A stretch of DNA of 35,955 nt from an uncultured Verrucomicrobia subdivision 3 bacterium (GTDB taxonomy: Bacteria > Verrucomicrobiota > Verrucomicrobiia > Limisphaerales > UBA11358). A model generated the notes under the pieces. It was not told the DNA's origin and ran no database searches. It saw nothing but the letters and a program-made list of their open reading frames with translations. The DNA is taken from NCBI GenBank assembly GCA_903870815.1, contig CAIQEI010000011.1:1-35955 (forward strand). Direction: 5' to 3'. Below, one piece after another: positions 1 to 35,955 of the stretch. Position numbers and translations under genes: made by a program. How positions within the stretch are numbered: position 1 is the first letter of the stretch; the number at the start of each line of letters is the position of its first letter.

Positions 1-1875
1 CTCGTCAACTGGCTCTTCGAAAGCGGCGCTACGCTCGCCAGCGCCAGCGCGTTCATCGGCGCGGTCATTTTGATTTATCCCATCGTCGTCACCGCCATCA
101 AGGATTTGCGGCGCGGCAAGTTGAGCATCAACGAACTCGTCGCCATCGCCGTGCTGGCCGCCTTTTCGTCCGGCGATTACAAGACCGCCGGCATCGTCGC
201 CTTCTTCATGCTCACCGGCGAAATCATCGAGACCCGCACCGCCCAGGGCGCGCGCGACTCCATCGAATCGCTCATCAAACTCACGCCCACAAAGGCGCGC
301 CGTCTTTTGAAAGATGGCAGCGAGGAAGAAGTCGCCGCTAGCCAGCTCGCCGTCGGCGATGTCATCCGCATCCGCCCCGGCGACAACGTCGCCGCCGACG
401 GTGTCATCGTCAAAGGCGAAGGCTCGTTCAACCAGGCCACCATCACCGGCGAATCCTTGCCCGCCGAAAAAAACACCGGCGATGAAGTTTTCGCCGGCAC
501 ACAGAATCTCACCGGCGTTCTGGAAATCAAAGTCAGCCGCGCTGGCACCGACACCACCCTCGGCCGCGTGCGCGAACTCATCATCGCCGCCGAAAAAACC
601 AAGCTGCCGATCCAAAAGATCGTGGATCAATACATGGGCTTTTATACGCCGCTCGTGCTCGTCATCGGCGCGTTGGTCTGGGCGTTCACGCATGATTTGA
701 ACCGCGTCATCGCGGTGTTCGTCGTGTCCTGTCCGTGCGCGTTCATTCTCGCGACGCCCACCGCGATGGTTGCCGCGCTGTCCGCCGCCGCGCGCCTCGG
801 TATTTTGATCAAGAACGTCGCCGACATTGAATTGGCCGCAAAAATCAACGCCTTCGTCTTCGACAAAACCGGCACGTTGACCACCGGCCAGCTTGCCGTG
901 AGCCGCCTTGCGCCGATGGGCGACACGAAGCCCGCCGAGCTTCTGTTGCTTGCCGCCTCCGCCGAAAAATATAGCAACCATCCGACCGCCAAGGCGCTGG
1001 CGACGCTGGCCGGCGATGCCGGAGTGCCGCTCGCCGAGCCAAAGGATTTTGCCGAAACCGCCGGTCGCGGCGTGAAGGCGCAGATCAATGGTGCAAGTGT
1101 CCTCGTGGGCCGCGCGCAGTGGCTCAAGGACAACGGCATTGAAGCGAGTTTCGAGAAATCCGTGGACTTGAACGAGACGGAAGGCTGGAGCCTGATTTTC
1201 GTGGCGCAAAACGGCAAGTGCGTCGGCTGGGTCGGCCTGCAGGATCAGACCCGCGCCGAGGCAAAAGAAGCTTTGGCTGAATTGAAGGAAGCCGGTGTTC
1301 GCCGCATTGCGATGATTTCCGGCGACCGTCAAGTGGTCGCCACGCGCGTCGCCGCCGAGATCGGATGCGAAGAAGCGAAAGGCGATTGTCTGCCGCAGAA
1401 TAAAGTGGAATTTGTCCGCGCCGTCAAAGCCAAGGGTTACAAAGTTGCCGTCATCGGCGACGGCGTGAACGATGCGCCCGCGCTCGCGGCGGGCGACATC
1501 GGCATCGCTATGGGTGCGGCCGGCAGCGAAGTTGCTATCCACAGCGCCACGATTGCGCTGATGAACAACGACCTGCGCCGGCTGCCTTTCCTAGTGAAGC
1601 TCTCGCGCAGCACGCGCGCCGTCATCAATCAAAATTTTCTTTTCGGTGTGGTATTTATCATCGTCGGCCTGGCGGCGACGGCCTTCGGCTACATCGGCCC
1701 GATCGTTGCCGCGCTGCTGCACAACGTCGGTTCGCTCATCGTGATTTTTAACAGCGCCCGGCTCGTGCGCAAAGGCGAGGAACTCGAACATTTCCATCCC
1801 GAAGCCATCGCTGACAAACACAACCACGGCTCGCATTCGAAGCCGGCTGGCGAACTGACACCGAAGCTGGCGTGA
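1..1875 (+). CDS. Heavy-metal P1B-type ATPase (5' truncated by window edge)
   Basis: The frame is open from base 1, so the gene starts outside the window; about 624 C-terminal residues are visible. It is an inner-membrane pump that exports a soft or transition metal ion using ATP. Visible motifs are the actuator TGES (bases 445-456), the metal-binding membrane CPC (730-738), the phosphorylated Asp of DKTGT (862), the P1B-specific HP dipeptide (979-984) and the hinge GDGVNDAP (from 1456), followed by two C-terminal membrane helices. The last helix has HNxGS (from 1720) where ZntA/CadA Zn/Cd/Pb pumps usually have HDxGS, so substrate class is uncertain. The C-terminus has six His within about 20 residues, a likely cytosolic metal-binding tail. 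Any N-terminal metal-binding domain lies outside the window. It overlaps the next gene by 4 bases (GTGA). Confidence 0.93.
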   Translation, partial: LVNWLFESGATLASASAFIGAVILIYPIVVTAIKDLRRGKLSINELVAIAVLAAFSSGDYKTAGIVAFFMLTGEIIETRTAQGARDSIESLIKLTPTKARRLLKDGSEEEVAASQLAVGDVIRIRPGDNVAADGVIVKGEGSFNQATITGESLPAEKNTGDEVFAGTQNLTGVLEIKVSRAGTDTTLGRVRELIIAAEKTKLPIQKIVDQYMGFYTPLVLVIGALVWAFTHDLNRVIAVFVVSCPCAFILATPTAMVAALSAAARLGILIKNVADIELAAKINAFVFDKTGTLTTGQLAVSRLAPMGDTKPAELLLLAASAEKYSNHPTAKALATLAGDAGVPLAEPKDFAETAGRGVKAQINGASVLVGRAQWLKDNGIEASFEKSVDLNETEGWSLIFVAQNGKCVGWVGLQDQTRAEAKEALAELKEAGVRRIAMISGDRQVVATRVAAEIGCEEAKGDCLPQNKVEFVRAVKAKGYKVAVIGDGVNDAPALAAGDIGIAMGAAGSEVAIHSATIALMNNDLRRLPFLVKLSRSTRAVINQNFLFGVVFIIVGLAATAFGYIGPIVAALLHNVGSLIVIFNSARLVRKGEELEHFHPEAIADKHNHGSHSKPAGELTPKLA

Positions 1876-2249
1876 TTATGAAAACGAATAAAATCTTTAT
1901 TATCATTGTCGTAGCTGCAATGGCAATAAGCAGCGGATTCTTCTTATTTGTTTCAAAATCTCAAAAGGGTCACTTCAATGCCGAAAAGCTAACCGTAGCA
2001 ATTCATGAGTATTCCCTCGATGCAAAACAACACAACCGCAGTTTACCATCTTCAATTTCGTTACAGGAATTGATAACCAAGGGATTTTTGAAACACGAAG
2101 ACATCAGCGCCTTCGACGGAATGCGAGTGACAGTTTATTTAACGGCGGACAACACAACCCCTCAAGCAGTTTTATTTCGTGCTCAATTATCCGATGGCAG
2201 TCAAATAATTGCTCTCGCCGACGGCAGCGTTCAGGAAGCTGTCAAATAA
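1872..2249 (+). CDS. Small membrane-anchored hypothetical protein, AT-rich
   Basis: Protein of about 125 residues. It starts with GTG at 1872 overlapping the ATPase stop, or with ATG at 1878. Residues 7-27 form one hydrophobic signal-anchor segment; the rest is a soluble domain that would face the periplasm. The C-terminal ending SDGSQxxALADGSVQEA vaguely recalls the 'ADG' ending of pseudopilin-like secretion proteins in Verrucomicrobia and Planctomycetes, but no prepilin cleavage site is seen. Base composition is clearly more AT-rich than the flanking GC-rich genes, and codon use differs, suggesting recent acquisition or weak constraint. The overlap with the metal ATPase suggests co-transcription. 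Function unknown. Confidence 0.7.
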   Translation: MIMKTNKIFIIIVVAAMAISSGFFLFVSKSQKGHFNAEKLTVAIHEYSLDAKQHNRSLPSSISLQELITKGFLKHEDISAFDGMRVTVYLTADNTTPQAVLFRAQLSDGSQIIALADGSVQEAVK

Positions 2250-2273
2250 TTTTCGTCCACTACTAATAAATTT

Positions 2274-3497
2274 ATGCCCGTTGCTGAATTAAATCCGCAA
2301 TCCGCAATCCGTAATCCGCAATCCGGCGGTGAGGTTGTCGTCTCCGTGCGCGGATTGACGAAAGTATTCAAAGACTTTTGGAATCGCCCGAAAGCCCGCG
2401 CGGTGGACAACGTGGATTTTGAAGTGCGCCAGGGCGAGGTATTTGGGTTGCTTGGGCCAAACGGCTCCGGCAAGTCCACGACGGTCAAGCTGCTGCTCGG
2501 CCTGCTGAATCCCACCAAGGGCCACATCGAAGTTTTCGGCCATTCGCCGCGCCATGTGCAGACCAAGGCGCGCATCGGCTATCTGCCGGAGGAATCGTAT
2601 CTTTACCGCTATCTCAATTCGCGCGAGACGCTGGATTTTTTCGGCAACCTTTTTCACCTGAACAAGGCCGACCGGAATAACCGCTCGGAGCAGTTGCTTG
2701 AAATGGTCGGCCTCGGCAAGACGCAGACGCGCGCGGTTGGTGAATTTTCCAAGGGCATGCAGCGCCGCATCGGCCTGGCGCAGGCGCTGATCAACGACCC
2801 GGATCTGGTGATCCTCGACGAACCGACGGCAGGCCTTGATCCGATTGGCTGCCGCGAAGTGAAGGACTTAATCCTCGCGCTCGCCCGGCGCGGCAAGACG
2901 GTGATTTTGAGCAGCCACCTGCTTTCCGATGTCGAGGACGTGTGCGACCGCGTGGTGATTTATTACGGCGGAAAAATCCAGGCCGCCGGCACGCTCAAGG
3001 ATTTGCTGGCGACCCCGGACACGCTGCGCATCACAACGCCGGTGCTGCCGCGCGAAACGTTGGAGCAGGTTCTGGCGACCATTCGCAAAGACATCACCAC
3101 CGGCGAAGTGCGCGTGGACAATCCGACGCAGAATCTCGAAAGCTATTTCTTGGACGTGGTGGCGAAGGCACGGGCCGCGAATGAAACCAGCGGCGCCCAA
3201 TCCGGCGCCAAGGTTGCTGCCTATTTGCGCGGCAACGAATCCGCAACCGGCCCCAACGTAACTAATAAAGTTTTGGAAAAGCTCTCCCTGCCGCAGGCGG
3301 CGCAACCGGTGCCGGCAGCCAAGCCGGTGTTACCGTCGGCCACCCCGGTAGTGGACGACAAGAAATTGGAAGCGTTGTCGCAAGCCATTCAACCGGCATC
3401 GCTGTCCCCCAAAGGCGCGCCGACACCGGATACCAAGCCGGTGGATTTGTCCAAGGCGAACGAAAAACTTTCTTCGCTGCTCGGGAAACCCAAATGA
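2274..3497 (+). CDS. ABC transporter ATP-binding protein with long disordered C-terminal tail
   Basis: Cytoplasmic ATPase of an ABC-2 type exporter. In order: Walker A GPNGSGKST (about residue 63), signature motif EFSKGMQRR, Walker B LVILDEPTAGLDP, and the switch His in SSHLLSDVEDV. The nucleotide-binding domain ends near residue 240. The remaining 165 residues become Pro/Ala/Lys-rich and look disordered, longer than usual for the family. The first 16 residues are largely encoded by a tandem heptanucleotide repeat (2292-2326), giving NPQSAIRNPQS. ATG at 2274 is the only ATG before the conserved domain; no clear Shine-Dalgarno precedes it. The next two genes are the permease and an exported partner, so the three form one operon. 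Confidence 0.93.
   Translation: MPVAELNPQSAIRNPQSGGEVVVSVRGLTKVFKDFWNRPKARAVDNVDFEVRQGEVFGLLGPNGSGKSTTVKLLLGLLNPTKGHIEVFGHSPRHVQTKARIGYLPEESYLYRYLNSRETLDFFGNLFHLNKADRNNRSEQLLEMVGLGKTQTRAVGEFSKGMQRRIGLAQALINDPDLVILDEPTAGLDPIGCREVKDLILALARRGKTVILSSHLLSDVEDVCDRVVIYYGGKIQAAGTLKDLLATPDTLRITTPVLPRETLEQVLATIRKDITTGEVRVDNPTQNLESYFLDVVAKARAANETSGAQSGAKVAAYLRGNESATGPNVTNKVLEKLSLPQAAQPVPAAKPVLPSATPVVDDKKLEALSQAIQPASLSPKGAPTPDTKPVDLSKANEKLSSLLGKPK
2292..2326. repeat. Heptanucleotide tandem repeat, 5 x AATCCGN, in frame
   Basis: Five consecutive 7-base units (AATCCGC, AATCCGC, AATCCGT, AATCCGC, AATCCGG) read in frame as the N-terminus of the ABC ATPase. The same unit, in the other orientation, appears in the glycosyltransferase gene at 32795-32822 and in hpnK at 11468-11495. 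Confidence 0.9.
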
Positions 3498-3518
3498 AAC
3501 CCCGATTTCTCGGATGAC

Positions 3519-3560
3519 CACAGATTCGATTCGTGTAAATCTGTGAAATTCGTGTCCAAG
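3519..3560. repeat. Intergenic palindromic repeat (CACAGATT/AATCTGTG)
   Basis: In the 72-base gap between the ABC ATPase and permease genes, CACAGATT (3519-3526) and AATCTGTG (3538-3545) form a perfect 8-bp hairpin with an 11-base loop. This is followed by a further TTCGTGT copy, so the tract also reads as a degenerate direct repeat of TTCGTGTAAA-like units. There is no U-run, so it is unlikely to be a terminator. It is probably a dispersed non-coding repeat and may alter relative expression of the two genes. Confidence 0.55.
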
Positions 3561-3569
3561 ATTTGATTC

Positions 3570-4955
3570 ATGCAACGAATTCTCGCCATCGCCTGGTTGA
3601 CGTGGAAGGCCGCGCTGCGGTTCAAGTTGTTCCTGGTCATCGCGGCATTGTTAATTCTGGCGGTGGTCGGGTTGCCGCTGGTCATCAAGGACGACGGCAC
3701 GGCGCAAGGTTTCACGCAGATCATCTTGACCTACACGTTGAGCGCAATCACCACGCTGCTGGGTCTTTCAACCCTCTGGCTGGCGTGCGGCACGCTGGCT
3801 CGCGACATTGAGGAATGCCAGATCCAAGTCGTCGCAACGAAGCCAATCGCGCGCTGGCAGATCTGGGTGGGAAAATGGCTGGGCATCGTTTCGCTTAACG
3901 CGGCGCTGCTGGCGATTTCGGGCGCGTGCGTTTTCGGCCTGCTCCAGTGGCGCGCGACGAAACTGCCGGTGGCGGAACAAAAAAATCTGCGGGAACAGAT
4001 CTTAGTCTCGCGCGGCTCGGCGAAAGAGCCGGTCAATCCGGCGGATATTGAAACGGTCACGGAACAGGTATTTCAGGAACGCCTGAAATCCAGCCCGGTG
4101 GAAAAGGTGGATGAAAATGAAGTAAAAAAAATGATTCGTGAACAGGTGAAGGCGGAGTCGCAACTCGTGCCGCCGAGCTACCAGCGCACCTGGCGGATTG
4201 ACCTGGGCTCCGCCAAAAATTATCTGCACGGGAAACCACTGCAACTGCGGGTGAAATTCAACTCGGCGCAGAAAAGCGCGTCGGGAACGTTCACGGCGAT
4301 CTGGCTGATGGGCGTTGAAGGGACACCCCAGTTCAGGCAGAGCGTGCCAATGAGCCTGGAGCCGGACAAGTTCCATGAATTTGAAATCCCGCCGGATTTG
4401 TTCGATGCGAACGGACTCTTGACCATTACCTTCGTGAATCAAAACCCGACCGCCCTGCTCTTCCCGCTGGAAGACGGTATGGAGGTTTTATACCCCGAAG
4501 GCAGCTTCGGCTTGAACTTTGCGCGCGGCCTGGGAATTATTTTCTGCTGGATGGCGCTGCTGGCCGCGCTGGGGCTGGCAGCGGCCAGCCTGCTGTCCTT
4601 TCCCGTGGCGACTTTTTTTGCGCTGGCGATGTTGCTGGTGGTTTTCTCCAGCGGCACGCTGGCGGAGTCAGTGGCGTCCGGCTCGGTGGCGGCGGGCAAC
4701 GAAGAAAAGGGTCTGTCCGGTCATTCGGTGGCGGATGTCGTGCTGATCCCGGCGTTCAAGGGCGTGCTCACGGTGGTGAGCCTGGTGAGGAACTTTTCGC
4801 CGATCGACGCGCTGAGCAGTGGTCGCTGCATTACCTGGGGTGAACTCGGCCTGGCTTTCGCCCAAATCGTCCTGCTGCTGGGCGGAATCTTTGCGGCGGC
4901 GGGAATCATCCTTTTCAACCGGCGGGAATTGGCGACAGCGCAGGGAACACAATGA
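3570..4955 (+). CDS. ABC-2 type transporter permease
   Basis: About 461 residues. An N-terminal membrane helix (residues 15-35) is followed by two helices in the region 50-125, with the motif ARDIEECQIQ after the second helix. This resembles the ABC-2 permease pattern in which the first cytosolic loop contacts the ATPase. Residues 130-310 are a large hydrophilic insert rich in Lys/Glu/Gln, probably an extracytoplasmic domain. Residues 315-450 hold three or four further helices. It lies 72 bases after its ATPase and overlaps the next gene by 4 bases (ATGA), so it belongs to the same operon. The exported substrate cannot be told from sequence. Confidence 0.88.
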   Translation: MQRILAIAWLTWKAALRFKLFLVIAALLILAVVGLPLVIKDDGTAQGFTQIILTYTLSAITTLLGLSTLWLACGTLARDIEECQIQVVATKPIARWQIWVGKWLGIVSLNAALLAISGACVFGLLQWRATKLPVAEQKNLREQILVSRGSAKEPVNPADIETVTEQVFQERLKSSPVEKVDENEVKKMIREQVKAESQLVPPSYQRTWRIDLGSAKNYLHGKPLQLRVKFNSAQKSASGTFTAIWLMGVEGTPQFRQSVPMSLEPDKFHEFEIPPDLFDANGLLTITFVNQNPTALLFPLEDGMEVLYPEGSFGLNFARGLGIIFCWMALLAALGLAAASLLSFPVATFFALAMLLVVFSSGTLAESVASGSVAAGNEEKGLSGHSVADVVLIPAFKGVLTVVSLVRNFSPIDALSSGRCITWGELGLAFAQIVLLLGGIFAAAGIILFNRRELATAQGTQ

Positions 4956-6502
4956 ATCCGCGCGTCAAAAAAATCCTCCTCCTGTTGCTCGCGAGCACGC
5001 TTCTCCTTGGCTCCAGCCAGGTTCAGAAATCGTTGAACCGGGACCGGAACACGCTCGGCCTGACGCAGGCCGCGGTACTCCAAAACGCGCCACCGTTGCT
5101 GGCGTTCACCACGGTGGCACTCGGCGGTTTTCGCGGGCTGATCTCCAATTTTCTCTGGATTCGCGCAACCGATTTACAGCAGGACGATAAATTTTTCGAA
5201 GCAGAGCAGCTCGCGGACTGGATCACGGATCTGGAGCCGCATTATGCGCAGGTCTGGGCATTTCAGTCCTGGAACATGGCTTGGAACATCTCGGTTAAGT
5301 TCAAAAACCCGGCCGACCGCTGGCACTGGGTCGAACGCGGCATCGAGCTGCTGCACGACGAGGGCCTAACCTACAATCCCGACAACACGCTGCTTTACCA
5401 GCAACTGGGTTGGATTTTCCAGAACAAGATGGGGCAGAACCTCGACGACGCGAACCTATATTACAAAGGCGAATGGGCGACCAAGATGAAGGATTTCTTC
5501 GGGCCGAACGGAACGAACTTTGATCACCTGCTCCAGCCGCAGACACCCGAGGATTTTCGTCAGTTATCGGTGTTCACCAACCAATACAAGCTGGATCCCG
5601 CGTTCGCAAAAGGAGTGGACGAACAATACGGCCCGTTCGACTGGCGGCTGCCGGAGGCGCACGCAATTTACTGGGGTGCGAAAGGCCTAGCCGCCGCCGC
5701 CCAAAATCCAGACCGGGTCAATGCCGACGACCTGATCATGCTGCGCCGGATGATTTACCAGTCACTATTACAGGCGGTGCATCACGGACGGATTGTGGCG
5801 GATCCGGTAAGCCACACCTACTCGTCCGTCCCGAACCTGGGTCTCATTCCCCAACTCAACACCGCCACGGAAAAATTCTACGCCGACGAATCTGATCCCG
5901 CCCAGAAGGATGGCATTCTCAAGGCGCACCGCAACGCCCTCCGCGACGCCGTCTACTTTCTCTATGTCAATAACCGCATGGCGGAGGCCAACAAATGGTT
6001 CAAGTTTCTTGGCGAGAAATATCCCGACAAGCCGATCATTGATGCCCAGCCGGATTCGCTGCCGAAAAACCTGACGCTCGACGAATACGCCGTGGCGGTC
6101 GTTCAGATTGACATCGGCGAAACCTCGCAGGATCGGGTGACCAGCATCGTGGGCGGGCTGCTGACGCAGGCGTATTTCAATTACGCCACCGATCAGGATG
6201 ACCGTTATGAAATCCTCAAGCGCCTGGCGGTCAAGGTTTATGAGCGCTACACCAGCAAAACGTCTAAGTTCGGCGGGGACAAACGCATTCCCCTGCCCCC
6301 GTTCGACACCCTGAAAAATGCGGTTCTGCGGCAATTGCTCAATCCAAAATACGGCATGCCCTACGCAGCCCGCGCTGAACTAGTCACCAAACTAGGCCTT
6401 CCCGCCAGCTTGCTGGCACCGATCAACGCCACGCCCAACGCGGTTGAAAATGTCACCACCAATGCCAGCCCGACCAACGCTGCAGCGCCGGCGCTGCCGT
6501 GA
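4952..6502 (+). CDS. Exported or membrane-anchored protein of the ABC operon
   Basis: About 516 residues. It begins MNPRVKK and has a hydrophobic stretch at residues 8-21 that looks like an uncleaved signal anchor. The body is helical, rich in aromatics (repeated W and Y in LEPHYAQVWAFQSWNMAW and similar) and probably TPR-like, though no clean 34-residue repeat could be aligned by eye. The C-terminal 35 residues are a low-complexity Ala/Asn/Pro/Thr tail. Start overlaps the permease stop (ATGA). Co-translation with an ABC-2 permease suggests a periplasmic or membrane accessory of the exporter. I do not recognise the family and assign no function. Confidence 0.8.
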   Translation: MNPRVKKILLLLLASTLLLGSSQVQKSLNRDRNTLGLTQAAVLQNAPPLLAFTTVALGGFRGLISNFLWIRATDLQQDDKFFEAEQLADWITDLEPHYAQVWAFQSWNMAWNISVKFKNPADRWHWVERGIELLHDEGLTYNPDNTLLYQQLGWIFQNKMGQNLDDANLYYKGEWATKMKDFFGPNGTNFDHLLQPQTPEDFRQLSVFTNQYKLDPAFAKGVDEQYGPFDWRLPEAHAIYWGAKGLAAAAQNPDRVNADDLIMLRRMIYQSLLQAVHHGRIVADPVSHTYSSVPNLGLIPQLNTATEKFYADESDPAQKDGILKAHRNALRDAVYFLYVNNRMAEANKWFKFLGEKYPDKPIIDAQPDSLPKNLTLDEYAVAVVQIDIGETSQDRVTSIVGGLLTQAYFNYATDQDDRYEILKRLAVKVYERYTSKTSKFGGDKRIPLPPFDTLKNAVLRQLLNPKYGMPYAARAELVTKLGLPASLLAPINATPNAVENVTTNASPTNAAAPALP

Positions 6503-6529
6503 AATGATTTTTACCGGAACTTTTCTGGT

Positions 6530-6559
6530 GGGGCAAGCGTCCCCGCGAGCCGTTCCCCA
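6530..6559. repeat. Possible GC-rich intergenic repeat
   Basis: The 97-base gap before rimO contains GGGGCAAGCGTCCCC (6530-6544), a partly self-complementary 15-mer, directly followed by CGCGAGCCGTTCCCC (6545-6559), an imperfect second copy of its right half. It could be a weak hairpin or a small dispersed repeat. No U-run follows, so a terminator is not supported. Confidence 0.35.
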
Positions 6560-6599
6560 AGATTGCAACACCGTAAAACTCTGCTAACCTCCGTCGGCT

Positions 6600-8321
6600 G
6601 TGACCAAGAAAATATCCAGTTCCAAACCTCTGCGCGTCGGCCTGATCTCACTCGGCTGCGCCAAGAATCTCGTGGACGCCGAGATCATGCTCGGCTCGCT
6701 GCTCAAGGGCGGCGTCGAGATCACCAATGACGCCGCATCGGCCGACGCCGTCATCGTCAACACCTGCTCCTTCATCGATTCCGCGCAGGAGGAGAGCGTG
6801 GACACCATTCTCGAATCCGTTGAACTGCGCGATGCGAACCAGCGCGGCCAAGCCGTTATCGTCTCCGGCTGCCTTTCGCAGCGATTCCGCGACGAACTTC
6901 CCAAGCTCATGCCCGAAGTGGATGCGTTCATGGGCATTGACCAGGTCGCGCAGGTCAGCGACATCGTCGGCAACGCCATTGCCAGCCGGGCGGGGAAAGT
7001 TGGAAGCGAACATTCAACGCTCAACATTCAACGCTCAACATCGAAAGGTAAAGTCGTCGGGCGCTTGAATGAACTGGAGAAGAACCGCGCTATCACCGGA
7101 CAAGAAAAGGAAGAATCCCTGCGCGGCTCGGATAAATTCGGCAAAACCAAGACCGTTATCGCGCCGGGCAAGCCATCTTCCATCCTCCATCCTCCATCCT
7201 CGCCGGTCTTCGACGTCACCCAGCGCCCCGTTTTCATCCCCGACTTCGAAACCCCACGCTTCCGACTCACGCCCAAACATTTCGCGTATCTGAAGATCGC
7301 CGAGGGCTGCAACCATCCGTGCAGTTTCTGCATCATACCCCGGATGCGCGGCACACACCGAAGCCGCACGCAGGCCGACATCGTCAAGGAAGCCCGGGCG
7401 CTCATCGCGGACGGCGTGAAGGAGATCAACCTGATTTCGCAGGACTCGACCTACTACGGCCTCGATCTGCGCCCGAACCACAGCCGCGCCATTTCGTCGC
7501 CGGAAAAGTTCTCCGCCGCCGCCAAATCGCTGACCGCCGATGCCACGACCATCTGCACGCTGCTGCGCGAACTCAACTCGCTTAAGAGCGATTTCTGGAT
7601 CCGCCTCCTCTACACCCATCCCGCGCACTGGACGGATGAGCTCATCCGGACCATCGCCGACTGCAAGAAGGTTGCGCGCTACGTGGATATTCCGCTCCAG
7701 CACATTCACGAAAACATGCTCGAACGGATGCGCCGCGAAACCTCGCAGCAATACATCGTGGACCTGATCCAGCGCATCCGCGCCGGGATTCCCGGCATCG
7801 CCTTGCGCACCACGTTCATCGTCGGCTTTCCCGGTGAAACCGAGGCCAGCTTCAACGCGCTGCTCGATTTCATCCGCGACACCAAATTCGAACGCCTCGG
7901 CGTGTTTGCCTATTCCAAGGAAGACGGCACGCGCGCCGGCGCAATGGCCGGCCAGCTTTCCGACAAGGTGAAGCAAAAGCGCCGCGAACTCGCCATGGCC
8001 GCGCAGCACAAGGTCGCCATCGCCGTCTCGGAAAGTTTTGTGGGCCGCGAGATCAAAGTCCTCATCGAGGGAGAGGCAAACGCCAAGCAGCTTCAGAGCG
8101 CCAACGTCAGTTCATGGGAGCACGGACTGATCCGCGAAACGGACAAGCACACCGCGCAGATGAAAGGCCACTACTTCGTGGCGCGCGGCGAGGCGGACGC
8201 GCCGGACATTGATGGCCGCATCTATATCCGCGCGGTCAAAGGCGCTTTGCCGGTCGGCCAGTTCGCCAAGGTTAAGGTCATCGGCCACACCGATTACGAT
8301 TTAATTGCCGAGCCGGTTTGA
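6600..8321 (+). CDS. rimO: Ribosomal protein uS12 methylthiotransferase RimO, enlarged
   Basis: Radical-SAM enzyme that adds a methylthio group to a conserved aspartate of ribosomal protein S12. N-terminal UPF0004 domain with its three cluster cysteines (C20 in SLGCAKN, C56 in NTCSF, C91 in SGCLSQR), radical-SAM CxxxCxxC (C237, C241, C244 in EGCNHPCSFC), and a C-terminal TRAM domain (about 505-573). At 573 residues it is some 130 longer than the usual ~440. Much of the excess lies between residues 132 and 206, just before the radical-SAM domain, where two heptanucleotide repeat tracts are translated as HSTLNIQRSTS and PSSILHPPSSP. Smaller extra segments occur near residues 285-315 and 490-520. 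All catalytic motifs are intact, so it is probably functional. Start is GTG at 6600; no in-frame ATG precedes the SLGC motif. Confidence 0.95.
   Translation: MTKKISSSKPLRVGLISLGCAKNLVDAEIMLGSLLKGGVEITNDAASADAVIVNTCSFIDSAQEESVDTILESVELRDANQRGQAVIVSGCLSQRFRDELPKLMPEVDAFMGIDQVAQVSDIVGNAIASRAGKVGSEHSTLNIQRSTSKGKVVGRLNELEKNRAITGQEKEESLRGSDKFGKTKTVIAPGKPSSILHPPSSPVFDVTQRPVFIPDFETPRFRLTPKHFAYLKIAEGCNHPCSFCIIPRMRGTHRSRTQADIVKEARALIADGVKEINLISQDSTYYGLDLRPNHSRAISSPEKFSAAAKSLTADATTICTLLRELNSLKSDFWIRLLYTHPAHWTDELIRTIADCKKVARYVDIPLQHIHENMLERMRRETSQQYIVDLIQRIRAGIPGIALRTTFIVGFPGETEASFNALLDFIRDTKFERLGVFAYSKEDGTRAGAMAGQLSDKVKQKRRELAMAAQHKVAIAVSESFVGREIKVLIEGEANAKQLQSANVSSWEHGLIRETDKHTAQMKGHYFVARGEADAPDIDGRIYIRAVKGALPVGQFAKVKVIGHTDYDLIAEPV
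7011..7045. repeat. Heptanucleotide tandem repeat inside rimO (first)
   Basis: Five 7-base units: CATTCAA, CGCTCAA, CATTCAA, CGCTCAA, CATCGAA. The alternation of two unit types makes it also a 14-base repeat. It is in open frame and lies in the linker before the radical-SAM domain. Confidence 0.9.
7173..7200. repeat. Heptanucleotide tandem repeat inside rimO (second)
   Basis: Four 7-base units: CCATCTT followed by three identical CCATCCT. It is translated in frame as a Pro/Ser-rich linker and lies about 130 bases after the first tract of the same gene. Confidence 0.92.
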
Positions 8322-8339
8322 TTCCTCTACAACGAGGGC

Positions 8340-8580
8340 ATGGCGACCCTTGTCTTCGACATCGAAACTTCCGCGCAACCGCTCGACAACTTCGACGAGG
8401 CGCAGCAGGAATATCTTTTCCGCGAGACGGAAAAGCTCGACGACGCCATCGCCAAGCAGGCCAAGCGCGAGGAGATCACCCGGTTCATGAGCCTCTGGCC
8501 GTTCACCTCGCAGGTCGTCTGCATCGCCATGCTCAATGCCGAGACCGGACGCGGCCAGTCCATCTTCATCGCGGAGGATT
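8340..8580 (+). pseudogene. Truncated DEDD-type 3'-5' exonuclease gene
   Basis: The first ~80 residues (MATLVFDIETSAQPLDNF ... WPFTSQVVCIAMLNAETG ... IFIAED) look like the start of a PolB-like 3'-5' exonuclease: FDIET carries the first catalytic D and E of the DEDD fold, and VVCIAMLN is the next core strand. Such proteins usually run well over 200 residues. Near base 8580 similarity stops abruptly; the frame continues only as Arg/Trp-rich nonsense to 8714, which is the antisense of the neighbouring gene. No later exonuclease motif is found nearby. I infer loss of the 3' part by deletion or rearrangement. The start lies 18 bases after the rimO stop. A misassembly at this point would give the same picture. 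Confidence 0.65.
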
Positions 8581-9144
8581 GGCAAAATGGCCTTTCATGG
8601 AGTTCACGTAGACGTCGTAGGCGCCGTTGCGGTTGTTGGCTTTGGCAAAGGCGTAAACGTCCAGTATGGCCAGCAAAAGATCGCTGCGCAGGGCCAGACG
8701 GGTGTCTTGGATGATCTGGTCGTTTTGGGCGGAAGCCATCGCCACGGTTTCCAGCGGGTTGAACAGGGCGCCGTCCTTCTGGAATTCGGGGATGTTGAAG
8801 GTGGCGGGCAGCGCCTCGGGGAATTGCGCGACAAAATTCAGGGTCTGGGTCAGCACCTCGCCGCTTTTGTCGCCGATGTGCGGCAGATGGGCGCGCTCGT
8901 CGTCGGTGAGGTTGATGAGGAAGGGCAGTTTCTGCTTGATCGTGGCGTAGGCCGCGAGGATGTCCGTGACGGATTGCTGCACCAGGGCAGCGCTGACTTT
9001 GTTTTGATTGCTCATAGTTTTGCTTTTATCTGCAATGGCCGCCGTCACCGCTTCAACCGTCCCGCCCCAGCGCGCCCCCGGAGTATTCCAACGGAGCGGT
9101 TCGCCGTTGGGCAGAACCATGTCAAAGCGGAGCGGCGTAGCCAT
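8566..9144 (-). CDS. Hypothetical protein, possibly C-terminally altered
   Basis: Open for 192 residues from ATG 9144. A second ATG at 9015 begins MSNQNKVSAALVQQ and gives a 149-residue helical protein that looks like a self-contained family (segments LPFLINLTDDERAHLP, GDKSGEVLTQ). Residues 1-43 of the longer form, with WNTPGARWGG, look like a separate small module, so either the long form is a fusion or the true start is 9015. The last residues (ANPPR) and the stop are supplied by bases that also encode the truncated exonuclease on the other strand, so the original 3' end may have been replaced. A TATGAT box on the minus strand sits only 5 bases before the ATG at 9144. The + strand frame over the same bases has no protein-like features. 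Function unknown. Confidence 0.65.
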   Translation of the reverse strand: MATPLRFDMVLPNGEPLRWNTPGARWGGTVEAVTAAIADKSKTMSNQNKVSAALVQQSVTDILAAYATIKQKLPFLINLTDDERAHLPHIGDKSGEVLTQTLNFVAQFPEALPATFNIPEFQKDGALFNPLETVAMASAQNDQIIQDTRLALRSDLLLAILDVYAFAKANNRNGAYDVYVNSMKGHFANPPR

Positions 9145-9217
9145 GTGTTATCATATGTTTATTGTTAGTTGAGTTTTTCCCAGGGGGAACGCGAATGGTT
9201 TACACTCGCGCAAAAAT

Positions 9218-9231
9218 CCGTCAATTGACGG
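9218..9231. other. Perfect 14-bp palindrome in a divergent intergenic region
   Basis: CCGTCAATTGACGG is a perfect inverted repeat in the 177-base gap between the minus-strand hypothetical gene (start 9144) and the plus-strand nucleosidase gene (start 9322). Position and symmetry suit a dimeric repressor operator serving one or both genes. No flanking U-run supports a terminator in this divergent context. No regulator is identified. Confidence 0.4.
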
Positions 9232-9321
9232 GGTTGGCATTTTTTAACCATTTATTGCCAGCCCAAATTAAGCAGGATTGCCGCACCACCGCCTGAATGT
9301 CACAATGGCGGCGTCGAAATC

Positions 9322-10005
9322 ATGTCCACTCTCGTCTGTTTCGCCCTGAAAGAAGAAGCCGCGCCGTTTCACAAAATCGCGGCCGGGCGGCCGGGCGTTT
9401 TCACCGTCATCACCGGCATTGGCCGCCAGAATGCGGAGAAATCCGTGCGCAACATGCTGGCGGCCTGTTCGCCAGAGCTGGTGCTGACCTGCGGTTTCGC
9501 CGGCGGCTTGAATCCTGACTTGAAAATCGGCGACGTGGTTTTTGAAGTCCCTTCCCGTAGCCGCCGAGGTAACGAGGCTCAAACTGAAAACGGCAATCAG
9601 TCAGAGCCTCCTCACGTCGGCTCCTACGATAAATTGCTCGCCGCCGGGGCTAAGAACGTAAGATTTTTTTGCGCTGAACGCATCGCCACCACCGTCGCCG
9701 AGAAGAAACAACTATGCGAGCAGACCGGCGCGGACGCGGTGGAGATGGAATCGGCGGCAATTCACGCCGTCTGCGCGGATAAAAACATCCCCTGCGTAAC
9801 CGTGCGGGTGATCTCCGACACGGCGGGCGAGGATTTGCCGCTGGATTTCAACGCGCTGGCCAAGTCGGACCGGAGCATTGATTTCGGCAAGCTGGCGTGG
9901 GCCATCGCAAAGTCGCCGGGGAAAATCGGGGCGCTGATGGCGTTGCAGAAGAAAACCAGTTTTGCGGCGGAGCGGCTGGCGGCGGTGTTATCCAAAATCC
10001 TGTAG
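9322..10005 (+). CDS. Nucleoside phosphorylase/nucleosidase family (MTAN- or HpnG-like) with in-frame insert
   Basis: PNP/UDP-phosphorylase fold protein of 227 residues. Core features: CFALKEEAAPF and TGIGRQNA near the N-terminus, GFAGGLN, the ribose-binding VEMESAA and the catalytic-Asp segment VRVISDTA. This fits 5'-methylthioadenosine/S-adenosylhomocysteine nucleosidases and the related hopanoid-locus HpnG enzyme, which releases adenine from adenosylhopane. Facing hpnK and hpnD downstream supports an HpnG-like role but does not prove it. Residues 79-103 (bases 9556-9628) are a palindromic element in open frame, in the loop after strand GDVVFE and before YDKLLAAGA; removing it gives about 202 residues. 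The TAG stop (10003-10005) is inside the left arm of another copy of the same element. Confidence 0.85.
   Translation: MSTLVCFALKEEAAPFHKIAAGRPGVFTVITGIGRQNAEKSVRNMLAACSPELVLTCGFAGGLNPDLKIGDVVFEVPSRSRRGNEAQTENGNQSEPPHVGSYDKLLAAGAKNVRFFCAERIATTVAEKKQLCEQTGADAVEMESAAIHAVCADKNIPCVTVRVISDTAGEDLPLDFNALAKSDRSIDFGKLAWAIAKSPGKIGALMALQKKTSFAAERLAAVLSKIL
9556..9628. repeat. GTAGCC palindromic element inserted in frame in a coding gene
   Basis: Left arm CGTAGCCGCCGAGGTAACGA (9556-9575, continuing GGCTC to 9580) pairs with the reverse complement of 9604-9628 at 18 or so of 25 positions. The inner GAGGCTC (9574-9580) and GAGCCTC (9604-9610) match perfectly, and ACTGA (9583-9587)/TCAGT (9597-9601) extend the stem. 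The 73 bases encode about 25 residues without a stop because GTAG falls out of frame here. It shares its arm sequence with the element at 10002-10138. Confidence 0.85.
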
Positions 10006-10138
10006 CCGCAGAGGTGACGAGGCTCCGGCCACATTTACGATATTGGATTTACGATTTACGAGTCCGCCCCGAATGCGCCAACGGCGCGTAAATCGCATAT
10101 CGTAAATTGGAAATAAGGAGCCTCCAGTCGGTGGCTAC
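10002..10138. repeat. 137-bp nested palindromic element between convergent genes, supplying both stops
   Basis: Outer arms: GTAGCCGCAGAGGTGACGAG (10002-10021, continuing GCTCC) and GGAGCCTCCAGTCGGTGGCT (10117-10136, continuing AC). GAGGCTCC/GGAGCCTC match perfectly. Inside lie two inverted heptamer arrays: ATTTACG, ATATTGG, ATTTACG, ATTTACG (10033-10060) and CGTAAAT, CGCATAT, CGTAAAT, TGGAAAT (10087-10114), with a 26-base centre. The left GTAG gives the TAG stop of the nucleosidase gene (10003-10005); the right CTAC gives, on the minus strand, the TAG stop of the transporter gene (10135-10137). The RNA could fold into one long hairpin and may act as a bidirectional terminator or 3' stabiliser, although no U-run follows. 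Confidence 0.88.
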
Positions 10139-10593
10139 GGATTATTAGCTGGCGGTGAATTTTGACTCGCGATTGGCGGCGCGACCTTTTCCTTATTATG
10201 TTCGCCATAGCTGATGAGCATCGCACCCAGGACGATGAGCGTCACGCCGCCCCAGCGCGCCGCGTCCACGCGCTCGTGCAGGATGAATTGCGCGGCGAGC
10301 GTGGTCATCACAAAGCTGACCGCCGTCAGCGGCCACACAAAACTCACGTCGCGCTGGCCGAGCAGGTATTGAAGCAGGACGAAGAAAATCGTTTCAAGGA
10401 GGAGGCCGAGCAAGACGCTTTTGTTCGTGAACCACTGGCCGACAAGCTTCAGGACGTTTTTCCAAGTCGCGAGGCCTTCCGATTTGCGCGCCGTGTAGGC
10501 CGCGCCGATGACGTTGATGCCCTGCTTGAGCGTGATGACGCCGAACGCCTCGAAGGCGAAGGCGATGAGAAGAACAATCAATATTTTGGTCAT
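10135..10593 (-). CDS. Small four-helix DMT/EamA-like membrane transporter
   Basis: Begins MTKILIVLLIAFAFEAFGVI at ATG 10593. The frame stays open to 10638, but those extra codons lie within a palindromic repeat and are unlikely to be translated. It is about 152 residues with four membrane helices (about 3-22, 50-72, 80-102, 108-128) and the HERVDAARWGGVTLIVLGAMLIS ending typical of EamA/SMR-type proteins. Half-size DMT proteins such as ArnE/ArnF move lipid-linked sugars. Its place at the end of an operon after hpnD and hpnK suggests it may move an isoprenoid-linked or lipid substrate; that is inference. The TAG stop comes from the right end of the palindromic element. Confidence 0.8.
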   Translation of the reverse strand: MTKILIVLLIAFAFEAFGVITLKQGINVIGAAYTARKSEGLATWKNVLKLVGQWFTNKSVLLGLLLETIFFVLLQYLLGQRDVSFVWPLTAVSFVMTTLAAQFILHERVDAARWGGVTLIVLGAMLISYGEHNKEKVAPPIASQNSPPANNP

Positions 10594-10602
10594 AAAATTA
10601 TG

Positions 10603-10655
10603 GCGACGGTCCAGGACCGTCGCGAATTTGCCCGGCACTCACAGTGCGCCGCTAC
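10603..10655. repeat. Two-hairpin intergenic element at the hpnK stop codon
   Basis: GCGACGGTCC (10603-10612) and GGACCGTCGC (10614-10623) form a perfect 10-bp stem around one base. GGCACT (10634-10639)/AGTGCGCC (10643-10650) forms a second, smaller hairpin. On the minus strand the element begins GTAGCGGCGCACTG, and its GTAG provides the TAG stop of hpnK (10652-10654). It fills nearly all the 58-base gap before the transporter gene. Confidence 0.75.
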
Positions 10656-11515
10656 AAGTCCTGATAACGAATCAGTTGAATGCCGAGTTGATCGGCCAGC
10701 GCTCGCACGCGCGAGCTGACGAGCGCGTCGAACTCGGGCTTAAATTTGTCGAGGGACGGGTGCGAGTAAAGCTCGGAATCGCCGGACGGCAGTTCGGGTA
10801 GAAGCTTCAAAACGTATTCCTCGTCCACGCGCGAGTCCTGCAAGAGGCCAAAGGTGATCTGCGCGTGGCGAATATTCTTTGCCGCCAATACTTTCCGCGC
10901 GTGGCCGGAGAGAAATTCAAAAATCGTCGCGTGGGAAACCCGGTAAAACCAATGGCCGCGCGACATCCGGCGGCTGCGAGCAAGACAGTCGCGTGTCAGG
11001 CGCAGATGCTGGATGCGGAGTTGGCCCGCGTCGGCCATGAGGATTTTGAAGATAATCGGATGCAGATGCAGGTGCAGGTGGCCGTTGACGTGGTCGAGCG
11101 GCAGGCCGGTGGCGTGGAACTTCGCGAACTGGGCGTGGATCTCGGCGCGGAGCTGCTCGCGCAGGTGGCGCTGGAAAAAATATTTAAAGCCGACGCCGAT
11201 TGGTGAATTGCTAAATTCGCCATGGGCATTGACGAGGCCGGGAATCTTTTCCCGCGTCAGCACGGAATGGCCCATCAGCAAAGTCAGGTGCAGGCCCACA
11301 CCAAGCCGGGGGTTATCCTTCGCGAGGCGCACGGCCTCGTCGAAGCCCGGTTCGTTCACCATCAGACTGGCGGTCGTCAAAATGCCGTCCCGATGCGCGC
11401 GGATGACGGCGGCGTTGACGGAGGCGGACAGGCCAAAGTCATCGGCGTTGACGATGAGGCGGCGACCGGATTGCGGATCGCGGGTTGTGGGTTTCTGATA
11501 TGAAGAAGCCGTCAT
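10652..11515 (-). CDS. hpnK: HpnK-like YdjC/ChbG-family carbohydrate deacetylase
   Basis: Protein of 287 residues in the YdjC/ChbG family, close to the hopanoid-associated HpnK group. Metal and catalytic motifs: NADDFG (N23-A24-D25-D26), VGLHLTLL with its His, and DHVNGHLHLHLHP, the HxxxH metal-ligand segment. HpnK is found in hopanoid gene clusters and is presumed to act on a sugar of the hopanoid head group; its exact reaction is not established. Residues 7-16 (QKPTTRDPQS) come from a heptanucleotide repeat tract, so the native start probably lay close to RRLIVNADD. It starts 7 bases after the hpnD stop and is therefore co-transcribed. The TAG stop is part of a downstream repeat element. 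Confidence 0.88.
   Translation of the reverse strand: MTASSYQKPTTRDPQSGRRLIVNADDFGLSASVNAAVIRAHRDGILTTASLMVNEPGFDEAVRLAKDNPRLGVGLHLTLLMGHSVLTREKIPGLVNAHGEFSNSPIGVGFKYFFQRHLREQLRAEIHAQFAKFHATGLPLDHVNGHLHLHLHPIIFKILMADAGQLRIQHLRLTRDCLARSRRMSRGHWFYRVSHATIFEFLSGHARKVLAAKNIRHAQITFGLLQDSRVDEEYVLKLLPELPSGDSELYSHPSLDKFKPEFDALVSSRVRALADQLGIQLIRYQDL
11468..11495. repeat. Degenerate heptanucleotide repeat at hpnK N-terminus
   Basis: Four 7-base units GGATTGC, GGATCGC, GGGTTGT, GGGTTTC on the + strand, translated on the minus strand as the leader of HpnK just before the first conserved strand. Unit is the same type as at 2292, 32795 and 35654. Confidence 0.8.
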
Positions 11516-11522
11516 CGGTCGG

Positions 11523-12404
11523 TTAATCTTGTGGCGTTCCGTAACTGGATTTCGTCGAACCCATCACGAAACGGATCCAGGAACCGAAAATCAACGCGAG
11601 CTTGTGTGGCTTGGACAATTTCAACGGGTGCGGGCCGAAAACGTCAAATGCTCCACGCTCCAGCTTTTTCAGCAACCGCCAATAAACCGATCCCATCAGC
11701 TCGGCGGCGACCATGGAACGACAATCCTCCGGCGGCAAGGTCGTTTGCGCGAGCGTATAGAAATGCCGGGCGCGGCTGGCGACGGCGGCGGTGAGCGCGA
11801 AATAGCGCTCCGAATACTTGGATTCCAGAATCTCGCTTTCGGTGACATTGAACTTCTTGAGTTCGCTTTGAGGCAGATAAATGCGGCCGCGCGCGGCGTC
11901 GTTCTTCACGTCGCGCAGGATGTTCGTCAACTGAAGCGCCTGGCCTAGTTGGATCGCGTAGTCGTGGCACGCAGGATTTTGATAGCCGAAAATTTCGATG
12001 CTCAATAATCCCACGACCGAAGCTACGCGGTAGCAATAAAGTTCCAGTTCTTCGAAAGTTTCGTAACGCAGCTTTTCCAAGTCCATTTCACAGCCCTTGA
12101 TGAGTTCATCAAATAGCGCAAAGGGCAGTTTGAATTGCTGAATCACAGGCTGAAATTCCCGGTTTAGCACGAACTGCGGCTGCTTATTATCGCAGGCCAG
12201 CCGGATATCTGCGCGCCAGGCGGCAAGCTGTTCACGCCGTTTTGCCGTCGGAACAGAATCCTCGTCGGCCACGTCATCTACGGCGCGGCAGAAGGCGTAG
12301 AGCGCGGACATGGCATCGCGTTTTTCGCGCGGGAGCAGGATGAAAGCCAGCGCGAGGTTGGAGGCGCTTTTTTGAGTGAGCGCGCGGCTATGCTGCATGG
12401 TCAC
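11523..12404 (-). CDS. hpnD: Presqualene diphosphate/squalene synthase (HpnD-like)
   Basis: All-alpha trans-isoprenyl diphosphate synthase of 293 residues that joins two farnesyl diphosphates. First Asp-rich motif DDVAD (D43, D47), second LTNILRDVKND (D165, D169), with the YCYRVASVVGL helix between them. The segment MGSVYWRLLKKLERGAFDVFG is typical of HpnD, which makes presqualene diphosphate in the HpnC-D-E squalene route, rather than of CrtB. The HpnK neighbour agrees. No HpnC, HpnE or squalene-hopene cyclase is in the window. Start is GTG at 12404 overlapping the upstream stop (GTGA), or ATG at 12398. A phytoene synthase activity cannot be excluded. Confidence 0.85.
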   Translation of the reverse strand: MTMQHSRALTQKSASNLALAFILLPREKRDAMSALYAFCRAVDDVADEDSVPTAKRREQLAAWRADIRLACDNKQPQFVLNREFQPVIQQFKLPFALFDELIKGCEMDLEKLRYETFEELELYCYRVASVVGLLSIEIFGYQNPACHDYAIQLGQALQLTNILRDVKNDAARGRIYLPQSELKKFNVTESEILESKYSERYFALTAAVASRARHFYTLAQTTLPPEDCRSMVAAELMGSVYWRLLKKLERGAFDVFGPHPLKLSKPHKLALIFGSWIRFVMGSTKSSYGTPQD

Positions 12405-12646
12405 GCGCCGCGGGGCGGCTGGTCGGGGTCTCGGAGGGGCGGCAGGCCGCCGGTCTCGGCCAGCGTGGGATTGACCTTGCGATGATGCCGGTTACGGCGA
12501 TGCTTGCGGCGTTTCTTGGCGGTTTTGCGCAACACAAAAAACCAGATGACGAAACCGGCAATGCCAAGGCCAACGGCCAGCAAAATGGCCGCAAACATCA
12601 GCCAATCGGCCGAGGCGCTGTTGGGAGGCAGTTCAAAGGGGTTCAT
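12401..12646 (-). CDS. Small single-span membrane protein with basic tail
   Basis: 81 residues: one membrane helix (about 14-38), then a strongly basic cytoplasmic stretch of Lys/Arg/His (about 41-58) and a Pro-rich tail. The ATG shares one base with the stop of the response-regulator gene, and the gene's stop overlaps the hpnD start by 4 bases, so it is translationally coupled on both sides. The charge pattern predicts an N-out/C-in protein whose basic segment may bind acidic phospholipid or a partner. No known family recognised. The tight coupling is the main evidence that it is real. Confidence 0.75.
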   Translation of the reverse strand: MNPFELPPNSASADWLMFAAILLAVGLGIAGFVIWFFVLRKTAKKRRKHRRNRHHRKVNPTLAETGGLPPLRDPDQPPRGA

Positions 12647-14040
12647 CAGTCAGTTTCACCGGCGTCGGTTTTCATGTTCAGTCTTTGCATCCGATAACGC
12701 AAGGAATGCCGGGTCAGCTTAAGCTGTCCGGCGGCGCGTGTCAGGCTGAAATTTGCCTGTTCCAGCGCGCCCTGGATCAGCTCGCGCTCCAACCGTTCCA
12801 GCGCGGCCTCGATCGATTCGTCGGGGCCCAATGCCGCCGGGCCGGTTTTTTGCAACCGCGCTTCCAGGGCAAAATCCGGCAGGCTCGCGGGCTGGACTTC
12901 CCGACCGGTTTCCAAGATCAACGCCCGCTCCACCACGTTCCGCAACTCGCGGACGTTGCCGGGCCAGCGGTGCGCGAGCAGCTTCTGGTACGCGGCGGGC
13001 GTGAACCCGGAAATATTCTTGTTCAAGGCGGCGCGGAAGATTTTCAAATAATGCTCCGCCAGCAGCCGCACATCGTCGCCGCGCTCGCGCAATGGCGGCA
13101 GTTGGAATTGCACAACGTTCAACCGGTGAAACAAATCCTCGCGAAACTCGCCGGCGGCGATGGCCTGCACGATGTCGCGATTCGTGGCGGCCACAAGCCG
13201 GACATTGACGCGCAATTCCTCCGTGCCGCCAACGCGCGTGAAGGTGCCGTCCTCCAGAAACCGCAGCAGCTTCGCCTGGAGCGGCTTGCCCATGTCGGCG
13301 ATCTCATCGAGGAAAATTGTGCCACGATCCGCTTCCTCAACGCGGCCCAGCTTCTGTTTCAAAGCGCCGGTGAACGCGCCCTTTTCGTGGCCGAACAATT
13401 CGCTTTCGAGCAGCGTCTCGGGAATGGCAGCGCAGTTAATACGGACGTAATTCTCTTTCTGGCGCTTGCTCAACGCGTGCAGCGAGCCCGCGACCAGTTC
13501 CTTGCCGGTGCCGCTTTCACCGAGCACCAACACTCGCGCATCGGTCACGGCAACCGTACGGATGAGCTGGCGCAAATCACGCATCTTGGGCGAGGAGCCA
13601 ACGATTTGTTCGAGGCTAAACGACTCGCCGGCGCGCGACCGCAGCGCCGCGTTCTCGGCCAGCAACCGGTGGCGTTCCGCGCAGCGGGCGACGGAGTGAA
13701 ATAGTTCCTCCGGCTCAAACGGCTTGGATAGATAATCCATCGCCCCGGCCTTGATGGCCTCGACCGCGAGTTTTGGCGTGGCGTAGGCGGTAATCATTAG
13801 CGACGTCAATTCCGGCCACTGGCTGTGGATTTTAGCCAGAAAATCATAGCCGCTCATGCCGCCAAGCCGGGCGTCGGTTATGACCATGAAGAAATTTTCC
13901 TGGGCGAGGAGCGCCAAGGCCTCCTCGGCGGATTCCGCCGCGCGCACGCCATAGCCTTCGTCCGTGAGCATAGTCGAAAGTGAACGACGCATGTTCTTGT
14001 CGTCGTCCACAATCAGCACCGGTGGCAGCGGGAGGTTCAT
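12646..14040 (-). CDS. Sigma-54-dependent NtrC-family response regulator
   Basis: 464 residues with three domains: receiver (about 8-120, acidic pocket D12-D13-D14, phospho-acceptor D56), AAA+ sigma-54 activator (about 145-375, Walker A GESGTGKE, the GAFTGA loop that touches sigma-54, Walker B GTIFLDEI), and a Fis-type helix-turn-helix at about 420-460 (FSLTRAAGQLKLTRHSLRYRM). It activates sigma-54 promoters once phosphorylated. Start overlaps the sensor kinase stop (ATGA), so the kinase is its cognate partner. Targets unknown; I found no convincing -24/-12 promoter in the window. Confidence 0.95.
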   Translation of the reverse strand: MNLPLPPVLIVDDDKNMRRSLSTMLTDEGYGVRAAESAEEALALLAQENFFMVITDARLGGMSGYDFLAKIHSQWPELTSLMITAYATPKLAVEAIKAGAMDYLSKPFEPEELFHSVARCAERHRLLAENAALRSRAGESFSLEQIVGSSPKMRDLRQLIRTVAVTDARVLVLGESGTGKELVAGSLHALSKRQKENYVRINCAAIPETLLESELFGHEKGAFTGALKQKLGRVEEADRGTIFLDEIADMGKPLQAKLLRFLEDGTFTRVGGTEELRVNVRLVAATNRDIVQAIAAGEFREDLFHRLNVVQFQLPPLRERGDDVRLLAEHYLKIFRAALNKNISGFTPAAYQKLLAHRWPGNVRELRNVVERALILETGREVQPASLPDFALEARLQKTGPAALGPDESIEAALERLERELIQGALEQANFSLTRAAGQLKLTRHSLRYRMQRLNMKTDAGETD

Positions 14041-15428
14041 TTAGAAAAGGGTTGTGGTAGCGCTTTGGCCGGCAAGGTTACCGTAAATTTGGCCCCTTTT
14101 CCAAGCGCTGATTCCACGCGGACATTTCCGCCGTAAAGCTCCGCGTTGTGTTTCACGATGGCCAGGCCGAGGCCGGTGCCTTTTTCCTTGGTTGTGAAAT
14201 AGGCCTCAAAAATCCGCCCAACCTTGTCCGCCGCGATGCCCGGCCCGTCATCCGTCACGGAAATCTCAATGGCATGATTCCGCCGGCAGACCGCTTCCAG
14301 TCGAATTTCCCCACGTCCGCCCAGCGCCTCTGCGGCGTTCTGCAGTAAATTCACCATGATTTCCATAAAATGCGCGCGTTGCATCAATAACGGCGGGAAG
14401 TGGGCGGCGATGTTCTTGACCACCTTGACCTCGGTCGGCACCGCGGTGGGAAAAACCAGTTCAATGGCCTGGTCAAGTTTCCGAATCACATCCAGCTTTT
14501 CCACGCGCCCCTCGCTCAATTGGGCGTATCCCATCACCTGCGTAATCACGCGGTCGGCCCGCGCCACTTCCTCCTGGATGATTTCAATCTGCTGCCCGGC
14601 GGCGGTGTTGGTGTCGGCGAGTGCGCGCCGAAGTGAATAGGCAGCATTCTTGATTACCGCCAGCGGATTCTTGATTTGATGTGCAAACTCGGCAGCCAGT
14701 CGGCCGGCGGAATGCAGTTGGTTTTCCCGCGCGGAAAATTCACCCGCCTCCTCCGCCGCCAAGCGCTGCCGCTCCAGGAACGCTTGCACACCGTAACAAG
14801 TGATCGTCGTCAGCCACAACACCAGCATCCGCAGGAGAAACGGCTCGCCGATCTGATCCTGTGGCGACAAATCCAGCGCGCGGGCAGTGCTGTCATCCAG
14901 ATTTCGGGCAACCATCACATCCAGCCCCGCCACCAGCGCGTAGCAGAGGCTCGTGGCAAAATTCAGGAAAATCTGCGAAAAACCCGGCGGCACACTCACT
15001 GCATTGCGCAGAATCAGCCCGACAAACAGCCAGAACAAAATACTGTCCATGCCCCCCGTGATCAAAGTCATTGCCGTCAGTACCAAGCCGTCCACCAGCG
15101 CACTGGTGACCACCGACCATTGCAGCAGCGCCAGCGGGAGCCGGCGGGCGATGAACAGCGGCACCGCCAGCAGCGCGCTCAAAAGTATGTAAAACCAGAA
15201 AATCAACTGCACCGTCTCCACCGTCACATCCAGCCCGCTAGAAATCTGCCCCACCCACGGTGAATAATGGAAGGAATAAAAGATTACCGACACAAAGAAG
15301 AGTTTGGCCGGCAGCATCAGGTCGCGCTCCATCACCTCGATGCGACGCCGCGCCCGGGCTGCGTCCAGCTCCGGAATCTCGAATAAAACCGGCAGGCGCT
15401 TCAACAAAGGCTCGCGGTTCGGGCTCAT
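14037..15428 (-). CDS. Membrane sensor histidine kinase
   Basis: 463 residues. About six hydrophobic segments between residues 40 and 215 form an integral-membrane sensor with no sizeable periplasmic domain. A HisKA dimerisation domain carries the H-box EFAHQIKNPLAV, followed by a HATPase domain with N-box (MVNLLQNAAEAL), G1 (VTDDGPGIAADK) and G2 (GTGLGLAIVKHN). No PAS or HAMP is evident. A membrane-only input suggests it senses membrane state or a lipophilic signal, which would suit co-transcription with isoprenoid-lipid genes; that is inference. It begins 6 bases after coaC. Confidence 0.93.
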   Translation of the reverse strand: MSPNREPLLKRLPVLFEIPELDAARARRRIEVMERDLMLPAKLFFVSVIFYSFHYSPWVGQISSGLDVTVETVQLIFWFYILLSALLAVPLFIARRLPLALLQWSVVTSALVDGLVLTAMTLITGGMDSILFWLFVGLILRNAVSVPPGFSQIFLNFATSLCYALVAGLDVMVARNLDDSTARALDLSPQDQIGEPFLLRMLVLWLTTITCYGVQAFLERQRLAAEEAGEFSARENQLHSAGRLAAEFAHQIKNPLAVIKNAAYSLRRALADTNTAAGQQIEIIQEEVARADRVITQVMGYAQLSEGRVEKLDVIRKLDQAIELVFPTAVPTEVKVVKNIAAHFPPLLMQRAHFMEIMVNLLQNAAEALGGRGEIRLEAVCRRNHAIEISVTDDGPGIAADKVGRIFEAYFTTKEKGTGLGLAIVKHNAELYGGNVRVESALGKGAKFTVTLPAKALPQPFSK

Positions 15429-15434
15429 GAAATC

Positions 15435-15983
15435 TCAACGAAGCAATTGCAAAGCACGCTTTGAAATCTGATCTACCGGCCACAACCGGCCCACACCCTC
15501 GTAGCCGCACGACAACATTCCCTCGTCCGGCCCAATGAATTCCGCGCCACGATTTTTCAGTAACTTCACGTTCGCCTGGGTCGCCGCGTGCTGCCACATT
15601 TTCCCATTCATTGCCGGCGCGATTAAAATTTTCGCCTGCGGATTCAATGCGAGCGCCATGCAGCTCAACGCGTCGTCGGCAAGACCGTGCGCCAGCTTGG
15701 CAATCAAATTGGCCGTGGCCGGTGCGAGGAGCAGCAAATCCGCCGCATCCGCCAGTTCGATGTGCATCGGCTTCCAACCCTCATCCTCATCGTAAAGATC
15801 CGTGACGACCGGGTTCCGCGTGAGGGTCTTGAACGGCAATGGCGTGATGAAGCGCTGCGCGTCCGCGGTCATCACCACCCGCACGTCGCACCTGGCCTTC
15901 GTAAGCAGCGACGCCAAGTCTGCCGCCTTGTGTGCGGCGATGGAGCCGGTGACGCCCAGAATAATTTTCTTGGAAACGCTCAT
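15435..15983 (-). CDS. coaC: Phosphopantothenoylcysteine decarboxylase (CoaC-type flavoprotein, stand-alone)
   Basis: 182-residue FMN-binding HFCD flavoprotein of coenzyme A synthesis, decarboxylating 4'-phosphopantothenoylcysteine. N-terminal GVTGSIAAHKA binds FMN phosphate; the catalytic His is in KPMHIELA; PAMNGKMW is the substrate-recognition clamp; the reducing Cys is in MLSCGYEG. It ends where bacterial CoaBC usually continues into the CoaB ligase, so CoaB must be encoded elsewhere. The order yicC-gmk-coaC matches the common yicC-gmk-rpoZ-coaBC cluster without rpoZ. The gap to gmk holds a heptanucleotide repeat. Confidence 0.9.
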   Translation of the reverse strand: MSVSKKIILGVTGSIAAHKAADLASLLTKARCDVRVVMTADAQRFITPLPFKTLTRNPVVTDLYDEDEGWKPMHIELADAADLLLLAPATANLIAKLAHGLADDALSCMALALNPQAKILIAPAMNGKMWQHAATQANVKLLKNRGAEFIGPDEGMLSCGYEGVGRLWPVDQISKRALQLLR

Positions 15984-15999
15984 GGCACAATCTTAGCTG

Positions 16000-16034
16000 A
16001 AATCCAAAATCTGCAACGGCAAATCCACAATCCT
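16000..16034. repeat. Heptanucleotide repeat between gmk and coaC
   Basis: Five units in register: AAATCCA, AAATCTG, CAACGGC, AAATCCA, CAATCCT. It fills most of the 49-base gap, and the TAG stop of gmk (16033-16035) overlaps its last unit. This is the position where rpoZ lies in many bacteria. Confidence 0.75.
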
Positions 16035-16683
16035 AAAGTTCCGGCGCCGCCGACCGCGCCGACCGCATCTTCTCCGACTCAATGATCGCCAGCGCCCGCC
16101 GCAAATCCTCCGGCTTGCTGCCACTGATGAGCAGGTAATCAAAATTTTTCCACTGTGCGATTTCCTGCCGCGCCACCGCCAACCGTTTTCGGATGACGGC
16201 CACCGCGTCGGCGCCGCGCTTTTTCAACCGCTGCTCCAGCACTTCCACCGACGGCGTTGTCAGAAAAATCGTCACCAGCGCCCGGCGCAGTTCCGGCTCG
16301 GTCTCCGCCTGCTCGCGGATGGTTGCCGCACCCTGCACATCTACGTTCAACAGAACGTCCTTGCCCTCCCGCAGCTTGCCGAGCAGCTCCGATTTCAGGA
16401 TGCCGTAACTGTTGCCATAGACTGTGGCGTGCTCGATGAAATTGCCGGCATGCAGCCGTTTTAAAAATTCTTCCGCCGTGAAAAAATGATAATCCACGCC
16501 ATCCTTCTCGCCGGGGCGCGGCGGGCGGGTCGTGCAAGTGATGGCGCGCGTCAGTTGCGGCTGGTGAGCCAGCAGCAGTTCGCACAGCGTCGTCTTGCCC
16601 GCTCCCGATGGCGCGGAAATGAGAATCAGCAGGGGCGGGGCCGGCTTTGGGCTTTGGACTGTGGACTTTGGACTCTTCATCAT
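16033..16683 (-). CDS. gmk: Guanylate kinase
   Basis: 216 residues; phosphorylates GMP to GDP. P-loop APSGAGKTT (S26-G27-A28-G29-K30-T31), GMP-binding TTRPPRPGEKDGVDYHF, YGNSYG, and the NVDVQGA Walker B-like strand. The N-terminal 17 residues (MMKSPKSTVQSPKPAPP) come almost entirely from a heptanucleotide tract, and no other ATG lies between it and the P-loop, so the repeat must be translated unless a rare start is used. It overlaps the yicC stop by 4 bases. Confidence 0.95.
   Translation of the reverse strand: MMKSPKSTVQSPKPAPPLLILISAPSGAGKTTLCELLLAHQPQLTRAITCTTRPPRPGEKDGVDYHFFTAEEFLKRLHAGNFIEHATVYGNSYGILKSELLGKLREGKDVLLNVDVQGAATIREQAETEPELRRALVTIFLTTPSVEVLEQRLKKRGADAVAVIRKRLAVARQEIAQWKNFDYLLISGSKPEDLRRALAIIESEKMRSARSAAPEL
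16643..16677. repeat. Heptanucleotide repeat forming the gmk N-terminus
   Basis: Five units GGCTTTG, GGCTTTG, GACTGTG, GACTTTG, GACTCTT on the + strand. On the coding strand they begin directly after the second ATG and encode SPKSTVQSPKP. Confidence 0.88.
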
Positions 16684-17561
16684 TCAACGTTCATCGCCTG
16701 CTCGCGGAACTTTTCCAATTCCGCCTTTAGCGTCACGACCTCACGCGAAATAACCGCATCGTTCGCCTTCGAGCCGATGGTGTTGATTTCGCGGTTCATT
16801 TCCTGCGCCAGAAAATCCAGCGTGCGACCAACCGGCTCCTTCGCCTTCCGGCAGTCCTCGAACTGCTGGAAATGGCTTTGCAGCCGCGTCAGCTCCTCTG
16901 AGATGTCCGAACGATCGGCGAACAGTACGATTTCCTTCAACAGCCGCTCATCATCCGGCGCGAGGTTTTCGATGCCCGCAGCCTGGATGCGCGTTAGCAG
17001 GTTCTGCCGATAATTCTCCGCCGTCGTCGGTGCCTGCTTTTGAATCTTGTCCACCGCCCCGTGCATCACGCCAATGCGCGACGCCAAGTCCTTCGCCAGA
17101 TGCGCACCTTCCCGTTCGCGCATCTTAAGCAACGCGGTGAGCGACTGGTTCAATGCCGCCTCCACCGCCAGCCACAAATCTTCCGTGCCGGCCAGTTCCT
17201 CGTCCGTCTGGAAAACGCCCGGCGCGCGCAGCACTTGATCCAATGACACCTCACCGGAAATTTTCAATAGTCGTCCCAGCCGCACAAACTCGGCGGCGTA
17301 GGCTTTGGCGAGCGCGGTATTGATGTGCTTGCGGACGGAAATCTTGCCCTCGGCGGCATGGAGCGAGACCCGGGCGTTCACCCGGCCGCGCGCAACACCG
17401 CGGTGGATGACATCGCGCAACTGCGCCTCGATCATTTCCAGTTCGCGCGGTAATGTGACCGACACCTCGGCCTGCTTGCGATTCACGGAACTCAGCTCGA
17501 CCGTGATCTTGAACCCGTCCTGCGCGCACTCGCCGCGACCGTAACCCGTCATGGATTTCAT
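16680..17561 (-). CDS. yicC: YicC family endoribonuclease-like protein
   Basis: 293 residues from ATG 17561, which begins the diagnostic MKSMTGYGRG. The frame is open further upstream to 17657, but those residues show no conservation. N-terminal YicC domain (SSVNRKQAEVSVTLPREL) and C-terminal DUF1732 (GRTLDFLAQEMNREINTIGSKA) are both complete. E. coli YicC has endoribonuclease activity involved in small-RNA decay. It is the first gene of the probable nine-gene minus-strand operon, with gmk overlapping its stop. The promoter should lie in 17562-17790, which also carries the divergent start of the next gene; no convincing -35/-10 pair was seen. Confidence 0.93.
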   Translation of the reverse strand: MKSMTGYGRGECAQDGFKITVELSSVNRKQAEVSVTLPRELEMIEAQLRDVIHRGVARGRVNARVSLHAAEGKISVRKHINTALAKAYAAEFVRLGRLLKISGEVSLDQVLRAPGVFQTDEELAGTEDLWLAVEAALNQSLTALLKMREREGAHLAKDLASRIGVMHGAVDKIQKQAPTTAENYRQNLLTRIQAAGIENLAPDDERLLKEIVLFADRSDISEELTRLQSHFQQFEDCRKAKEPVGRTLDFLAQEMNREINTIGSKANDAVISREVVTLKAELEKFREQAMNVE

Positions 17562-17790
17562 CCCGCGCACTATGCTAAAATATCCGGCGACAGGCGAATC
17601 AATTTTGGCGATGCATCCCGGTCCATCCAATTCCAAATCATGAACTGCCGGAGCCAATTAAAGTCATGAGCCCGCTGGAAAACATTCTGGACAGCCATGT
17701 GCGACGGACATAAGGTTTCCCTTCAAGTCGCCGGGCCGGCGGAAATAGCCGGTTGCCATCCTAGCAGGCCACCCTTGCCACAGGATATGA

Positions 17791-18549
17791 ATGACAGCAG
17801 AAAATAAAGAAGTTTTCAGTAAAGTGCCGGAAGTGACACTGGTTTTCTGGTTTATAAAAATCCTTGCGACCACGCTCGGCGAAACCGGCGGCGACGCCGT
17901 TTCGATGTCTATGAACCTCGGGTATCTCGTCGGCACCGGCATCTTTTCCGTCATATTCATCTTGGCCGTCTTCGCCCAGGTTTCCGCCCGTAAGTTTCAT
18001 CCGTTCCTATATTGGACAACTATTATTGCCACGACCACGGTTGGCACCACGCTGGCCGATTTTTCGGACCGTTCGCTGGGCGTTGGTTACGCGGGGGGGA
18101 CCTCGGTCTTGTTCGTGTTATTAATGGCGTCGCTGTTTATCTGGCATCGGACCATGGGTTCTGTGGCAATTGACACGGTCAACTCACCGAAATCCGAAAT
18201 ATTCTACTGGGTAACAATCATGTTTTCCCAAACCCTCGGCACGGCTCTGGGAGACTGGACGGCTGATACCGCCGGCCTTGGCTACGCTGGCGGTGCCGTC
18301 GTTTTTGGCACAATGCTGGGAGCCATTGCGGGGGCTTATTATTGGACTAGAATTTCGCACACAACGCTATTTTGGGCGGCATTCATCCTGACGCGGCCGC
18401 TGGGCGCGGTCGTCGGCGACTTCCTGGACAAGCCCATCCACGAGGGCGGACTGGCATTGAGCCGTTATTCAGCATCGGCGACATTACTGTTATTGATTGT
18501 GTCTTTCATTTTTTTCTGCTCACATAAACCGGCCAAACAAACCCATTGA
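17791..18549 (+). CDS. COG4705-like membrane protein with four internal repeats
   Basis: 252 residues with about eight membrane helices built from four copies of a module: a helix with ATTLGETGGD, ATTTVGTTLADFSD, SQTLGTALGDWTAD or TRPLGAVVGDFLDK, then GxGYAGG-like turns and a second helix. Each module has a conserved G(E/T/A)xx(G/A)D core with an acidic residue within the membrane, suggesting an ion or proton path. This matches the uncharacterised membrane-anchored family COG4705; function unknown. It is divergent from yicC. A CCGCCGGCGG palindrome (18583-18592) followed by CATTTTAT may be a weak terminator. Confidence 0.82.
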   Translation: MTAENKEVFSKVPEVTLVFWFIKILATTLGETGGDAVSMSMNLGYLVGTGIFSVIFILAVFAQVSARKFHPFLYWTTIIATTTVGTTLADFSDRSLGVGYAGGTSVLFVLLMASLFIWHRTMGSVAIDTVNSPKSEIFYWVTIMFSQTLGTALGDWTADTAGLGYAGGAVVFGTMLGAIAGAYYWTRISHTTLFWAAFILTRPLGAVVGDFLDKPIHEGGLALSRYSASATLLLLIVSFIFFCSHKPAKQTH

Positions 18550-18617
18550 GTGAAACGAATACCACGCCAATATTGACCGGAACCGCCGGCGGCATTTTAT
18601 CCACATAACAACATATC

Positions 18618-18971
18618 ATGAGATTCACACTTGGTATTTTAGCCTTGAGTTTGCTGCTGACCGCTTGCAGTCAGCGTGACACCCTGCTCGGCCAGCAGAT
18701 TGCCGGGACCTGGACGCGTGAGGGAGCCAGCACGGTCACCATCACTCCGGGAGGTGGATTTTATGTCATTTCTCGAAAACCCGACCACACCAACTTTTTC
18801 GCCGGCACCTGGCAGGTCCGAGGCGGCATTTTTGTCATGACGATGACCAATGGACCGGCCTTCAACGGCAACGCCCTGGCTGGCACGATTGACCGGTACC
18901 GGATTATTCATGTGGATAACCACCAGTTTGTCTGCGAGGAAGAAGGACAAACAATCACGCTGACGCGCTGA
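18618..18971 (+). CDS. Putative lipoprotein
   Basis: 117 residues. A hydrophobic signal ends in lipobox L14-T15-A16-C17, so the mature protein should be lipidated at Cys17 and exported. The remaining 100 residues are beta-rich with GTWTREG, GGGFYVIS and AGTWQVRGGIFVMT, a small lipocalin-like beta-sheet domain like those in many short Verrucomicrobia lipoproteins. No function assigned. It lies 69 bases after the membrane protein and 43 before the glycosyltransferase and may be co-transcribed with them. Confidence 0.8.
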   Translation: MRFTLGILALSLLLTACSQRDTLLGQQIAGTWTREGASTVTITPGGGFYVISRKPDHTNFFAGTWQVRGGIFVMTMTNGPAFNGNALAGTIDRYRIIHVDNHQFVCEEEGQTITLTR

Positions 18972-19013
18972 GGAATTCCCAAGATTGCCGTCCCGAAACG
19001 AATCTGCTACTGA

Positions 19014-19850
19014 ATGGGCGTGCCCGAGACCAGCCTGCTGCTCCTCATCCCGGCTTACAACGAAGAAGTGCGCATCGAACCGGTGCTGCGCGAATTCGCC
19101 GTTTTTTTCCAAGGGAATTATTCCGGTCCGTTCCAGCTGGTGGTGGTGCTCAATGGCTGCACGGACAATACGCTGGGCGTGGTAAAGCGGGTGGCGGCGG
19201 AGTTTCCCTGCGTAGGGTGGCTGGATTTTCCGGCGGCCATCGGCAAGGGCGGCGCGCTCATCGAGGGCCTCAAGCTCGCCGGCCACGCGGATTTGATCGG
19301 CTACGTGGACGCGGATGGCGCAACGCCGCCGCACGCGTATCTGGACCTAGTGAAAAAAATCGGCGGCCCGGATTGCGTCATTGGATCGCGCTGGCTTCCG
19401 GGCGCGGTCATCCACCAGTCGCAGACGGGCAACCGGCAGTTCGCAAGCCGGGTATTTCACATGATCGTGCAGACGCTGTTCTGGATGAACATCCGGGACA
19501 CGCAATGCGGCGCGAAAGTGATGAAACGGGCAGTTGCGGAAAAAATTCATCCCGCGTTGCGCATCGCCGACATGGCATTCGACATCAACCTGCTCTACTC
19601 GATGAAGCACGCCGGCTTCCGCATCCTGGAGGTGCCGACGGAATGGACGGATCAGGCGGGCTCGAAGGTGGCGCTGGGGCGTTCGTCATTAACTATGTTC
19701 TTGTCGGTGGTGAGAATCCGGCTGATCTACTCGCCGTTTTATAAATGGCTCCGGCCGCTGCGCCCGCTGGAAGGGTGGATTTACAAAAAATTACGCGCAC
19801 CGCAACCGCTGGCGGCGGCCCAAGTCCCAAGTCCCAAATCCCAAATCTAA
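19014..19850 (+). CDS. GT2 glycosyltransferase, dolichyl/polyprenyl-phosphate glucosyltransferase-like
   Basis: 278 residues with a GT-A fold: IPAYNEE at the N-terminus, VVVLNGCTDNT, the DxD metal site in YVDADG, GSRWLPGA, and DTQCGAKVMKR followed by the MAFDINLLY helix. Such enzymes transfer a sugar from a nucleotide donor to a lipid phosphate. No membrane anchor is seen. The C-terminal VPSPKSQI and the stop codon come from a heptanucleotide tract, so the original C-terminus was probably replaced or extended. It ends 14 bases before the convergent flippase gene. Confidence 0.9.
   Translation: MGVPETSLLLLIPAYNEEVRIEPVLREFAVFFQGNYSGPFQLVVVLNGCTDNTLGVVKRVAAEFPCVGWLDFPAAIGKGGALIEGLKLAGHADLIGYVDADGATPPHAYLDLVKKIGGPDCVIGSRWLPGAVIHQSQTGNRQFASRVFHMIVQTLFWMNIRDTQCGAKVMKRAVAEKIHPALRIADMAFDINLLYSMKHAGFRILEVPTEWTDQAGSKVALGRSSLTMFLSVVRIRLIYSPFYKWLRPLRPLEGWIYKKLRAPQPLAAAQVPSPKSQI
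19819..19846. repeat. Heptanucleotide repeat at the GT2 3' end
   Basis: Four units CCCAAGT, CCCAAGT, CCCAAAT, CCCAAAT, followed by CTAA, which holds the TAA stop. The unit resembles the CCCCA(A/G)T type of cyanobacterial STRR repeats. Confidence 0.9.
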
Positions 19851-19864
19851 AGGCAACCGGCCGG

Positions 19865-21157
19865 TCAGCCCGGGCCTATGTTCTTTGGACTTTTATTTCC
19901 CCACGCAAACCACCCGCAGATTGCGAATAGCAGCAGGTTGAACACACCCAGCGTCTGCAGCACGACTTCAAGGCGGCCCGGAAAATGGTTCAGCATCCAC
20001 GGCAGGGTGAAGCCGTAGGCCAGCGCCAGCGCCACCATGAACGGCACCACCGTGAACCGCCCGCGCGCCAGCAGGTCGTTGACCATCACGTTGGCCAGCG
20101 CGAGCGGCACCATCGCGCCGGCATACCACGGGAGCAGCGCCGTGGTGGCGGCGACGTAGCTGGTTTTATAGACGATCTTCACCATCACCGGCCCGACCAG
20201 CCACAAACCCAGCGCGCCGCCGACCGCGAGGATCGCCGTGCCCAAAACCACGAGGTTGAACAGATTACTCTTTTCCGATTTGGCCGCCGCGTGGACGATT
20301 TTCGGAAACATCACCGCCGCCAGCGGCAACACCAGCCACAGCAAAGCGCGTGATAGGGTTCCCGCCGCCACATAAGGCGCCATTTCTTCGGGAGTAAAAT
20401 ATGCCTTCGCAAACATCGTGTCCGCTGTGAACATGAACTGGCATGCGCCAAACCCGAACAGGAGTGGCAGCACCTCGCCCGCAACGCCCCGTCCATCGAA
20501 CTTTTCCGGCCGGACCCGCCACAGGTCGCGCGCCCGCCAGATGGCTATGGCCGCGGCCAGGCTGACGCCGATCAGCGCGCCCGCCATCATGCCCGCCGCC
20601 CCCAAGCCCAACGCCAGCACCAGGACCGCCGCCGCCGCGAACCGCCCCATGCCGCCGAATATCGTAGACCACCCGAGCCAGAAAAAATCCTGACGTCCCT
20701 GCAGGACACCGCCAAACAACGGCAGCCACAACGATGCCAGCAGCAACGGCAGCGTCACCCACAGGCCCAGAGCGGACGGCAAATGCCAGCCGGCGACGAT
20801 CTGCCTTTGAAAAAAAAGGACCACCAGCGTGCCCAGCGCCCACACGGGGAAGGTCCACAGCCAAGCCAGCCGGATCAATCCCGACAACTGCCCCCGCCGC
20901 CCCGTGGCCAGCGCCAGAGCCGACTGCTGCGCGAACACCATCTGAAGCGGCATGGTTGGCAGGCACGCAACGACCATCAGCAGTGTGCCGAACGCCGCGT
21001 ATTCCGATTCAGGAATGGACTTGGATAGAAAATGCACGCCCCAAGTCATCGCCCCGCCCGCGATATTCGCAATCATCAGCCAGCCGCTTTGGCGGAAAAA
21101 CGCCGCGTGCGGCTTGTGGTCAATTGTCGGAATCGTTACAGAGTTTTCGGTGGCCAT
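19865..21157 (-). CDS. Wzx-like polysaccharide/lipid flippase
   Basis: 430 residues, about twelve membrane helices, no large soluble domain. The N-terminus (RQSGWLMIANIAGGAMTWGVHFLSKSIPESEYAAFGTL, paraphrased as one helix and loop) and the alternating charged loops fit the MATE/MOP oligosaccharide flippase family, which moves undecaprenyl-linked repeat units across the inner membrane. No Wzx is found inside the exopolysaccharide cluster at 22510-35955, so this may serve it, although the M20 gene lies between. Convergent with the GT2 gene. Confidence 0.82.
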   Translation of the reverse strand: MATENSVTIPTIDHKPHAAFFRQSGWLMIANIAGGAMTWGVHFLSKSIPESEYAAFGTLLMVVACLPTMPLQMVFAQQSALALATGRRGQLSGLIRLAWLWTFPVWALGTLVVLFFQRQIVAGWHLPSALGLWVTLPLLLASLWLPLFGGVLQGRQDFFWLGWSTIFGGMGRFAAAAVLVLALGLGAAGMMAGALIGVSLAAAIAIWRARDLWRVRPEKFDGRGVAGEVLPLLFGFGACQFMFTADTMFAKAYFTPEEMAPYVAAGTLSRALLWLVLPLAAVMFPKIVHAAAKSEKSNLFNLVVLGTAILAVGGALGLWLVGPVMVKIVYKTSYVAATTALLPWYAGAMVPLALANVMVNDLLARGRFTVVPFMVALALAYGFTLPWMLNHFPGRLEVVLQTLGVFNLLLFAICGWFAWGNKSPKNIGPG

Positions 21158-21188
21158 GAGCGGGGGGAAAATACGGCAGCAGCCGCAT

Positions 21189-22316
21189 TCAGGGAAGCGA
21201 TTTAAGGAAGTTCAGCAGCAATTCTTTTCCGCGCTCCAAGGCGCCCAGTGAAATCCACTCGTCCGCCGTGTGCGCCTGAGCAATATCGCCCGGCCCGAAG
21301 ACCAAGCCTGGAATTCCGCCCGCCGCCAGCACCGCCGCGTCGCAAAAATAATCCACGCCGAGCGGACGCCGTTGATCTACCGCGCGCAAAAATTGCCGGA
21401 CGAGCGGCAGCCGGGGATCCGTCTCAAGCGGCAGCGCGGGTGCGAGCTTGGCGCTGAAGATTTTCGCGGACAACTTTTTCGCCCGCAGCAGTGCGGTGAT
21501 TTCCCGGCGGACGGAAATTTCCGTCTCCCCCGGCAGCGTGCGCCGGTCGATAGCAATCGTACAGCTATCCGGCACAATGTTCGGCTGGGCACCACCGGAT
21601 ATTTTCCCCACATTCACCGTGCCAACGCCGAGCTGCTGGTGTTTCCGCCGTCGCAATTGCACGGCATAATCCGTTTCCAAAACGTCCACGATGCGCGCCA
21701 TGGTAAGAATTGCGTTTTTACCGAGATGGGGCGTTGCGCCGTGTGCCGCTCGGCCGTGCGTGACAAGTTCCAGCCAGAGGGTGCCCTTGTGCGCGGTGAC
21801 TGCCCGCAGCTTTGTCGGTTCGCCGATGATGGCGAGGTCCGCCCGGAAGCCGCTGGCCACCAGCGCGCGGGAGCCTGCCTGCGCGTGCTCCTCGTCAATC
21901 AAGCCGACGAAGACGACCTCTGTCGTCTGGGGGCGGGATTTGGATCCCGCCAGTTCACTCAATGCAGTGAGCATGGCGGCGACGGAGCCTTTGGTGTCGC
22001 ACGCGCCCCGGCCGTAAAGCCGGCCGTGTTTGCGCCGCGGAATGAATTGCGTACCGTCCCCGCCGACGGTGTCTAGATGCGGTGCGAGCAGGATGGTTTG
22101 CTTGATTTTGCCGCGCGGCAACAGGCGGATGATAACGTTGAAACGTCCAGCCAAGACTTGTTGAAGCTCAACCACCAACCCGGTGCGCGCGGCGGTGACG
22201 GCCAGAAAATCGGCGACTAATTTTTCCCCGGCGTGCGGATGGCGCGGCGGCAAAAAGGCGGGGTTTACGCTCGGCAGAGCAATGAGTTCGGCCAGCAGTT
22301 TTTCCGTGCGCGTCAC
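21189..22316 (-). CDS. M20 family deacylase (ArgE/DapE-like)
   Basis: 375-residue zinc amidohydrolase. Metal ligands and catalytic residues: HLDTVGG, GRGACDTKGS (bridging Asp), LIDEEHAQ (catalytic Glu pair), dimerisation domain opening with THGRAAHGATPHLGKNA, and a C-terminal His in FGPGDIAQAHTADEW. This fits acetylornithine deacetylase or succinyl-diaminopimelate desuccinylase; substrate cannot be fixed from sequence. In the segment LAGSKSRPQTTEVVF two adjacent perfect hairpins (21911-21951) lie in frame between the catalytic helix and the next core strand. It is 31 bases upstream of the flippase and may share a transcript. Confidence 0.9.
   Translation of the reverse strand: MTRTEKLLAELIALPSVNPAFLPPRHPHAGEKLVADFLAVTAARTGLVVELQQVLAGRFNVIIRLLPRGKIKQTILLAPHLDTVGGDGTQFIPRRKHGRLYGRGACDTKGSVAAMLTALSELAGSKSRPQTTEVVFVGLIDEEHAQAGSRALVASGFRADLAIIGEPTKLRAVTAHKGTLWLELVTHGRAAHGATPHLGKNAILTMARIVDVLETDYAVQLRRRKHQQLGVGTVNVGKISGGAQPNIVPDSCTIAIDRRTLPGETEISVRREITALLRAKKLSAKIFSAKLAPALPLETDPRLPLVRQFLRAVDQRRPLGVDYFCDAAVLAAGGIPGLVFGPGDIAQAHTADEWISLGALERGKELLLNFLKSLP
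21911..21951. repeat. Two adjacent in-frame hairpins in the M20 gene
   Basis: AGACGAC (21911-21917)/GTCGTCT (21922-21928) is a perfect 7-bp stem with a 4-base loop. GGCGGGAT (21932-21939)/ATCCCGCC (21944-21951) is a perfect 8-bp stem with a 4-base loop. Together they encode the variable loop AGSKSRPQTTEVV. Confidence 0.7.
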
Positions 22317-22447
22317 CGCGGGAGAATGGCACAGCCGACAAGCGGGTGAAAGGGAATTTGCCTATGAGCCGGCTTTCGGCAAATGCCGCCACAGCATTGA
22401 ATGGCGGATAATTCCCGTCGGCTAGATTATTCTCATCGTCAAAAACA

Positions 22448-22480
22448 AAACAGGCCGGCTGTGTGGCCGACCTGTTTTTT
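22448..22480. terminator. Hairpin terminator, symmetric, below the exopolysaccharide operon
   Basis: AAACAGGCCGGC (22448-22459) and GCCGACCTGTTT (22466-22477) form a 12-bp stem with one mismatch and a 6-base loop. The + strand is followed by TTTTTT; the minus strand by TTTTGTTTTTG. Only the minus orientation has a gene to terminate: the TPR gene ending at 22510, last of the exopolysaccharide operon. Confidence 0.85.
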
Positions 22481-22509
22481 AGAATTAACGGGGTATTGTT
22501 CCGGTTAAA

Positions 22510-24174
22510 TCATTGGCTTTCGGCCAGGTTAAACAGTTTCCGTTCTTCCGGCAATAGCTGTCCCCCGGAAGCCCGGCGCAGATAGATGGCGGCTTTGGCA
22601 TTATCACCCGTCGCTTTTAGAATCAGACCGTAATAGCCGGCGATCGAAGGGTCGTCCAGATTCTTGGGGGCGAGCTGCTGCATGACCTTGAGCGCCTGGG
22701 CAGTTTGCTTCTGCAGGTACAGTGAAAAGGCGTAGGTGGCGGCAAAGGTTGGATTCTTCGGTGATTTGGCATAAACCTCTCGAGCCAAGTCAAAAGGATT
22801 AAGCTCCTGCGCCCCCAAAAGCATGGCGGTGAAGGCCAAGTTGTTTTTCAATTCCAAATCGTCCGGCGACCGGCTGGACAGGATGGCGAATAATTGCATC
22901 AAGGGGCGGGTGCGGCCGCTGGTCATGAGGGTCTGGGCTAATATGGGTGTCGCCCATTTCTCCTCCGGATACCGTTTCACCACAATCCAAAGGATTTGCT
23001 CCACTTCGCTATCCCACTTCCACTCCGCCGCGAGACGTAATAGCGAAATCAGGCTGCCCTTCTGGTCGCCGGCGTATTTCTGCGCCACCACCCACTCGGA
23101 CGACGAGGCGTCGTTCAAGTCCTGTCCGCGCAGGGCGCGGGCCAGAAACGCATGCCGCATGAAATCCAGCTCGCCCCAGTTTTGTTTCTGAAGGGCGGTT
23201 TGCATTCCCGGCCAGTAGCGCAACTGCACCTGGCACTGGGCAGCCAATAGGGCCGCCGGCTGGTTTGTCTGCATCTGCATCGGCAGGCTCTGCAACCATG
23301 TCAGCGCTTCAGCCACTGAAGGCCTTTGCATCAGCCAGTTGGTCATGTCCGACAGTTTGACTGGGTTCTCCGCCGCTTCGCGCTCGCACGAGGCAAGGGT
23401 AGTTTTGTATTCCGGACTTTTGGTCCGTTGCAACAGATCAAGTTGCATAAGGCGGTCGGAGAACTGTGCGTTGGTCGATTGCACCAGGTTCTTCACCAGG
23501 TTCAAGGCCGCGTCAAGGTCATCCTGACGGATGGCATCCACCACCAGTTCGCGCCGGGCCTGACTGCAGATCGCCGGGTTGGTTGAGTTGAGGGTGATCC
23601 GCTGCAGATCAATCCGTGCCGAAGCCTGGTCTAAAGTGTCGGTGCCGTTCAGGCGCAGCACCGCCAGATTCATTATCAAGATGGGATTCGCTGGATCCAG
23701 ACGGACCGCCTCGGTGAAGTGCGCTTCGGCTTCGGATAAATGTCCGGCGCCGGTGGCCAGAACTCCCGCAGCGTTCTGATAATTGGCGGTATTTTTCCCG
23801 CTATCATCCACGGCGGCCAGGGCATTTGAAGCCAAGGCAAAATCTTTTAAAGTCATGGCCGTCTGGGCCAGCGCCAGGCGGTCCGCCACTGACTTGGGGT
23901 TGAGATCGACCATGCGTTGCCGCCAGATCAGGGCACCGGGCGAGTGCAGGGCATCGGCCAGGTTCGCCATCAGGCGGCAGGCTTCCTGATTCTGGGGATT
24001 CAATCGCAGCGCCTGTTGGAGGCAAAGCAGTTCGTTGCGGAGATCGCCCTTGGCGGCATAGTCGTTGGCCATGACGAGCCAGTGACTTTGCTTCCAGACC
24101 TGATAACCCCGGTAGCCAGTATAACCCAGGAGCATCGTGACGATGCAGCCGGCAATGATGATGGATTTGCGCAT
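22510..24174 (-). CDS. TPR-repeat membrane-anchored protein at the end of the EPS operon
   Basis: 554 residues. An N-terminal signal anchor (about 4-22) precedes an all-helical body with tetratricopeptide-type units, for example AKGDLRNELLCLQQALRLNPQNQEACRLMA, paraphrased as the first repeat, and LSEAEAHFTEAVRLDPANPILIMN, the clearest one. TPR proteins anchored in the inner membrane are common in exosortase/exopolysaccharide loci, where they are thought to scaffold export or sorting. It begins 34 bases after the WecA-like gene and is followed by the terminator. Confidence 0.83.
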   Translation of the reverse strand: MRKSIIIAGCIVTMLLGYTGYRGYQVWKQSHWLVMANDYAAKGDLRNELLCLQQALRLNPQNQEACRLMANLADALHSPGALIWRQRMVDLNPKSVADRLALAQTAMTLKDFALASNALAAVDDSGKNTANYQNAAGVLATGAGHLSEAEAHFTEAVRLDPANPILIMNLAVLRLNGTDTLDQASARIDLQRITLNSTNPAICSQARRELVVDAIRQDDLDAALNLVKNLVQSTNAQFSDRLMQLDLLQRTKSPEYKTTLASCEREAAENPVKLSDMTNWLMQRPSVAEALTWLQSLPMQMQTNQPAALLAAQCQVQLRYWPGMQTALQKQNWGELDFMRHAFLARALRGQDLNDASSSEWVVAQKYAGDQKGSLISLLRLAAEWKWDSEVEQILWIVVKRYPEEKWATPILAQTLMTSGRTRPLMQLFAILSSRSPDDLELKNNLAFTAMLLGAQELNPFDLAREVYAKSPKNPTFAATYAFSLYLQKQTAQALKVMQQLAPKNLDDPSIAGYYGLILKATGDNAKAAIYLRRASGGQLLPEERKLFNLAESQ

Positions 24175-24208
24175 GATTAAATCGGTTGTCGGTTTGATCT
24201 GGGCGACT

Positions 24209-26083
24209 TCAGCGGGCGGATAAAACGAGTTCTTGCTCTTCCGGTTGCCACTCGCTCAATTTCATGCCAGTCCGCGCCGCGATTTCTTGAATTGCAGCGC
24301 GGCTTTCCGGCAATAACTCCGAAACGATGATAATCCGGGTGACTTTCCGCCGTTCAATCAACACCGGCAACTCTTTAAGTCCGCCCAGCACTAGGAATCC
24401 ATAAACCCACTGGAAATGCAACGACTTTTCATCATCAACGAGCCCCAGAATCAGGCGTCCGTCAGGTTTGCGAGAGGTTCTCAGCGCACGATCCTTCAAA
24501 AATAACTGCGCGCGGAGTCCCGCTCCGTAGAGCAGCACCCGTTCGATTTCGCCCGCCGCCTCCCCCTGCCGCTTCAGCCATAACATTAGTTCTTCAATGC
24601 TGCGATAGAACAACCTTGAAGCCAGAATCACGGGATGGCTCATCGCCGCAACCAGAACCGCCCGAAGAACCCATTTTGCACCCTGCGCCGGATCAATGAC
24701 CAAGGCGAGGCCCAAACTAAAAAGAATTCCCGTCTGCAGCCAAACTAAAACCATCAACACATCGCGAAGCCGGGCGCGCGGCCAATAGGTAACATACGTC
24801 CGCGAAAGAGCGAGCAGCGAGAAAGTCGGCGTCACCCAGACCGGCAGGTCGACAAACCAAGTATGCCAGAAATCCACCGCCTGTCCTTCGATGCCCCACA
24901 TGATCAAGGCCAACGAACCCGCCAGCCAAGCCATGTCCCAGACCGGATACGCCAGCGCCTTGAACGTGGTATGCGTGGGCCGGTGCAGCCCCATCAACAA
25001 AGCCCGGCCAGTTTCGCGCAGTTCAATGACGGCGAGCTGCCGCAGCAACACATACACACCCGCCAGCAGCGCAATCAGGAAAATGCCCGCCGCGTGCGAC
25101 TGGAAAAACATGATTAGCAAGCCGACCGTCACCAGAGCGCCGTTAAGCACATAAAGTGACGTGGCCACCCGCTGGGTGCTGAAGCCGGACTTGATGAGGC
25201 GATGATGCAGATGCTCCACATCCGGCTGCATGATGCCGCGCCGGGTGCCGGCATTTTTGCCGCTCATCCAGGAGCGGACGGACCGACGCCAGATCGCCAG
25301 CAGCGCGTCGTAAATCGGCACGCCCAGCACCATGATGGGAATGGTCATGGAAATCAGGAACGTGTTCTTGTTGAAGGTTTGCAGGGAAACCACACCCAGC
25401 GTGAACCCGATGAACATGCTGCCGGTGTCACCCAGAAAAATGCTGGCCGGATGAAAATTATACCGTAAAAATCCAAGGCAGGCGCCGATGAAACCCAGCA
25501 GCAACAGCACCTCGCCGGGAATATGCTGCATCAACAAAATCCCGGACAAACCCACGGCGGAAATGATGGCCAGCCCCGCCGCCAATCCGTCCAGCCCGTC
25601 AATCAGGTTAAAGGCATTGATGATGGCCACCAGCCAGACCACCACCAGCACACAGTCGACTGGTGCCGGCAAATCGTGGCCGAGTAACTGACCAAAGTGC
25701 GTTCCGGAAAACCACATGAACAAGGCGGCCGAAACCTGACCGCCAAGTTTGATCAACGGCTTCATGCCCCGGATATCATCCACGATGCCGACCGCTAACA
25801 ACACCAGGGACGCCAGTGCGAATTTCTCCCACCAGACAAAATCAAGCGCTCCGGCGATTTGCGGACAGGGGAACCAGACTGCCACCAGGCAAGCGACGTG
25901 AACTCCTAATACCACCGCCACGCCGCCGCCCCGCGCGGTCGGCCGTTTATGCGGTCGCCGGGCATCAGGCAAATCCACCACTCCGAACCGGATGGCGAGG
26001 CTCCGCACCAGTGGCGTGAACAGATAGGTCACGACAAGGCCGGTGAGAAATACTAAAATATACTTGTCTAAATCACCAAACAT
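24209..26083 (-). CDS. WecA/MraY-family polyprenyl-phosphate sugar-1-phosphate transferase fused to a Rossmann domain
   Basis: 624 residues. The N-terminal ~350 are a multi-helix PNPT transferase: D102-D103 in VDDIRG, NLIDGLDG (159-166), D219 in FLGDTGS, and the HLHHR loop (291-295) that binds the nucleotide-sugar. It would load HexNAc-1-phosphate onto undecaprenyl phosphate to start repeat-unit synthesis. Residues 380-495 add about four helices. From 515 a nucleotide-binding Rossmann-like domain (LLYGAGLRAQ, then GLVDDE and RIIIVSELLPES) resembles the N-terminal half of CapD/WbpM-type proteins without the dehydratase domain. Most WecA proteins are about 340-370 residues, so the fusion is notable. 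Confidence 0.9.
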   Translation of the reverse strand: MFGDLDKYILVFLTGLVVTYLFTPLVRSLAIRFGVVDLPDARRPHKRPTARGGGVAVVLGVHVACLVAVWFPCPQIAGALDFVWWEKFALASLVLLAVGIVDDIRGMKPLIKLGGQVSAALFMWFSGTHFGQLLGHDLPAPVDCVLVVVWLVAIINAFNLIDGLDGLAAGLAIISAVGLSGILLMQHIPGEVLLLLGFIGACLGFLRYNFHPASIFLGDTGSMFIGFTLGVVSLQTFNKNTFLISMTIPIMVLGVPIYDALLAIWRRSVRSWMSGKNAGTRRGIMQPDVEHLHHRLIKSGFSTQRVATSLYVLNGALVTVGLLIMFFQSHAAGIFLIALLAGVYVLLRQLAVIELRETGRALLMGLHRPTHTTFKALAYPVWDMAWLAGSLALIMWGIEGQAVDFWHTWFVDLPVWVTPTFSLLALSRTYVTYWPRARLRDVLMVLVWLQTGILFSLGLALVIDPAQGAKWVLRAVLVAAMSHPVILASRLFYRSIEELMLWLKRQGEAAGEIERVLLYGAGLRAQLFLKDRALRTSRKPDGRLILGLVDDEKSLHFQWVYGFLVLGGLKELPVLIERRKVTRIIIVSELLPESRAAIQEIAARTGMKLSEWQPEEQELVLSAR

Positions 26084-26128
26084 ATGGCAAGCGCGGATTC
26101 AAGCTGGAGGTCGGTCCGGTCATATTGG

Positions 26129-27358
26129 TCAATTTTTATGGTAGCCAGTTTCAATCACGGCCACCAAACGCGGCAGCAAAGTAGCTTGTGAAAAGTGTGT
26201 CTCCACCCCCGCCGGCGGGTGATGGTCGCATCCGGCGGTATTCCGGCGCAATTCAAGAATCTGCTCAGCCAGTTCCCGTACTGCACCATGTCGGACGCCC
26301 ACCCATGGATGGCGCGGCACCAGCCCGTCGATAATCTCCGTGACATGGCTTGGTTCCGGCCCCAGGTAAATCACCGGTGCCCCCACGGTTAATATGTTGT
26401 AAATCTTGCACGGGTGCACCAGTCCGAGCATGGCATTGCCCATTACCACCAGATGCGCGTCAGCCGCCGAAAGCGAGGCGGATAATTTTTCCAGCGGCTG
26501 ATAGGGCAGACAGAGCACCTGTGAGTTTTGCGCCGCCCATTGTTTTACTCGCGTAAATTCGCTGCCGCCGCCGATAAAGCAAAATATTATATCTGTATGC
26601 TCGCGCAATTGTTCGGCCGCCTGAATCAAGGTGTCCAGCGGATGCACCGGGCTGTGGTTGCCGGAATACATCACCACGAATTTTTCCGTCAACCCGTGCG
26701 CCGCGCGAAACGCCTCCCGCCCGGCCACGTCAAACGCCACTTGCCGGTCCTGTGACCATGGCGGGATCACGGCGACTTTTTCGGGCGCAATCTGCTTGGC
26801 CACGATACGATCGCGCATGAACCGGTCGAGCGCGATGATGACGTCGGCCCGGCGAAGACTGAACCGGGACATCCGCTCCAGCCATCTGGCCGCGAACGAA
26901 TCTGCCCGGAGCCAGCCGGCGGCGACGGCCTCGTCGGGATTGAAATCCATAACCCAATAACAAAACCGGGCCTGCCACAACTTAGCCCGCCACGCGCCCA
27001 AAAAAGATATCAGCGGCGGCGTGGTCAGGGCCACCACCACATCGTGACGTCGCAAAAACAGGAGCCGGACGCAACTGAATATGAGGAAGCTGGCGAAATC
27101 CGCAGCGCGCCGCCACCGGGCCGACTTGCCGAAGCGCGTGGAATAAACCCGGAGGATGTTCACACCGCGCCAAGTTTCGCAGGCCGGAAAAATGGTTTCA
27201 GGATGTTCATACGCCCGGCGGCCGCTGACCACCGTGACCTTATGGCCGCGTTCCGCGAGCGCGGCCGCCAAGTCGCTCAGGTATTGAGCCGTGGCGGCGA
27301 CGTCGGGATAAAAAACCTGGTTAAGCAGTAGGATTTTCACGGCAGGTAGGTCAAACAT
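26129..27358 (-). CDS. GT4 glycosyltransferase (WbuB-like)
   Basis: About 409 residues, GT-B fold. N-terminal KILLLNQVFYPDVAATAQYL acceptor domain; the donor-site region GLVHPCKIYNILTVGAPVIY is typical of the WbuB-type GT4 group, which lacks the usual EX7E. The ATG at 27358 overlaps the upstream gene by 8 bases; the GTG at 27340 gives a start directly at KILLLN and is equally plausible. Near the C-terminus, CDHHPPAGVETH is encoded by an imperfect palindrome (26204-26221) like the one in the exosortase linker. It lies in the middle of the operon and probably adds a sugar to the repeat unit. Confidence 0.9.
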   Translation of the reverse strand: MFDLPAVKILLLNQVFYPDVAATAQYLSDLAAALAERGHKVTVVSGRRAYEHPETIFPACETWRGVNILRVYSTRFGKSARWRRAADFASFLIFSCVRLLFLRRHDVVVALTTPPLISFLGAWRAKLWQARFCYWVMDFNPDEAVAAGWLRADSFAARWLERMSRFSLRRADVIIALDRFMRDRIVAKQIAPEKVAVIPPWSQDRQVAFDVAGREAFRAAHGLTEKFVVMYSGNHSPVHPLDTLIQAAEQLREHTDIIFCFIGGGSEFTRVKQWAAQNSQVLCLPYQPLEKLSASLSAADAHLVVMGNAMLGLVHPCKIYNILTVGAPVIYLGPEPSHVTEIIDGLVPRHPWVGVRHGAVRELAEQILELRRNTAGCDHHPPAGVETHFSQATLLPRLVAVIETGYHKN

Positions 27359-28502
27359 TCGGCCGGCGAATCTTTAGCTGGATGGCGCCCGGAACGGACT
27401 GGCGTGCTACCAGGACGAGATAGCCACCGCCGCCCGCGCCGGACAGTTTCCAGCCCGCGGAAACGGGGGCATAATGCCGGATCATTTTTTTTATCGCCGT
27501 ATTGCTCATCTGCGGAAACATCGCGATCTGGGCTTCATACGAGGCCCGGAACTGCCGGCCAAATTCCTCCAAGTCCATTTTTTCAATAGCGTTCCAACAA
27601 CCCTCCGCGGCGGCGGCCAGGGCGCGCACCCGGGCCGGCGTGATGCTTTTGCCCTGGAAAACGTCGAAGCCCGGCGGCCGCGGACCCAGCGGCACCAGAT
27701 ACAAATGCAGCTCAATCCACCGGAGAATTTTCTCATCGGGCCGGGAGGTGATTTTTTCCGGCCAGTATTGGCCATGGTAATCGAGGCGGTTCAATCCTGG
27801 ATAAACGATGCCAATGGCATCCTGCGAGCCGGCAAAAATTTCCGTGCCGGGCGGGTTTTCAAAGGCAAAGAGCGTTTTGGCGAGCTTCGCGCGGTCGCCT
27901 TCAGGCAGGTCCGTCTGCCAGAGTTCAATGGCGCGGCGGCGGGAACTCGAGGCCATGCCGCTGCGGTCATTGAACTCCATAATCGGCTCCAGAGAAATAG
28001 TCAGTACCGGGCCGGCGCCATGCTTGGAAACGAATGGTTGATCCAGCCAGCCGCCCGCCAGATCAAGCCGGTAGGGGATCAGGCATTCCTTGCGCAGGCT
28101 GGTGGTGGATCGCACTGGCAAATTCGCCTGCGGGAGCCGTTTTAAGACCACATAGTCGATGCCCAGCTGGCGGCACAGTTCGGCTTTGGCCGGCGTGTTG
28201 CCGTCTTCGTTCACAATGAAAACATCTGGGGCGACCCGTTTCAATTCCGCCAGAAAATCCATGATGCCCGTGCCGCGGTTGACTTGGCATCCCTTGACGA
28301 ACCGTAATGCTTCCAGGAGATATTTTCGCTCCGATTGGGTATTGACCGGCGCGCGGCCTTTCAACTCCCGGATGGTCTGATCCGAGCCGAGACCAATGTA
28401 AACGTCACCGTAACCGGCCGCCTCCTCCAAAAATCGGACGTGCCCGCTGTGCAGCATGTCAAAACAGCCACTGACAAAAACTTTTTTTGGTTTCAGTTTC
28501 AT
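27351..28502 (-). CDS. Nucleotidyltransferase-GHMP kinase fusion protein
   Basis: About 383 residues from ATG 28502; a TTG at 28520 is less likely. Residues 1-135 are a cytidylyltransferase-fold domain like RfaE/HldE domain II, with HSGH (18-21) and a core GSDQTIRELKGR. From about residue 140 a GHMP-kinase-like domain follows: PYRLDLAGGWLDQ, the phosphate loop SGMASSSRRR, GSQDAIGIVYPG, and the third motif KLSGAGGGGYLVLV. This suggests one protein that both phosphorylates a sugar and couples it to a nucleotide, as for heptose or fucose activation. Substrate unknown. In the operon it would supply an activated sugar. Confidence 0.87.
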   Translation of the reverse strand: MKLKPKKVFVSGCFDMLHSGHVRFLEEAAGYGDVYIGLGSDQTIRELKGRAPVNTQSERKYLLEALRFVKGCQVNRGTGIMDFLAELKRVAPDVFIVNEDGNTPAKAELCRQLGIDYVVLKRLPQANLPVRSTTSLRKECLIPYRLDLAGGWLDQPFVSKHGAGPVLTISLEPIMEFNDRSGMASSSRRRAIELWQTDLPEGDRAKLAKTLFAFENPPGTEIFAGSQDAIGIVYPGLNRLDYHGQYWPEKITSRPDEKILRWIELHLYLVPLGPRPPGFDVFQGKSITPARVRALAAAAEGCWNAIEKMDLEEFGRQFRASYEAQIAMFPQMSNTAIKKMIRHYAPVSAGWKLSGAGGGGYLVLVARQSVPGAIQLKIRRPNV

Positions 28503-28524
28503 TAGGGAATGGCTTCGCAAGTTC

Positions 28525-30147
28525 TTATTGATCCACTTTGATCAAGTGGACCAACTGGTGTCCAAGGGCCTGCCTGGCCAAATTGGAATCGTCGCAGCCC
28601 GTGATGATGATTTCCAAAACTTTTTGCCCTTGGTTACCCCGGCCGGCCCAAACGGCGCGGATGAGATTGAAGCGGGACGACTCGTCCGCCGTATAGGTGT
28701 CCAGTCCCATGCCGGCCTCCCAATGACATTGATAAACCTGCAGCGGGCCAGTGGAGCTATCAAACACATAGTGTCGCATGGGTAATTCGACGCCGTTTAC
28801 TTCTAGCACCATCAGCTCCGGGCCGGCGGTCATTTTCAACCCGCTGGCCGTCATGCAAATGTCCGGCGTGTGACGCTTGGCCAGATAACCGGCGATTCGC
28901 CCGGGCTTCCAATCAAAATAAAAAGCCTGCCAGACGGTGCCGTCCGTTTCCTGCCATTGTCCTTTCTGGCCGCTGTCAAAACGTAGCAACTCATGCTCTT
29001 CCGTAGTCAGTGGTAATGTCTTAAAGGTCGCGTTGTCTTCGGGAAAATTTACCGACCAGCTGGGGCCGGGTTTCAAATGTGATTCCCGAATCCGATACCA
29101 GATCTCCACCCCGCTCTCCACCACGATCAGCCAGACGATCAACACCAAGCCAAACCGGTTCAGACAGCGCCCGATGGTGTCGCCGTCGTTGGTCCCAGGC
29201 GGTGTTACCCCACCCGCCCCCGCCGTTATTCCGGCGGGGGGGTGGCAGCGACTCATCAGCCATGCCGCGCCCCACAGCAGCGCCGTGCAGACAAGCAAAA
29301 TTGTCAGCCCCGCTTCGTCATGATATTCAGCAATCGCACCCATGCCTTTTTTTGCCGCAATCCAGGTGAGCAGAGAGGCGCGGCAAAGGTTCAACAGCAG
29401 CGCCAGCCCAAAACCGATAGGAATCAGCAACAGTCTTCTCTGCCAGTTGAACCGATAAAATTCCCCCAGAAAAAGTGAAATCATCAGGCTGGATTGAAAG
29501 GAGCGGATACCACTACATGCGTCATTGATGCCCACCCACCCGGTGCTGACTTCAATCAAATTCCCGTGCTGGATGGCCGGCACGTCTAGAAAGCCCAAGA
29601 CATTTACCACTTGTGAGGCATTCATGCGGCTCAAACCTTGAATGATCGGCGCTTCGATAAGCGTGGGCCACGGAACCGCCACCAAAAAGAACGCCACTGG
29701 AAAGGCAAACTCCCTCAGCCAGCTTTTCCCGCCGCCAAGATAAACGGCATAAAGCGTCAGTCCAACCGTTTCAATCCCCAGCAGCCATTGAAGGGGCCGC
29801 CATTCCGGCGTGGCGGCTTCGATAAGCCGGGTGGGCAGGTAAAGAAATGCCAGCACACCGCAAAGGAATATCGCCTGCCACGGATTGGCGGATACTAAAT
29901 CCGTCGGGCGGTTTGCTACCGATTGCCAGCGTCGAAGCAGCAAGCCAATCACCAGCAGTGGAACCACCAAACCGTAGCTGTATTGCGGGTTCGAGGACCA
30001 TTCCAGCCGGAGATTGTCAATCAGTCGAAACCACAGATAGCCCAAAGGCAAAACCACCAGCGCCCATTTCAGGATGGAGCGGCTTTTCACGGGTTGTACC
30101 GGTAGATGAATCCGCGCGGCGTTGGAAGAATTTTCAGGCGTGTCCAT
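28525..30147 (-). CDS. Exosortase fused to an EpsI-like domain
   Basis: 540 residues. Residues 27-300 are a polytopic exosortase/archaeosortase with the catalytic triad C211 (NDACSGIRSF), R256 (LLNLCRASLL) and H276 (AEYHDEAG). Exosortases cleave C-terminal PEP-CTERM-type signals and pass the protein on to the cell surface. After a linker (about 301-330) and one more helix, residues 350-540 resemble EpsI/DUF3485, with HTPDIC (C431) corresponding to its HxPxxC motif. The linker CHPPAGITAGAGG is encoded by a GC-rich palindrome (29210-29245). No PEP-CTERM target is seen in this window. It stands 20 bases after the acetyltransferase gene. Confidence 0.93.
   Translation of the reverse strand: MDTPENSSNAARIHLPVQPVKSRSILKWALVVLPLGYLWFRLIDNLRLEWSSNPQYSYGLVVPLLVIGLLLRRWQSVANRPTDLVSANPWQAIFLCGVLAFLYLPTRLIEAATPEWRPLQWLLGIETVGLTLYAVYLGGGKSWLREFAFPVAFFLVAVPWPTLIEAPIIQGLSRMNASQVVNVLGFLDVPAIQHGNLIEVSTGWVGINDACSGIRSFQSSLMISLFLGEFYRFNWQRRLLLIPIGFGLALLLNLCRASLLTWIAAKKGMGAIAEYHDEAGLTILLVCTALLWGAAWLMSRCHPPAGITAGAGGVTPPGTNDGDTIGRCLNRFGLVLIVWLIVVESGVEIWYRIRESHLKPGPSWSVNFPEDNATFKTLPLTTEEHELLRFDSGQKGQWQETDGTVWQAFYFDWKPGRIAGYLAKRHTPDICMTASGLKMTAGPELMVLEVNGVELPMRHYVFDSSTGPLQVYQCHWEAGMGLDTYTADESSRFNLIRAVWAGRGNQGQKVLEIIITGCDDSNLARQALGHQLVHLIKVDQ
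29210..29245. repeat. GC-rich palindrome in the exosortase-EpsI linker
   Basis: CCACCCGCCCCCGCC (29210-29224) and CCGGCGGGGGGGTGG (29231-29245) are imperfect inverted repeats around a 6-base centre. They lie in frame exactly in the linker between two protein domains (residues 301-313). Confidence 0.65.
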
Positions 30148-30167
30148 GTTGATTTACGTATGGCTGC

Positions 30168-30779
30168 TCAAGCAATAACGCGCTGCTTCACTAGCACGGC
30201 GGGATTGCCCCGATAAATTCCTTGGGCGGTCAGGTTTTTTGTAGCCACGGAACCCGCGGTCAAAACCGCATGGTTGCCGAGCGTCACACCGGGACCGACC
30301 CAACAACCGGCTCCGACCCAAACTCCGTCCTCCAGCGTGACCGGCCGGGTGATCAAATCGAAGCTGGCGCGCTTGTAATCGTGGCTGCCGGTGCAGATGA
30401 AGGCGCGTTGGGAAATGCAGGCGTGGCTACCGATGACCAGTCGTTCCAGGTTCAACAGCCAGCATTCCTCGCCGAGCCAGACGTGATCGCCGACCGTCAG
30501 CTTCCACGGAAAGGTGATTTTGACCTGCGGTTTGATGGTGACATCGCGCCCAATGTGCGCCCCGAACGCACGCAGAACTGCCCGTTTTAAGGCGGAACAA
30601 CTGAAAGGACACAGCCGGAACAAAATCAAACTTACGACCAGCCAAAGTGCTTCTTTCAAATGTCCGGCACCCCGGTCAAATGTGCCCGGCGAATAGCGTG
30701 ACAAATCCACCGGCAATGACGGACCAGCCGTCACAGACGCCGATTGGTCGCCGCCATTCTTGGATGGGGATTCGCTCAT
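30168..30779 (-). CDS. WcaF-like hexapeptide acetyltransferase
   Basis: 203 residues. A short membrane-associated helix (about 45-62) precedes a left-handed beta-helix made of hexapeptide repeats (IGRDVTIKPQVKI, VGDHVWLGEECWL, VIGSHACISQRAFI, VWVGAGCWVGPGVTLG). The loop with GSHDYK carries the likely catalytic His. This matches WcaF-type acetyltransferases, which acetylate a sugar of the extracellular polysaccharide. It lies in the exopolysaccharide operon between a GT4 gene and the exosortase. Confidence 0.88.
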   Translation of the reverse strand: MSESPSKNGGDQSASVTAGPSLPVDLSRYSPGTFDRGAGHLKEALWLVVSLILFRLCPFSCSALKRAVLRAFGAHIGRDVTIKPQVKITFPWKLTVGDHVWLGEECWLLNLERLVIGSHACISQRAFICTGSHDYKRASFDLITRPVTLEDGVWVGAGCWVGPGVTLGNHAVLTAGSVATKNLTAQGIYRGNPAVLVKQRVIA

Positions 30780-30815
30780 TTCGTTTTGAATAGTAACCGG
30801 TTCGAGGCGAGACCT

Positions 30816-32042
30816 TCAAGCATCCAGGAGGCAATCCGGTTTCCCGCCGCCGCCCAATATCCAAGTCTGGATTGATTGCAATTGTTCCGCGACCCGCGAC
30901 CAGGTAAACCGCGCCACCACCAAATCGCGTGCGCGGCGGCCCATGTCGATCCGCTCGCTATCCGTCATGCGTTGAAGTTCGTTCAGCCCCGCAGCAAGAC
31001 CGGCTTCGGTGGCTTCCGCCCTGATCGCCGCGTCGGCTTGAAAACCTTCCGGCAAATTGCATTCCGGCGTCATGACGACCGGCTTGGAATGAGCCCACGC
31101 CTCGAGCACCACCATCGGCAAACCTTCGCTAACCGAAGGCAACACAAACGCGTCACAATGATGATAGCAGGCGGCCTTGGCGGTGTTGAATTGCGGTCCA
31201 AGAAAGATGACCGAGGCGGGAGGTTTGAGGCTGGATGCCGGCGGCTGATCCCGGACGTCCGTGAATGGCATCCGTAATTCCGTGCAGAGTTTTTTCAACA
31301 ACTCCTCATGCCCGCCCTGGTCCCAACCGGCGATGGCCAGCACCCATTCTGTCGAATTCCGAATTTCCGATATCCGAATTTGGGCCCAGGCTTTCAACAG
31401 ATTTACCAGTCCTTTTTTCGGATGAATCCGGCTCAAAAAAAGCAGCACTTTTTTTCCGGGTTCAATCACCTCTTTCCACGGCGGCGCGGAGGAATCTGTT
31501 CCGGTCGGCAGATCGATTCCATTGGGAATGACGGCAATGGCGTTTTTGAGTTGGTGTTGCCGGATGGAATGTGCTTCCGACACGCACAGCGCCCGCAGAC
31601 ATTGCGCGCCGCGCAAATGTTCCCGCTCGAATAGCCAATCGGCGATCATTTTTTTCCAGCGGGAATTTTTCAATGCCCACGGATCCAGCATGCCATGCGG
31701 CGAAATGAGGTAGGGCCGGTTATTTTTCTGGCTATAATTTTTGGCGGCAATGCTGGGATATAGCCAAAGGCCGTGGGTGTGGCTGATGTCCGGCGCAAAA
31801 TCATTCAGCGCTACCCGGAATTGGAGTGACTGGCCAATCAGCTTAGGCCAAGTTGGTTTGAAAATGGCAACCGAAACCGGATGCCAGGCCTTCATATCTT
31901 CTTCGGCGAATTCATCCCACAGGCCAAAGACCTTCACCGCCATGCCTTGCCGTTGCTGCATCTGAGCCAGACGCGACACCGCGTCCAGCAGCCCACCGGC
32001 TTTCCGCGAAACCGAAGCCGTGAGATGAGCCGACTTGATCAT
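30816..32042 (-). CDS. GT4 glycosyltransferase with two heptamer tracts
   Basis: 408 residues, GT-B fold. Donor-site EX7E in SEGLPMVVLEAWAHSKPVV, HxxGLW early (SHTHGLWLYPS), and SRIHPKKGLVNLLKAW in the inter-domain region. Two extra segments come from heptanucleotide repeats: residues 221-230 (ISEIRNSTE, bases 31354-31382) and 266-277 (PPASSLKPPAS, bases 31213-31247). Both are in loops just after a conserved strand, and catalytic motifs are intact. Confidence 0.92.
   Translation of the reverse strand: MIKSAHLTASVSRKAGGLLDAVSRLAQMQQRQGMAVKVFGLWDEFAEEDMKAWHPVSVAIFKPTWPKLIGQSLQFRVALNDFAPDISHTHGLWLYPSIAAKNYSQKNNRPYLISPHGMLDPWALKNSRWKKMIADWLFEREHLRGAQCLRALCVSEAHSIRQHQLKNAIAVIPNGIDLPTGTDSSAPPWKEVIEPGKKVLLFLSRIHPKKGLVNLLKAWAQIRISEIRNSTEWVLAIAGWDQGGHEELLKKLCTELRMPFTDVRDQPPASSLKPPASVIFLGPQFNTAKAACYHHCDAFVLPSVSEGLPMVVLEAWAHSKPVVMTPECNLPEGFQADAAIRAEATEAGLAAGLNELQRMTDSERIDMGRRARDLVVARFTWSRVAEQLQSIQTWILGGGGKPDCLLDA
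31213..31247. repeat. Heptanucleotide repeat in GT4 gene (GAGGCNG type)
   Basis: Five units GAGGCGG, GAGGTTT, GAGGCTG, GATGCCG, GCGGCTG in phase; translated as PPASSLKPPAS on the minus strand. Confidence 0.8.
31354..31382. repeat. Heptanucleotide repeat in GT4 gene (GAATTCC type)
   Basis: Units GAATTCC, GAATTTCC, GATATCC, GAATTTG; one unit has 8 bases. Translated in frame in the same gene as the previous tract. Confidence 0.75.
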
Positions 32043-32081
32043 TTCAAAAATTGAAAGTTAATAGCACCGCCCCCTACGGCT

Positions 32082-33419
32082 TCACCGGCGCAAAAGTAGG
32101 CGCAGCAGGAGCCGGTCAACCATACCGACGCGGGGACGCGGATTTTTCAAGGCCGCAGCGACTGCCTCGCTCAACCCGGCGGCAAATCGTTCCGGCCCCC
32201 ATGCGGAAATGATCCGGCGGCTGGCGGCGCCAAAATCGGCGAGGGGAAAATTGCCGGCAGAAGTTTTCAGCAGCAGCTGGGAGAGTTCATCCACGTTGCC
32301 TGGATCAAATTGAAAGCCGTTCACACCCGGCAAAACTAAATCCGCGGCGCAGCCGCTGCGGTTGGATACCAAAACCGGCAGGCCGGAAGCCATCGCTTCG
32401 TTCACAACCAGCCCCCACTGTTCCGTGGTGCTCGCGTGAACAAAAGCGCCCGCCAAGGCGTAATACGCCGGCAAATCGGCATATTGCTTGAAGCCCGGCA
32501 GATAGACGCAGTTTCCGAGGCCGAGCTCCGCAATCAACTTTTGCAACCCCGGTTTGAACGGTCCATCCCCAAGCAGAACCAGGTTCCAAATGTCCGATTT
32601 CCGCCGCCTCTCCTCACCGTCTGGAAAGAGGGCTGGGGCGGGGCATTCGTTAGCTTCTATTTTTTGCTTTCTGCTTTCTGGTTTTACTTCCGCTAGTTCG
32701 CGATACCGCGCAAACGCCTCAATGAGCCGGAATAGATTTTTTTTCTCCACAAAACGCGCGCTCGCCAGAAAATATTTTTCCGGCAAAGCCTGAAGATTTC
32801 GGATTTCAGATTGCGGATTGCGGATGAAATCGGTCTGGCCCGAAAAATAGGCGTTGTCCACGACATCATAGCCGAGGAAGACGCGAGCGCGGGCGAGGCC
32901 AAGCTGGACGAGGTAATCGGCATGTGGACCGCCGCCGGCCAGCCCGGCAGAATTCAGTTTCACCAGCCGACTTTTTATCGATTCCTTCCACAGAACGCGC
33001 GGTTCGTCCCACGCGGTGCTTTCGGACATGACCACCGAGGGCGTATGCGTTTCCGCGCACCACAAGAGGGCGCTCAAGGCATCGGCGGAGGCCCAGCCGG
33101 GAACCACGACGGCCTGCGGCTTGATTTTGTCAAGGGTTCGCCACATTTTGCGGCGCAGTTCCTGTTTCCATTGCCGGTCGCCGGAATCGCGGTGAGTCAG
33201 CGTGACGCGCGTGAAGGCGGCCGCGCCTTCCACTTTTTCCCAGGCGTAGGTGCCTTCGGAGGCGCAGGCTTCCACGCCCCAAACCGACATCAGTCGTCCG
33301 GCCGCATTCAGGCGCGCATGATGATACGGGCCGAAACGATGGAACAAGACGGCGACCCGGGTGGCGGCCGGCAATGCATTTCCACTGCCGCTGGCCGATG
33401 AGATTGAAGAATGATCCAC
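32082..33419 (-). CDS. GT4 glycosyltransferase with three repeat insertions
   Basis: 445 residues, GT-B fold; acceptor half with LFHRFGPYHHARLNA, donor half with TTEQWGLVVNEAMASGLPV (EX7E). Three repeat-derived segments are in frame: NPQSEIRNLQ (bases 32795-32822), SRKQKIEA (32652-32686) and PAPALFPDGEERRR (32607-32643). The last two form a ~31-residue insertion just before the strand WNLVLLGDGPF, making the protein longer than usual for the family. Catalytic motifs are intact. The C-terminus LLLRLLLRR is basic and may sit on the membrane. Confidence 0.92.
   Translation of the reverse strand: MDHSSISSASGSGNALPAATRVAVLFHRFGPYHHARLNAAGRLMSVWGVEACASEGTYAWEKVEGAAAFTRVTLTHRDSGDRQWKQELRRKMWRTLDKIKPQAVVVPGWASADALSALLWCAETHTPSVVMSESTAWDEPRVLWKESIKSRLVKLNSAGLAGGGPHADYLVQLGLARARVFLGYDVVDNAYFSGQTDFIRNPQSEIRNLQALPEKYFLASARFVEKKNLFRLIEAFARYRELAEVKPESRKQKIEANECPAPALFPDGEERRRKSDIWNLVLLGDGPFKPGLQKLIAELGLGNCVYLPGFKQYADLPAYYALAGAFVHASTTEQWGLVVNEAMASGLPVLVSNRSGCAADLVLPGVNGFQFDPGNVDELSQLLLKTSAGNFPLADFGAASRRIISAWGPERFAAGLSEAVAAALKNPRPRVGMVDRLLLRLLLRR
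32607..32643. repeat. CCTCTCC/AGAGG imperfect palindrome in GT4 gene
   Basis: CCTCT (32607-32611) and AGAGG (32627-32631) pair weakly, followed by GCTGGGGCGGGG. It lies in frame next to a heptanucleotide tract. Supported mainly by its position in a family-atypical insertion. Confidence 0.45.
32652..32686. repeat. Heptanucleotide repeat in GT4 gene (GCTTTCT type)
   Basis: Units AGCTTCT, ATTTTTT, GCTTTCT, GCTTTCT, GGTTTTA; translated as a Lys-rich segment on the minus strand. Confidence 0.7.
32795..32822. repeat. Heptanucleotide repeat in GT4 gene (GATTKCG type)
   Basis: Units GATTTCG, GATTTCA, GATTGCG, GATTGCG. On the coding strand this is CGCAATC repeated, the same heptamer as in the ABC ATPase N-terminus at 2292, and gives the same peptide type (NPQSEIR versus NPQSAIR). 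Confidence 0.9.
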
Positions 33420-33446
33420 GCTAAAAATCGGTCAGGGAATTTGAAC

Positions 33447-35015
33447 TCAAGCTGACGGATGCTCATCGCCGGCAGCGGACCCGGGATTTTTCAACTCCGT
33501 ATGGACGTGAGCCAACCCCGTCTGGTACGGTTTTCGTTTTACAAATCCACCCGTTGACGAGCGCCCGGCAAAGGCGAATGACCGGCCCGCTGGTGGACGC
33601 GGGCGGCTGGCCGATTGCCCGGGCGCTTCTGCTGCCGGAACTGTCCGGGTAATTTGTGGACGATGACGATCCAGCCACCAGACGGCCAGCGCGCCAAATA
33701 CAAACGGATAAAGGGTTATCAATGTGATGTCGCGGCCCAGGTTAAATGTGAAAATCAATCCGAGGCTATACAAAGGCAACCGGCCCAGTGCCTGGACATT
33801 TAAATCCAGCCGGGCCAGCCAGACGACCCAAAGGCTCATCAACAGCGCCGCTGCCATTGGCCCGAAAAATCGCCCGAAGTTGACCACGCCCTGGCCGATG
33901 AAACCGGTGGAAATGGTGGTATCCACTGCCCCATTGGGACCAGTTGCATGATGTCCGCGGGCGATGGCGTAATCTAGCCCAATCAACGGTTTGCCGGGCC
34001 ACAGGCCGCGCGGAATCGGGTTTACTAGTTCGGCAAAATAGCGTGCGCCCCAGTTGACGTGATAAGCACCGTTATCAATGAAGGTGCTGACCCAGCATAA
34101 TTCCTCAAACATGTTTAAACCCTGGTTGTGCGTGTTTTTTTGCTCCGCCAAATTTAATCCCTTTTCCTTAAAGGCGGCCGTGATACTCATGCCGGAGCGG
34201 TTGGCTATGACAAATTTCATCCAGGTATTGATGACGAGAAAGCACGCCAGCAACACCAGCCCTTTTTTGACCACCCCTCCCCGCAACCGCAAAAACGCCC
34301 AGCACAAAATGGCGGGAACCACCATGGCTAGCATTGAATTACGTGTGCGGTCAAAAATAAAGAAGGGCCACGCTAGCAGGCAGAAAATCAAGGCTTGGCG
34401 GCGGATACGACTATCCGTGGCCAGGGCTGCCACCACGCCAAACATTGTGGCGGTCAGCAATTGCAGATAGACCGCCAGAATGGAAAAACAGTCAAAACCA
34501 GCCCCGATTTGCCCGTGCGACCAGGGACTGGCCCGGTAGCCAAGAAAAGGGAAAAGGTAGTAGACGACCTGCCCCTTGAGTGCCAGCACCGCAATCAGAA
34601 ACAGGATGACCCAAACCACGATGCACCCGCGAAACAACAGATTCAATTGTTTTTGTATTGCCGCATACCCGATCCCGTGCTTGAACAACTGGAGCACGCC
34701 GCTGCGACGGTCAAGGTAACGGACATTAATCATCCGATGAAGCGGCGGGGTGGCCACCAGAAACACCAATAGGAACCAGGCGACCTGCCACCACGCGCCC
34801 TGCAAAGTGGCAGCATCAAAAAGCTTGGCGTGGTTGTTGGCGTAATCATTGTAGAAAGCGTCGCCAACATACCAGGCGGCCGCCGTGTCCAGCACCGCCA
34901 GCATGGGGAGACCGGTGCCATCACTCATGCGCCGGAACGACCAAACTCCACCGCCAATCAGTAGGGCAATCACCACCCAGAAGGCGATGGGCAACATGGA
35001 CAGTAGTTCAAACAC
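33447..35015 (-). CDS. Wzy-like polysaccharide polymerase (integral membrane)
   Basis: 522 residues with about ten to twelve membrane helices. Features that fit an O-antigen/exopolysaccharide polymerase: FDRTRNSMLAMVVP inside the membrane core and a loop WGARYFAELVNPIPRGLWPGKP before the last helices. It is the only polymerase candidate in the locus. The last 70 residues are a disordered Pro/Arg/Ser tail. The 122-base gap upstream is AT-rich and could hold an internal promoter, though no clear box was found. Confidence 0.78.
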   Translation of the reverse strand: MFELLSMLPIAFWVVIALLIGGGVWSFRRMSDGTGLPMLAVLDTAAAWYVGDAFYNDYANNHAKLFDAATLQGAWWQVAWFLLVFLVATPPLHRMINVRYLDRRSGVLQLFKHGIGYAAIQKQLNLLFRGCIVVWVILFLIAVLALKGQVVYYLFPFLGYRASPWSHGQIGAGFDCFSILAVYLQLLTATMFGVVAALATDSRIRRQALIFCLLAWPFFIFDRTRNSMLAMVVPAILCWAFLRLRGGVVKKGLVLLACFLVINTWMKFVIANRSGMSITAAFKEKGLNLAEQKNTHNQGLNMFEELCWVSTFIDNGAYHVNWGARYFAELVNPIPRGLWPGKPLIGLDYAIARGHHATGPNGAVDTTISTGFIGQGVVNFGRFFGPMAAALLMSLWVVWLARLDLNVQALGRLPLYSLGLIFTFNLGRDITLITLYPFVFGALAVWWLDRHRPQITRTVPAAEAPGQSASRPRPPAGRSFAFAGRSSTGGFVKRKPYQTGLAHVHTELKNPGSAAGDEHPSA

Positions 35016-35137
35016 AGGTAATCAATAATCAAAAGCGGAAACAGGTAAGATTTAAAAAACAAACCGGCAATCGGCAAAATGTTCAATATAGGCTTCACTT
35101 TATCATTCAGTATTTCTGCATTCTATTTCATGACAGA

Positions 35138-35955
35138 TCACTTCAAATGAGCCTCCAACCGCGTCAAGTTGGTGGCCAACCGGTCAAGGGTGAACTGCCC
35201 GGCTTTCACCAAGGCTGATGCTGATTGGGAAGACAGCAATGCTGGCTGTGCAATATACCTCTGGAATGCCCGCACCAGCGCCCCAACATCACGGGCTGGA
35301 ACGATAAAACCATCCGAACCATCACTGACCACATCCCCGCAACATGGCGTGGTGATGACCGGCAAGCCATGAGCCATCGCTTCCAGTTGCGTGAGGGCAA
35401 AACCATCCGAAAGCGTCGGTAGCACAAACACGTCGGCCTGCCGATACCAAGCTGCCGCCTGATCACGGCTGATGCGACCGTGAAAAGTCACGTTGCCCGG
35501 CGCGGTCGCGATTGCCTCCCGGGAAATTCCAACGGGTCCCACTATATCGAAATGAATATTCTCCCGCTCCAGTTGCCGCGCCGCCGCGAGCAAGTATTGA
35601 ATCCCCTTGCGCAGAATCACCTGGCCGAGAAACAGCACGCGAACCGGCGCGCTGGATTTGCGGTTTGCGGTTCGCGATGTGCGGGTTGCTTCGCCAGCTT
35701 CGAAACACAGTGGAATAACAGTCAGCTTTTCGGATGGCACACCTTGCTGAAACAGGGCCTGGCGGGAAAATTCCGAGTTCACTACGATGCGGTCGGCCAG
35801 CGCCCATTCCTGTTCACGCCGGGCAAAATACTCCTCCGGCACCTGCAAGCTCCGCGTCGTCCAGCCAGGCCAGATATTTTCCTCCGCGCGAACCAGTTCG
35901 ACCTCCGCGCGGTTCGGATCCATCTGATTCAAGATGGTTTTGATTTTTTGCTCGC
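35138..35955 (-). CDS. GT4 glycosyltransferase (N-terminus outside the window)
   Basis: The frame is open to the window edge, so the start is missing; about 270 residues are visible, the C-terminal two-thirds of a GT-B enzyme. Inter-domain VNSEFSRQALFQQGVPSEKLTVIPLCFE, then VRVLFLGQVILRKGIQYLL and the donor-site SDGFALTQLEAMAHGLPVI, where the first residue of the EX7E motif is Asp rather than Glu. Between FEAGE and APVRVLFLG about 12 residues (TRTSRTANRKSS) come from a heptanucleotide repeat. It is the most upstream visible gene of the exopolysaccharide operon. Confidence 0.9.
   Translation of the reverse strand, partial: EQKIKTILNQMDPNRAEVELVRAEENIWPGWTTRSLQVPEEYFARREQEWALADRIVVNSEFSRQALFQQGVPSEKLTVIPLCFEAGEATRTSRTANRKSSAPVRVLFLGQVILRKGIQYLLAAARQLERENIHFDIVGPVGISREAIATAPGNVTFHGRISRDQAAAWYRQADVFVLPTLSDGFALTQLEAMAHGLPVITTPCCGDVVSDGSDGFIVPARDVGALVRAFQRYIAQPALLSSQSASALVKAGQFTLDRLATNLTRLEAHLK
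35654..35689. repeat. Heptanucleotide repeat in partial GT4 gene
   Basis: Units GGATTTGC (8 bases), GGTTTGC, GGTTCGC, GATGTGC, GGGTTGC on the + strand; in frame in the hinge between the two Rossmann domains. Confidence 0.85.

Follow-up and report, generated by a model that had tools for sequence, protein, structure and literature searches.

The convergent 3′ ends of two genes in a Limisphaerales (Verrucomicrobia) MAG are separated by a GTAG-tagged REP dimer (BIME-like), which has an array of heptamers as its core and supplies the stop codons of both genes with its two tips. We think, with a probability of about 0.8, that the dimer is a selfish repeat which is tolerated at the gene junction because its tips are stops, and which belongs to a family likely mobilised by RAYTs.

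Anatomy of the element and its neighbours

The window, i.e. the whole stretch of DNA that was analysed (35,955 nucleotides), belongs to a genome which its nearest named orthologs place with Limisphaerales / Verrucomicrobia subdivision 3 MAGs. The features relevant to the junction are the following.

9322..10005, + strand: phosphorylase/nucleosidase gene (PNP_UDP_1, HpnG-like), 227 aa; its stop is the element's TAG at 10003-10005
9557..9627, no strand assigned: second REP dimer, inserted within the nucleosidase gene without breaking its frame, with the sequence RSRRGNEAQTENGNQSEPPHVGSY; its GTAG is out of stop phase
10002..10026, + strand: left REP arm with GTAG tip; TAG 10003-10005 is the nucleosidase stop; 3 mismatches relative to the family arm
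10033..10114, no strand assigned: core, an inverted heptamer array (ATTTACG / CGTAAAT) of a separately dispersed hairpin family
10113..10138, − strand: right REP arm (inverted) with GTAG tip, whose TAG (10137-10135) ends the EamA-like gene
10135..10638, − strand: small transporter gene, EamA/ArnE-like (weak), 167 aa; its stop is the element's TAG at 10137-10135

The element is a nested palindrome of 137 bp (10002-10138, GTAGCCGCAGAGGTGACGAGGCTCC...GGAGCCTCCAGTCGGTGGCTAC) with the tetranucleotide GTAG at both outer ends, and it makes up the 129 nt gap between the nucleosidase and transporter genes. The first-pass annotation had described a nested palindrome whose tip TAGs are the stops of both convergent genes, and the coordinates and open reading frames agree with this description. 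Its account of the tip sequences was correct for the GTAG ends and wrong for the right tip, which reads GTAGCCAC and not GTAGCCGC.

The palindrome is not due to chance: its predicted fold had z-scores of -6.0 (+ strand) and -4.7 (− strand), and no shuffled sequence folded equally well in either single-strand orientation. ATTTACG/CGTAAAT was matched nine times in the window (2.0 matches expected), six of the nine matches falling within the element. The usual arm of the family is GTAG-GAGCC-GAGGTGACGA-GGCTC, of which both tips of the element are degenerate copies. GTAG REPs typically have a stem-loop of about 5-13 bp directly behind the tag. The stem at this place comprises 5 bp (GAGCC/GGCTC) in the family consensus, and the arms of the element pair internally over 4-5 bp, as judged by eye; strong pairing is formed between the two arms rather than inside each arm.

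An intrinsic terminator (a GC stem with a T run behind it) was not called in 10002-10138, which has no T-tract, and the single weak call was located outside the element, at 10167. Identity with an intrinsic (rho-independent) terminator is therefore not supported. Rfam gave no match above gathering score; the sole hit, at the palindrome 9550-9635, was far below its own threshold, and assignment to an Rfam RNA family is likewise not supported.

The closest models of the PNP_UDP_1 phosphorylase are the hopanoid-associated HpnG and MTA/SAH nucleosidase, both with scores below their cut-offs. The EamA/ArnE-like product, a weak match, is a membrane protein, and an HpnK-type gene is located beyond it.

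The REP dimer at 9557-9627 adds 20-odd residues to a loop of the nucleosidase. This loop (residues about 76-103) carries differing in-frame inserts across the relatives: REP-like in L092, L093, L113 and L115, of the 'PLAPSPFPSDGERMSTRTGEGL' type in L098, L100 and L109, and of the 'DRRGEFHEPQTEK' type in L096, L097, L102 and L104. It is a hot spot of repeat insertion. Elsewhere in the window a heptamer-type array of AATCCGC units occurs at 2288-2326 and at 32795-32830, in opposite orientations.

Arms and heptamer arrays are dispersed families

When the element was compared by BLAST with the genome that contains it, the core (bases 32-113) was found on its own in many places, and the arm (bases 1-24) in other, separate copies. 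The latter have the sequence GTAGGAGCCGAGGTGACGAGGCTC and are arranged as inverted pairs, the two members being divided by a short spacer rich in A/T. The GTAG arm family is dispersed at high copy number: 48 arms with at most 3 mismatches were found in the genome of the window (1 with the reversed-pattern control), and 9-125 in each of eight related genomes (control 0).

The core array (variants of ATTTACG and CGTAAAT) also occurs alone, often immediately behind stop codons. The heptamer hairpin was found inside 10-11 of 118 REP dimers from several genomes and at differing loci, which indicates that the composite of REP and heptamers recurs, and the link between the palindromic and heptamer families proposed in the first-pass annotation was borne out. 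A few other dimers among the 118 (L215, L243, L216, L282) have cores made of other heptamer arrays, of the AGAATGA, CAACTCT and GGACGCT types. REP dimer cores seem to attract or to generate 7-nt arrays of varied sequence.

RAYT genes flanked by matching arms

Models of REP-associated tyrosine transposases (RAYTs) matched in all of the 14 genomes tested. RAYT genes with matching REP flanks were present both in the genome of the window and in relatives: members of a divergent RAYT subgroup are flanked by GTAGGAGAC arms on contig C145 (16038-16439) of the own genome and on C76 of G005, and the RAYT on C22 of G001 is flanked by GTAGCAGCC-type arms. Other GTAG REP types were found beside RAYTs of their own (G046:C125, G030:C284 and G001:C24). 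The REP-flanked RAYT of the own genome belongs to the GTAGGAGAC subtype, and G001 alone yielded a RAYT of the GTAGNNGCC type. Inspection by eye showed that the HxH motif is kept in the C145 protein, along with a Tyr in the region where one is expected. Directly beside the IS200-type transposase genes of C30, C58 and C67, no REP of the family was found. Judging from these gene neighbourhoods, RAYT single-strand transposases most likely mobilise the REP family. The own genome also contains a decayed classical RAYT (G000:C53:18430-18744; L145, L357), which scores above the NF047646 cut-off and has an internal stop.

Filled and empty sites at the nucleosidase/transporter junction

The nucleosidase was present in 87 of the 97 genomes searched. 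Thirty nucleosidase loci were fetched, and 20 of them, including the window, retain the convergent transporter. In nine of these 20 syntenic genomes the gene ends overlap by 8-14 nt (gap -14 in six, -11 in one and -8 in two; L094, L095, L106, L108, L110, L112, L116, L117 and L120). Since the overlapping loci include the most divergent members, overlap of the two convergent genes is probably the ancestral state.

In G021, G022 and G024 the same composite occupies the orthologous site; the nucleosidase stops at the tip TAG, and the transporter at a TAA just outside the composite. In G046 an unrelated REP dimer, of a GTAGGGC-type family with about 153 arms in that genome, is located at the same junction and supplies both TAGs. 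The filled and empty sites compared come from genomes whose best nucleosidase orthologs are about 71-79% identical, and they place the insertion point only approximately.

At element-free loci the nucleosidase stops in the same alignment column (KII-TGA, for example) or continues for 1-5 further residues, so trimming of this protein is small or nil.

Other inverted repeats, of the ACGCAGAGACGCAGAGG or CACGCAAAGACGC types, were seen in L097, L324, L331 and L334 at the two junctions studied, i.e. this one and the kdsD/rlmI-like junction described below. Both junctions are occupied by several unrelated repeats.

A second junction with two TAG stops

On contig C25 of the own genome (position 45532) a 55-bp GTAG dimer is located between kdsD and an rlmI-like gene (names assigned from the sequences by eye), and the stops of both genes are TAG. 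KdsD ends at the same position in all 30 relatives read, with TAA, TGA or TAG as stop codon, which indicates that KdsD lost nothing. The kdsD junction of G018 is empty, and there the two genes share a TTAA overlap. A different GTAG dimer in G012 again provides both TAGs at this junction, and G001 has a single REP there. A further double-TAG dimer was found in G031 (L307). The signs that the repeat is mobile are differences in occupancy between species, at this junction and at that of the nucleosidase.

The first-pass annotation had suggested that an element with stops at both ends could settle harmlessly at gene ends and trim C-termini. The first suggestion is supported by the overlapping genes of element-free relatives, by the G046 dimer that supplies both stops, and by the other dimers found elsewhere. 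The second is not supported: several element-free nucleosidase orthologs end at the same residue with a stop of their own, an outcome that the first-pass annotation had itself named as counter-evidence, and the ortholog ends of the nucleosidase and KdsD led us to reject C-terminal trimming as a general role.

How often the arms supply a stop

Genes around the arms were called by a simple hexamer score. In a set of 250 arms the stops of the entering genes peaked at the TAG position (13 genes; 7 at the next best position); 52 genes have a stop of their own within the last 60 nt ahead of the arm, 30 continue through it in frame and six terminate inside it. The TAG was used in 9 of 31 convergent contexts versus 4 of 51 unidirectional ones (p = 0.026). 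In a wider set 23 of 312 arms supplied a stop, compared to 50 of 2149 other GTAGs (p = 1.5e-5), and with the comparison confined to sites outside genes the counts were 23 of 216 and 50 of 741 (p = 0.08); all these arm sets include orthologous copies and loci fetched for the two gene pairs, so the counts are not independent and the p-values are no more than indicative. The enrichment of in-phase TAGs that the first-pass annotation had anticipated is thus only partly supported, being weak outside genes. Provision of the TAG is a genuine effect at single loci, but most copies do not provide it: 289 of the 312 arms supply no stop.

Possible explanations

In the reading that we favour, the REP dimer would have landed at a junction where the 3′ ends of the convergent genes overlapped by about 8-14 nt, and the insertion would have pushed the two genes apart. 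Entered from either end, GTAGGAGCC... has one stopping phase and two open ones, the outward GTAG halting the former at once. Both genes enter 10002-10138 in the stopping phase and would in this way have acquired a replacement stop at the old end or a few codons from it. The copy at 9557-9627 may be tolerated inside the nucleosidase gene because the two other phases are open. Where convergent genes are tightly packed, an insertion would in most cases extend one protein or both by a long nonsense tail, and those insertions that stop translation immediately would survive; such survival could explain the pile-up at the TAG without any special function. The double stop would then be no purpose-built device but a filter that decides where a selfish repeat is tolerated. 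We infer that this particular copy was mobilised by a RAYT, that the events occurred in the order given, and that the insertion was neutral.

It is very improbable that an intergenic palindrome came to coincide with two TAG stops by chance. Single coincidences are expected, as 103 of 751 called genes stop with TAG and 55 of these end in GTAG, but double-TAG cases recur with different repeats (the window, C25:45532, G012, G031 and G046), and the stops form a sharp peak at one position (13 of 250 arms against 7 at the next). The stops could also derive from the target, if the RAYT inserted at an existing GTAG and the gene's own G-TAG end were the stop. IS200/IS605 enzymes insert beside a short target motif, KdsD ends at the same position with and without the element, and the final kdsD codon is often ATG or GTG, which makes a G-TAG possible. 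We doubt this origin: element-free relatives use TAA, TGA and TAG alike, the nucleosidase stop shifts by up to five residues among relatives, and both tips of a dimer carry a stop, of which only one could be the target.

It is also unlikely, in our opinion, that the element is a selected bidirectional gene-end device, whose hairpin would terminate or stabilise both transcripts and block read-through into the opposite gene. The strong fold on both strands, the convergent position, the presence at the orthologous site in four species and the fact that different repeats have occupied the junction repeatedly would suit such a device, and REPs have been proposed, in the passages of PMC3733652 on these repeats, to stabilise mRNA ends or to terminate transcripts. 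Against it speak the lack of a T-tract and of a terminator call in the element, and the nine relatives whose genes overlap without it. Some role of the element at RNA 3′ ends or in termination is possible.

The favoured reading, a selfish dimer tolerated for its stops, can be extended, tentatively, to the proposal that double-GTAG palindromes land preferentially at overlapping convergent ends because their tips would replace both stops at once, and so repeatedly uncouple gene pairs, and that the REP dimer with heptamer core is a distinct Limisphaerales composite moving as a whole. The junction offers a traceable before-and-after picture of how a small selfish repeat can enter a site with no free space, thanks to the stop codons in its tips. 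Different REP families filled this junction independently, so that the idea can be tested in the many MAGs of the group. Composites of this kind, REP dimers built around a heptamer array, deserve to be catalogued.

Comparison with known repeat systems

A search of the open-access literature returned nothing relevant on REP insertion at overlapping convergent genes or on verrucomicrobial heptamer repeats, which does not imply that such reports are absent. Provision of TAG by the tips of GTAG REPs is already published in kind: in the passages of Di Nocera et al. 2013 (PMC3733652) on these repeats, GTAG REP termini 'often provide' the TAG stop to flanking ORFs, and the REPs pair, prefer convergent and unidirectional gene ends, and occur in frame in genes. 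The paper distinguishes 24 families, and the hosts include Verrucomicrobia (Opitutus terrae). Our element resembles the GTAG REPs/BIMEs described there in its GTAG tip, inverted pairs 20-100 bp apart, location at convergent ends, TAG supply and in-gene copies. It differs in its inverted heptamer core, the word 'heptamer' being absent from the text of that paper. What the present analysis adds is the empty site with overlapping genes, which the passages of that paper on these REPs do not contain.

As in RAYT / REPtron systems (Nunvar et al. 2010, PMC2817692), Y1 transposase genes are flanked by matching GTAG REPs; unlike in those systems, the copy at 10002-10138 is not beside a RAYT, the REP-flanked RAYTs being located at other places of the genome and in related genomes. 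Rickettsia palindromic elements (RPEs) also are palindromic repeats found in frame inside genes, as is the copy at 9557-9627. R. conorii RPEs are CGTC-tagged (PMC3733652, in the passage concerned), whereas the present repeats carry GTAG, and membership in the RPEs was rejected because of the tag.

In P. putida and P. fluorescens, according to the relevant passage of PMC3733652, degenerate GTAG-1 units are linked with stem-loops of unrelated sequence; these too are dispersed composites of a REP end and an unrelated hairpin, but here the hairpin is a heptamer array placed between two REPs. The cyanobacterial STRR and the Beggiatoaceae TAACTGA repeats (PMC4679880) are, by description, similar in consisting of 7-nt units in intergenic DNA; unlike them, the heptamers of the present family form inverted hairpins, inside REP dimers or apart from them.

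Follow-up and report, generated by a model that had tools for sequence, protein, structure and literature searches.

How does a palindromic repeat come to lie in frame inside an enzyme gene, and what becomes of the enzyme? The question is raised by a 35,955 nt stretch of DNA (referred to here as the window), which forms contig C11 in a metagenome bin (3.17 Mb) from an uncultured Verrucomicrobia subdivision 3 bacterium. An earlier reading of these letters (the original prediction) had noticed a hairpin within a nucleosidase gene. The hairpin is indeed there, palindromic and in frame (Table 1), and a profile search of the 227-aa ORF matches PF01048 on both sides of it (residues 16-171, E 4e-23). 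The closest family is HpnG, and the PDB relatives are MTANs. Because the TIGR03468 (HpnG) score of 109.7 bits (E 1e-31) is below the curated cut-off of 187.1 bits, we describe the putative product as HpnG-like rather than as a certified HpnG, although HpnK and HpnD genes, both of which exceed their curated cut-offs, are close by on the opposite strand. Comparison with seven congeners, excluding the loop that contains the hairpin, gave dN/dS values of 0.14-0.22, and because of these values we consider the gene to be under purifying selection; the divergence measured may predate the insert.

Table 1. Features of the nucleosidase gene, its two GTAG dimers and the 7-nt repeats (window coordinates unless residues are given)
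Feature	Position	Strand	Remarks
HpnG/MTAN-like nucleosidase gene (PNP_UDP_1 superfamily)	9322..10005	+	227 aa; stop TAG 10003-10005
GTAG REP head-to-head dimer (REPIN)	9556..9628	+	codons 79-102 and first base of codon 103
Left REP monomer, GTAGCCGCCGAGGTAACGAGGCTC	9557..9580	+	0 mismatches to genome-wide consensus; read CGT AGC CGC CGA
Spacer between REP monomers, 23 nt, AAACTGAAAACGGCAATCAGTCA	9581..9603	.	inner stem-loop of 75-nt fold
Right REP monomer, inverted, GTAGGAGCCGACGTGAGGAGGCTC	9604..9627	-	0 mismatches to consensus; gene reads EPPHVGSY
Left monomer of second GTAG dimer	10002..10025	+	1 mismatch to consensus; TAG (10003-10005) is the nucleosidase stop codon
Long spacer of second dimer	10033..10107	.	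inverted 7-nt-unit repeats 10033-10053 / 10087-10107 (inverted repeat I20, 90% complementary)
Right monomer of second dimer, GTAGCCACCGACTGGAGGCTC	10118..10138	-	3 nt short of consensus; read from sequence
Predicted tryptic peptide across the element, GNEAQTENGNQSEPPHVGSYDK	nucleosidase residues 83-104		
7-nt repeats in the window	7171-7190; 2289-2313; 16640-16683; 19817-19850; 32658-32690; 32795-32830; 35654-35680		7171-7190 lies in the RimO gene (6600-8321)

The element consists of two 24-nt arms, each with GTAG at its head, in inverse orientation on either side of a spacer. The predicted DNA fold of 9555-9629 has an energy of -20.1 kcal/mol, as compared with -8.5 +/- 2.0 kcal/mol for shuffled sequences (z -5.8, 0/200). 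No stop is read at the left-arm GTAG because the phase is CGT-AGC, which places the TAG out of phase; the original prediction was right on this point, and also in proposing that the same type of repeat acts as a stop donor 370 bp away, where the TAG of a second copy ends the gene.

The arms belong to a dispersed repeat. Pattern searches of the genome that contains the window found 50 monomers at up to 2 mismatches, with none for a reversed-pattern control; 16 of the 40 sites scored in this genome are dimers. The census combined pattern searches with fetched stretches, and all genomes in it are MAGs. Of the 49 genomes from the genus, 46 contain GTAG monomers, with a maximum of 149 copies; for the order as a whole, the figures are 45 of 78 genomes and a maximum of 384 copies, and all controls were again zero. 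Covariation over 51 distinct monomers scored 0.376, whereas shuffled sequences scored 0.126 and slid pairings no more than 0.112; compensatory changes are found in the 5-bp stem of the monomer and in pair 12-17, which closes a GTGA or GTAA loop. This covariation is not an artefact of the search, because pairs 8-21 (CG, AU or UA) and 12-17 (CG or GC) were unconstrained in the search pattern. The fold energies of single monomers are only slightly better than those of shuffles.

A candidate transposase gene accompanies the repeat. A RAYT gene at C145:15966-16568, in which the MPDHIH motif is kept, has GTAG REPs at both ends. We located this gene as an ORF beside repeat copies and then matched it in NCBIfam to NF047646 (E 7e-10), with 38.9 bits, which is below the cut-off of 80 bits. 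Pfam gave no match for it, and a PF01797 search returned seven transposase-like genes that did not include it. At 15 loci of this RAYT lineage in the genus (60-100% identical), GTAG REPs are present on both sides within 300 bp. Ten further RAYT loci of the genus (52-60% identical) have no GTAG REP of this type within 300 bp; by eye, most of their flanks show other GTAG hairpins. The flanks L275-L279, L281 and L290 show that RAYT lineages other than that of C145 have GTAG hairpins of their own with other stems, such as GTAGCAGCGGACGTGAGTCCGCTC and GTAGCCGCGGACGT, which suggests that there are several RAYT-REP pairs per genus. A RAYT flanked by its own REP is the pattern expected of REPtrons (PMC8266576), and the position of the C145-lineage RAYT points to it as the enzyme that would mobilise the REP found in the nucleosidase gene.

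GTAG heads, a stem-loop (5-13 bp of stem in this class), an inverse pair with a spacer, dispersed copies and an association with a RAYT are together the features of GTAG REPs. The 2013 study of GTAG and CGTC palindromes (PMC3733652; BMC Genomics 2013 14:522) described head-to-head dimers, RAYT association, dimers that lie in frame within genes and encode 20-30 aa, where the GTAG cases come mostly from the verrucomicrobium Opitutus terrae, and flanking ORFs that receive TAG stops from GTAG. The element described here shares the GTAG head, the 5-bp stem with its loop, the head-to-head dimer, the RAYT, the in-frame copies and the TAG stops; the host differs, being a member of the Limisphaerales (Verrucomicrobia subdivision 3) rather than Opitutus. 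It also resembles REPIN/BIME units with their RAYT (TnpA-REP), having two inverted REPs and a spacer, and a RAYT flanked by the same REP (PMC8266576). Unlike those units, which are described as mostly intergenic, it occurs as an in-frame, domain-flanked copy in at least seven genes of this one genome.

What does the element do to the protein? The loop between "GDVV" and "LLAAGA" has 31 residues in this nucleosidase, as compared with 11-12 in the outgroups and in several congeners. The original prediction had about 25 residues added; an insert in frame is what we find, but the count is lower: the loop has grown by about 20 residues net, although the element itself takes up 24 codons and one further base. 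Because the element is 73 nt long (3n+1), which is no multiple of three, while the frame has been kept, its arrival would not have been a plain addition: part of the old loop sequence was presumably lost or replaced. An AlphaFold2 model built with 77 homologues has a mean pLDDT of 92.3, and values of 50-61 occur in residues 81-100 only. The inserted segment is thus predicted to be a disordered surface loop, as had been proposed, but one that connects a strand (72-75) to a helix (97-107) rather than two strands. In solved MTANs a longer loop of other sequence begins at the same place, and neither these nor the outgroup loops that we compared contain a segment matching the insert, in agreement with the expectation that homologues from other phyla would lack it. 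The insert had further been expected to be absent from all but close relatives. It is absent from the outgroups, but two MAGs placed outside the genus by the gene tree (AV7 and AV4; L217, L223) also have, at this loop and in this phase, a GTAG pair, on either side of which old loop residues remain.

Within the genus, the same loop contains repeats of several kinds. GTAG pairs are found in G000, G006, G022, G020 and G005, with half a pair in G042; CGGA-headed pairs in G012, G021, G030 and G031; and the CTCTCCCC palindrome (CTCTCC) in G024, G040 and, in part, G046. Roughly a dozen species have tandem repeats of a 7-nt unit at this place (lag-7 self-match p <= 0.0025). The 7-nt repeats are genomic repeats too, as are the CGGA-headed units (45 in G000 and 93 in G021). 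A second loop of the nucleosidase has GTAG pairs in G006, G025 and G028. The gene tree, from which the loop columns were removed, is poorly resolved; on it, GTAG presence takes 8 changes and all repeat classes take 19, and the AU test does not reject a single GTAG clade (p 0.48 within the genus, 0.08 overall). The right junctions of the congeners' GTAG pairs are alike, and these pairs may come from one insertion. Counting all repeat classes, several events are needed, because the classes found in the loop are unrelated.

The CGGA-headed pairs form a second dimer family, with stems such as GGGAC/GTCCC; we observed them in four HpnG-like loops (L014, L015, L020 and L022) and genome-wide in G000, G021 and G031. 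We considered the RAYT lineage of 52-60% identity as their partner and rejected it, since there are no CGGA copies beside the loci of that lineage.

In-frame repeats are not confined to the nucleosidase. Seven of the 40 sites in the window's own genome are in frame with a Pfam domain on both sides, in genes for the nucleosidase, IleS, LpxB, a U32 peptidase, a phosphodiesterase, an MFS transporter and ArsA; this count excludes a copy in PlsY (C145:14650), which is N-terminal and has an uncertain start. Among the eight left arms in long coding frames whose phase could be scored, six are read xGT-AGx, two GTA-Gxx and none xxG-TAG. Three GTAG units in one reading phase are also present in a 1417-aa Ser/Thr kinase ORF (L062; G000:C53:9238, 9817 and 10126), where they lie beyond the kinase domain and, not being domain-flanked, fall outside the seven.

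Compared with a solved bacterial IleRS (PDB 8c9e), the IleS of G000 has inserts of 28 and 12 residues. The first site has a short 14-residue form in 13 of the 25 readable species and is 4-36 residues longer in the others, where the extra residues come from GTAG pairs (G000, G038, G042 and G009), one half of a pair (G044) or other sequences. The second site contains different 7-nt repeats and other repeats across the genus. In the IleS of G046 (L299), a segment of about 20 residues, VGTSCRSSQTSEAAQQRGPT, is present at two different loops. Tandem repeats of 7-nt units (such as AATCCGC, CCATCCT and AAGTCCC) also occur in frame in several genes of the window, either internally or at a gene end; the RimO encoded there is 573 aa long, as compared with a 432-position model.

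We weighed other accounts of the hairpin. One is that it is a chance palindrome or the outcome of ordinary loop divergence, given that loops of this nucleosidase family vary in length; with both arms matching exactly a repeat that has 50 genomic copies, a control of 0 and a fold at z -5.8, we regard this as vanishingly improbable, and copy number by itself refutes a chance palindrome. The original prediction had named the Rickettsia palindromic element as the nearest parallel, and membership of that family would fit the shared habit, since its palindromes too are read in frame, within genes that probably remain functional (PMC3733652). As a functional parallel this stands, but the family is that of the GTAG REPs/REPINs, with a transposase of its own and a donation of TAG stops that had already been described (PMC3733652). 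RPEs are of the CGTC class, have no known transposase and occur in another phylum; RPE-4 and RPE-6 are placed among the CGTC repeats, for which there is no dedicated transposase (PMC3733652), and the head found here is GTAG in both arms, with an associated RAYT. The two are thus set apart by described features, their in-frame location is a habit in common and no proof of kinship, and we consider membership very unlikely. Much the same low probability attaches to the idea that the hairpin never reaches the finished protein, being cut out by RNA excision or passed over by ribosomal bypass, in the manner of an intron or a byp element. Although the hairpin is strong, the segment contains no stop, exact removal of 3n+1 nucleotides would break the frame, and every loop length in the genus members examined is a multiple of 3 nt; we rejected both forms of the idea on this frame arithmetic.

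A further alternative is that the loop has been recruited, such that the segment tunes activity or partner binding and is kept by selection. In MTANs, this loop sits close to the interface between subunits and to the active site of the partner subunit, and the residues preceding the loop in our nucleosidase can be aligned with the MTAN segment at which it begins; several congeners, moreover, keep GTAG-derived loops that are alike in length and at the right junction. Nonetheless, the sequence and length of the loop vary freely between species, unrelated repeats occupy the same place, many species have none, the segment is predicted to be disordered, and the same repeats occur in unrelated proteins. 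We therefore think recruitment unlikely, although less so than the accounts above.

We propose instead, with considerable confidence, that a GTAG REP dimer entered the loop and survives there since the frame stays open and the surface loop tolerates a disordered segment. The element would be a non-autonomous GTAG-type REP dimer (a REPIN/BIME unit) of the RAYT (TnpA-REP) kind, a copy of which would have entered the loop after strand 72-75 at some time in the genus, replacing part of the loop of 11-12 residues. This copy would have persisted, at close to no cost or benefit, because its arms and spacer are free of stops in this phase and because the loop accepts a hydrophilic, disordered segment; with no stop and a tolerant loop, the gene would be translated straight through the element, and the enzyme probably still works. 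The TAG stop provided by the copy at the end of the gene would be fortuitous. The loop itself appears to be a permissive site, which takes up other repeat families in other species of the genus; the gene having been picked for carrying an insert, we use the word permissive and stop short of calling the loop a hotspot.

On balance, and with less assurance than for the nucleosidase loop itself, we favour a broader reading for this genus. Surface loops in conserved enzymes, namely the nucleosidase and IleS (two loops), would time and again have received repeats in independent events, from four or more classes that are unrelated to each other (GTAG pairs, CGGA-headed pairs, the CTCTCC palindrome and 7-nt tandem repeats), and essential proteins would in general gain new disordered peptide from mobile and tandem repeats. 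The type of event has been known since 2013, and that report included a single instance, recB of two Xanthomonas, in which different REPs lie at roughly one position of a gene (PMC3733652); unlike the recB case, several unrelated repeat classes occupy one loop across a genus here. What appears to be new is the scale, with one loop refilled by unrelated repeats. In the literature within our reach, outside which most subscription journals lie, we found no report of unrelated repeat classes occupying one loop in succession among the species of a genus, and a search for other reports of verrucomicrobial in-gene repeats returned only PMC3733652.

The nucleosidase gene, followed species by species, offers a view of how mobile repeats join proteins, where they land and which phase survives, and IleS indicates that even an essential enzyme can bear repeat-coded segments. 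Annotation and structure pipelines will encounter linkers encoded by repeats in this group of soil bacteria. Since dozens of its species have been sequenced and such loops are numerous, the genus amounts to a natural insertion scan, in which neutral filler may be distinguished from useful REPIN-coded segments.
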